Assembly: GCF_024713975.1 (NCBI RefSeq)
Contig: NC_091102.1
Span: 23,781,001-23,845,000 of the forward strand
DNA: 64,000 nucleotides
DNA from: Paralichthys olivaceus
Taxonomy: Eukaryota; Chordata; Actinopteri; Pleuronectiformes; Paralichthyidae
Reading direction: 5' to 3'
Part shown: piece by piece, positions 1 through 64,000 of the stretch
Layout: every line of letters starts with the position of its first letter
Position numbering within the stretch: position 1 is the first letter of the stretch
The notes under the pieces: model-generated
Databases searched by the model: none
What the model saw: only the letters and a program-made list of their open reading frames with translations
Told to the model about the DNA's origin: nothing
Made by a program: the position numbers and the translations under genes

Positions 1-360
1 ACAAACACATCATGTCCTCTGTTCCATATAATATTCTCTTATCCTTGTCTAAACCACCAACCCTTAAATCTGTTTAATACATGTGGTTATACGTCTATGT
101 GTGTGTCATATTAGGTACTATGTCTCCCTTTTGTTGTGTTGAATTTGCTGTTGAATGAAACTTACTTGGGAAAATACCTGCTTGGCTTGTAAAAACACAA
201 ATTGCTTAACACAGAACATGTAACAAACACAAACCTTTCCATGAAGACTGGGGACAAGTAAAAGGATGTTAGTCTGGCTTTATCCAAAGTAGAGAGAATA
301 GAGCTAATTCATTAAAATACTGTTTTGGTTCATTTATCTACATGCAGAAATGTATGTATA
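1..360. other. unassigned AT-rich sequence
   Basis: No open frame, splice-bounded exon or repeat is recognisable here. It ends where the (ATTCA)n tail of the L2 element begins. It may be intron or intergenic DNA. Confidence 0.5.
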
Positions 361-3275
361 TTCAATTCAATTAAATTCAATTTTATTTATATAGCGCCAA
401 TTCATAATTTACATTATCTCAAGGCACTTTACATTTAAAGGTCAAGACCTTAAAACAATATTAACGTAGAGAAACCCAACAGTTCCTACAATGAGCAAGC
501 ACTTTGGCGACTGTGGAGAGGAAAAACTCCCTCATTAACAGGGAGAAACCTAAGGCAGAACCAGGATCAATGTGGGTGGTCATCTGCCTCGACCGGTTGG
601 GGTGAGGAAAGAAAAGGAAGGGGGGAGGAAAGGAGAGATGGGTGGAAAGCGAGGGAGAGAAGAGAGAGATGAGGTGGAGAGAAAGGCCGGGAACAATTGG
701 GCACCATCAGTATCAGGGCTGACTATAACAAAAACAATGTAGTGATCTACAACAGGATTATATATATGAATGAATTACTGAGTTATTGTAATAAATGATG
801 ACAATGGTGATGGTAGTCGTTGTTGTCCTGCAGTCCCGGTGCCAGAGTTATCTGAAACGAGAGAGAGAGAAGAGCCAGAGGGACTATGGGAGGACAAAGT
901 GACACTTTGACATGATGACATGTTAAAATAAATAAATAAATAAATAAACAGGTGTGGGGGGGCAGAGAGACAGAGAGACAGAGGGAAGTGATGAAGTGCT
1001 CAGTGCATAATGGGAGTTCCCCCAGCAGTTTAAACCTATAGCAGCACAACTAAGGGATGGTTCAGGACTCACCTGATCCAGCCCTAACTATAGGCTTTGT
1101 CAAAGAGGAAGGTTTTTAGTTTTACTTTAAATGCGGGGACAGTGTCTGCCTCCCGAACCCAGAGTGGGAGCTGGTTCCATAGGAGAGGAGCCTGATAGCT
1201 AAATGTTCTACCTCCTGCTCTACTCTTACTGACTCTTGGAACCACTAGAGAGCCTGTGTTTTGGGAACGAAGTGATCTACTTGCATAATAAGGTGTTATC
1301 TGCTCTTTGATATATGAGGGGGCGTGATTGTTGAGGGCTTTAAATGTGAGGAGCAGGATCTTGAATTCTATTCTAAATTTTACAGGGAGCCAATGTAAAG
1401 AAGCTAAGACAGGAGTGATCTGATCTCTCCTTCTAGTTCCTGTCAGCACTCGTGCTGCAGCATTTTGGACTAACTGGAGACTTTTAACAGTCTTCATGGA
1501 GCATCCTGCTAATAGGGAGTTACACTAATCTAATCTAGAGGTTAAAAACGTGTGGACTTGTTTTTCAGCATCCTGCTTAGACAGGATGTTTCTAATTTTG
1601 TTAATATTGTGCAGATGGAAGAAAGCCGTCCTAGACACTAGTTTAATATGGGGGTCAAATGACATGTCTTGGTCGAACAACACTCCAAGGTTCCTCACAG
1701 TGGAGCTGGAAGCCAGACTGACACCATCCAAGGTGACTATCTGGTCAGACAGTGTTTCTCTGAGATGTTTAGGGCCAATTACAACAACCTCAGTTTTGTC
1801 TGAGTTTAAAAGTAGAAAATTTTGGGTCATCCAGGCCTTGATATCTTTGAGACATTCCTGAAGTTGAACCAGACGATTAGATTCATCATGCTTCATGGAA
1901 ATATACAATTGGGTGTCGTCTGCATAGCAGTGGAATTGTATGTGGTGCTGTCTGATAATGTTGCCTAAGGGGAGCATATATAAGGTGAAGAGTATTGGTC
2001 CAAGGACAGAACCTTGTGGAACTCCATGATTAACTTGCATGTGCATGGAGGGGTCATTGTTAACGTTAACAAATTGGAATCTATCTGATAAATATGATTT
2101 AAACCAGTGTAGTGCTGTTCCTTTAATTCCTATATGTTGTTCTAATCTCTGTAGCAGAATCTTATGATCTATTGTGTCAAATGCTGCACTAAGGTCCAAC
2201 AAGACGAGGACAGAGACAAGTCCATCATCTGATGCCAGAAGAAGGTCATTAGTGACTTTCAATAGTGCTGTTTGTGTGCTGTGATGGGTTCTAAATCCTG
2301 ACTGAAATTTTTCCAATAAACCGTTACTATCTAAGTAACCACACAGCTGGTTAGCAACGGCTTTTTCTAGGATTTTGGAAATGAAGGGCAGGTTGGATAT
2401 GGGTCTATAGTTAAAACTATATAACTCTATAGCTAAAACCTCTGGATCAAGCGTAGGCTTTTTAAGCAGAGGTTTAATAACGGCTACCTTAAAAGCCTGT
2501 GGTACGTAGCCGGTTAGCAAAGACATATTAATCTGATTTAAAATGGAATGGTCAATTAGGGGGAGGACTTCTTTAAAAAGTCTAGTTGGAACAGAGTCCA
2601 GCTGACAAGTAGTTGGTTTAGATGATGAAACTAACAAGGTCAGTTCAGGAAGATCAATAGAGCAAAATTTGTTGAGACATAAATCTGGTGCTATGGTTTC
2701 AGGACCAGACAATGTATCAGTGTTATTCACTGAGAGGAGGTGGTGGATTTTTATCCCTGATGGTTGTAATTTTATTAGTGAAGAAGCTCATGAAGTCATT
2801 GCTTCTCAGATCTAGAGGAATAGATGGGTCAGTAGAGGTGTGACTTTCTGTCAGCCTGGCTACAGTGCTGAAGAGGAACCTGGGGTTGTTCCTATTTTCT
2901 TCTATTAGTAATGAATAATAAGAGGTTTGGGCATTTCTAAGTGCTTTTTTGTAATTAATAAGGCCTTTCTTCCAGGCTAGGTGGAAGTCTTGGCGATTGG
3001 TGGAGCGCCACTTCCTTTCTAGCTTGCGCGATGTCTGTTTTAGAACACTCGTTTGGGAATTATACCATGGAGCTAATCTCTTCTGACTTACTTTCTTCTT
3101 TTTTAATGGGGCGACAGCTTCAATTGCTGTTTTTAGTGAGGCTACAGTACTATTTACAAAGCATTTCTCCGCGTCGGTCAGCCCGCGATGCTGTTGTATG
3201 CTCCGTTCAATGTAGGGCTCCGGGGGTAAATGATGGGGAAAAATCTGGAAAATTAAAACCCCAGGACAAGAGAAG
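361..3275 (-). mobile_element. L2-clade LINE, copy 1, 5'-truncated
   Basis: A minus-strand non-LTR retrotransposon. The 3' end is the low-position side: an (ATTCA)-type tail at 361-385, then the conserved 3' UTR with the 'tatatagcgccaa' block. Next (reading 3' to 5') come the C-terminal region and reverse transcriptase, and similarity stops near 3275 in the endonuclease-RT linker, so the endonuclease is missing. The same 3' UTR and protein recur in the window at 16.6-27.5, 37.4-39.6, 57.0-58.3 and 59.3-59.5 kb. Assignment to the CR1/L2 group rests on the RT motifs and on the tail common in teleost L2 elements. The neighbour at 3517 is a fragment of a different LINE family. Confidence 0.85.
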
Positions 3276-3280
3276 AACAA
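1084..3280 (-). pseudogene. L2 ORF2 reverse transcriptase, broken
   Basis: Three collinear minus-strand reading blocks: 3280-2723 (linker, with motif APWYNSQT), 2730-1525 (the RT core) and 1497-1084 (C-terminus, ending with SYQAPLLWNQLPLW). The 401-residue core block contains [10 protein letters not shown], the catalytic-aspartate block [26 protein letters not shown] and the YADD active site in [10 protein letters not shown], so the catalytic residues are intact. A frameshift near 2725 separates the linker from the RT, and a stop near 1525 separates the RT from the C-terminus. The protein would copy L2 RNA into DNA at the insertion site; this copy cannot make it whole. Confidence 0.85.
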
Positions 3281-3516
3281 TCAAATGTATAGGATGCATA
3301 TTTGATCATTTATATCATATATATTATATAATTTATATTGTTTCCATTGTGTTTTCTGGCCCGTTTCACTCACGGCAAGTGGAAAAAAAAGAACAGACGC
3401 CGAAACCATTGCTGCAGAGTGTGAGCAGGCCACGGTGCTTGGGGCACTTTGGTGCCGATGTGAACAGTCCAAATGATTGTGGACAAGAAGTGGACAGCAT
3501 TTCTCTCTTTTTTTAG

Positions 3517-4080
3517 TCAACCAGGGTCTATTGTTAGGGAAACAGCATACAGAGTATTAAAGTGTCCATGCAAACTTTTATATAGTCTGTAATGCAGTCT
3601 GTAAGTCTGTCTATGTCCCGCCAATGTTTATTACATAAAGCATCCCAGTCTGTCATCTCAAAACAGTACTGTAGAGTCCGTTCAGCTTCCTGAGACCACC
3701 TCCGCACAGTTCTGGTGAGCAATGGTTGCAGCTGGAGTGCAGGTATGTAGAGGGGATTGAGGTAGACCAATTTGTGATCTGATCTGCCAAGGGGGGATAG
3801 CTGAGCGCTGTATGCTTCTTTGACATTTGCACAGTAGGTTTTGTTTTCCCTGGTCTTACAGTCTAATATCTTACAGGGTAAAATCCCCAGATTTTAAGGG
3901 TGCAGGGTCTGGAGTCTCATGGTCACTGAGGTCAGAGGCCTGATTTGATCAGCTGTAGGGGGGATGTAAACAACAATAACGGCCTGAGAAAACTCTCTGG
4001 GCAAGTAATACGGACAGAGACTCAGCGCTACCATCTCAATGTCTGGGCTGCATTCAAGTTCTTGGACTGTACTGACTGCA
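3517..4080 (-). mobile_element. Rex1-like LINE endonuclease fragment
   Basis: Minus-strand similarity to the endonuclease C-terminus and linker of the longer Rex1-like copy at 6059-9530. For example, the translation has RRWSQEAERTLQYCFEMTDWDAL against RKWSPEAMETL...DATDWDAL there, and the nucleotide blocks around 3780-3860 and 3960-4070 align with 9015-9100 and 9240-9350. Both ends are truncated and the frame is broken repeatedly. It abuts the L2 copy with about 240 bp of unassigned sequence between them. Confidence 0.75.
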
Positions 4081-5142
4081 AGATGGCTACACTCTATTCA
4101 ACATAGAATTAAAAAACGTGCAAAACCACATTGCAATGCTGGCAGATCAAACATAACTTAATACTATGGGTGTAACAAAAAACATACAAGTACTTAATTG
4201 CCACCCATGACAAGGCAGGAAGTGGACAAATAGGTTTGGTACCATTGTGCCTTTATAGACACTAAAGCTTAATGAGCCGTCTGTGCTCATTTGCTGTATC
4301 TGACAATGTATATCATATTTGCAAAAACTGCACAAAGTACTGGATGGATAGATACAATTGAGAATCAAATCAAAATCAGACAAGCCAAGTCAAGTCAAGT
4401 GGAGCTGATGGCTCAGGTGATTCCCTTCCACACATTCATTGGCAAAGCTCAAACAAGGCGCCTTAATTAACCTACCTCTCCCTCGCTCCACCCTTTTTTC
4501 AAACAGACAATGTTATGTTTCTATTTGATTTCTTCAGTGTCATTTCTGTTGTCATTGATGCCCACTCTGTTCTGTTCCCTTTGGGGCTCTTGCTGTTGCT
4601 TTCCCTGTGCCTAAGCTTTCCACATATGCATGTGAAAGGGCAGGGAGATCCAAGAAGAGATCCCATACTGCCAAATGTAACTTATGCAGATACAAATGAA
4701 GATTTCTTTGACAAGAGTGGTCCTGACTGAACTGTTGTTCAGGTTCCCTGAAAAACTGAAATTGGTAGGTCACTTCATAGGTAGACCTGAAGAGGTGACT
4801 CACATGAACAATGATTACATACCTGAAACAGCATAAAAAAATCCTGGTTGTAGGGAGTGTTTCAGTGTCCTCTGGTCCCTCTTCATCATGATCTGAGCAC
4901 TCACAGCTTAGTGTTGTTGGTTCATATTAGAAGCAAGATACTTTGACCTCCAGCAACCAATTGTTGAGACTATGACAACCACGTACAACCATATTTCCAA
5001 AAATATTTGTCTTTTAATGGGATGGAGGGGGGTTGCAAGCATCCCTCTTTTTAAAGTGGGCTTTGTAGTAGAGCTTAGTTCCTTCATTATCCAAAGCACA
5101 CAAAAATAATTATATGAATTGTTTATTGCTCTCATTCTGTAG
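4081..5142. other. unassigned; probable intron of the SRCR gene
   Basis: No repeat family or convincing exon is recognised. Because a 3' splice site closes this stretch at 5141-5142, it is most simply intron upstream of the SRCR terminal exon. A short plus-strand open frame at 4515-4730 has a hydrophobic N-terminus but no recognisable domain. Confidence 0.4.
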
Positions 5143-5273
5143 GGTCTGGTAAGATCTGGTTGGACGAGCTACGATGCCTGGGAACAGAGTCTGATATCTT
5201 TGACTGCCCACACAATGGAATTGGTGTTAACAACTGCCAACACAATGAAGATGCCGGAGTACACTGCATCTAG
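5143..5273 (+). CDS. terminal exon of an SRCR-domain protein
   Basis: Translation in one frame gives the second half of a scavenger-receptor cysteine-rich domain: [18 protein letters not shown], then a second block ending NEDAGVHC and one more residue before the TAG stop at 5271-5273. The WLDE..C.GTE...DC...C.H.EDAGV.C pattern is diagnostic of the group A SRCR fold, with four of its cysteines here. The exon is preceded by a pyrimidine-containing acceptor ending AG at 5141-5142, and an AATAAA lies 113 bp past the stop. Protein ending straight after the SRCR domain is the layout of MARCO, MSR1 and SCARA5-type receptors, but other SRCR proteins cannot be excluded. The exon with the first half of the domain is not visible upstream, so it lies beyond an unrecognised intron or outside the window. 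SRCR receptors are secreted or membrane ligand-binding proteins, often in innate immunity. Confidence 0.8.
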
Positions 5274-5385
5274 ATTGATACAGTACATGATATATACATA
5301 TGTGTGTGTATACATCTCATGCTACATGTCTCTTTATTACACTATTTGATTAAATTACAGTGTACTGTTAACATAAGATCAAGCA

Positions 5386-5391
5386 AATAAA
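5386..5391 (+). terminator. poly(A) signal AATAAA of the SRCR gene
   Basis: A canonical AATAAA 113 bp downstream of the SRCR stop codon supports this being the last exon. Confidence 0.6.
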
Positions 5392-5540
5392 TAACAATCT
5401 CTACTCTGCTTAAATAATTTTCTTTTGATGTTCTAAACAGTCCATTTCTTCCTTTAATTTAAGTCTTTTGCCCTCGACTTCATGCATGTCATCACCTTTT
5501 CACCCAGCACACAGATGACTTTGCAGAGGTCAGCAAAGAT

Positions 5541-5732
5541 AAAGTCGTGCTGAGGAATGGTTTCTGCCTCAGGTATATTGTAAAATGCACATGCTGAGTT
5601 CTCATATATTGGCATCACAGTCATTGTAAGTATGTATATAAAGTCGTGCTGAGGAATGGTTTCTGCCTCAGGTATATTGTAAAATGCACATGCTGAGTTC
5701 TCATATATTGGCATCACAGTCATTGTAAGTAT
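5541..5732. repeat. perfect 99-bp-period tandem duplication
   Basis: Positions 5541-5633 and 5640-5732 are identical by eye over 93 bp, with a period of 99 bp. The period is a multiple of three, so a minus-strand open frame (5723-5454, 89 codons) runs through both copies and repeats the block FYNIPEAETIPQHDFI. I do not recognise the protein; the frame may be coincidental. Confidence 0.8.
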
Positions 5733-6058
5733 ACTTAAAAGGTTTACATTTTATTTTCAATTTTATCATCCACTCCTTTTTGTTCAATCAAATTTCTATT
5801 TTAATTTCTTCCTTTATAACATACATTACATATGCCAATATGAAAGAAAAAACATGAGGCGATTCTTGGAATGAATAACCACCATGCTAACAACCACAAA
5901 AAAACAAAAAACAAACAAGACAAAACAAAAACAAAAACAGTAAAATAAAAAACAAAACATTCGACTTAAGCCCTACCCCCACTCTCAGTCCAGGCCCCAG
6001 CTACTCATAAAATGTTCATACTAAATTACTTTTAAGCTACACGGATATAGATATAGAT
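5733..6058. other. A-rich low-complexity spacer
   Basis: Contains a (CAAAA)-like run around 5895-5960 and no recognisable gene or element. It ends at the GATA tail of the Rex1-like LINE. Confidence 0.5.
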
Positions 6059-6742
6059 ATAGATAGATAGATAGATAGATAGATTACTTTATTCATCCCA
6101 GAAGGGAAATTAAGTCGTCATAGCAGCCGGTATATTTGAATACAATAAAATACAATACAATAGAATAAAATAAAATATTGAGGTAGAAAGAATAAAAACA
6201 GAAACACAAGATGAATAGGTAGATAAGATAAGGTGCAGTGGCAATATGATGGTAATAGTACTGATGATATGATGGTCATGTTATTGTTAGACAGTATATA
6301 AAAATAGTACAGTATACATAGTATATAATATAATATAACATAATATATATTATAGTTTTATACCAATATAATAGCAGTATATAGTAATAATGGCAGCAAC
6401 AGTATATATAATAATAGTAAATATAATAATAATAACATGTACACATGTATAAATATGTGTATATAGACTTATATATACAAAGAATATACAAAGAGTATGG
6501 TATGATATGATATATAGTAGAGGTATAAATGTAAGTATTTGACTATACAATAGATAATATAATATACTATGAGTGTAAGAATATGTAGACAGAGTGTGCA
6601 AAAAGACAATATTATTGTATAAAATGATATATAATATCAATATGGTTTAAATTAACACATATCACATATGATGTGAAGTAAATGTTCCAGTATATGGAGT
6701 GGAGTGTTGTACAGGGTACAAAGTGCAAGGAGACAGGTATAT

Positions 6743-8144
6743 TTAGTGCAGTTCTGTGATGATGGCTCTGACAGAGGTAGATGAGTTATGGAGTCTTATT
6801 GCGGTTGGGAGGAACGATTTCCTGTATCGTTCCTTAGAGCAGTGGGGTTGAATGAGCCTGTGGCTGAAGCCGCTCTTCAGTTTGTCCAGTGTTTTGTGGA
6901 GGGGGTGAGAGGGATTGTCCATGATTGCCAGCAGTTTTGCCAGCATCCTGTCCTCCACCAGCTCCTCCAGGGTGACAAGCTTAGAGCCAACCACAGACTC
7001 AGCTTTACTGATGATTTTGTTCAGTCTGTTGGCGTCCTTTGTCTTGATGCCCACACCCCAGGACACCACAGCAAAGAAGATGGTGCTCGCCACAACAGAC
7101 TGAAAGAACATCTGCAGCATCTTGTTGCAGACATTGAAGGACCCGAGCCTCCTCAGGAAGTAAAGCCGGCTCAGGCCCTTCTTGTAAACGGCCTCTGTGT
7201 TGGTGGACCAGTCCAGTTTATTGTCCAGTGTGACACCCAGGTACTTGTATGCAGGTACCACCTCCACATCCGTCCCACCGATGCAGAGAGGAGAGGGCAG
7301 GGGCTTGTTCCTCCTGAAGTCCACCACCATCTCCTTCGTCTTCGCCATGTTGAGCTGCAGGCAGTTCTCCCCACACCACTTCACAAAGCGGTCAACCAGT
7401 TGTACTCAGCCTCCCTCCCGCCCTCAACACACCCCACAATGGCCATGTCATCAAAGAACTTCTGCAGATGACACGACTCAGTGCAGTGCTTAAAGTCAGC
7501 AGTGTATGTGGTGAAGAGGAAGAGGGACAGTACAGTTCCCTGGGGGGCCCTGATGTTATTGATCAGACGATCAGACACACAGTTCTGTAATCTCACAAAC
7601 TGTGGTCTGCCCGTCAGATAGTCATCGACCCAAGTGATGAGGGGAGCAGTCACCTGCGTGCCCTCCAGTTTGGCTTTCAGCAGTCTGGGCTGGATGGTGT
7701 TGAAGGCGCTGGAGAAATCGAAAAACATGATCCTGACTGAGGTGTTGGGTCTGTCCAGGGAGGAGTAAGCCTTCTGCAGCAGGCAGATGATTGCATCATC
7801 AACCCCAACATGGGCCTGATATGCAAACTGCAGGGGGTCTTGTGATGGGCACACACCAGCGGTCTGAGATGTGCTAGGACCAGTCTCTCCATGACCTTCA
7901 TGATATGAGAGGTCAGTGCCACCGGCCTGTAGTCCTCCAGTGCAGCAGGATGTTCTTTTTGGGGCACTGGGACCAGGCAGGATGTTTTCCAGAGCACTGG
8001 CACTCTCTGAAGGTGTAGGCTCAGGTTGAAGAGGTGCTGGAGAACTCCACAGAGCTGGCTGGAACATGCCTTCAGCACACGAGGGCTGATGCGGTCCAGT
8101 CCAGCAGCTTTCCTCTGTTTGAGCCTCTCCAGCTCTCTCCTCAC
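6743..8144 (-). pseudogene. Rex1-like reverse transcriptase, frameshifted
   Basis: Three overlapping minus-strand frames are collinear. 8144-7677 starts with the fingers region (KAAGLDRISPRVLK, then DYRPVALTSHIMKVMERLVL). 8067-7381 carries the catalytic block FFDFSSAFNTIQP, APQGTVLS and the active-site box as FFDDMAIVG, where A of the usual FADD is F. 7384-6743 has the thumb and C-terminus (YKYLGVTLDNKLDW, then YRKSFLPTAIRLHNSS). Frameshifts lie near 7830 and 7385. The element is therefore immobile on its own. Confidence 0.8.
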
Positions 8145-8227
8145 CTGGCTGGCTGTGATGTGGAGTCCAGACTGGGGGGTGAGGGATGTCAGTGGTGGGT
8201 TTGAGGGTGGAGGTGATGAGGGTGGTT

Positions 8228-9512
8228 TCAGAGAGGTATGTGTTGCAGGAGGTGGTGGTGGTGGGGGGCTGTGGGTGATGTGAGGATGTCCTGGGGGTGG
8301 GAGGTGTGAAAAAGTCTGTGGTGAAAGCCAGCGGGGGGGTGGGGGGAGGTGGTGACGGGTGTAGTGTGGGGCAGTGGATGATGGGGGGAGGTGGGGGGTT
8401 GTTGCTCGGAGAAGCAGTAGATGCAGTCGTAGAGGCAGTGGAGAGTCCGCTGGGGGTGGGGGGGGTTGGAGTTGAACCTATTGAAGAACGTGTTCAGCTC
8501 GTTCGCATGTCGTTCATTCCCAGCTGCTCCCCCACCTCTCCTCTGGAAGCCGGTGATCTCCTTCATCCCACTCCAGACTTCTCTGGTATTGTTGTCCTCC
8601 AGTTTGTGCTCCAGTTTTCTTCTGAAGTTGTCCTTTCTCTCCATGATGCTGCGCTTGAGCTCCCTTTGTACCCATTTGAGTTCTGCTCTGTCCCGTGATC
8701 TAAAGGCCCTCTTCTTCTCGTTGAGAAGGGCCTTCAGGTCGCTTGTTACCCACGGTTTGTTATTTGGGTAACAGCGGATCTCTTTAGTGGGGATGGTGTT
8801 GCCTATGCAGAACCCAATGTACTCAGAGACACAGTCAGTCAGGCCATCAATGTCCTCACCATGTGGCTCATAAAGAGCATCCCAGTCTGTGGCATCCAGC
8901 GCTCCACGCAGTGTTTCCATGGCCTCAGGAGACCATTTCCTCACTGTCCTCACTTTGACTGGGTGCTGCTGAACCACAGGCTTGTATGATGGTAAGAGCA
9001 GGACTAGGTTGTGGTCTGACCTGCCCAGTGGCGGCAGGGCAGTGGAGCTGTATGCACCCTTAACATTTGAATACAGCAGGTCCAAAGTCTTATTTTCACG
9101 GGTGGCACATTTGACAAACTGGAAGAATGTTGGGAGTGTGGATGAGAGGGAAGCATGGTTAAAATCACCTGTGATGACGATGAAGGCCCCGGGGTGATGT
9201 GTCCACAGTGTGGATGACGTCACACGCTGCTTCTGCGTTCCCAGATGGAGGAATATAAACAGTGATGGCGAAAACACAGGTAAACTCCCTCGGCACATAA
9301 TATGGACGAAGTCCGACAGCGACAAACTTGGTGTCCGGGCTGCAGACACGCTGTTTAATGGTGACGTGCCCGGGGTGACACCACCTGTTGTTCAGGAGCA
9401 CGGCAAGGCCCCCTCCTTTCATCTTGTCGGTCGCAGTGGTGTCTCTGTCGGCTAACCAATGTTTTATATCAGACCTAACCGTCCAGGATGGAGTCGCAAG
9501 AAGGTATGTCAA
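8228..9512 (-). pseudogene. Rex1-like apurinic endonuclease domain
   Basis: Two overlapping minus-strand frames carry the domain. 9512-9165 has the N-terminal half with KGGGLAVLLNNRW; 9349-8228 has the catalytic GDFNHASL, the SDHNLVLLLP block and the long linker with NNKPWVTSDLKALLNEKKRAF. The conserved N/D of GDFN and the SDH catalytic histidine are present. A frameshift around 9200 breaks the domain. The enzyme nicks target DNA to prime reverse transcription. Confidence 0.8.
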
Positions 9513-9530
9513 GTCTCCTAGCAGAGTGTC

Positions 9531-10484
9531 AGAAGCAAGGAGGTGATAACAGGAGACTACAGATTGTTCAGGAGCTCACTGATGCCATGATCCAGGTCTG
9601 TGAGGTGCATACATAGCATACAGGTACGTGGGGGCCATACACACTACTGAGTCACATCATAAGTTGTCGTGATAAAATTCACACAAGTTGGATCAGCCTG
9701 TGATTTCAATTTTTAACTTTGATTTTCAGTGTGGTTTTGCATCCAGCTCTCAATGGGTTAATGATTTCGGTTTCCATTTACTGTTGTTACATCATCTTGT
9801 GCTCAACAAATCATAGAATGTACATCAGTATTTTTAAATTATTCAAGATTTTTAAGTTGAATAATTTGCTCCTCACGATCTAATGTGTGATGCAAGTGTG
9901 CATAATATATATCTGTATTAAATCTGAATAGGAGAAAATATATGTTATACTTATGTCCAAATATAATATGAAATCAATTGAATAAGTATAATTAAATATT
10001 TGATTTTGGCCTCTAATATTTTTCACATATACAAGACATATGTAAATGAAGTGTGGGTGGGGGGAATGAAAAATATATGCAAAAACGCCACCTGGGGGAG
10101 TTTCACCCCCAGGAAATTACTAAAGCTAAATTCACAGAGGTTCGTCAAATACCAGTTTCAGTTAAAAAAAAAAAGAACTTTAACAAAAGTAATTAAAATG
10201 TCAAACACCAGGATTGATAACACTAATATAGTGACATAAAATTAGCACTAAGCAGGGGAATGAGGACAAGGCTGGGGCTTACCCTGGCACCATGGGTACA
10301 TAAACTAACCACCCATGACACTGCACACCAACAAAAAAAGGGATCATGAGGAAGACACCACTAGGGATTGGATTGGATTGCCGCCTTAGGCGGGCAGGAC
10401 CTGCCTGACAAGGAGAAGAGAGTTAAAAACCAGCCACAAGGGGCTAGATATAACTGGTGTAGAAATGAAAATACAGAATTAATA
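9531..10484. other. unassigned spacer
   Basis: AT-rich sequence with no gene, tRNA or identifiable element. The first ~100 bp may be degraded 5' sequence of the Rex1-like LINE. Confidence 0.4.
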
Positions 10485-12220
10485 ACAAGGCAAAATGCAA
10501 ACAAAACTAGGGATGCGAAGCAGCACTGAGCGGGCCCGAGCACTTGCGAACTCAGAACCTAATGCAGTTGCCGGGGAGGGTGGTCGGGGACCAGGCAAAA
10601 GGGCTGTTGTACGCATTTTGCGCAGCGTGGGAAGGATAAATGATTCACTTCCTGTGTCCGTCACGCAATGCCAAACCAAGCCCACCAATCACACATCATG
10701 GTCCACACCATCAAGTGCAGACCACAAGGTGAAAATTTCATGTAAATTGAACTGAAGTTGTAAAACAAGGCTTAGTTCCTCTTGCCAGTAGGTGGGGCTA
10801 TCGTTATCACTACATACAGACTAATAGATCTGTTCAGATCAGGGCTCTGATGATGCGTGACCAATTTGAGGCCAATTGGACATAGTACAGGGGGGTTAAA
10901 AACAACTTCCTGTTTCATGTCGAATCAGTAAGTGGCACTATGACCCTGACTTAATTTTGACATGGAGCTGTTCAGGCCACGTCTCTGATCATAGGTTTTA
11001 ATTTGGGTGCAGATTGGACAATGCACAGTGGAGTTAAAAACTTATATTTCACGCTTTTCAGTAGGTGGCACTATGACCCAGAGTTAATTTTGAAAAATTG
11101 AGCTGTTCAGGCCTGGATGCTGATCTTAAGTTTACATTTTTGTGCCGATTGGGCAATGCACAGTGATTTTTAAAAAAACTTCATTTTCACACTGATCAGT
11201 AGGTGGCCTATGACCCTTTATTAGTTTTGATAACTGGAGCTGTTCAGGCCCGGACTCTGATCTTAGTTTTAAATTTTTGTGCCGATTGGACAATGAACAG
11301 TGGGGTTAAAACAATGATTCTGTTTCATGGCAGATCAGTAGGTGGCCAGTGGCCCTGAGGTAATAATGACATATGGAGCTGTTCAGGCAATGTCTCTGAG
11401 TTATGACAACTTCGTCTGCTTTGGCAAAGGATTAACCTTCGCTGCACCTCAATGTTTAAATGATTTGAGGTGTATATAAAGCAGCTAACAGCAGTTCATC
11501 AAAGTATAAAACTTGTCACTTCCTGTTGCCAGCAGGTGGTGCTGTGACAATGAGTCAATATTGACATATGGATCTGTTCAGGGCAGGACTGTGATCGTGT
11601 AACTGGGTTTTGAGGCTTATTGGATAATGCACAGAGGAGTTATAATAAATCCCTCCTTTTTGGCGAATCATCAAACTTTGACGCCATGCCACGGTCAGAC
11701 CGTGTGACGCACACTAAAAAATCGAGATAGTTTTAATCTCCATGTTGTAGAGATGACACTTTACTGATTTTAAAGTTGGTCTGATGAAAGCTCTAGGAGG
11801 AGTTTGTTCAAATACAACACATGTAAATGGTCAACAATTTCTACTTAATTCAAAATAGCCAACTTCCTGTTTGGTCTAGCATATCGATCGAAGAGTTTTT
11901 TGTTTGTAATTAAAAAACACATGTCCCTCCCTATTTTTGTACATATCGGTAAATTGTGCTGCCGGGACTGCACTTTATGGGGCGCTATTCAGCTATTTTG
12001 CCCCACCCATTTCATACAACCATATGAATGTCTTCAGGGGGGGCTGTTGTTATATAAATGTAATTTGAGTGAGATTGAACAATGTACAATGAAGTTACAG
12101 CATTTTCGTGTGTCATGGCGACTTTTTGAAGTTTTACGCAAGGCCTCTATCATGGCGCCTGACGAAAACTCACAGTTTCCATGTGCCCACATCATCAATG
12201 TCTTGAGGCCTTGCCAAAAA
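10485..12220. repeat. degenerate ~135-bp repeat array A
   Basis: A complex repeat whose unit carries 'cagtaggtggc.ctatgacc' and 'gctgttcaggcc.ggactctgatc' followed by 'gattggacaatgcacagt'. The first motif recurs near 10788, 10927, 11060, 11198, 11337 and 11531, giving a spacing of roughly 135 bp. A unique trailer follows (11690-12220) with 'gtgtgacgcacactaaaaaa' and 'gacgaaaactcacagtttcc'. The same array plus trailer recurs at 46816-48530, with one unit at 43557-43662. No coding capacity was recognised. Confidence 0.8.
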
Positions 12221-12229
12221 AGAAGTGAT

Positions 12230-13130
12230 TGGTGATTGCCTCCGCTCCAACTTCCTCCTGTACTTCTCCTTTGCCTCTTTGATCTCCGATCTCAGCTTCC
12301 GCTGAATTTCTCTCACCTCCTCTCTGTTGCCAGCTCTGAAGTGTGGTGATTCTGGTGTTGGTGTGTTGTGTTTGTCTCCCCCTTCTGTTCTGATCCTGCA
12401 GGTGGTGTGTGTGGCAGGGGGTGTGGCTGGCTGCAGCTAACAAGGCACACCTGCAATCATTCACCCATCATCCCCTCCATAAAAGCCTGGTCCTGACTCC
12501 ACTACTCTGCCAGTTAATTCCGTCTAGTCCGGTAGCGTAAAGCAATGCCAACCGTGGATTCTTGCTTCTCGTTTTCTTTGTGTGTTTCGCATTTAACCCG
12601 TTTTATTTTCTTTTTCTACACAGACTCCTCGGTGTGCCTTGTTGCTGCTCTTCAGTTTTTGTTTTCCCTCGTGCTTGTTGTCCGGTGGATAGTTTGGCCA
12701 GCCAGCACCCTGCCTCCACAGCCTGCCCGTTTTTGTTTTTGGTGAAAATAAACTTTTCATTAACATTGTAACTATTCTCAGTGTCTGCTTTGGGGTCCAA
12801 CAAAGAACCACCCCTTAACATGAAGGCCCTCTTTTTTCATTCAGGCTGGCTTTTATGTCCTTAGTTACCCACGGCTTGTTGTTGGGGTAACAGCTGATGT
12901 TCCTGGTTGGGACGATGGTGTCCACACAGAAGTTGATATAACCGGTGATGCACTCTGCCAGCCCGTCGATGTCATCTCCATGGGGCTCACAAAGTGCCTG
13001 CCAGTCTGTTACCTGGGAGCAGCCCTGCAGTGTCTCATTGTCCTCATCTGTCCATCTGTATATGGTTTGGATCTCACACCCACGGTCTCACTCCAGGGTC
13101 TTCCACAGATACATCAGGGCAGAATGTCTC
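12230..13130 (-). mobile_element. Rex1-like LINE fragment split by a solo LTR
   Basis: The blocks 12230-12341 and 12821-13130 join into one minus-strand Rex1-like linker/endonuclease segment. For example, 12821-13060 aligns closely with 8700-8950 ('ggccctctt...', 'ttacccacgg.ttgtt..ggtaacag', 'cagcccgtcgatgtcatctcc'). The gap is exactly a solo LTR flanked by a 5-bp duplication. No intact frame remains. Confidence 0.8.
12342..12820 (+). mobile_element. solo LTR, 479 bp, 5-bp target duplication
   Basis: Starts TGTGGTG and ends TTAACA. It is flanked on both sides by TGAAG (12337-12341 and 12821-12825), a perfect 5-bp target-site duplication inside the Rex1 relic. On the plus strand a TATA-like 'ccataaaagcc' near 12477 and an AATAAA near 12746 give its orientation. 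The size and 5-bp duplication fit a Ty3/gypsy-type LTR; the internal region has been lost by LTR-LTR recombination. Short open frames inside it are not genes. Confidence 0.85.
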
Positions 13131-13194
13131 CTCGACTGATAAGTCATCAGAAGAGTAATAAATACCTTTACATACCTAATGGCAGGAGTCTGTG

Positions 13195-13320
13195 AATTAT
13201 GAGAACACACATTTCACTTCTGTTCTTTGCTCATTTGTACATGTCAGGTGATGTGTACTGTGAGTCCATCTGCAGATGCTGAATTAAATTTGCAGAAATA
13301 AGTGTTTGACTTTGTGCTTG
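13195..13320. repeat. dispersed repeat shared with 42255-42380
   Basis: The stretch with 'tgttctttgctcatttgtac' and 'gtccatctgcagatgctgaa' matches the reverse complement of 42255-42380 with few differences. At the second site it lies inside a hAT-type element, so this is probably a relic of the same hAT family. Confidence 0.7.
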
Positions 13321-13903
13321 ATTTTTTTTCACTATGTCACTAAAAACTTGCTAATATATTTTTCTAAAACAACTCTTGCAAGATGACAGATATTTCAACC
13401 CACGCCTGTTCAGGGTGACCCCCACAATCTGTATGTCAGTTTGGAAGAAGCAGTTTTGTAGAGTTTCAGAGAAAATGAATGGCAAATTTTGCTACTTTTT
13501 CATTACAGGACTCATAAGTTGACAATATATTATTTAAAAGGGGGGCGCTAGTGAGCAGCGCATGGAGTAGACGTGCTTTCAGGGGCTCCTCCGTGCCAAT
13601 ATCTACAATTATTATTTTGACAGTCTCGTACCTAATTCTATCAGCCTAGGATATAACTTTACACTTGAGGGGCTTAACTAGTTAAGTTTATGTAACAACA
13701 TGCTAAGGAAGATGCCCAAAAATGTTGAGTTGACCATCCTCAGCTTCTGCTAATGCTAATGTAACAGTGCTAGCAGTAGCCAGCCAGGTCATGACTCCTG
13801 TGACAGCAACACGGAGCAGTTGCCGTTAATCTGGGAGTAAGTTACCGACAAGATCCTTGAACACATCAACGGCAGCTCTGATAAATTAGAGCAGACACTT
13901 CAG

Positions 13904-14197
13904 ATGGTGCAAAGCTCCAAAAGGGAGCTATTGGAGAAGGTGGAGTCGGTGGAAGAGCAAGTGTTGGACCATGAGAGCCGCATAACCTGCTTGGAGAAGA
14001 CGGTCTCTGGCCTGAAGGATGAGAACAACGCGCTCAAGTCAAAAGTCGATGATCTCGAAGGCCAGTCGCGTCGCAAGAATATTAAGATAAACGGTAATTC
14101 TGAGCATGAAGAAGAGGCTAAACCAACAGAATTCATCGAGGCATTAATTCCGAAGCTTCCTCAACAAAGACAGCTTTCAGTCACCGGTGGTTATTGA
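13904..14197 (+). pseudogene. L1 ORF1 (RNA-binding protein) fragment
   Basis: A 97-codon frame. The first ~60 residues form a heptad-rich coiled coil (SVEEQVLDHESRITCLEKTV), followed by the ORF1 hallmark SRRKNIKINGNSEHEE and the start of the RRM-like domain. It breaks at 14197 just before the expected 'RVHR' block, which is present in a shifted frame ('gaccgggtgcaccgg'). ORF1 proteins coat L1 RNA as trimers. Confidence 0.75.
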
Positions 14198-14229
14198 CCG
14201 GGTGCACCGGACCCTATGAGGGGCCGTCA

Positions 14230-14430
14230 GGGACATTATTCAGAATTACCTCTTACACACACGTGAAATGCTCTTACATACACTACTTCAACACATAAAC
14301 AACTGAAAAATTATTTGCTCACATACGCTACTGAAAATTCTCTCATACATACAAGTGAAATGCTCTCACATATCGAAATGCCAAAAAATAATTCACTTGC
14401 AATAGGCATAAGGGGTCATCCAGGTATTCA
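14230..14430. repeat. short degenerate tandem repeat inside the L1
   Basis: Repeats of about 35 bp built on 'ctctcacatac.c...tgaaa' lie between the ORF1 and ORF2 remnants. They mark the junction of the internal deletion. Confidence 0.5.
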
Positions 14431-14790
14431 TGGTGTAAAGTTTGGTAATGTGCAAACTAAAAGCTAATATTAGGAACTGGAAGTTGCTCCCTCTTTCTAT
14501 GATTGGCCGCATCAATGCTATTAAAATGGTTGCACTTCCAATGTTCTTGTATCTCTTTCAAAACCTATCTATTTGCCATCATATTTTTTTAAACAACTGG
14601 ACTCAGTTGTACTGTCATTTGTCTGGGCAGATAAACCCCCTCGCGTCTCTAAAGCCCATCTGCAGAAGAATGTACAAAGTGGGGGTCTCCGCCTCCCTGT
14701 TTTTAGGCATTATTATTGGGCTGCAAATGTGAGGGCAGGGGGGTTCCTCCTCATGATGACTGTTTTTTCTCCGCTCTAGCTAAAGATTGA
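14430..14790 (+). pseudogene. L1 ORF2 C-terminal fragment
   Basis: Two plus-strand frames, 14442-14732 and 14573-14779, overlap after a frameshift. They encode the post-RT region typical of fish L1: NWKLLPLSMIGRINAIKMV, then LSFVWADKPPRVSKAHLQK and GGLRLPVFRHYYWAAN. No catalytic domain remains. Confidence 0.75.
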
Positions 14791-16020
14791 ATTCATGTCT
14801 GTGTCACAAACCTCGCTCCCAGTGTTGCTTTTCTCAATTACATAACTGTCCCACGAGTTATTTGGATACAATTTCTAGCAATTTTTGGCTCCTCATAAAA
14901 GACATCGGCCCTCCCCTCCCACTGTAAGCAGGCTCTCAAAACAGGTATGGTAGCGGCCAAAAAATGTATTTTACTTAACTGGTAGTCTTCATCATCCCCT
15001 TGCTTTAAGAGGTGGCTCAACGAAATGGTTTTTGTTTTTAAGGGTGGAACAGATGCGCCTTAGCAGATGGAATGTACCAAACTATTACGAGAAAGTGTGG
15101 AAGCCATTTTTGGCTGTACTTGATGAGACTAAAATGACCAATGTATGAATCAGGCTGCTATGTGGTATTTGTATTTTCTTTCTGTATTTTTTCTGTACTG
15201 ACCAAGGTTTTGATCCGTTTCTCAGAGTTTTTAAGTCTGTTTTGTTTTGTTTTTTACTTATACCCCTGACGGTATCATGAGACAGGAAGCACTGGACTAC
15301 TTTGGTTATTGTATACATCCTCATATAGCCTCCGTCTTTCATTTTATTACTTAAATTACTTCATGTAACAGTGTCAGGTGCTGTATACCTATTTTGTATG
15401 TGGGTTGTTTTTTCTTTGTTTTTACTTTTTTTTTCTTCTCTTTTTCTATTTTTTGTGTAAAAAAAAGTTTTAAAAAGTGACAATAAAATATTTTAAAAAA
15501 AAAATTATTTAAAAAATATTCACGAGATGACACAGATATTTCTACTCACCTATTTTCGTTGGTACCCCCACTGTCTGTATTGCAAGTTTTAGCAGATTTT
15601 ACTGAAGAATTTCTGAGAAAATGAATGGCAAATTCGCAATCATTTATTTCATGATATCACTCATAACTTGCTAATATATTTTTATAGGAAAACTCTGACA
15701 GGTGACAGATATTTCATCTCACGCATGTTCAGGGTGACTCCTACTGTCTGTATGTTAAATTTCAGAAGATTTTACTGTACACTATAGACTCTATAGACAA
15801 TTAAAGGTCTGTTACATTTTTAAGAAAATGAAAGGGAAAATAAGCTCAATTTTCATTATAGCATTCATAACTTGCTCCTATGTAATATATTACATGAAAA
15901 TAATCCTTAAGAGGTGAAGAGGAACTTTCACATCCCCTTGTTCAGGATTACCCCCACTATTTCAAGTAATTTCACTGCAGAAATCTAGAGAAATTTAAAT
16001 GGATAGCCTAATTTTCATAC

Positions 16021-16600
16021 AATGTCCTGCTGCTGCATAAATATAACCACCTTTTCCTCCGGGTTAAGGATAGACGCACATTAAAGGTGTGGTCGTCTTT
16101 TAACGAGTTTCCTGTTGTTAATCAGAAGTTATTAGGATGTCAACAGTATTGATTTTTACTTTGTGTTTGTTGATTTGCTTCAGAATTTGAGGGATGTATT
16201 ACACACCATGTGCATGTAGTTATTCTGCTACACACAACACAAGCATAGGGTTAGGTAACCCTAGCCCATCAGTGTTTAAGTGACCTAAATAATCAGGATT
16301 CATGATCCAAACCATAGATTAATCACTAAATGCATTTGGTTATCAGGGGTGAGGCATGTCTACACTGATACAATAAAGGCAGCACATGAGTTTAAACTGA
16401 ATGTATGTCAAGTCAATGTGGAAAGCACTGATCACTGTTATAGACTAGCTGTTGTGTGATTTTTTAATTGAAAACCTTATTTTGTACAGCACGTGTCATA
16501 ACATTAAAAACATTTTAAAAGTGCAAATCATGAAGCTGGTGAAGAACACTTTTAGTAAAACAAACAGTGATAAAAAAAAGTATGATCATACAGTAATTCA
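16021..16600. other. unassigned spacer
   Basis: AT-rich, no recognisable exon or repeat. It ends where L2 endonuclease similarity begins. Confidence 0.4.
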
Positions 16601-16603
16601 GAG

Positions 16604-18434
16604 GTGCCTAGATGCACAGGCAGAGGTGGAGGGGTTGCAGCAATCTCTAAATCTAACCTATCTATCAACCCTCTACCGAAAGAAAGTTATAACTACTTTG
16701 AAAATCTTATAATCAGCCTCATCCATTCAAGTCTGAAATCACATAAACCAATTCATCTAGTTATCATATATTGTCCACCTGCCCCTTACTCAGAATTTCC
16801 ATCTGAATTATCTTGAATTTCTATTAGAACTAGTTCTTAGGACAGATAAAATAATTATAGTAGGTGATTTCAACATTCATGTAGATGTTGCCAACGATAG
16901 CCTTAGTTCAGCTTTCAAATCAATAATAGACGTGATTGGTTTCATTCAACATGTGAATAAACCCACCCACTGTCTGACTTACACTCTTGATCTTGTTCTG
17001 ACATATGGCATAGACATTGAAAATGTAATAATATTTCAACAGAACTCTCTTTTGTCTGACCATTTTTTAATTACATTTGAATTTACAATTACTAATTACA
17101 CCGATTCTGGACAGAAATTCTATTATAGTCTGTGTTTATCTGATAAAACTGTGAATACATTTAAAGAACTGCTTCCCTCTACACTTACCTCTCAGCCATG
17201 TGTCAGTACAATACAGGAAAGTTATCAAAACTTTACCCCCACAGTAGTTGATAACTTAGTTAACAGTACAGCAGCTTCATTAAAAACAACCTTTGATGCT
17301 GTCGCCCCTCTAAAAAAGAAGGCAAATCAGAGGAGATCAGCTCCGTGGTATAATTCCCAGACACGTATTCTAAAACAGACATCGCAGAAACTAGAGAGGA
17401 AGTGGCGTTCCACCAATAAACATGACTTTCACCTAGCCTGGAAGGATAGCTTGATATGTTACAAGAAAGAACGTAGAAATGTCAGAACCTCTTATTATTC
17501 ATTATTAATAGAAAAAATAACAACAACCCCAGGTTCCTCTTCAGCACTGTAGCCAGGCTGACAGAAAGTCATACCTCTACTGACCCATCTATTCCTCTAA
17601 CCCTGAGAAGCAATGATTTCATGAGCTTCTTTACAAATAAAATTATAACCATCAGGGATAAAATCCACCACCTCTTCCCAATCAATAGCACATACATAGA
17701 TACAATGTCTGGTCCTGAAACCATAGACCCAGATTTATGTTTGAACCAATTTTCTTCTATTGACCTTCCTGAACTGACCTCATTAGTTTCATCATGTAAA
17801 CCAACAACTTGTCAATTAGACTCTGTCCAAACTGGACTTTTTAAGGAAATTTTCCCCGTTTGACAGTTCCATATTAAATCAGATTAACATGTCTTTGTTA
17901 ACCGGCTATGTAATTCAAGCTTTTAAGGTAGCTGTTATTAAACCTCTGCTTAAGCCTACACTTGATCCAGAGGGTTTAGCTAATTATAGACCCATATCAA
18001 ACCTGCCCTTCATTTCAAAAATCTTAGAAAAAGCACTTGCTAACCAGCTGTGTGATTACTTAGACATAAATGGTTTGCTGGACAAATTTCAGTCAGGATT
18101 TAGAATCCATCACAGCACAGAAACAGCACTATTGAAAGTCACTAATGACCTTTTCATGGCCTCAGATGATGGACTTGTCTCTGTACTCATCCTGTTGGAT
18201 CTTAGTGCAGCATTTGACACCATAGATCATAAGATTCTGGTACAGAGACTAGAACAACATATAGGGATCAGAGAAACTGAACTAGACTGGTTTAAATCAT
18301 ATTTATCTGATAGATTTCAATTTGTTAACGTCAACAATGACCCCTCCATGCACATGCAAGTTAGTCATGGAGTTCCAAAAGGTTCTGTCCTTGGACTGAT
18401 ACTCTTCAACTTATATATGCTCCCCTTAGGCAAC
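16604..18434 (+). pseudogene. L2 endonuclease and RT, first part
   Basis: Collinear plus-strand blocks: 16604-16816 (TGRGGGVAAISKSNL, endonuclease), the catalytic 'VGDFNIHVD' at about 16862-16890, 16932-17552 (SDHFLITFEF, then APWYNSQTRILKQTSQKLER), 17621-17863, and 17889 onward ([33 protein letters not shown]). Frame breaks lie near 16815, 17550 and 17862. The gene is cut at 18434, just before the YADD box, by the retroviral LTR. Confidence 0.85.
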
Positions 18435-18619
18435 TGTCGTATATTGGGGTTGCGATGATGTGAAGATGATGAAGGAATCTCAGATCGAACGTACCAGCGC
18501 CCAATAATGTGAGAAATGCTCACCCTTTTCTTTCGTCGACGTGGTGCGGGAGCAGGTCCGCTGAAGTTGTCGGCGACGCCGCAGGACACAGCACGTCCGA
18601 AGTTCGTGACGCCAAGTCT
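18435..18619 (-). repeat. extra leader plus partial LTR beyond the 3' LTR
   Basis: 18486-18619 duplicates the PBS/leader segment 25617-25750, and 18435-18485 duplicates the last 51 bp of the LTR (one mismatch). The arrangement is LTR, leader, truncated LTR, as expected from a tandem provirus collapsed by deletion. Confidence 0.85.
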
Positions 18620-19167
18620 TGTCGTATATTGGGGTTGCGATGATGTGAAGATGATGAAGGAATCTCCGATGACACCGTCTTAATTGTATAAAATGTTTAT
18701 TACAAAAAAGTTCAGCATCAATACAAGCAATGCAATCTGCATATGGAGAGATCCGGGGTCAATGTGCATCTCTCCTGCCTGGAGAGAGATTCGGAGCCAA
18801 TGTGAATCTCTTCTCCTGCCTGGAGAGAGATTCGGGGCCAATGTGAATCTCCTCTTCTGCCTGGAGAGAGATTCAGGGCCAATGTGAATCTCCTCTAAGG
18901 GGGCAACTTTAACTCCTCGTTTATATAGGAGTGTTGTTTTCGTTATTTTAAAGTAAACACATCTGGTTTCTATCCAGCTCTTCTCGGTTGTCGGGTGACA
19001 GGAAGAGAGGCGACACTAGCTCAAATTTAGTGTTGCACTTAGAACTGTGACCTAATGCCCTACCATACGTTCAGGCTTTCTCCAAATTCCTCAAGACCTG
19101 TGGACCTCAAACCTAAAGATAAATTTCTTTTATGGGGAGGACTACACATAGCATTTCAGACACCACA
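18620..19167 (-). repeat. 3' LTR of the retrovirus (548 bp)
   Basis: Same length as the 5' LTR, with roughly 7 substitutions. TATA box at the complement of 18920-18929; AATAAA at the complement of 18696-18701. Within it, 18737-18895 is a variable tandem repeat of ~37-41 bp (about four units, 'ctgcctggagagagattc'); the solo LTR at 43090 has fewer units. Confidence 0.9.
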
Positions 19168-19182
19168 TATTTCCCCCCTTCG
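19168..19182 (-). promoter_or_regulatory. polypurine tract
   Basis: On the minus strand 'aaggggggaaata' sits directly before the LTR start TGTGG, as needed for plus-strand priming. It confirms the minus orientation. A second copy of the 'aaggggggaa' core lies at 19971-19982, possibly a central polypurine tract or a duplication. Confidence 0.75.
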
Positions 19183-20056
19183 AGACTACGCAGAGTCTCG
19201 AAAAACAAAAATAATAACATATATGTTTAAATTTGTGATTTAGCAACATTAAGTAACTTTATGGAGTGCGAGAGTGAAAAACCTGTCAGGCAGCTATCTT
19301 TCCTGAAACATCCCTCAATCAATCAAGACAGGAAAATTCTCTCACGGCCCCTCTGCCTTAGGCGGCCACACGTAGTACTCCAGACCAATCAAAAAAATGA
19401 AGAATTTAATAATCTGTATATGAATATTACTTAAACAAATACATATGGAAACCTCAGAAAAATAAAGTCAAAAAAATGTCCAAATTCAGGCTGGTCGACC
19501 CATCGCACCTTCCAATGGACCCGTCCTTGCCTAGCCCCAATATCCCTAGAAATCAAAACAATCAAAAAATCTGAGGTACCAATATATTCACCCAGTAACA
19601 ACATCATTCTTATATTTTACTAAGATTATCATTAGCATTATCAAAGATTACAACAATATAATCAAAAATATATAAGAAAAGACATAAGAACGTATCACAC
19701 TCCAGCTCCTTCGCAGCGTCGACTCTCAGTGTAGTGTCGATGGTGTGGTGACTCTAGACATGTCATCACAGTGTCCTTGCTCAGAGTCCTTCAGTCCATT
19801 CTTATTGTCCATGTTTGAGTGTCTTAATCCCTTCAGCATATCCCCCAATATCGTTCTAGGAGGAAAGAAAAGAAAACACCAAACAGTATCTTTTGCAGAA
19901 ACAATCAAATGCATAGAAATGTATAAGTCATAACATCATATTATTCCCAATTATGAGTCACACTTTCCATTTCCCCCCTTTTATCATAACATTCTATATA
20001 TAAAAATTCCTAAATAATAAGCAACAACATAGAGAAATGTCAAAAACACAAACGGA
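19183..20056. other. retroviral 3' internal region, no pol or env
   Basis: About 0.9 kb between gag and the 3' LTR. No RT, integrase, protease or envelope motif is visible in any frame. The short open frame 19914-19726 is not recognised. Confidence 0.5.
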
Positions 20057-21146
20057 TTAGATATCCAGAATGGACTCTTCCTTCTTCTTCCTATCCACTA
20101 ATTGTATTTGATTGAGTTTTCTAAGGGTCTCTTGGTCCTGTTCTTTCTGATCCTGTACCTTTTTCCTATAGAGCTCTACTTGATGGGCTATGTGATCTGT
20201 ATACACGCCCTTTGCCATGCTTCCAAGTCCAACCACCTCTGCTAGTTTGCTCCTCACTGGTATGGGCAGCCCCTTCTGTAGCTTGGTTCGCAAAATTGAC
20301 TGCTCCATCTGATTTAGATCTGGATCGTTTCCTGTAACATTTCTCCACACTTGATGGGCTCTTGACACATAGGCCCTCGGGTTCTCTTCCTGTCCCAATG
20401 GTTCAATAAGAATATTGTCCGGATGTACATTTGTTGGAAATGTATCCTTCAGCGCTCTCCACACTCGACCTCTTCTTGCAGCAAACAGCTCTGGATCATT
20501 CACAGCAGTCCCCACATGTCAAGTCAGTCCTGCTTTCTGTAGAATCTCTTGCATAGCTGGGACCCCAAGGAGATTAGCCAAGAGTCTCTTAATGTCTCCT
20601 ACAGCAGGTTGCGTTCCCACCATAATCTCTTCCAACTTCGAAATCCAAGGATGTGCTCCATCTTGAAGTGTAGGCAACTTCTCGAGTATAGCGGACATAT
20701 CTGTACTCTGCCAAGGCTTGTACTCTAAATTCTGTCCTCGGATTATCACCAGACACATCTTGTCAGGTACCTTCCCTTTCCTTGAGCGCAGTGAATATTT
20801 CTTTTGGGGTTCTTTTTTCGCAAGTTTTTCTTCAGTATCTGCAGCTCTTCCAATTGGTTCTCCAATGTTTCTCTGCTTCCTGGTCTGGTGGATTTCTCCA
20901 AATTTGAAAGGCATTGATCTATGCTTCTTTCAACTTCATCCAAAACCCTTCTGTGGTCTTCTATTCTGGTGCTGGATGACCCTGGAGAAAACCCTCTGAA
21001 AGATGAAGCACCTCTGATTTCCCAATCTCCATCGCTGTCTTCATTCTCAGTTTCATTGGAACTAGCCTCTCCCAAGTCCTTTGTCCTCCAGGTTATATCT
21101 CCTCTCTTTTCCAAGAGTGTCTGGCTGCAGACCTCTCGCGTCAGGC
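20057..21146 (-). pseudogene. endogenous retroviral gag, broken
   Basis: Minus-strand blocks in order: 21140-20746 (acidic, then a coiled-coil-like stretch with LENQLEELQILKKNL), 20914-20519 (basic YSLRSRKGKVPDK, then KPWQSTDM), and 20515-20057 (capsid-like, with QEENPRAYVSRAHQVWRNV and a charged C-terminal tail rich in Q, E and K). The last block resembles gamma/epsilon-type p30 capsid proteins in layout. Two lesions are seen: a frameshift in the overlap near 20800-20830, and an in-frame TGA at 20521-20519 between the second and third blocks. No CCHC zinc knuckle was seen. Gag would form the particle shell; this copy cannot make an uninterrupted product unless the TGA is read through. Confidence 0.7.
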
Positions 21147-21178
21147 CTCTTCCTGTGCAGGCTCTCGTCTCAGGCCCA

Positions 21179-21340
21179 CCTCCAGCGTGGGGCCGTTTAG
21201 GACCGGAAGTGCGCGCAACAAACTTCAAAATAAAACCACCTCCAGCGTGAGGTCGGTTGGGACCGGAAGTGCGCGCAACAAACTTCAAAATAAAACCACC
21301 TCCAGCGTGAGGTCGGTTGGGACCGGAAGTGCGCCCAACA
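21179..21340. repeat. 60-bp subterminal tandem repeat with ETS-like sites
   Basis: Two full units and a partial third. Each has 'cctccagcgtg' and 'gaccggaagtgcg', the latter at 21201, 21261 and 21321. CCGGAAGT is the ETS/GABP core. A related 'cccggaaatg' lies in the opposite inverted repeat, close to the zinc-finger gene start. Confidence 0.8.
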
Positions 21341-21836
21341 ACGTGAAAAGCTATTAGTTTCTTAAATATATGTAACACTTTTGATGTTGTCAATCCTTTA
21401 TTTGTGGCATTTACCGATTACACCAGCAAAATATTAGTCTTAATGGGGTAGGGTTATGCCTGTCTACCTGGAGTCCCTCTGAAGAGTATGAACACATCAA
21501 TCTATGTACATTTGTTCAGAGACTTAAACGCTTATGCATAACATTTATATAAGGTAAATGCCTTTAAAAAAAAAAAATCTATTGTATTAAATGATTCGAC
21601 TTTTGTCTTCAATGACATTAAGATCTTAAGACTATTGAGGCCAATTAGGTTGTTAACTATGCTTAAATACAAAATTGTCAACATTTAGGGAGGAGAGGAA
21701 TAGATAAAACTATTGAAATGCAATAACTCACCTGTGATCTTCATTGTATAATATAAGTAAATAAATAAACATATAATAATTAATATTAATATACTATATA
21801 AATATGTATGTATAAATATAAGTAATGCATATAAAT

Positions 21837-22127
21837 GGGCGGCACGGTGGTGCAGTGGTTAGCACTGTTGCCTCACAACAAGAGGGTTCTGGGTTCCAAC
21901 TGTGTGGAGTTTGCATGTTCTCCCTGTGCATGCGTGGGTTCTCTCCGGGTACTCCGGCTTCCTCCCACAGTCCAAAGACATGCAGGTTAGGTTAATTGGT
22001 GACTCTAAATTGTCCATAGGTGTGAATGAGAGTGTGAATGGTTGTCTGTCTGTATATGTCGCCCTGCGATACACTGGCGACCTGTCCAGGGTGAACATAA
22101 GTGGTATAGAAAATGAATGAATGAATG
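21837..22127 (+). mobile_element. tRNA-derived SINE
   Basis: Begins 'gggcggcacggtggtgcagt'. An A-box-like TGGTGCAGTGG (21848-21858) and a B-box-like GGTTCCAAC (21892-21900) are spaced as in a Pol III promoter. The body ('gtttgcatgttctccctgtg', 'cccacagtccaaagacatgc', 'gcgacctgtccagggtg') and the (GAAT)n tail at 22113-22127 are those of a SINE very common in fish. Confidence 0.85.
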
Positions 22128-22235
22128 CAATGAATACTATATAAATATATAATATAATTAAAGCAATAAGGAAAACAGATAAAAGTACAAAAATTTCAAA
22201 AAAGAACAAAATCACTTGGTTCTATTCAGTCTTTA

Positions 22236-24538
22236 TTAAACACCATCCTTATTAGCCGTCACTTGAGTTTCAGTGTAGGTTGTGTATCCTCTTTTATCCA
22301 CAATCTCGTCACAAAAGACCCACATGTCATCCACATTTTCAAATTTGAATTTGAAGTGGTCAAGGATGTCTTCTGTCTCCTGGTTATCAAGCTGGCAACA
22401 TTCTTCTTCGTCGTCGACAGATGGTGCAAGTTGTCTCAGATGGATGCATCTCTGTAATGTAACTTGCAGATGGTTTTGGTTTAATAATGTCATCTGGCAA
22501 GGTGTCTGGAAGCCGCTTATGTTTGTAAATGTAGTGAACAAGTTGCTCCAAGATGTCTGCAGATGGTGGATAGAGACTACTTTGTTGTAGCTGAGGTGTA
22601 CTTGCTACAGTCTCTGTTCTGAATATTTCTGGGGTTGTCTGAAATAGATGCCACTTGCCAATGTTTTTGTGGACACAGGATGTTCTTGGTTTGGCACAAG
22701 GACAATGCTAGGTGTGAGCTGTGGAGTTGTATGTCACCATCACCCTCCCAAGCCGACTGTAGTGGTGCAAAGCTGGCTCGTGTACAGACAAACAGTACTG
22801 TGTAGGATTTTTTTGAAATGAAACCTCTACACAGAGAGGGACGTGGTCCTTCTGTGCCTGTTGTTGCCTTTTTTTGCAGGTTGCCTTTTTTGCCTCACCA
22901 AAGAATTTCAAGCTGACCATTTCCTCCAGTGTCTCGTCCTTAAGCCATTCCTCTGTGGCAATTTCTCTGCAATGGTCCAGTGAGCGGATGTGCTCACACT
23001 GGCTAAAAGTTAACCCACTCCTCAGTGCCATTAAGTGATACTGCCTGCATTCTTCAAGTTCACACTGCACCTTATGCAGGTGGCCCCAGGTTTTTTTTTG
23101 CACATGAATAGGCACTGAAAATCCGTGGGATGCTTTTTGTACAGCAGATATCCCATTTGTTGCATCTACACAGATAGCCCTCAACACACCGTCACTGTTT
23201 TTTTTCTTTCTGTGTTTCCTGTGAATGTGCTTGTTCAAATTTTTTGCAAGGCAGATTAGGCCGCAATGAGAACATTTTGCCTTCTTAGAACTTGTATGCT
23301 GGATAGAGGAGGAGGAGGTGGTAGGCTGAGCAGCGGAGGAGGTGGTAGGCTGAGCAGCGGAGGAGGTGGTAGGCGGGGCAGCGGAGGAGGTGGTAGGTGG
23401 GGCAGCGGAGGAGGTGGTAGGCTGAGCAGCGGAGGAGGTGGTAGGCTGAGCAGCGGAGGAGGTGGTAGGCGGGGCAGCGGAGGAGGTGGTAGGCGGGGCA
23501 GCGGAGGAGGTGGTAGGTGGGGCAGCGGAGGAGGTGGTAGGTGGGGCACAGGGTGCATCTTCTGGAAGAGTGGATGGTTGAAGAAGGGGGGGGTCAGGTG
23601 CAGCAGATGTGTGACAGGTCTGCAGGTGTTTCTCCATGTCCGCTCTTCTTATGACGGTTTTGTCACAGGGACAATGGAAATGTGGAGTGTTTCTGCAGTC
23701 TAAACTGCATTTGCAGATCTTTAGGTCTAGGAAGAAGTCAACAAAAGGTTAAATTTACCAATGATTAAAAAGACATATGAGCACATGAAAACACAGACAC
23801 ATTCACATACACATACCTTTGAATGTGATGGCGTTTTTTACATGTACATCCAGATGTTTCTGGAGCCTTCCTCTTTGGCTGGGTTTATATTTTGGGCAAA
23901 GGGGGCAATGGAAGAGCGTGCAACAAACTGTGCAGCGCTCCACTTTATAGCCCTCACTTGTTGGAAAAATGGAGTGATGCATCTACATAACACAAAATAG
24001 TGATATTATATTCAATATTTTATTTCAGTTGAAGCAAGTTAAACAGCTTCAGACTGATTGTGATGTTACATACTTGTACTTTGCAAAAAATGTCATATCA
24101 CTAACACCATGGCACAAACGCGCCTCGTAATAAGTAGGCCAATACCTTGTTTATTACAGGTAACACTACACAAAAGTAAATATCGTAACACCTATCAACA
24201 GAGCTACCAATTGATTTATTAACGGTTAGATATAGCAGGAGGGGGGTCAGCAAAACCGCGGAGAAGCGGACTTGCAGATCTGAAAGCTAGCATAGATGCT
24301 GAATGCAATTTAGCCTATAAAACTCGTATTTTGTTCAACATTTAGCTATGTCTCAAATTAATTATTTAACGCATTACAAATAAACTCCCTCACTAACAAA
24401 CTTAATTAGGTAGTTACGTGCAAACATAACTCATGCACCTTCATTTTTAAAAGTCTCACTTACTGTCACAACTAGCACGTGAGCGACGTCGGAGTCTCCG
24501 CCTTCTGTTTTTTTCTGGATCCGAGGAATTTTTTTTCA
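22236..24538 (-). pseudogene. spliced C2H2 / SWIM-like zinc-finger gene carried in the retrovirus
   Basis: Three exons on the minus strand. Exon 1 lies near 24538-24464 (donor A|GTAAGTGAG). Exon 2 is 23982-23817, preceded by ...TAG and starting at an ATG, with donor G|GTATGTG. Exon 3 starts at 23726 and runs to TAA at 22236, overlapping AATAAA (complement of 22232-22237). Exon 2 encodes a finger, HCPLCPKYKPSQRGRLQKHL...H. Exon 3 encodes a second cysteine/histidine cluster (HFHCPCDKTVIRRADMEKHL), ten PPTTSSAA-type repeats and a third finger (CSHCGLICLAKNLNKHIHRK). After an in-frame TAG at 22710-22708 comes HCPCAKPRTSCVHK, a CxC...CxH pattern like SWIM. A frameshift near 22400 precedes an acidic tail. 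The exon 2-3 junction keeps the frame. It resembles uncharacterised fish proteins, probably of transposon origin. Confidence 0.7.
23308..23550. repeat. 24-bp coding minisatellite, ten units
   Basis: Unit 'ggaggaggtggtag...agc' of 24 bp, encoding on the minus strand PPTTSSAA or QPTTSSAA. The order of first residues is P,P,P,P,Q,Q,P,P,Q,Q, suggesting a four-unit higher-order repeat. The period keeps the reading frame. Confidence 0.9.
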
Positions 24539-24594
24539 TTTCCGGGCCTCACGCTGGAGGTAGGCCTGAGACGAGAGCCTGCACAGGAAGAGGC

Positions 24595-25727
24595 TGATCA
24601 ATCGCTCTCAACTGATCTCACACACATACACACACAGAGCTCCAACAGCTGATCTTACACACACACACACAGAACTTCGGCAGCTGACATTACGCACACA
24701 CACAAAACTTTGGCATCACTCCAAAGACACAGACAGCATCCAATCCTAAAGTTTTAAGTCGACTCATTCATACTTTGCCTATAGCATGCTTTTAGCCGCT
24801 CCTTCCTTATCCTTTTAAATCTAAATTTATGCTACCTTTTGAGGTGTAGATATTCAATGAGAGGTTAATTCAAGCATCTGTTCGTCAACTATTGCTGAAA
24901 ACTTACAATTGAATGTTATTTCTACATCTCCAGTTCCTTGAACTGACCTGAAATTCACTTAGTGACTTTCTAGGATTTAGGCCGATTTAGAATCGCCTCC
25001 CTGAGGGCTTGGTCAAATCCGCGGCTTTTTATTTTATTCTTACCTTTATTCCTATTTGCTTTACAAGCATTTACTCTTATTTCATCCTTTTACTTTATTC
25101 CTTATCTTTATCCTTTCACTTTACTTTTATTTACTCTTTTACCTTATCCGTTTTCACATCTTTTTACACATTACCAATTACTCCTGGGCCCAGGATTATT
25201 ACTTTTCTCTTTTAAACCAAATCCGACTATTCCTTAAAGCCTATTTTCACGCAGTGTCTAATCTACACATGTCTTACCGTTAAGAAGATGAGGGCCCTTT
25301 CTTCATTAATCTCGCATGATGTTATGTAGCTCACCTTATCGTTACTAATCAGACTATTCTACACCTTTACTTTAACTCTTTACTATCTTCAGTACTTTAC
25401 ACTTTCTATTACTTTAACTCTTTACTATCTTCAGTACTTTACATTTTCTTTTACTCCCCTTATATTTTCTCTATTATAATCCCCCCTGTTGCGTTGTGCA
25501 CTACGCAACAAAGTCAAATTTAGAACGGAGTTCCACTCAATAGCAACACATCATGACATGGACACACAGATGAATCATTTACGGTGTGACCAAACAGCAG
25601 CACACAACAGCAGCAACGAACGTACCAGCGCCCAATAATGTGAGAAATGCTCACCCTTTTCTTTCGTCGACGTGGTGCGGGAGCAGGTCCGCTGAAGTTG
25701 TCGGCGACGCCGCAGGACACAGCACGT
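24595..25727 (-). other. retroviral leader
   Basis: From the PBS to the insertion. Contains CA-rich stretches (24610-24720), a T/C-rich tract (25020-25480) and, on the minus strand, a splice-donor-like GTGAGC at 25654-25649 about 75 nt after the PBS-like site. No ATG-started gene is seen. Confidence 0.5.
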
Positions 25728-25745
25728 CCGAAGTTCGTGACGCCA
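25728..25745 (-). promoter_or_regulatory. primer-binding-site-like sequence
   Basis: On the minus strand, 5 nt after the LTR end, an 18-mer begins TGGCGTCACG. TGG complements the CCA end shared by all tRNAs. The particular tRNA was not identified. Confidence 0.55.
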
Positions 25746-25750
25746 AGTCT

Positions 25751-26298
25751 TGTCGTATATTGGGGTTGCGATGATGTGAAGATGATGAAGGAATCTCCGA
25801 TGACACCGTCTTAATTGTATTAAATGTTTATTACAAAAAAGTTCAGCATCAATACAAGCAATGCAATCTGCATATGGAGAGATCCGGGGTCAATGTGCAT
25901 CTCTCCTGCCTGGAGAGAGATTTGGAGCCAATGTGAATCTCTTCTACTGCCTGGAGAGAGATTCGGGGCCAATGTGAATCTCCTCTTCTGCCTGGAGAGA
26001 GATTCAGGGCCAATGTGAATCTCCTCTAAGGGGGCAACTTTAACTCCTCGTTTATATAGGAGTGTTGTTTTCGTTATTTTAAAGTAAACACATCTGGTTT
26101 CTATCCAGCTCTTCTCGGTTGTCCAGTGACAGGAAGAGAGGCGACACTAGCTCAAATTTAGTGTTGCACTTAGAACTGTGACCTAATGCCCTACCATACG
26201 TTCAGGCTTTCTCCAAATTCCTCAAGACCTGTGGACCTCAAACCTAAAGATAAATTTATTTTATGGGTAGGACTACACATAGCATTTCAGACACCACA
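25751..26298 (-). repeat. 5' LTR of the retrovirus (548 bp)
   Basis: Read on the minus strand it starts TGTGGTGTC and ends ATACGACA. It contains a TATA box (complement of 26051-26060) and AATAAA (complement of 25827-25832) in the order expected for U3-R-U5. A solo copy of the same family lies at 43090-43552. Confidence 0.9.
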
Positions 26299-26302
26299 CA
26301 AC

Positions 26303-26892
26303 ATCATGAGAAAGCACCACATACACTACCATTGTTACGCAGATGACCCCAGCTGTACATTTCTCTGAAGCATGATGAATCTAATCACATCACATCAAGG
26401 CCTGGATGACCCAAAACCTCTTACTTCTCAATTCAGACAAAACTGAGGTCGTTGTAATCGGCCCTAAACATCTTAGAGAATCACTGTCTGTACAGATAGT
26501 TACCTTGGATGGTGTCAGCTTGGCCTCCAGCTCAACTGTGAGGAACCTTGGAGTTATGTTTGATCAGGACATGTCATTTGACCAACACTTAAAACATGTC
26601 TCTAGGACAGCTTTCTTCCTGCTCCTCACATTTAAAGCCCTAAACAATCAGGCCCCTTCAGTATATCAAAGACTTGATAACACCATATTATTCAAATAGA
26701 TCACTTCGTTCACAAAACACAGGCTCTCTTGTGGTTCCAAGAGTCAGTAAGAGTAGAACAGGAGGTAGAGCATTCAGCTACAAGGCTCCTCTCCTGTGGA
26801 ACCAGCTCCCACTCTGGGTTCAGGAGGCAGACACCATCTCAGCATTTAAAGTTAAACTTAAAACGTTCCTTTTTGATAAAGTCTATAGATAG
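26303..26892 (+). pseudogene. L2 RT, second part
   Basis: Continues the interrupted gene. It has 'HCYADD' (near 26330-26348), then frames 26406-26699 ([20 protein letters not shown]) and 26674-26892 (ending FSYKAPLLWNQLPLWVQE...). Several small deletions and frameshifts exist relative to copies 1 and 3. Confidence 0.85.
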
Positions 26893-27496
26893 TTCTGGTT
26901 CAGGTGAGTCCTGAACCATCACTTAGTTATCTTTGTACTCCCATAGTCTCTCTCTCTCTTTTCTCTCTCATTTCAGATATCTCTGACCCCGGAACCTTAG
27001 GACAACAGCTTTTATTATTACTAATTACGATATTGCAGTAATTAATTATGATATCAATTGTGTCTGTAATCAATAATAATTAATAGTCTTTACACTGTTG
27101 TTTACATTTTAACTAGTCAGATCTGATACCTGATGGCGCTCAAGTGTCCCCGGTCTATCTCGCCCCCCCTCTCCCCTACTTCCCCCTCCCCACTATCCCT
27201 CTCTCTTCTCTCCCCTCTTTTCCACCCATCTCTCATCTCCTTCCCCCGCTTTCTTTGCTCACCCCAACCGGTCGAGGCAGATGACTGCCCACATTGAGCC
27301 TGGTTCTGCTAGAGGTTTCTCCTTGTTAATGAGGGAGTTTTTCCTCTTCACAGTCGCCAAAGTGCTTGCTCATTTTGGGAACTGTTGGGTTTCTCTATAT
27401 TTTGATTTTAAGTTCCTGACCTTCTGTGTAAAGTGCCTTGAGATAATGTATATTATGATTTGGCGCTATACAAATAAAATTGAATTGAATTGAATT

Positions 27497-28137
27497 GACA
27501 CCCCTGACATCATATACTTGAACCATTCGTGTCCTTCAGAAGATGTTTCACCTCTCATCTAAGAAGCTTCTTCAGACCTCAAGAAATGAATATGTAGTAA
27601 GCATGGTCTCTGCAGATTGGACACAAATTTGCCTCAATAAGAGTCAGGAAAAAGTACAAAAAAAGATTATTGACATTTGTTGGTTGTATGATAATGACAG
27701 TGGTTACAGGTTATAAGCCTTATAATTTTTTACATTTGTAGAACAATGACAAAATATTATTGTATGGTACTATCCTATTGTGTCTGTTGGTTAGGCTGCC
27801 AGTGTAAACAACAGACAGCCGTGACATGCAGTTGAACCGAGGCACAGCCACAGTCAGTGTGGCCCAAGCATAACATAATGAGAGCTCACAAGACTCCACC
27901 TGCAACTGTGGCATCATATGGGGTTAGACAGGGAGAGCTGAAACAGTGGACGTTCAGTCCTAATAAATCATAGTATTAATATAGTTATCAGAGGTGTCGC
28001 TAAATTTTTAAAGGCAATTATTCACTTTGCATTGTATTGGTTTTGTTGATATCATGCAGATCACATGAGAATATAATACAGATTTGTTTTATAGATACAA
28101 ACCTGCAGTTATTTCACTCTCATCCTCTCATCCTTGA
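27497..28137. other. unassigned spacer
   Basis: No gene seen. 27535-27580 ('gaagatgtttcacctctcat', 'aagaagcttcttcag') is a short motif I have seen often in fish repeats, but the family is not assigned. Confidence 0.4.
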
Positions 28138-28141
28138 GAAT

Positions 28142-28535
28142 TGTCACGACCCGGCTCAGAAGCCGTGACGAAAGAGAAGGAGACGCTGGGTGAAAATCAA
28201 GGAGATAAGTCATTTATTCAAATACAATAAGCAGACAACAAACATAACAAAACTTTAGGAAATAGTGAGGTGTGTTCATCAGTCGGATCAATTGTGAATG
28301 TGCGTGGATGCATGGGTGAAGCGTGTGTGTGGTGCGGGATGGTGTTGGATTTATGAGGACCAGCAAAACGGCATCAAGGTCAGGTGAGAGAGAGAGCCAC
28401 CATCTCAGCCAGGAGGATGGTCTTTTATAGGAATAACTCAGGTAGGGCCCGGTGCTTATAACTAGGAGTCTCCGCCTACCAATTACCTGCTGCACCACAT
28501 GAAAGAATAGGTTAACTTAGGCAGGGGCCGTCACA
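28142..28535 (-). mobile_element. solo LTR, 394 bp, 4-bp target duplication
   Basis: Starts TGTCACGAC and ends CCGTCACA. Flanked by GAAT on both sides (28138-28141 and 28536-28539). On the minus strand a TATA box 'ctataaaaga' (complement of 28431-28440) and AATAAA (complement of 28213-28218) fix its orientation. It is a different family from the 548-bp LTR. The internal region is absent. Confidence 0.85.
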
Positions 28536-28539
28536 GAAT

Positions 28540-28899
28540 AAAGTTGACTTTGACTTGACTTTTCTAACGTCAGCTTGCATTAGCATTCAAACAACTACCT
28601 AACCTTAGTAATACACCACTACCACAAAGAAGCAAAAGAGTTACCATCTTATCCAAAACTACAGTTTTCATTCACATTTCAAAACCTTTCCTGCAGTTCA
28701 AGTAACTGAGTGATTAAAAAGATACCATCTTGTCTAAAACTGCAGTAATTTAAGAGTCCATCTTTACCTGGTCTGCAAGGTGAACGTGCCTCCGTGGAGA
28801 ATATCAGTGGACATTAAGTCTAAAAACATTGTGCGAATGACACCTGCACCTGGGGTGCCCAATTTCTGGGCCCAGAACTGACGCTTGTTGTTTTTTTTG
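28540..28899. other. unassigned sequence, possible exon on the minus strand
   Basis: A minus-strand frame without stops runs from the transposon junction to 28768, where CAG|GTAAAG could be a splice donor. It includes FWAQKLGTPGAGVIRTMFLD. I do not recognise it. The Merlin-type element inserted at its upstream edge. Confidence 0.3.
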
Positions 28900-29610
28900 G
28901 GTAACACTTTATAATAACTATCCGTTATAACTAGTTAATAGATCATTAGTAAACTGTTAATTTACGATGCCTTATAGATAGTTCTATAGACCATTAATAA
29001 ACTTTTAGTTAATGAGTTATAAAAGACTTGTTTACTGTATGTTAATGATTTATAACTATACCTTATAAACTAGTAATAGATCATGAACAAGCTATTAGTA
29101 AATTACTTACTAATGACTTGCTAAGTATCAGTTAATAGTTTATATATGTTATTGGGATGCTATTCTAAAGTTGCAACTATTCCTCATTTATTAACTGTTT
29201 GTAAATGAGGAATAGTTGCAACTTTAGAATAACGTCCCAATAACATACATAAGCTAATAACTAATACTTAACTAATATATTAACTCACACTTTACAGATC
29301 AGTTGTTAATAGTTTGTTAACCATCTACTAATACCAGTGAAACTTTGTAGAACAGCAAATGGGTGGAACAAGTTCAAGGTACAGAAATTTGATGTGATTT
29401 TTAAAATATCAAATTTTTGTACCTCAACCTTGTTCCACCCATAGGCTTTCTGTGTACTGCATTTTACCAACGACACACCACAGATGAAATGTTGAACATT
29501 TTGTTTAATGTATAGAAACACACATACTGAGCCATCACATGGCAGAACAGCAGTATACAATAGTATACAACAGTATACAAACCCATGACGTTTGGGCACT
29601 TTTTGTGCAG
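28900..29610 (+). repeat. left terminal inverted repeat
   Basis: Matches the reverse complement of 35225-35897. It is built of degenerate AT-rich subrepeats ('agttaatagatcattagtaa' and relatives). A hairpin with ~29-bp arms lies at 29162-29231. Compared with the right copy it has an extra ~100 bp (near 29305-29405) that makes a fold-back with 29405-29442. Confidence 0.9.
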
Positions 29611-30257
29611 GACATGAAAACAAAATAAATCAAAATCAAGCCATTGGCATTATTGATATGAACATGTCTTAGCACAACTTGGACCCTCTATACTTAGTGA
29701 ACCAGACCCGAGCTACAACCGAACTGCTCTAGGGCACCATCCCACAGTGACACAACACCTAAGCTTTCTTAGACAGAGGAATCAGTTTCCCCTTTTTCTT
29801 TTGATGTTCAACATCCCTCAAAAGGTTTGGATCATTAATCAACACTTCCAGACATTTTTTGGCAAAGTCCTGCAGTCGTTGCTGTGGTGTATGAGCAACC
29901 AGCAACTCCTTGTATTTCTTCGGGGCCACAACAGCCAGCTCACAGATCAGGGCATTGACGACGACGGTGTTTCGGTCGACACTGACCGTTCGATATGCCA
30001 CACTCAGCTTTCTTCCTTTCTCGTACACCTTAAGGACTTTCGTGTATCTCTTGATGACCTCCTCAGGATGACGTGCTGAAACAGATTTAGTTAAGTATAA
30101 CAAACATACAAGTAGTGAATCGACACAGGGAAACACACACATAGATGCAAAGTGGTAGCAAAAAGTAATGAAGATTACATGGGCACAGAGCAATTGGAGG
30201 GTCCAAGATAATATACCCACCAGGAAATACATTGTGGAAAATAAACTTTATACATAG

Positions 30258-30326
30258 AGAGAGACAGACAGACAGACACAGAGAGAGAGAGATAGACAAA
30301 GGGAGAGATAGACAGAGAGAGAGAGA

Positions 30327-30364
<38 letters not shown>

Positions 30365-30373
30365 GACAGACAT
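30258..30373. repeat. (CAGA)n / (CA)n microsatellite
   Basis: A GACA/GAGA run followed by ~17 CA repeats and three more CAGA units, inside intron 2 of the CCDC106-like gene. Open frames through it are artefacts. Confidence 0.9.
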
Positions 30374-31367
30374 TGTGATGTCTACATGCCTAACACACAT
30401 GAGGGGAGCAGCCTTATTGCCTTCCTCTTTACACTTACCTCTCTGCTTGCCATGTTGCCTTTTTTTCTTCCTCTTGTCCTTTTTCTTGTGACTGGTGGTG
30501 GTGCTTCTTTTTCTGCTTGCGTCTTTTCTTCGATTTCTTGTCTGAATCGGAAAAATCAGTTGATGAGGATGAGGAGCTGGATGAAGAGGATTAAGAGGAG
30601 TTGGATGGACTGGAGGATGAAGAGAAAGAAGATGCACCAGGAGATGAGTTGGCCGAGGAAGATGTGTCAATTGTCCCACCATCACCTGTATCTACAACAT
30701 AATAGAAAATACAATACCAAATGCATTATGATGATACAAGTCAACTCACATACATTCTTATCAACATTTACATTTATTAAGACTTTCAGTTTCACTGATT
30801 TATCAAATCGTGATCTGATCAGTTGGACAGATGTGTCTGCTGTCAATCAATGCTACAGATATTATCTTCCAGGTATTAACTGTACATGTGTATTGTTTGG
30901 GTAATAACACGCTCATGCTCTGATGAAGGTCTTCTCACCGTGAAATGTTGGCCTTTCTTCCACTCAATTGTATATATATTTTACAAAGCACCCAAGTATC
31001 ATTGTCAGGTGTGCAAACATGTTTTTCCAAGAAAGTGTTAGGCCTACTTACTTTGACCAACTTATTGGCGGAGGGAGTCTCTCTCCTTAGTCAGGTCACT
31101 GATTTTTTCTGTGACTGTGTGCTGGTTCTTCTTAATATGTTAAAATGCAGTTGGAGCTACAGTTGCCTCAGTATCTGGAATGATAGGATAGAGAATTAAA
31201 AAAGCTGTAATCATAAAAGCCAGGTGAAGGTCAAATAAAATAATGAGCAGCTGGCTCTAGATATCGGCACTGGATCTCTTAATGAGTGAACATAATTGTA
31301 TAACTATCATCCATCACCAGTGAATATATGAATGGATATGTACAGACTATCATTATATACATATACG

Positions 31368-31398
<31 letters not shown>

Positions 31399-31412
31399 TA
31401 TGGCATGCCGTT

Positions 31413-32525
31413 CAGGAAATTAAACCTTTGAATATATGGAATGAAACCTTGAATATATTGAATTAAGTCTGAATATATGGAATGAACCTTTGAATATATT
31501 GAATGAAACTTTGAATATATTGAATTAAGTCTGAATATATTGAATGAAGTCTGAATATATTGAATGAAACTTGAATATATGGAATGAAGTCTGAATATAT
31601 GGAATAAAACTCGAATATATGGAATGAAACTTGAATATATGGAATGAAGTCTGAATATATTGAATGAAGTCTGAATATATGGAATGAAGTCTGAATATAT
31701 TGAATGAAACTTTGAATATATGGAATGAAACCTTGAATATATGGAATGAAGTCTGAATATATTGAATGAAACCTTGAATATATGGATTGAAACCTTGAAT
31801 ATATGGAATGAAGTCTGAATATATGGAATGAAACCTTGAATATATGGAATGAAGTCTGAATATATTGAATGAAGTCTGAATATATTGAATGAAACCTTGA
31901 ATATATGGAATGAAGTCTGAATATATGGAATGAAACTCGAATATATGGAATGAAACTTGAATATATGGAATGAAGTCTGAATATATTGAATGAAGTCTGA
32001 ATATATGGAATGAAGTCTGAATATATTGAATGAAACTTTGAATATATGGAATGAAACCTTGAATATATTGAATGAAGTCTGAATATATGGAATGAACCTT
32101 TGAATATATGGAATTAACCTTTGAATATATTGAATGAAACTTTGAATATATTGAATTAAGTCTGAATATATTGAATGAAGTCTGAATATATTGAATGAAA
32201 CTTGAATATATGGAATGAAGTCTGAATATATGGAATGAAACTCGAATATATGGAATGAAACTTGAATATATGGAATGAAGTCTGAATATATTGAATGAAG
32301 TCTGAATATATTGAATGAAGTCTGAATATATGGAATGAAACCTTGAATATATGGAATGAAACCTTGAATATATGGAATGAAGTCTGAATATATGGAATGA
32401 AACTCGAATATATGGAATGAAACTTGAATATATGGAATGAAACTTGAATATATGGAATGAAGTCTGAATATATTGAATGAAGTCTGAATACATTGAATGA
32501 AACCTTGAATATATTGACTGAAGTC
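31413..32525. repeat. 1.1-kb minisatellite, 20-21-bp unit, ~55 copies
   Basis: Units alternate among 'gaatgaagtctgaatatatt', 'gaatgaaacttgaatatatg', 'gaatgaaactcgaatatatg' and a 21-bp form with 'acctt' or 'acttt'. The rare 'actcg' variant recurs at about 31610, 31938, 32242 and 32404, showing higher-order duplication. It lies in intron 1 of the CCDC106-like gene. No minus-strand frame contains a stop, hence long spurious open frames. Confidence 0.95.
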
Positions 32526-32812
32526 GCGCGTGCACACACACATAGTTAATCATTGGACACTTCACTAATCTGGTTGAATTATGTTATCCTGATCAAACAT
32601 CTTTAATAAAAAGATAACACGCAGTCTTGCTTACCGTCACCGTTGTTGTCCGGGTGCACAGCATGGTCCACAGGTGTAGCTTTCTCTTTACTGGAAGTAC
32701 CCACTGTTGACTTCTTTCTCTTTCTCCCGACAGTTCCTGGACTTATCTCGGTATTTTGCGCATCGCCGCAGGGAACACTAGTATCGGACATTTTACCAGA
32801 CCGTGTATTCAT

Positions 32813-33213
32813 TCTTTTAAATCAATGCTAATTCAAGCTGCCCATCCAATAAACACTTTGCTGAGTGAGTGAAGGATGGGCATGTCTGCCTAGGTTGTCA
32901 CCGGTTGTCACCCATCAAAGTACATTGGTGATGCGAGGTGATTGACAAGTTGACAACCAGCCAAAATGCGGGAGGAGGTTGGATGGCTCCTCCTCCAGCC
33001 CGTGAATACAATTATGATTGGCTTGTTTCACTCTCGTCACTCCCGACCTATAATAGGCTACGTGGTAATCTGGCGGGAGCTAGTTACATTCATATTACAA
33101 GTCATATTGTAATATCGTAGCCAAATAATAGCCTGGTTTAGCCACTGAGCTAAGAGAGCTTTATTGAAGGAAGAACTAAATCTAAAAGAAAACACAGAGA
33201 AATAATCAAATGG
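32813..33213. promoter_or_regulatory. candidate bidirectional promoter of the Merlin-type element
   Basis: The 401 bp between the two divergent start codons, more GC-rich than the rest of the element. It contains CCAAT-type boxes in both senses ('gattgg' at ~33015, 'ccaat' at ~32846), 'gcgggaggagg' and 'ggcgggag'. A shared promoter for both genes is inferred from the arrangement. Confidence 0.55.
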
Positions 33214-35200
33214 ATGCAGAAGAAAAGGCTTCTAAGACGGATGAGATGCCAAAAATGCAAACACAAAATGAAATTCAAGGAATCAGTTCGTGTGGAAAAC
33301 TATGCATGGTAAGTTTTATTTTTATTGCATGAAATGACATTTATTTAATTGTGAGCTATTAAGAGTGCCCAATATATCTTAATTCATGTTAACATTAATT
33401 TATAATGTTCTAAACTATACATTACTTAATACTAATCTACAAGATCACAACACAAAACTTTGCGAGCTTATAGATCTGCTATTTTCAGAAAAAAATACAA
33501 AAAAACCCTCAACACTTTTGAAACATATTAACACACATTTTATGGGGGTTCCTGGCACAAAATATTTTCAGATGGGGTCCATGGCCAGATACACATTAAT
33601 TTGGGGGTTCTTGACATGAAAATGTTTGAGAATCACTGCTCTAGCCACTACCCTGGCCTGTGTCATTCTTATCTTTATTTGTATATATCTTCAGGGTTTG
33701 CAAACACCATAACCACTGAGGGAGGAAACTGAAGAGGTCAATTAGACACAAATCTATATTCAGCAAGTCAAAGGTCTCCCTCTTCAACTGGGTGCGCTTT
33801 GTGTACAGGTACGCTATGGCATAGGTATATGATTTTAGTCTGTCTGTCTATGATGAAAAGTGTTTATTTCAATAGAAATACTGTATAACTATGCTGTCAT
33901 AAACAATAACTGGAGACTATGTAGTAAAGCTTGTGTTTATTCTGTTATGGAGCATCTCTAGACTCATGATGATAACAGGTGCTTGGAGCTATTTCATTTT
34001 TGTGATTTATTTTGCTAAAAGGTGTAATTTACAGCTTGAAATCTTAACAGCTTAATTATGGAAATATGTTTAATTGCTGTATCTTATGGGATGCTGTGTT
34101 GTTCAGCATTAGGCCTGGTGGAGCAACATGAGTGTATGACCCTGCCTCTTGAAGCTCAATGGCAATTGGCTCTCTCAATCTATAGGCTCTGGCAATTAAT
34201 ATTAGAAATAGGATTTTACAAATATCCTACAGTATTATTAGTCCCAAATGTTTTAGCAGAGCTCTGTAGAAAATACCACAAAACATATTTTCCATCATTA
34301 TTGCTGTTTTTGTCTACACAGTAGTGGACAATTATCATATCCTGGGGTGCAGTAGATGCAAACTTTGTGTATCAAACCAAAAAGATCAAAAGATTATTAT
34401 TGGCCTTGTTCTATCAGATTTGCACAAGGCCTGCGTCTACGTCAAGTGGACATGATCAATGATGACATCTCTGGAAGCTCAGCAACCCTGTCCAAGATGG
34501 CTCAAAAGCTGCGAGATGTGTGCTCTACTGCGATGGACAGATATCAGCAAGCAAGAGGCCAGTACATTGGGGGGCGGCAGCAGTTTGTCGCCTTTGATGA
34601 GAGCCACTTCAGACACAAAAGAAAGGCAAGCAGCAAGCACTATTAGCAAGATAGTAATGCACATTACCATTGAATGACAGATTATTCATTTTTGTTTAAG
34701 GAAGAATAATTCCTAATATTTTATGTTTTCAACAGTACGGACAGGGACGAGTGGCTGGAAGACGAAGAAGTGGGTGTTTGGGATGCTAGGTGTGAACCGG
34801 AGAGGGAGAAGACATGCAAAGCCTGTTCTTCGCTTAGTCGAGAGAAGAAGAAGGAGAGATCTGGTGCCACTTATAGCTCACCATGTTAAAGAGGGATCTA
34901 CAATAATAAGTGATGAGTGGCGGGCTTATCACAATGCTTTACCTCAGCTAGGTTACACCCATTTCACTGTCAATCACAGTGTCATATGTTGATGCCCAAA
35001 CAGGTGCACATACTCAGCACATAGAGAGGGCCTGGAGAACAGTTAAGGAAAATGTGTGGAGACTCAGGGGGAATCGTACAGAGGAGTTACTGGTTGACCA
35101 TCTCAGAGTTATTGAATGGCATGAGTGGCTTGCCCGTAAGCATTGCAAAGGGCCATTAGGACAGATAATCCATGACATTGCTGTGATGTATGGACATTAA
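33214..35200 (+). pseudogene. Merlin/ISXO2-type DDE transposase, four exons, broken
   Basis: Exons: 33214-33308 (donor TG|GTAAGT), 33695-33808 (acceptor TTCAG, donor AG|GTACGC), 34418-34625 (acceptor ATCAG, donor AAG|GCAAGC, a GC-type donor), and 34736-35200 (acceptor AACAG, stop TAA). All junctions keep frame. Total ~882 nt, about 293 codons, normal for Merlin transposases. Exon 1-2 encode a zinc-ribbon-like CQKCKHKMKF...YAWVCKHHNH. Catalytic residues as I read them: D in VAFDESHFRHKRK, D in IISDEWRAY, E in HTQHIERAWRTVK. VFGMLGVNRR and YTHFTVNHSV are family blocks. Lesions: an in-frame TGA after the zinc ribbon in exon 2, a one-base shift before VFGM near 34775, and a one-base shift at ~34982. 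It would cut and paste the element via the inverted repeats. Confidence 0.85.
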
Positions 35201-35224
35201 ATGTCCCTCCGAAATTCTGTTTAT

Positions 35225-35897
35225 TCAGTGTTTAGCACAAAAAGAGCACAAACCTCATGGGTTTGTATACTGTTGTATACTGTTGTATACTGCTGTTCTG
35301 CCATGTGATGGCTCAGTATGTGTGCTTCTATACATTAAACACAGTGTTCAACATTTCATCTGTGGTGTGTCTTTGGTAAAATGTAGTACACAGAAAGCCT
35401 ATGGGTGGAACAAGGTTGAGGTACAAAATTTTGATATTAACAACTGATCTGTAAAGTGTGAGTTAATATATTAGTTAAGTATTAGTTATTAGCTTATGTA
35501 TGTTATTGGGACGTTATTCTAAAGTTGCAACTATTCCTCATTTACTAACAGTTAATAAATGAGGAATAGTTGCAACTTTAGAATAACGACCCAATAGCAT
35601 AAATAAACTATTAACTGATACTTAGCAAGTCAATAGTAAGTAATTCACTAATAGCCTGTTCATGATCTATTACTAGTTTATAAGGTATAGTTATAAAGCA
35701 TTAACATACAGTTAACAAGTCTTTTATAACTCATTAACTAACAGTTTATTAATGGTCTATTAACTATCTAAAAGGCATCGTTATAAATCCTTAACAAACT
35801 TAACAAACACTTAACAAGTCATTAATAACTCATTAATTAACAGTTTACTAATGATCTATTAACTAGTTATAACGGATAGTTATTATAAAGTGTTACC
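35225..35897 (-). repeat. right terminal inverted repeat
   Basis: Inverted copy of the left end, with the same hairpin at 35516-35585 ('ctaaagttgcaactattcct' and its complement). It lacks the fold-back insertion of the left copy. It starts just after the transposase stop codon. Confidence 0.9.
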
Positions 35898-35905
35898 TTT
35901 TTTTG

Positions 35906-36280
35906 TTACATATGAATAGCCCTACACAGTTTGGGGGGGTTTGGGTTAACCCATTGTACAGATCATATGCTTCCTTAATTTTTTTCTTCAGAATATAGGA
36001 CAAGATGTTGAATATCCCTTGTACGTTCGAAGGTCGTCTGCACAATTTAGGTTGATGATAGTTCAGTCATGAATAACCCATTTGTTGCAAATGGGGATAC
36101 AGTTATGATTGGCGATGTTCCCCGGATTAGCCAGGAGCGTAGTAAGATAAAACAGGGAACATGTGCAGAACCCCCTGTTGGGCGTAGCAGGCAATGTACA
36201 TTTGTTTAAGATGAATATCGCTTACCTCGACTGTGTTTGGACTTGGTGCTAAAAGGTGGAGGCTGGGGTGGTGGAGGCAA
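35906..36280. other. unassigned sequence with a direct repeat
   Basis: 36075-36160 ('caaatggggatacagttatg', 'attagccaggag') is repeated at 36508-36605. No gene is seen. Confidence 0.5.
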
Positions 36281-36281
36281 G

Positions 36282-36480
36282 TTGCCGGCAGCAGGCGTGG
36301 GTGGCAGTGTAGCTGAGCAGAGATCAGTGAGGATAAGGTTGTATTAAAAGGGACCGCTTTGGTGAAAGAATGAGCTGTGATTAGTGAGTGGCTGACGAGC
36401 ATCTATGACCTATCTGTAGCTGACAGCTGGGCACATGACTTCCATGTCCTGCATGAAATAACACAATGCTTCAATTCAGT
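36282..36480. repeat. ~200-bp duplicated segment, copy 1
   Basis: 'gccggcagcaggcgtggg', 'gtagctgagcag.gatcagtg', 'gagtggctgacgagca' and 'tgtagctgacagctg' align over ~200 bp in the same orientation with 40842-41040. The family was not identified. Confidence 0.75.
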
Positions 36481-36649
36481 CAGGAACACTTTGTCATGAT
36501 TTACCCATTTGTTTCAAATGGGGATACAGTTATGATTGGCACTGAACGCTCCATTGGATGTTCCCTGGATTAGCCAGGAGTGTGCTAAGATAAAGGGCAG
36601 AACCCCAAAACAATGGAACCCCAACACAAACCTAGAATGATGATATCTC

Positions 36650-37070
36650 TATGTAGCTCCAAGCATGCTTCAGACCTGAAATTGCTGTCTAAGTAATGCA
36701 AGCTTGCATCCTGTGAAAGGGTATACGACTATGATATGACAAGAATAAGTGCAGCAGCATCATGCTGCTAACCTCTGAAATTATCTAAAGAATGCAGGCA
36801 TGCATTCTGCGAGAGGTCATACTAATATATTTCACTAAAGTGAAACATCTGTGTAGCAGCAAGCATGCTGCAGACCTATTAATTTATTGACTAAAGAATG
36901 TAGGCGTGCATTCTGTGAGAGAACATACTACTGTTATGTGAAATAACTATGTGTAGCAGCAGCATGCTGCTGACCTCTCAAATAATTAAAAGAATGCAGG
37001 CATGCATTCGGGGAGATTTCATACTACTGTTAAGTGGAATGTCTATAGCAGCAGCATGACGCAGCATCAG
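36650..37070. repeat. ~110-bp tandem repeat with palindromic cores, about four units
   Basis: Each unit has 'agcatgctgc' and 'gaatgcaggcatgcattc' (or near variants), both palindromic, followed by 'gagag.tcatacta'. The third and fourth units are the closest. Confidence 0.75.
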
Positions 37071-37394
37071 TAAAGAATCTGATGGTGAGTGATATCCCTA
37101 CTTGTTGTTGTAGAGAAAAAAATAACTATATATCTAAATGTATGTTATATGTACATATATATGCTGTTCTGCTTTACACACAGCAGTGAAAATTTGATTA
37201 ATTCAGGATTTAATCTACTTTCTTTTAGAAAATCATATGGTTTATCCCCAATTTGTCAAAGGTCCAATAATCTAGAGATAAGTGATCTACCTTGGGGAAT
37301 GATATGCATGGCGAAATTAAAATGACCCAATAAAGACGAAGTTCCATTTTGGTAATGGATGCAGCATCCGGCGCCCTTTTGTAGAGGTAGTGAT
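37071..37394. other. unassigned spacer
   Basis: AT-rich, no recognisable feature. A 78-codon frame at 37089-37325 has no known motif. Confidence 0.4.
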
Positions 37395-39630
37395 TCAATT
37401 CAATTCAATTCAATTCAATTTTATTTGTATAGCGCCAAATCATAATATACATTATCTCAAGGCACTTTACATAGAAGGTCAGGACCTTAAAATCAAAATA
37501 TAAAGAAACCCAACAGTTCCCAAAATGAGCAAGCACTTTGGCGACTGTGGAGAGGAAAAACTCCCTCATTAACAAGGAGAAACCTCTAGAACCAGACTCA
37601 ATGTGGGCGGTCATCTGCCTCGACCGGTTGGGGTGAGCAAAGAAAACGGGGGAAGGAGATGAGAGAGGGGTTGGAAAAGAGGGGAGAGAAGGGAGAGGGA
37701 TAGTGGGGAGGGGGAAGTAGGTGAGAGAAAGACCGGGGACACTTGGGCGCCATCAGGTATCAGATCTGACTAGTTAAAAATGGAACAACAGTGTAAAGAC
37801 TATTAATCACTGTGGATAACAGACACATTTTATATCATAATGAATTACTGCGATATTGTAATTAGTAATAGGAGAAGTTGTTGTCCTGAGGTTCCGGGGT
37901 CGGAGATATCTGAAATGAGAGAGAAAAAAGAGAGAGAGAGACTATGGGAGTACAAAGTGAAATAGTCATTGACATGTATTAAAATAAATAAATGAATGAA
38001 TGTGGAGGGACAGAGAGAAGTGGAGAGGTGCTCAGTGAATGATGGGAGTTCCCCCAGCAGTCTAGACCTATAGCAGCATAACTAAGTGATGGTTCACGAC
38101 TCACCTGATCCAGAACTAACTATAGGCTTTATCTTAAAGGAACGTTTTTAGTTTAACTTTTAATGCAGAGATAGTGTCTGCCTCCCGAACCCAGAGTGGG
38201 AGTTGGTTCCACAGGAGAGGAGCCTGGTAGCTGAATGCTCTACCTCCTGTTCTACTCTTACTGACTCTTGGAACCACAAGAGAGCCTGTGTTTTGTGAAC
38301 GAAGTGATCTATTTGGATAATATGGTGTTATCAAGTCTTTGATATATGAAGGGGCTTGATTGTTAAGGGCTTTAAATGTGAGGAGCAGGATTTTGAAATC
38401 TATTCTGAATTTTACAGGGAGCCAATGTAGAGAAGCTAGGACAGGAGTAATATGATCTCTCCTTCTCGTTCCTGTCAGCACTTGTGCTGCGGCATTTTGA
38501 ACCAACTGGAGATTTTTTACCGATTTCCTGGGGCATCCTGATAATAAGGAATTAGAGTAATCTTATCTAGAGGTAACGAATGCGTGGACTGGTTTTTCAG
38601 CATCCTTCTGACAGGATGTTTCTAATTTTGTTAATATTGCGCAGGTGGAAGAAAGCTGTCCTAGAGACTTGTTTTATGTGTTGGTCAAATGACATGTCCT
38701 GGTCAAACATAACTCCAAGGTTCCTCACAGTTGAGCTGGAGGCCAAGCTGACACCATCCAATGTAACTATCTGTTCAGACAGTGATTCTCTAAGATGTTT
38801 AGGGCCGATTACAACGACCTCAGTTTTCTCTTAATTTAGAAGTAGGAAGTTTTGGGTCATCCAGGCCTTGATGTTCTGGAGACATTCCTGAAGTTGAACT
38901 AAGTGATTAGATTCATCATGCTTCATAGAAATGTACAGCTGGGTGTCATCTGCGTAACAATGGTAGTGTATGTGGGGCTTTCTCATGATGTTGCCTAAGG
39001 GGAGCATGTATAAGGTGAAGAGTATCGGTCCAAGGACAGAACCTTGTGGAACTCCATGATTAACTTGCATGTGCATGGAGGGGTCATTGTTGACATTAAC
39101 AAATTGAAATCTATCTGATAAATATGATTTAAACCAGTCTAGTGCAGTTCCTCTGATCCCTATATGTTGTTCTAGTCTCTGTACCAGAATCTTATGATCT
39201 ATGGTGTTAAATGCTGCACTAAGATCCAACAGGACGAGTACAGAGACAAGTCCATCATCTGAGGCCATGAAAAGGTCATTAGTGACTTTCAATAGTGCTG
39301 TTTCTGTGCTGTGATGGATTCTAAATCCTGACTGAAATTTGTCCAGCAAACCGTTACTATCTAAGTAATCACACAGCTGGTTAGCAACAGCTTTTTCTAA
39401 GATTTTAGAAATGAAGGGCAGGTTTGATATGGGTCTATAATTAGCTTAAACCTCTGGATCAAGTGTAGGCTTTTTCAGCAGAGGTTTAATAACAGCTACC
39501 TTAAAAGCCTGTGGTACATACGTAGCTGGTTAACAAAGACATGTTAATCTGATTTAATATGGAACTGTCAATCAGGGGGAAAATTTCCTTAAAAAGTCTA
39601 GTTGGGACCGAGTCTAATTGACAAGTTGAC
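37395..39630 (-). mobile_element. L2-clade LINE, copy 3, 5'-truncated
   Basis: Minus-strand element with a clean (ATTCA)n tail at 37395-37420, a full 3' UTR closely matching copy 2, then RT. Similarity ends near 39630 at the 'gaccgagtctaattgacaag' block before the RT domain. Confidence 0.9.
38134..39540 (-). pseudogene. L2 reverse transcriptase of copy 3
   Basis: Frame 39349-38831 contains [33 protein letters not shown] (the second catalytic D is retained; D>N next to it), [10 protein letters not shown] and CYADDTQLY. Frame 38505-38134 is the C-terminus (MVQNAAAQVLTGTRRRDHIT). A stop near 38831 and missing bases near 39440 break it. It is the least decayed RT core of the family here. Confidence 0.85.
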
Positions 39631-40240
39631 AAGTGATGCTTGCATAAGGTCACTGTCTTGAGATGCCTAAGACTATCTTTTTAAAAGAGCCTTGAGTTTT
39701 CTTTTCTGAGAGCGGGACACTTAACAGCTGAATTTTTTTTTTTCCATCGCATTACTGCAATTATTTGGCTAGGACTGAGGATAATCGAATACTAGGAAAT
39801 AGTCGGGTAGGTGAATGACAAATGCAAGTTGCAATTATTATTGAGCAATATCCTACGTAGGCTTCTGAAAGAATATTGAATATGCAGACTGCTGTACGAC
39901 GGGCAGAAACACCATTGTCGTGGCTGGGGCTGATGGATATATTATATTTTTATTTATTTACAGTATTTCTGCGTTGCAATTCTGATGGATTTATGCGATG
40001 ATCGGAAATGATCATCAGATGGGCCCCTCATGGCTCTTCTTCATCTCCTTAGGCAGTAACATGTCAATTTTATTTTATTTTCAAAGCTGATAGGCGATTA
40101 TTACAGGTGTGTAATACTTTTGGCAGAACACTTGAACCGCCGAAAACTTTGGACCAAACCAGTCATTAAATAATTAACAAAACACGATTTGAGTGCTTCT
40201 TTAGAGCTTTACCAAGCTTTGATACATTTAACACTTATCT
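39631..40240. other. unassigned spacer
   Basis: AT-rich in its first part with no element recognised; base composition rises in GC toward the candidate promoter at 40250-40420. Confidence 0.4.
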
Positions 40241-40249
40241 TCTTAGAGT

Positions 40250-40419
40250 GTGCGTGATGGCACGCAGCCTGGACAAGTCGTCTCCGCAATACTGCATGGG
40301 TTTGATTGCAAAGCTAATGAGACGCTGCAGCAGCGGGTGGGAAGAAGAGACTCCCGATGAAGTTGTAGGAACTGCAGTTCCCAGAATTCTTTGCGGCGTG
40401 ACGTCGATTAGCATCGCTC
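40250..40419 (+). promoter_or_regulatory. candidate CpG-type promoter
   Basis: Locally CpG-rich. 'aactgcagttcccagaattc' followed by 'tttgcgg' resembles the ZNF143/STAF-type element (ACTACAATTCCCAGAATGC), and a CRE-like TGACGTC lies just after it. Both are typical of constitutive promoters just upstream of a start codon. Confidence 0.5.
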
Positions 40420-40599
40420 ATGGCGAAAACAGCAGGTGGCCCTGGATACGGTGTTGAAGTTTATGGAGAGTTGTCTCTGTTCCCCCAGACATGGAGGCGG
40501 GCGTCCGTCTCGCTGAGGGAAGACTGGTTGTTGATCAGTACGCGAGGACCGGGTCTTCAACATGCCGTTGGACTTGGGCTTGCTAAGCGGCAATGGTAG
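40420..40599 (+). CDS. candidate first coding exon, unknown protein
   Basis: An ATG in strong context (CTCATGGCG) 30 bp after the promoter motifs opens a 59-codon frame beginning MAKTAGGPGYGVEVYGELSL and ending at TAG 40597-40599. A block LFPQTWRRASVSLREDWLL vaguely recalls the start of a PH domain, but too weakly to name. It may be a complete small protein, the first exon of a spliced gene, or a chance frame in a CpG island. No downstream exon could be joined. Confidence 0.3.
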   Translation: MAKTAGGPGYGVEVYGELSLFPQTWRRASVSLREDWLLISTRGPGLQHAVGLGLAKRQW

Positions 40600-40841
40600 C
40601 CTGAGCAGCCGGTGCAGCTTTTGCTGGGACTGCGGTGATGTGCTTCATTTTCGCTGTAGCTTTGTTAGGAGCGGGGGAAGGAGTGACCATCTAGTGATCC
40701 TCTACTTGTCAGCATGTGACAGCATCTGGAAAAGTTCTTTGTGACTGACCCATTTGCAGCTGTAGAGGCCGATGAAGGATCCTTTGTCTGTCCAGAGGTG
40801 AAGCATGTCGGCATAATCGTGCTTCACGAGTTAGCAATTTG

Positions 40842-41040
40842 CCGGCAGCAGGCGTGGATGGCAGTGTAGCTGAGCAGGGATCAGTGAGGATGAGGTCGTA
40901 TTTAAAGTGGCCACTTTGGTGAGAGAATCAGCTTTGATTGGTGAGTGGCTGACGAGCACCCATAAACCTCTCTGTAGCTGACAGCTGAGCACATGACTCT
41001 GTGTCCTGCATGAATTAACGCAATGCTTCATTAGGTGTTA
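40842..41040. repeat. ~200-bp duplicated segment, copy 2
   Basis: Direct repeat of 36282-36480 at a distance of about 4.56 kb. Flanked upstream by 40600-40841, in which no gene is seen. Confidence 0.75.
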
Positions 41041-41356
41041 GTGGCCACCAGTGAATGTTAGGGACAGAACTTCAGCCGTGCACCTAAGGGTCATCAGGTT
41101 TTTCGACCTTGTAATCACAAGACACCCTCTTCCAATGATGCAGGCCTGCTCAGTAGATCAGACATCATTACCTCTATGCCTATTCAAACTAAACGCTGTA
41201 ATGGAAATGTTGTCATTTGTGGATGTGATATTGCATGAGCAGACAAATGAATGTAGGTAACTTTAGGTTTACGATTATTGCCTTAACTTTATGGTATCTC
41301 TTGGCATATAACTCTCTCTAGGGGTCATCCACAAAAACCTGAAGGCAGGCTGACAC

Positions 41357-42738
41357 TAGGCCTGGGATGATAACAAATTTTGCTGGACAATATATTGTCC
41401 CACAAATTATTGCCGATAAACAATAATATTGTCAACATGATAATATATCATGATAATGCACACCCTTTTAAATACAATAAACCTTTATTTCTCAGTGTTT
41501 TTTACCATTGTAATTGTAATTTCAAGAACGTTTAAATATCCTAAATAAATAAAACAAACAAAAAACAATAGACAAAAAATAAAATGGACTCTCAGTATCT
41601 GTTAGCAAAAATTGCACTTGAATAAAAATCACAACCAAAAACAAATAAATAGATTCCGTTGTAAAGTTCTGGAATTGCCGTTTGTGACATGTATTTTCTC
41701 GAAGGCAATTCAAACTGTCTGTCAAAAGTTTGCAGAATTTCTCTAAATGCTGACTTTACAACTGTATTAAAGGGCAGCATTTCTTTTGCGATGTAGCGAA
41801 CTACACTTTCTGTGAGCGCACACCATTTTGTGCTGTTCAGTTTATATTTACGTTGTCGACCAAACGCCTCAGTGAGTGTTGACTGTCGGGACGAAGGCTC
41901 TACATCTCGAGGTGCAGTTTTTTTCCCCAGCTGGGAAAACTGGGTCGGGTGGTTAATGCTTTAGGTGGGCATGCAAGTTTGTTGTGTTGGCTTTTTTTGT
42001 TGCCACCACTTTTGAACAAATTCGGCATACTGGCTCGTCCGTGTTGATGGGCTCACCTTGCTTATTCGGTATGAAGCAAAATATTCCCACACAGGGCTGT
42101 GGCATTTGGCTTTGCAATCATCTTTTTTCCTCGCGTTGCTCCGCACAAGGCTCACTTGCTGCACTCTGTGTGTGTAGCCAAAGCTTGCGGCCCAGCCTCC
42201 CCCCACAGAGACAAAGAGACTGGATGACTGACAAGAGGGTGTGGTGGCAATTTCTGTGAAACAAGAACAAAGTCAAACACTTCTTTCTGAAAGTTTAATT
42301 CAGCATCTGCAGATGGACTCATCAGTACACATCACCTGAATGACATGCACAAATGAGCAAAGAACATAAGACAATCAGTGTTCTTATAGCTCACAGCCCT
42401 CTCTCACTAAGCATGCAAAGGTTTTTATTACCCTCTTTTAGTTTCACTCAGTGGAGGAGACATCCTGTCCATTTGTTTACATGTTCTGTGGACGACCCCC
42501 CTGTGAGACCCCTGGTGTTAGATCCCAATCAGAGATACCAAAAGATATCATAAAGATTGTGGTTTCTCAAGGCCATAAAACTCAAGTCTCTATCCCTAAA
42601 GTTACCCTTTTAGATGGAGGCGAGAGACGAGGAAAACAAATAGCACGCACATGGCAATATATCGAGGACGGCAAAATTATTGAGTTCATTTTAATTTATT
42701 GTGCGATTAATTGATTTTAGATTATCGGCCCATGCCTA
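41357..42738 (-). mobile_element. internally deleted hAT transposon, 1.38 kb
   Basis: Perfect 8-bp target duplication GCTGACAC (41349-41356 and 42739-42746). The ends are imperfect inverted repeats, TAGGCCTGGG-ATGATA against TAGGCATGGGCCGATA. Both are hAT hallmarks. It retains only a piece of the transposase N-terminus (BED finger), and a segment (42255-42380) repeated at 13195-13320. Confidence 0.85.
41925..42206 (-). pseudogene. BED zinc finger of a hAT transposase
   Basis: On the minus strand the frame beginning SPVWEYFASYR shifts by one base to continue as EPVCRICSKVVATKKANTTN and then LHAHLKH. This gives the W..Y/F, C..C, H...H order of a BED-type finger, which binds transposon ends. 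A stop follows the finger and the catalytic domain is deleted. Confidence 0.75.
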
Positions 42739-42746
42739 GCTGACAC

Positions 42747-43085
42747 TAACACTCTGGATCTCAGGGCTGAAAGGTTAAACCTGCGCACGAAGTCTGGGAC
42801 TCTGACCTCAGCCTCCCTAGCAAAAGAGGGTATAGAAGTGAGAGCCTGATGTCTGAGAACCAGGGGTGCGCTCACTGCTGTGATCCACCAGTCCAAGTAG
42901 CACAGAGGCACTGTCTTTTTGGGAAGAGAAATTCAGAAGGGAAACGATTCTCTCCACTGGGTGATGAGTGACAGACGTGTCAGCAGGGCAAGGTTTGGAA
43001 CCGCTGTGGAATCAAAGAAGCTTGAGTTCTTTAATCTTAGAAAAGGTCAGATATTTAACTGGATTAACTATGGTGAAAGTTATCA
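42747..43085. other. unassigned sequence
   Basis: A minus-strand frame of 64 codons (42911-42717) and GC-richer composition, but no known motif. Confidence 0.35.
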
Positions 43086-43089
43086 CTAT

Positions 43090-43552
43090 TGTTGTATATT
43101 GGGGTTGCGATGATGTGAAGTTGATGAAGGAATCTCCGATGACACTGTCTTAATTGTATGAAATGTTTATTACAAAAAGTTTAGCATCAATAAAAGCAAT
43201 GCAATCTGCCTATGGAGAGATCCAAAGTCAATGTGAATCTCTCCTGCCTGGAGAGAGATTTGGGGCCAATGTGAATCTCTTCTAAGGGGGCAACTTCAAC
43301 TCCTCGTTTATATAGGAGGGTTGTTTTCATGAATCTAAAGAAAACACATCTGGCTTTCATTCAGCTCTTCTCATCCGTCCAGTGACAGGGAGAGAAGGCA
43401 CTAGCTCAAATTTAGTGTACCCCTCAAAACTGTGACCTAATGCCCTAACACATATTCAGGCTTTCTCCAAATTCCTCAGGACCTGTGGGCCTCGAACCCA
43501 AAGATACATTTCTTTTATGGGGAAGACTACACATATTATTTCAGACACCACA
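43090..43552 (-). mobile_element. solo LTR of the gag-only retrovirus family, 463 bp
   Basis: Starts TGTTGTATATTGGGG and ends CAGACACCACA, like the 548-bp LTRs at 18620 and 25751. Target duplication CTAT (43086-43089 and 43553-43556). It is shorter because it has fewer of the ~40-bp internal repeats, and more diverged, so it is older than the 18.4-26.3 kb provirus. Confidence 0.9.
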
Positions 43553-43556
43553 CTAT

Positions 43557-43662
43557 CCTTACATACAGATTTATACATCTTTTCAGGTTGGGGCTCTGAT
43601 GAAGTGTGAGTGATTTGGGGCCCACTGAACAATGTATAGTGGTGTTAAAAAAAGTCCTTTTT
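43557..43662. repeat. edge of the ~135-bp repeat array B
   Basis: One partial unit ('ttcaggttggggctctgatg', 'gaacaatgtatagtggtgtt') left of the L1 insertion; the array resumes at 46816. Confidence 0.75.
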
Positions 43663-43811
43663 GACTTCCAGTTGTGAGCCACATGGAGTAGATGCAACGC
43701 ACACGTGCTCCTGCTTATTTCAAACTTTTTCACTCCTTCAACCATCTATTTCACAACCAAAGTATTGAAGAATTTGCTCAATTTTTTTATTTCACCCGCA
43801 CCTACTTTAAA

Positions 43812-44440
43812 ATGGCTTCAAAGAGTGGCAAAGGCGTAAAAAAGAATGACTCGTCGATTAGCTTAATGATGGAGGTGTTACTGGATCAGCACCACGAGGC
43901 ATTAGTTATGGACTTCAGGTACTCTTTCAGCTTGCTGGAAACGAAATTCGACCAAGTTCGGTCCACTGTAGAAGACCATGGCCAGTGTCTGAGTTCTCTC
44001 TAGCATGTTTCTGAGGACCTAAGCCAGGTCTCCAAGCTCCAAGCTAACCACTAAAGTCGTCAATGCGGAAGGACGGAACAGACGGCAAAACCTATGCATC
44101 CTTGACCTAGCAGAGACTACTGAAGGAGGGTGACCCACGGAATTCTTCTCTGATCTGCTGTGTGAGGTTTTCAGGAAGGAGATGCTTTCCTCCCCGCCAG
44201 AGATCGATAGAGCCCACCGTTCACTGGCACCGAAACCAGCCGCGGTCTCTGTCATGGGGCTGGTTTCGGTGCCAGTGAACGGTGGGCTCATTCTTTGGCT
44301 TCACTGTTACCAGATAAAAGATCTTCTGATTCGTGAGGCTAGACAGAGGGGGAAACTGGACTACCCAGCAGATCCGTATTGTGGAGGATGATTGCCCAGG
44401 AGTTGAGCCAGTGCACCGGGTTTTGCCCTGGCCCAAACAT
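43812..44440 (+). pseudogene. L1 ORF1 remnant
   Basis: ATG at 43812 starts MASKSGKGVKKNDSSISLMM, followed by a coiled-coil-like region to a stop at 44003. A shifted frame carries the family block PPEIDRAHRSLAPKP near 44195-44240, then an inverted copy of part of itself (see hairpin). ORF1 is thus interrupted by stops and a palindromic duplication. Confidence 0.7.
44210..44289. repeat. perfect 32-bp inverted repeat (hairpin)
   Basis: 44210-44241 and 44258-44289 are exact reverse complements by eye, with a 16-nt loop. The left arm is the ORF1 sequence for DRAHRSLAPKP; the right arm is its inverted copy. Confidence 0.95.
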
Positions 44441-44879
44441 ACTTTCTGTGTTCTTTTGAGTTTATTATGTTATCTTGGGACCGATACCTGGAGTATTGAT
44501 ACCACCTGTGCTTTCCTACCCATCTTCTCTGTTAGGGATAATGGCTAGTCCCTTAAATTTCTTGAGCTGAAAATGTCAAGGGTTTAAATCACCCTGTTAA
44601 AAGGAGAAGGGTTTTTTCACACATCAGGCAATTTGGAACAGCTGTTGCTTTTTACAACACACTGCACACAACACTCCTGTGACTATCAGAGTATAGGGAT
44701 ATCTGAACACGCCCCTGAACCTTCCTGACCTCCCTGTTGCAGAGAGACATTGGCGTTTTAACTCAACTTTACTGTCCAATAATGACTTTTTGAAATTTAT
44801 GAAGGAGCAGATAACCTTTTTCTTTGATACAAATGCATCATCTGAAACCCCCAGCCTGACCATTTGGGATGCTCTGAAA

Positions 44880-46458
44880 GCTTACCTAAGGGGACAAATT
44901 ATTTATTTTAGCGCAAATATGAAAAAGAGAGCTCAGAAAGAATGGATAGACCTATCTATTCAAATTTAAAGGATCAAAGATATGCTCAAATCAAGAACCC
45001 TGAACTATATAAAAAACGTGTGGAACTCGAAACTAGATTCAATCTCCTCTCAACACATTCAGTTGAACGCCAACTATTGCAGAGCAAAAGTCTGTTCTAT
45101 GTTCATGGCGACAAATCTGGAAAAATGTTCAGCTGAAGGGATTTAAAGCAAAACAGCACATCACAAAAATCCAGATGGATGATGGTAACATCACCTCAGA
45201 TCCCTCTAAAATCAACGGCACATTTAGGAATTTTTACTTCAGACTTTACACTTCTGACCTCCCAAATGACAGTACGCTGATGGAAAATTTCCTAGATCAT
45301 TTAGAGGTCCCCACACTTACCCATGATAATAAGACTAGGTTAGACGAGCCTATATCGCAGGGGGAGATAGCTGCTGCTATCTCCTCATTGCAATCTGGGA
45401 AATCCACTGGACCTGATGGGTTCTTCAAAACATTTTCTTCATTACTTTCCCCTCATCTGTGTTTAGTGTTATCAGATTCTTTCAAGCAAGGCAAACTCCC
45501 AGCAACACTGTATGAGGCATGCATCAGTCTTATCGTAAAGAAAGGAAAGGTAAAGACCCAACAGAGTGCTCCTCTTATAGGCCATCTCCTTACGAAATGT
45601 TGATGCCAAGATTTTGGCAAAAGTTTTGGCCCGTAGATTAGAGGGTATATTACCAGAGATAATATCAGACTGGCTTTGTAAAAAACCGATGTTCTTATTT
45701 TATTATATGTCGTTTATTTGATATTTTGTACCCTCCTTCAGAGGCAATTCCAGAATGTGTCCTTTCTCTAGCAAAGAGAGTGTTTGACCATGTGGAGTGG
45801 AAAATAAAATAAAGTCCATCTTCAAAAATCCAAAAAAGATGGAGGTATTGCGCTGCGTAATTTCCGTCTTTATTACTGGGCTGCTAATATGCGCTGCATT
45901 ACTTTCTGGTCGCACTTTCTCGATCGAGCTGACTGTCCGACATGGGTGAGGATGGAATTGAGTTCTGTCTGAAATGTTTCCATTTTATCTCTGCTTGGGT
46001 CCTCGCTCCCTCTCCCCCCAGGTAAATGGACTGATAGTCCGACGGTTTGGCACCCAATGAGGGTGTGGGCTCAGTTCAGGAAGCGTTTTGGTTTACATGA
46101 TTTCTCTCTCTTTAGTCCTATTCTGTCCAACCCTTTCTTTCAACCTTCACTATCGGATTCTGTATTCCAAGAGTGGCACGAGAGGGGTATAGAGAAATTT
46201 AAAGATCTTTTCATTGGTAATAGCTTTGCATCATTCGCACAACTGTCTGAAAAGTTTAGTCTACCAAACACTCATTTTTTCAGATACCTGCAGGCAAGAC
46301 ACTTTCTCCATTCTCAGATGGCTAGTTTCCCTGGGGCAACTACTGCGACCACCGCCGATATGGTACATGGTCTGCATCCATCGCGCAAGGGGTTAATATT
46401 GGTCATTTATGACAAACTGATGGGCATAAAACAGGCTCCGCTGGGAGCAGGATTTTAA
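44880..46458 (+). pseudogene. L1 ORF2 remnants
   Basis: Plus-strand blocks: 44942-45136 (ELETRFNLLSTHSVERQLLQ), 45175-45603 (the pre-RT and RT start: DGNITSDPSKINGTFRNFYF, then AAAISSLQSGKSTGPDGFF) and 46057-46458 (C-terminal, WAQFRKRFGLHDFSLFSPIL). The RT palm with its active site is missing between 45700 and 45850. Confidence 0.75.
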
Positions 46459-46815
46459 ACTTTCAACTTAAGTCAAATTAAAGTCTGCCCCTCGTTCCTT
46501 TCCTTTGTTTTGCTTTTTGACCATTTCTGTCAGTTACAGTGTCTGTATCAGTCAATGTCTAAATTTGCCTTCTCCTACTTATTTATATTTATATTTACCA
46601 TTATTTATTTATCTATTCATCCTGTTTGTTTGTTTATTTACTTATTTTATTTTTATTACTTATTCATCTTGCAACTCATGACTTCCAGCAATAATACTCC
46701 TAAGGAATCATGGTTTGTAGGTGTGGCTAGTAGGAGGGGAGGGATGTTGAATCACTCTGTACAATGTATGAACATGTATGTATATGTGATGTGATACATG
46801 TAAAATTCAAAATTC

Positions 46816-48530
46816 AAAAAGGTCCTTTTTCACATTGAATCACTGGCTGGCACTATGACCATGTATTACTTTTGACATATGTAACTGTTCAGGCCTGGAC
46901 TATGATCATTGGTTTCAATTTGGTGCCGATTGGACAATTCACAATGGTGTTAAAAATAATTAAATTTTCCCACTGATCAGCAGGTGGCGCTATGACCCTG
47001 GGTTGATATTGACATAAAGAGATGTTCAGGCCGGGACTGTGACCTTAGGTTTAAAAAAATTGTGCTGATTGGCCAATGCACAGTAGTGTTACTTACAACT
47101 GCAGTTTCCTGCTGTTCAGTAGGTGGCACAATAACACTGAGTTAGTTTTGACATATGGAGCTGTTCAGGCCTGGACTCTGATCTCACAATTTAATTTTGG
47201 TGATGATTGAAGAATCCACAGTAGAGTTAAATAAAACTTAATCTACATGCTGTCCAGGAGGTGGCGCTATGACCTTGTATTAGTTTTGACACATGGAGCT
47301 TTTCAAGCCACTTCTCTGATCATAGGTTTAAATGTTTGTACCGACTGGGCAATGCACACGGAGTTATGACAACTCTGTCTGCTTTGGTAAAGGATTATCC
47401 TTTGCTGCACCTCAATGTTTACATGATTTGAGGTCACAATTCTGACCATGTTCTTAATGCTTTTCTGAGCTCATTTGAGCTGTAATTGTAAAGCAGCGAG
47501 CAGCAGTGCGTAAGAGTATAAAGCATGTCTTCCTTAATCAGCAGGTGTCAGTATGACCCTGAGTTAATATTAACATATGCATCTGTTCAGGACAGGACTG
47601 TGATCATGTCAATGGGTTTTGAGGCTGATTGGACAATGCAGAGTTATAATAAATCCCTCTTTTTGGCAAATCATCAAACTTTGACACCATGCCACAGTCA
47701 GAACATGTGACGCACACTAAAAAAATCATGTTATTGAGATGACACTTTACCGAATTTAAAATTGTTCTGATGAAGCCTCTAGGAGGAGTTCGTTCAAACA
47801 CAACACATGTAAATGGTCAATAATGGCCGCTTAATTCAAAATCGCCAACTTCCTGCTTGGTCTAGCATATCGATCCAACACAGTTTTGTGTTTGTAACGC
47901 CCATTTCTTAAAACCAAATGAATGTCTTTGGGGGTGGCTGTTGTTACACAAAGATAATTTGAGGGAGATTGAACAATGTAGTTACAGTTACAGCATTTCT
48001 GTGTGTCATGGCGACTTGTTGAAATCTGATGACACGCCGCCAACATGGCGTTTGACGAAAACTCAGTTTCCATATGCCTACATCATCAATGCCTTGAGGT
48101 CCTTCTGACAAAGTTTGATATGGTTGTGGTCAATGGCTGAGGAGGAATTAATCAAAGCGTATACAACCGAGATACAACAATCTCATGTTTTGATGGTGTG
48201 TAATCCAATTTTGACGCCATGCCACGGTCACACCCTGTGACGAAAACTCAAAAATTTGGGTAGTTTTAATCTCCATTTTGTTAAGATGACATTCACCGAA
48301 TTTGAAGTTCATTAAAACACACAACCAGTAATATGGCCAAAATTGCCACTAAATCCAAAATGCGTTTTTATAATTCTCCTTGAGACTTTTTTGTTCGTCT
48401 GGCCATGATACGTGGGTGTACCGATTTCCGTGTAGATCAGTGAAAGCAAACTCAGGGGCTGCTTTCTAGTGCATTCTAGGTGGCGCTGTTCAGCCATTTT
48501 GCCGTGCCCATTTCAAATTACTCCAGAATA
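46816..48530. repeat. degenerate ~135-bp repeat array B
   Basis: Same unit and trailer as 10485-12220: 'ggtggcgctatgaccctgg' near 46981, variants near 46843, 47115, 47255 and 47536, then the trailer 'gtgacgcacactaaaaaaat' and 'gacgaaaactcagtttccat'. Two trailer copies are present (47690-47800 and 48205-48310). Confidence 0.8.
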
Positions 48531-48923
48531 TGTACGTTTTCAACACTTTTGAAGAGCCTGCAAAATTGAGTTTTCTAGAATATTTAAGCCTGGCACGCAA
48601 AACAAAAGGCTATTCCACGCCAGGCTGTAGCCACCAAGCGAGATGAATGGAAACAAAAGGAGAGAGGGAGACTGGGGTATGGTCACAGGAGTATAAAAAA
48701 GGGCGCACGGCAAGTTTAATTCTCCATTTATTTAAATACATACATTTTTAATATCTGATCATATCTAATTCCTGGAAAACTAATATATAGTTTACTGTAT
48801 ATGAAAATCTAATTAGAAACACATTTAGAAATATTATATCTAAGCTTGTTTTTAGTATATTTTACATAGATGTAAATATTATTATTTACATCCATATGTA
48901 CATACATTAGGTCTCCATATATG
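48531..48923. other. unassigned spacer
   Basis: No gene. 48575-48640 has an imperfect inverted repeat, 'gcctggc' against 'gccaggc'. Confidence 0.4.
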
Positions 48924-49231
48924 TTAAAGGTTCAGTGTGTAGAATTTAGTGAAATCTAGAGGTGAAGTTGCATGTTGCAGCTAAATAGCCCTCACCTCAC
49001 CTTCCCCTTCCAAACATGAAGGAGAACTTCTGGTGAACTTTTGTTGAAATCTCAAATGAAACCCTCTCCATGTAAAGTATTTCAATGTAAAGGGTCTATT
49101 CTAGGGTAAGAGAACAACAATTCATACAATTTGGATGATTACTGACCAGTGAAAACATCACCAGGATTATTTTCTATTCAATTTAAAAATAAAATCCCTT
49201 TCACCTAAATCTTACACACTGAACCTTTTAT
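48924..49231. mobile_element. TTAA-type MITE, copy a
   Basis: Starts TTAA then AGGTTCAGTGTGTAGAATTT and ends with the inverted 'cttacacactgaacctttt'. The body ('ccttccccttccaaacatga') is shared with three other copies. The right TTAA has decayed. Confidence 0.8.
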
Positions 49232-49384
49232 ATAAACATTTTATACATTTAAAAATGTATAATTTGGATTAGTACTTGTTAAATTATTCCTTACTGTATT
49301 GTACAGCTCTTTTAGTGGTCATCAAGACTAGGAAAGTGCTATATAAATACAAAACATTTACCTACAGAAAATGTCTCTTTATAG

Positions 49385-49729
49385 CTATTTAAGTTTTGAA
49401 ATTGCATGTTGCAGCTGAACACCCCTCACCTCACCCTCTCCTTCCAAACATGAAAAAGAACATGTGGCAGCCTTCAGTTGTCATAAAAACTCAAAAGGTG
49501 TTTAGTTTGTCCAATCTGGACTAATGAAAAAAACATGGCGGCCTCCGTAGAGAGGAACCTCCTCCATGTAAATATAAAGTATTCAAATATGAATGGCCTT
49601 TTCTAGGGTAAACCCCACTACAATTTGTACAATTTAGATGAAACTAACTATTGAAAACATGAGGATTATTCTCAAAAAATTTCTGCCAATAGATCCCTTT
49701 CACCCAAATCTTACACACTGGACCTTTAA
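49385..49729. mobile_element. TTAA-type MITE, copy b, left end deleted
   Basis: Ends 'cttacacactggacctttaa'; the left inverted repeat is lost ('tttaagttttgaaattgcat'). The body matches copies c and d. Confidence 0.8.
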
Positions 49730-52191
49730 ACAAATGTAAATACTGTTAAAATAATGGGGTTTATGTGACGGACTCAAGAAGTTTGGGGTAATTGAGCCTT
49801 GATTTTATAGCAGTAATAGAAACATTTTTAAAGTGAAAATTGAACTCCTTTCCAACTAAGTATGTTTGACTACATAAGGCAGAATGAAATGGGAACAACT
49901 CACTATGAGAGATGAAGAAAGTGCATATATCTGTGTATAAGTGATTAAAGCATGGTTGGAGAACAGATTTCCATACCTTTTATACATTTTTCCTGAAGAA
50001 AAAAAATTGGTGGGCAGATAAATGTAAACAAGCTTTTTGCATGTATACATGTGTGTGTATTGCTGTGATGTCATTGCAGAGGGATGAGAGGAAAGATCAT
50101 TTGGGGAAGAACTGCATCCTTATTTTGAAAATAATTTTAATCTGACTATTGCTGAATCTAGGGCAGGGAAAAAAACCTTTATACGCTGTTGACTGACAGC
50201 ATAGTAACATCCTTATGAAACACATAGCTAATTCTTGTCATATATCAAAACAGATACCCCACCATTTAGGGAACTTACTCATAATAGCTTTTACCTTCCA
50301 TGGATTCAGAACATCTCTTGCTTCTTCTCCAAATGTGTTTCTCATATTGAATATTGAAAATAGTAATAATTTTAGTGCCATATTTTAGATATGATGGTAT
50401 TGTGCCTCTGAGGTTACTCCAAAGAAGAGCATCGGTGTCAAAGACTCAGGAGGAGACATCTGACTATAACAGTGATTGTATTAGCGTACGATGTCGCCCT
50501 CTATCCATCCCAGATCAAGGATGAATTTCAACCTAACAACAACAGTACAAATTAGTTACTCTACTACTCAGAGCTCTCAATTCTAAATATTTTCTATTTA
50601 AATTCAGGAATTGACAGCCAAAACCAGAACCTCACTGTAATCATAAGTGTATGGTTGACTTGTTTGTTTGTTTATAGTCTAGCCCTTGCCTACTCATTTA
50701 TAGAGGACATTGGTTTAGGTCCAAAGGGTAGCATTAATGTGTCTAGGGCAATCACATTCCTGTGAAATTTCAGCATTGTGTGTCAGAGATTTATTATTGG
50801 TGTTTTGTTTTATCTTTTGAACATGACTAGTTTTAAAAAGATTAAAGCTCTTTTTGAGAAAACTTATTACAATGTTACTTTTCAAGACTTGGAGAAACCT
50901 TGTAAATTGTTGTTGAATAGTTTGTACTCACATGCTCTCAGAAAGCTGGGAAGGGCAGGGTATGAGGATGCTTTGAATGATCAAAATCAAGTATTTTTGG
51001 GCCGAGAACTACGGATAAACTAGAAAGTAAGTTACATGGATAGAAATTTAGAAGGAAACTTACACAAATATTGTGCGTGTTTTCCTGGGATGGCACTAAG
51101 TGTTGCACAGGTGTCGCCATTTGCTCCTCAAGAGAGTGGAACATTTCACAAAGTGACTCATCTATGTCTGCCACTCCTAAGAGACAAGAGTGACAAAATA
51201 CAGTACTCAGCACAAGAGACAATTGTGTAAGAAATAAAAACAATCTTAAAATTTGATAAGCTTGTATCTTAAATGACATCAACAGTATATAATAGGAATA
51301 TTGTGCTGATAAAATCCTGTAGATCCTGTATCCTGTATAATATACTACTGTCTTATTTTCTGCATCTTTTTACTGGTCTTGTGTATCTTCTGCATGAGAT
51401 CACTTTCCTGTGAGACTTTCATTGTCTTTGCCTTGGTGTATATATAAACAGATAAATGTTTGAAAAACAAGTATCTTACAAAGCCATACATACATTCAAC
51501 AATCTACCGCCATCACACACTTAAAAGGGTCATGTTGTCTGCTGAGTTTTTATTTTAAATTAATGGAAAAAGACTAATTCCACCATGAAACTGCTACCAT
51601 AATTCCTGATTATCAAACTGCAGGACAAGTATTTGTAGAGATACACACTATATGCTGTGTATATAATTTTTACAAACTAGCAAAATAGATAAACAGCAGA
51701 TGTTGATCATATGTTAGATAGCTAGATAGATATAAAGATGTACTTTATTTATCCCAATTTGTGAAATTATTAAATGTTAGGCTAAATATAGATAGTTGGC
51801 ATTATGTTGTTAATAATAGTGGAAACGGGCTATGTATTTAAAGTGTGTAGTCCTACACACTGCATCTAGAAACAACCATTTAAAACATTTATCTAAAGCA
51901 AAGCGCTTTATTCTGCTCTTAAGAATGCATCCTTTTTGCAGACCAGACCAGAGACCAAGCTGTTTAAATATAATTCTAATGTATCTCACCTAATACATGG
52001 TCGCATAGTTGAGTAATTTATGCTAAACAGCATTTGCGCTGCCTTGTGTTTCAAGGATAAAATATAAAATATGAGACCCTAAAGTTGGAATAGAGGCTAT
52101 GGTAACCAGACGTCTCCATCAAAATATCAAGCAAGTTTATAAATAATGTGCAGTTTGGTGTTAATAGAAGTCTGTATAGTTATTGTGGTGT
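49730..52191. other. 2.4-kb gene-poor stretch
   Basis: AT-rich, no recognised gene. 51716-51775 ('agatagctagatagatataa', 'ctttatttatccca') is a short Rex1-type 3' tail on the minus strand. A plus-strand frame at 50778-51023 (81 codons) has no known motif. Confidence 0.45.
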
Positions 52192-52769
52192 AGCCAGGGG
52201 CCTGTACTGCAAAGCAGGATTTATGGTTATCTGGGTAACTGATAACTGACAGTCCTACAGGGCTCGTTCACTTCGTAAATCACCATGGTTAATTTTCCTG
52301 AATGGCTTACCTGCTCCACAGTCAGTTAAATTGGAAATAAGAGATCAACCCATAGAAAGGAACAGCCCAATGACCAATCAGTTTCTTTGAAACATCACCA
52401 TTCTGATCTCAGAAGATAATGCTCTGCTCTCAGAGGGGCTCCCACACTGTGTCACTCCTCAACCCATGAAGGTAACGTGGGAGGCACACACGTTTCCATG
52501 TCTATCATTGGAGGTTGTACTGTTCTGTGCTTTGTTTTGTTTTCGCTTGTTTTTATGTTTTTACAAGGCTTCTGTTAGGTACCATGGGTACAACATGGGT
52601 CCCAGGAAAATACAAAACTTTACAGAAATATGAGTAACATTTCACTAGTGTCATTAAATGTAAATTTGGATACAGGAAAACCTACTATAGCACATGCCGC
52701 AAAAGGGGTTAAATTAATGATAAAAAAAACAGAGTAAATGTTGAACGTCTGAAAGAAATGAATGATAAA

Positions 52770-55746
52770 GAAGGATGATATGTTATTATTAAAGGAAAGA
52801 TAGACGACATGATGGTCACATTAATTAATGTCTATGCCCCACCAGAAAGTGAGAAACATTTTTAAAACACTAGTTACAACTATAGCATCAGTATCAGAAG
52901 GTATAATGATGTTTGCAGGAGATTTTAATATAATTCTGGATCATAGGATAGATACAACAAGCACAAAAAGAAATAAGACACACTTAACAAAATGAATATG
53001 TCACTGACGGAACAAGGTATATAAGATATATGGAGAGAATTTCACCCAACAGAGAAGGAGTACACACACTACAATCATTCTAGAATAGACTATGTATTTA
53101 TGAATAGCTGGGACATGCACATGGTAAAAGAGTGTAAAATTAGGATGGCTGATATCTCTAAATAGTGGGTTAGGGTTAGGGTTAGATTGAATGTGGGAAT
53201 ATTGAACAATAAGGTGTGGCGGTGGGGTATGGTTAGGGCGCCAACTGCTGGACAACAGTCAGGAGTGGGTCAGCCAGTGATCCGACAGCTGTGCAGAATC
53301 AGGTGATCAGGCAGTCAATAAGAGCATGCGGTAACCTGGTTCTGCTCTCTCTTGTAGTAGGCTGGCATCCCGAGGCGAGAGGAGCGGCAGACGCATGTGG
53401 ATGTGTGTATGTGTGTGTGGGTTGTGAGACCCGGACAAGATATATGTGTGTGGTTGCCAGAGAAGGCAACGGAAATAAAAACATTACAAACGCCATTCTC
53501 TCCTCTCGTCCTTCCCCGGAGTGGGCCGAGCAATCCCACAAAGGTAATAATTGAGCAAATTAAAAAGGAAATAAAGAGATGTATAGAAGAAAATGCAATG
53601 GAAGAAATTAGTCCGACTATTCTGTGGGACACATAAATGCAGTAATAAGAGGAAATATAATAGCTGTAACATCCCAACAAAAGAAACCAAAACAAGCAGC
53701 TTATCTGGACTTGACTGAAAAATTAAAAAGCCTGGAAATAGAATATCAAAACACTAAAAAAAATCCAACTCCTACAAAAAATGAAGACCACAAAGGGGGG
53801 TCCTCAGGCTACTAGACTACTGGCAAGGCGAATAAGGAAACAACAGGTCCTAAATACGGTACACAAAATCAGAGATCGGCCTATTTAAAATATGCGGTGA
53901 CAGAAATAGAAAATATATTCAAGGAGTACTACAAAAACCTACATACACAACCACCCTCATCTAATAAGGAGGCAAAAAGACAGTTTCTCAACTCACTCGA
54001 TTTACCAGCTATTGGGGAAATACAAATCAACAACCTTGCAGCTCTTATAACACCTTAAGAAATATCCAATGCCATATCCAATCTTAAAGCTAATAAAACT
54101 CCTGGAGGAGATGGTTTTCCATCGGAATGGTACAGAACTTTTAAGGAGGATCTGATAACTCTCCTTACAGCCACTCTTAATTGGACTCTTAAAGAAGGTC
54201 ACTTACCACCATCTTGGAAAGAGGTAATAATATCAATAATTCTTAAAAAAGGGAAAGATACAGAATACTGCAACAATTGTAGACCAACTTCAGTTCTTAA
54301 TGTAGATTACAAGATATATACAAACATCATAGGACACAGATATGGGAAATTTATAAATTACCTTATTGATGAAGACTAAACTGATTTTATTACAGGACGC
54401 CAAACATAAGACAGCATTAGGAGGACTGTCCATATAATTAACACATTACAAGTTAATATAAACAGTGCTGTTTGTCTCGATTCGATTGTCCCTTCGATTG
54501 TGTCAATTGGAACTTCCTAAATTTAGTATTAGAACGATTTGGATTTAATAAAAACTCAGATAATTGTATTTATCAAAACCCTACAGCCAGAATAAAAGCT
54601 TAACGGAAAGTATAAGGTTAGGAAGAGGTACCCATCAAGGATGCTGCCCATCTCCGCTCCTTTTTGCACTATATATTGAACCATTAGCACAGGTGATCAG
54701 ACAGAGTGACAAAATAAAGGAATTAATATTAAAGGACAGGAACATAAAATAAGCCTATTTGCGGATGATAGTATGATATATCTGGACAACCCTAATACAA
54801 ATCTTACTCAGCTGATGCATCTTATACATACATTTGGCAGTCACTCAGGATATGAGATAAATGTAAATAAAACACAAATTTTGGCCATTAATTATGCCCC
54901 ATCGCAAGAAATCCAAAGAGACCACCAATTAAATTGGCAATCCAAAACTATAAAATATCTTGGGGTGACTCTTACCAAACAGATCACTCACCTTTATAAA
55001 GCAAACTATGATCAGATCCATCACCTGATAGGTAAGGATATAGAAAGATGGTCAACTTTGCCATTAGATCTCAACTCAAAGTTAAAGTAATTAAAATGAA
55101 CATTTTCCTAAAACTACAATATTTCTTTCTCTCTCTGCCTATTAAGATTCCACAAGACAAGTTCAAAACCTGGGACAAAATGATCACCAGATTTATTTGG
55201 AATGGTAAAACACCAAGGATAAAATACAGTACTCTACAAATGGAGAAAGATAAGGGGGGTATGGCACTTCTAAACTTGAAAGACTATTATCGCAGTGCAC
55301 AACTTGGACCATTAGTCAAGTGGTGTGACAAGGATTATAGTGCTAGGTGGAAAGACATTGAGAGGGTGGTGGCAGATATTCCAACCCAATCCCTGATTGG
55401 CAATTCTAAATTAATGAAGTCATTACAAGAGTCGTTAGATCCAATAACTTTGCACACATTGAATATCTGGTTTGATTTTGTCAAACAATACAAAATAGGA
55501 GGAGACATAAAACAGATAAGTTGGTTTGCATATGATGACAGATTTAAGCCAAGTTTAAGTGAGCACAACTTCAGGGACTGGGGTAGGAAAGGGCTCACAG
55601 CAATGTGTATAGGACATCTTATGAACTTCCAGGATAAGGAAAAGCAGTTATGGATCAGAAAACAGAGACCATTTCAGATACCTGCAGTTGAGGGATTCTT
55701 TTGTGAAGGAAATACAAACTGTAAAAACCTTGAATGGTGTAATTGA
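52770..55746 (+). pseudogene. L1 ORF2 (endonuclease-RT), broken
   Basis: Endonuclease blocks: 'INVYAPPE' (~52828-52850), 'FAGDFNIILDH' (~52912-52945) and 'SRIDYVFMN' (~53080-53105). RT blocks: 'KTPGGDGFPSEWYRTFKEDL' (~54095), 'CRPTSVLNVDYKIYT' (~54278), '[20 protein letters not shown]' (in 54564-54752) and the active site 'LFADDSMIYL' (~54757-54786). The C-terminal frame 55048-55746 (232 codons) has LKLQYFFLSLPIKIPQDKFK and FIWNGKTPRIKYSTLQMEKD. Many stops and frameshifts are present. The palm around the first catalytic aspartate (54470-54500) is damaged. Confidence 0.8.
53215..53540 (+). mobile_element. solo LTR, 326 bp, 4-bp target duplication
   Basis: Starts TGTGGCGG and ends ATCCCACA, flanked by AAGG (53211-53214 and 53541-53544) inside the L1 endonuclease-RT linker. 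An AATAAA near 53475 suggests plus orientation. Open frames inside it (for example 53299-53541 minus) are not genes. It is a third LTR family, distinct from 28142 and 43090. Confidence 0.85.
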
Positions 55747-56497
55747 GTTAATGATTAAGACATACAGTGGCACCAAATAACAAGCAGTTTCACTGCTGTT
55801 TTGAAACATCAGAGACTCCTCTAGCTACCTCTACTCTCTACATTAAGGAGAAGTGGGAGAAGGAAGTGAATATCAATATTACTCTAGAAGAATGTCAGAA
55901 TATGTGCAAAACACAACACACAAGTTCAAAACTATGGAGGGAATTTGGATGGAAAAACCTGACCCGCTACTTGATTACACCTAAAGAGTAAACAAACTGG
56001 TTGCCCACATACATGTTACCGGTTATGTGGAGAGAGAAGCAAATCATAAAGACATCTTCTAAACTGAAAGTAGAGTGATGTACCTTGGAATGTAGGATGA
56101 CTACGTCCTGGACAAAGATAAGTATCTAACTATATTATTGATTACATGTAAAAAAGCATTAACACGGAACTGGTGTGGGAGTGAACCACCTACTATAACT
56201 CAGCGGTTAGAAATCTTGAGAGGTATATACCATGGAAAGAATGACCTACAAGCTAAGAATTAAGAAAATGTTTCTATATCAAAATGGGAGAAATGGTTAC
56301 AGTATGACACAGAGAAGAATACTTGAAACATGACTGATTATGATTTATGTACAATATATTTTGAAAATGGATGCAGATAACCATGCCTACTATGCCTTGT
56401 CTTTTTCGTTGTTTTATTTTCCATTTTAACACACTCTCCTTGTTTAAATTGTAAAACCTACAAAACCTCAATAAAAATCTAAGTTAAAAAAAAAAAG

Positions 56498-56699
56498 AAA
56501 TCTAATGGACATGTAAAAAAAATGTATACAGCTATTTTATTACATTTTGAAATAGAAATGTTGATGTGGTAGAGTTTCAAGAAAACAATGTGCAGGTAAT
56601 ATAACACTGTCTGTGACATCAGCACTCATCTGTCTGTGTCTGTGTTGCTCAGGCTGCTTCCAACTTAGAATAAAATGATATCACAAGCAAAAAAAAAAA
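56498..56699 (+). other. candidate 3' transduced sequence
   Basis: Sequence between the L1's own poly(A) run and a second poly(A) run, all inside the 16-bp target duplication. It carries its own AATAAA at 56669-56674. It has no similarity to other L1 copies here and should have come from the parent locus. Confidence 0.65.
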
Positions 56700-57004
56700 G
56701 AGAAACATCACCATTCTTAGAGGATTCTTTGGAGAAAAAATTCTGATTTGTGTTTTTTTGCAGTTTTACAGTAAAGGTTGTAAACAAACACGAAAAATGT
56801 ACGCCTTTAGGTATTTGGATTTCACAATGTTAGCTAACTGTCAAGCTTTGAAGATAAGCAACTCCTTGCAAGGAAAGGAGAGATATAGATTCTCATTGAG
56901 GGGAATGATAAACCTTTGTCAGCTGCTGGAGCTGAACATAATCAACCTGACACATAAGAGCGATGTGCTGTGGGGACCTACTATTTGTGCTCCATTTTGA
57001 ACTT

Positions 57005-58300
57005 GAACTTTGAATTCTCTAACTCACACAATGGGTTTATTCACATGTTGAGTCAAACCAATTGAGTCCATTATTGAGTTAAAGGTCCAGTGTGTAAGAT
57101 TTAGGAGAAAAGGAACTATTGGCAGAAATTTAATGGAGAATAATCTGTATGATGTTTTCACTAGTTTGTTTCATCTAAGTTGTATAAATTGTAGTTTTCT
57201 TTTGCCCAGAAAAGGCCCTTTATATTTAAATACTTTATATTTACATCGAGGGTGTCCTCTCTACTGAGGCTGCCACTTTTTTACATTAGTCCAGACTGGA
57301 CAAACAAAACACCTTTTGAGTTTTTATGACTATTAAAGGCTACCACAGGTTCTTTTTCATGTTTGGAAGGAGAGGGTGAGGTGAAGGGTGTTCAGCTGCA
57401 ACATGCAATTTCAACACTCGATATCGCAAAATTCTACACACTGTACCTTTAAATGCTGAACTAAGGCTGTCGTTGGCAACATCTACATGAATGTTGAAAT
57501 CACTTACTATAATGATTATATCTGTCCTAAGAATTAGATCTGATAGAAATTCAGAGAATTCAGATAAAAATTCTGAGTAAGGGGCAGGCGGACAATATGT
57601 GATAACTAGATGAATTGGTTTATGTGATTTCAGGCTTGGATGGATGAGGCTGATTATAAGATTTTCAAATGAGTTTTAACTATCTTTTGGTCGAGGGTTG
57701 ATAGATAAGTCAGATTTAGAGATTGCTGCCACCTTTCCACCTCTGCCTGTGGTAGGAGTATGAGTATTAGTATGGGTGGGGGCGCGTTGCTTCATTTAAA
57801 CCTAGGTTACAGCCAGGTTACAGTAAGAAATAGTTAATTAATTTGATGATCAGTAATCAGATCATTAATAAGTAAGGATTTTGGATTGAGTGACCTGATA
57901 ACTAATAAACCGCATTTTATATTTCTGTTTTTTGTTACTGATATATTGATTGTGCTAATTTATATTAGATTTGAATGTATTACTCCACTCCTGTTTACAT
58001 TGGATTTAATGAATTTAGGTGGTCGGGGGGCAGACACAGTTTCTATGGGATATTGTGAGGGTGACTTTTCAAATAGAAGCGCAGAAAAGCGTGTAAGACT
58101 GCGACTTTGCCTTCTGGTCTAAACTCTGGATTGTCATGGTATGGACTGTCTAATAATCATTGCCATGTTTCTAGATACGAGAGCTGCTCCATCCCAAGTG
58201 GGATGAATACAATCTCTCCTAATCAGACGAGGTTTTCCCCAAAAAGTTTGCCAATTATTAAGCCCACGTTACATACATGCATGCGAAAACAAACAATCCT
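57005..58300 (-). mobile_element. L2-clade LINE 5' fragment with a MITE inserted
   Basis: Minus-strand sequence matching L2 endonuclease (57453-57760 against 16600-16900) continues on the other side of MITE copy c (57005-57078 against 16920-16985). Upstream it reaches the end of ORF1: on the minus strand 58110-58260 reads FWGKPRLIRRDCIHPTWDGA, whose D..H is the last catalytic block of the esterase (SGNH-type) domain found in fish CR1/L2 ORF1. All frames are broken. Confidence 0.7.
57079..57452. mobile_element. TTAA-type MITE, copy c, inserted in L2
   Basis: Both TTAA duplications intact (57079-57082 and 57449-57452). Left end AGGTCCAGTGTGTAAGATTT; right end is the inverted 'attctacacactgtaccttt'. 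It lies in the minus-strand L2 endonuclease. Confidence 0.88.
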
Positions 58301-58462
58301 ATAACTTTTCTCATTGCTCCAACTCTGCCTTCGCTTTCATCTCAACTAAAGAGCAGATAAAAGTTTTGTAGACTTTTGTAAGCTTTTATGACTTTATCTT
58401 GCGCACACACACTATTATGCATAAAAGCAACATTTAGAAAAAAAAATCAGAAATCAGAAACC

Positions 58463-58468
58463 TTTATT
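58463..58468 (-). terminator. poly(A) signal of c2orf76
   Basis: The complement of 58463-58468 is AATAAA, about 240 bp after the stop codon at 58707-58705 on the minus strand, giving a plausible 3' UTR. Confidence 0.6.
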
Positions 58469-58704
58469 CAGCATAAAAGCAAACAACTTTTTTGTGGTAA
58501 CAATTACAAGAGAAAGAATGGACATTAAAAGGTATGCCAGTGTGCTACATAATAGGCATCAATTTTAAAAACAACTTCAAAAGGTAAAACTCTCAAAGAA
58601 TAAACAGAATGGCATTATTTTGTTCTCCTTTTGGTCCTGGCATACTCAACCTTTTGACTTCTGTCCATAAAGAATCTCCTCACTGAATGAGTAAAATACT
58701 GTGT

Positions 58705-63999
<5,295 letters not shown>

Positions 64000-64000
64000 G

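Follow-up and report, generated by a model that had tools for sequence, protein, structure and literature searches.

The element at positions 28900-35897 of the window, the 64,000-nucleotide stretch of Paralichthys olivaceus DNA analysed here (C10:23781001-23845000, in a genome of 588 Mb and 25 contigs), is a dead transposon. It is of the Merlin type and combines a DDE transposase gene with a head-to-head CCDC106-family gene, whose product was probably a DNA-binding helper of the transposase. Two other Merlin lineages in this genome show the pairing again, either complete or in remnant form.

Read directly, the left terminal inverted repeat (28900-29608) begins with GGTAACACTT, and the right one (35235-35897) has AAGTGTTACC as its final bases. 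The arms pair in three blocks, an outermost one (28900-28967/35830-35897, 97% complementary), a middle one (28986-29311/35435-35760, 96%) and an inner one (29405-29608/35235-35438, 95%), which bore out the inverted repeats of about 0.7 kb described in the first-pass annotation. The 8-bp target-site duplication proposed there was also present, with TTTTTTTG read directly on both sides (28892-28899 and 35898-35905); the two copies are identical at 8/8 positions, but they form a T-run of low complexity and are weak evidence alone. No Rfam family matched the window at the gathering score.

On the plus strand, one exon matched the Pfam family DDE_Tnp_IS1595 (PF12762; 5.6e-12, 46.4 bits versus a cut-off of 27), in agreement with the four-exon DDE transposase annotated on this strand (33129-35200). 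The start and exon 1 were placed by alignment to P0013, a database relative annotated as an open protein. Exon 1 (33129-33308) contains a CxxC motif within an N-terminal zinc-ribbon-like stretch; its start codon is lost and its frame is broken. Exon 2 (33695-33808) carries one nonsense codon. Exon 3 (34418-34625), which has a GC donor, encodes FDESHF with the likely first catalytic Asp, and exon 4 (34736-35200) encodes SDEWRAY and QHIERAW, with the likely second Asp and the likely Glu, respectively; we take these three motifs to supply the Asp-Asp-Glu set. Compared with its counterpart in a second copy on contig C9, exon 4 is short by 7 bp and by 2 bp. The transposase starts near 33129, not at the ATG at 33210, and thus about 317 bp from the partner ATG at 32812, a figure that replaces the 401 bp previously given between the start codons. 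With its lost start, frame change, nonsense codon, and shortfalls relative to C9, the transposase gene of the window is a pseudogene.

The region between the two genes (32813-33128) is a likely shared promoter. The C-terminal exon of the minus-strand gene matched Pfam CCDC106 (PF15794) at 5.4e-27 with 95.5 bits versus a curated cut-off of 30.2, so its annotation as CCDC106-like held. Three exons had been assigned to it; there are four, the one at 31052-31174 having been overlooked. Exon bounds were set by aligning the gene with its C9 counterpart and with related database proteins. Exon 1 (32635-32812, minus strand as are the others) begins MNTRSGK with the ATG at 32812 and is followed by an intron containing a 20-bp minisatellite (31418-32525). 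Exon 2 (31052-31174) aligns with the coiled-coil region of host CCDC106 and has two nonsense codons; exon 3 (30439-30691) encodes a Ser-rich and then Lys-rich stretch, has one nonsense codon and is 2 bp shorter than in C9. The frame of exon 4 (29759-30075) is open, and the C-terminal domain that it encodes is predicted to be helical and likely DNA-binding. Given the three nonsense codons and the 2-bp deficit, this gene is a pseudogene as well.

A genome search with 281 bp of the left repeat returned one further element, C9:1268969-1273670 (4702 bp); because the search skips very common words, the number of copies with window-type ends is a lower bound. The C9 element has the same ends, transposase remnants lacking the 5' exons and a CCDC106-like gene, in the divergent order of the window. 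The inverted repeats of the two copies are 96-98% identical at aligned sites and their partner exons 95.5-97.2%, and when the copies were compared, coding sequence did not stand out clearly as more constrained than non-coding sequence. The flanks of C9 agree over 6 bp (AACCCA), not 8. Further copies with both genes and duplications of 8-9 bp had been anticipated in the first-pass annotation; C9 supplied the genes and a shorter duplication. Both genes are present in 2/2 copies found with window-type ends. In the genome searched, no copy with these ends lacked the minus-strand gene, and this gene had no separate element ends around it.

Contig C5 holds a more divergent relative. Its transposase relic (27843548-27843968, minus strand; N terminus MPGLATELREL at 27844877-27844939) is broken and is 65-70% identical to the window transposase in three pieces. 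The CCDC106-like gene lies on the plus strand. Its probable exon 1, assigned solely by position and a short resemblance, is in a frame that is open from 27845288 and has its first ATG at 27845366. Further on come a Ser/Lys exon (about 27852150-27852400) and the C-terminal domain (27853172-27853477), which is 36% identical to that of the window partner. The head-to-head layout is kept (transposase start at 27844939, minus strand; partner ATG at 27845366, plus strand), the remainder of the partner gene being displaced by an apparent LTR retrotransposon with 300-bp repeats 99% alike, located between exon 1 and the Ser/Lys exon. The C5 element is about 11 kb long and holds other insertions. Its inverted arms (27843098-27843414/27853683-27854018) lie outside both genes and gave 67% over 342 columns (7e-31), rising to 92% in the best-matching 97 query bases. 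The right tip, which reads inwards GGTAAAACTTTA, matched the exact window tips terminus-to-terminus, at 4.6e-7 and 3.3e-6 when searched against a small local database; the left tip was looked for and not found. The ends, the transposase and the partner of C5 have moved away from those of the window in parallel. All three, and the layout too, are thus common to both sides of a deep split. A short locus with a C5-type end at C3:26475883 contained neither gene within the 3 kb read.

A third lineage is represented on contigs C3 and C4, which hold only pieces of the gene pair. The element at C3:23588790-23592319 (3530 bp) has GG ends, inverted repeats of 144 bp and a duplication matching at 7/8 positions. 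Its transposase, 48-49% identical to that of the window, is broken, and the likely first catalytic Asp is replaced. Downstream of it and on the same strand lie the tail of a CCDC106-type exon, with 15/18 residues equal to those of a relic on C4, and the 3' sequence of this exon. This C4 relic is located between ends 90-96% identical to those of C3. It reached 25.7 bits with PF15794, under the cut-off of 30.2, and matched C3 at 3.8e-5 and a host gene on C13 at 5.2e-5. The right tip of C4 is missing or was not found, and there was no transposase match in 40 kb of this locus. No target duplication was legible at C4 or C5. Because of the same-strand arrangement at C3, the C3/C4 lineage is either different in layout or rearranged. 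Termini start 5'-GG, as in Merlin: C9 and C3 have GGTAACACTT as the window does, and so has C4 at its left end. The motif AGTTGCAAC, with four sites in the window, four in C9 and one in C5, was rejected as a general shared motif because it is absent from C3 and C4.

A search of the genome with full-length P0013, in which 13/13 candidates were scored, yielded four transposase loci (C9, C10, C5, C3), and a PF12762 search yielded three. CCDC106-like sequence was found inside the element at 4/4 transposase loci, as the tail only at C3; thus, these are likely two-gene transposons and not the usual one-gene kind. Seven CCDC106-like loci were detected (C4 below the cut-off), and those on C10, C9, C5 and C4 are inside Merlin elements. 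For each of the three others, on C13, C17 and C20, a stretch of 20 kb contained nothing that matched the transposase at E 0.05. Since genome searches scored the best candidates only, decayed copies may be missed. For comparison, a given point in the genome would have a CCDC106-like locus no more than 10 kb away with a probability of about 7 x 20 kb/588 Mb = 2e-4. The T-run at the window duplication and the insertions in the C5 element of about 11 kb would be compatible with chance nesting or adjacency of two unrelated mobile elements, but C9 has the same ends and the same two genes at a different site and the association is repeated at C5, C3 and C4. Such a coincidence is disfavoured by these loci and appears extremely improbable.

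The first-pass annotation had also allowed for the reverse route, in which the element captured a host CCDC106 gene and the pairing is accidental. Host-type genes with a similar domain plan do exist in this genome: the C13, C17 and C20 loci have PF15794, as do vertebrate host CCDC106 and the element partner, and they cluster with the host proteins CCDC106a and CCDC106-like from many fish species. They differ from the partner in lying outside Merlin elements and on their own side of the tree. This unrooted domain tree comprised 30 rows (7/12 partner relatives from the database search described below, 16 further listed proteins, P0100 and six domains from the P. olivaceus genome; the C4 relic, with 37 residues matched, was left out). 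It separated 11 element-type from 19 host-type domains with a split support of 100/99, although the bootstrap had not settled and the C5 and P0100 branches exceeded 3; the element label of P0001-P0010 in it denotes 83-91% similarity to the window copy, not linkage. Being unrooted, the tree is silent on which type gave rise to which, and hence on the suggestion of the first-pass annotation that vertebrate CCDC106-like genes could descend from such partners. The partners of the window and C5 are about as far apart (36% identical) as element partners are from host genes (31-40%), and recent capture is therefore disfavoured; any capture must predate the split of the lineages. The separation in the tree likewise speaks against a recent event. 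Moreover, three Merlin lineages bear the partner or its remnants, and the CCDC106-like gene retains introns, which argues against a retrocopy. We therefore regard accidental capture as an unlikely explanation.

A database search with the C-terminal domain of the partner gave 12 matches at E <=1 among 58 candidates. Ten were 83-91% identical across 99-100% of the domain and came from Labeo, Danio, Corythoichthys, Oryzias, Gouania, Festucalex and Salarias, some of them being isoforms or odd gene predictions; the remaining two were an Epinephelus protein matching half the domain and a twelfth protein with 28% covered. The transposase had 162 matches, and the 120 listed included proteins from Fundulus (91%), Gadus (91% over one third of the query) and Labeo (87% over half). 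Labeo has close forms of both partner (P0001) and transposase (P0051), which lie on separate contigs. Partners from Danio and Oryzias are 83-89% identical and the best listed transposases 58% (Danio) and 66-67% (Oryzias); because the transposases are far less similar than the partner, some partner genes there may be unpaired. P0100 from Triplophysa rosa, a single gene prediction, joins a CCDC106 domain to a Merlin transposase that comes after it on the same strand. It was the only one of the 120 listed transposase matches with a CCDC106 domain, the other 119 being without, as expected for separate genes.

In a predicted model of the close relative P0001, the C-terminal part of the partner forms a compact helical domain, and a confident coiled coil was not seen. 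The nearest solved structural neighbours of this model were mostly DNA-binding helix-turn-helix proteins with LEAFY first, the Foldseek E-values of LEAFY being >1. LEAFY is a regulator known from plants. For the host CCDC106 model, the 50 Foldseek rows listed out of 71 did not contain it, and sequence searches of solved structures returned low-complexity matches or weak ones (E >=0.39) that did not include it. The LEAFY DNA-binding domain and the CCDC106 domain are 8-15% identical; with an hhalign probability of 1.2% and no profile match, a sequence link was rejected. A further difference from the CCDC106-like partner is the SAM N-terminal domain of LEAFY, as described in the accessible part of PMC8287900. 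No paper linking LEAFY and CCDC106 was found in the open-licence literature. A scenario in which the Merlin elements of fish have long depended on two components, with a LEAFY-fold protein as the obligate partner, in which vertebrate CCDC106 was domesticated from this partner and in which the LEAFY fold itself is perhaps transposon-derived must be considered a long shot.

The partner may act as follows. Its N-terminal region would mediate pairing, its Lys-rich stretch would direct nuclear entry, and its helical domain would bind the long inverted repeats. The repeat-bound partner could then recruit or position the transposase, by analogy with the Myb-like protein of Harbinger. No intact copy was seen, as the window and C9 copies are not intact and the C5 and C3 transposases are broken; because of the broken transposases at all four loci, the helper function is one that we infer. 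The two-component Merlin lineage proposed in the first-pass annotation accordingly stands in its anatomy (2/2 copies plus two further lineages or remnants), the help given to the transposase being presumed. The CCDC106-like gene might instead be a passenger that serves the element in a different way, for example by dampening host silencing or the p53/DNA-damage response, and not a direct helper of strand transfer. Human CCDC106 reportedly binds p53 and makes it less stable (accessible parts of PMC5432287, PMC6423756 and PMC10713525), and any contact of the partner with the transposase or the ends is hypothetical. However, the best conserved part of the partner is the predicted helical domain, which has mainly DNA-binding proteins as its structural neighbours, and the passenger role seems unlikely, if less so than the capture discussed above.

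From PIF/Harbinger elements, which have a target duplication of 3 bp, the window element is distinguished by its IS1595-type transposase, its CCDC106-like and not Myb-like partner (according to Pfam) and the length of its duplication. It resembles them in combining a transposase with a helical partner that diverges faster than the transposase (PMC9179366, in its accessible part). With the IS1016/IS1595-related Merlin superfamily, as defined in PMC8101967, it shares GG termini and DDE_Tnp_IS1595; of the 8- or 9-bp duplications expected there, the window has a candidate in its 8-bp T-run. It differs from described Merlin elements in its second gene and its N-terminal CxxC zinc-ribbon-like stretch; the accessible part of the Merlin survey (PMC8101967) names no second gene. 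The inverted repeats of about 0.7 kb are outside the 24-462 bp quoted there, and those of C3 (144 bp) are within it; as this is the first-described range and not diagnostic, Merlin membership rests on the transposase. No report of a Merlin-CCDC106 pairing was found in the open-licence literature, as judged by titles and abstract openings.

If a second gene is co-inherited, Merlin would join Harbinger among the transposons that employ a DNA-binding partner. A two-gene Merlin could explain CCDC106-like genes in scattered fish species. The C-terminal domain of CCDC106 would gain a predicted DNA-binding fold, and the origin of CCDC106, a reported p53-binding protein, becomes testable.

Fish Merlin transposases carry a zinc-ribbon-like CxxC stretch at the N-terminus, as seen in three protein-database relatives of the window transposase (P0013, P0014, and P0021) and in the window itself (33129-33308). 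When compared with the Zn_ribbon_recom profile (cut-off 25.3 bits), P0014 scored above the cut-off at 26.1 bits and P0013 below it at 14.2 bits; a match of P0021 was absent in the same comparison.

Both inverted repeats of the window element contain an internal palindrome with 74-bp arms, located at window 29122-29270 in the left repeat and 35476-35624 in the right one, and the arms of both are 89-91% alike. AGTTGCAAC is contained in each palindrome, and the divergent Merlin element on contig C5 shares one site of this type near its end. On contig C3, a 45-bp end starting GGTAACACTTTACAATAACC matched the C5 element at 96% (26475883-26475927). Neither a CCDC106 nor a transposase match was present in the 3 kb read at this end, and the locus is perhaps a short derivative.

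Tandem repeats (~96 bp x 3-4, window 36688-37040) lie directly right of the window element. Several open frames at window 1525-2787, 6743-9391, 16761-18458, 38831-39445, and 55036-55746 resemble, by eye, pieces of the reverse transcriptase and endonuclease of non-LTR retrotransposons. The intron of the CCDC106-like partner gene harbors a minisatellite (GAATATATGGAATGAA..., window 31418-32525), and one of like type (GAATATATGGAATGAA...) was observed on C5 at about 27839150-27839960, a few kb outside the element.

In the left part of the third-lineage Merlin element on C3, the minus strand holds an acidic, Ser-containing open stretch (EEDDEDDDGNMDEDDVIPPSSPDISESSD..., about 7930-9210 in the numbering of L018, the stretch containing this element). 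It lies upstream of the transposase in divergent orientation and may represent a decayed partner exon.
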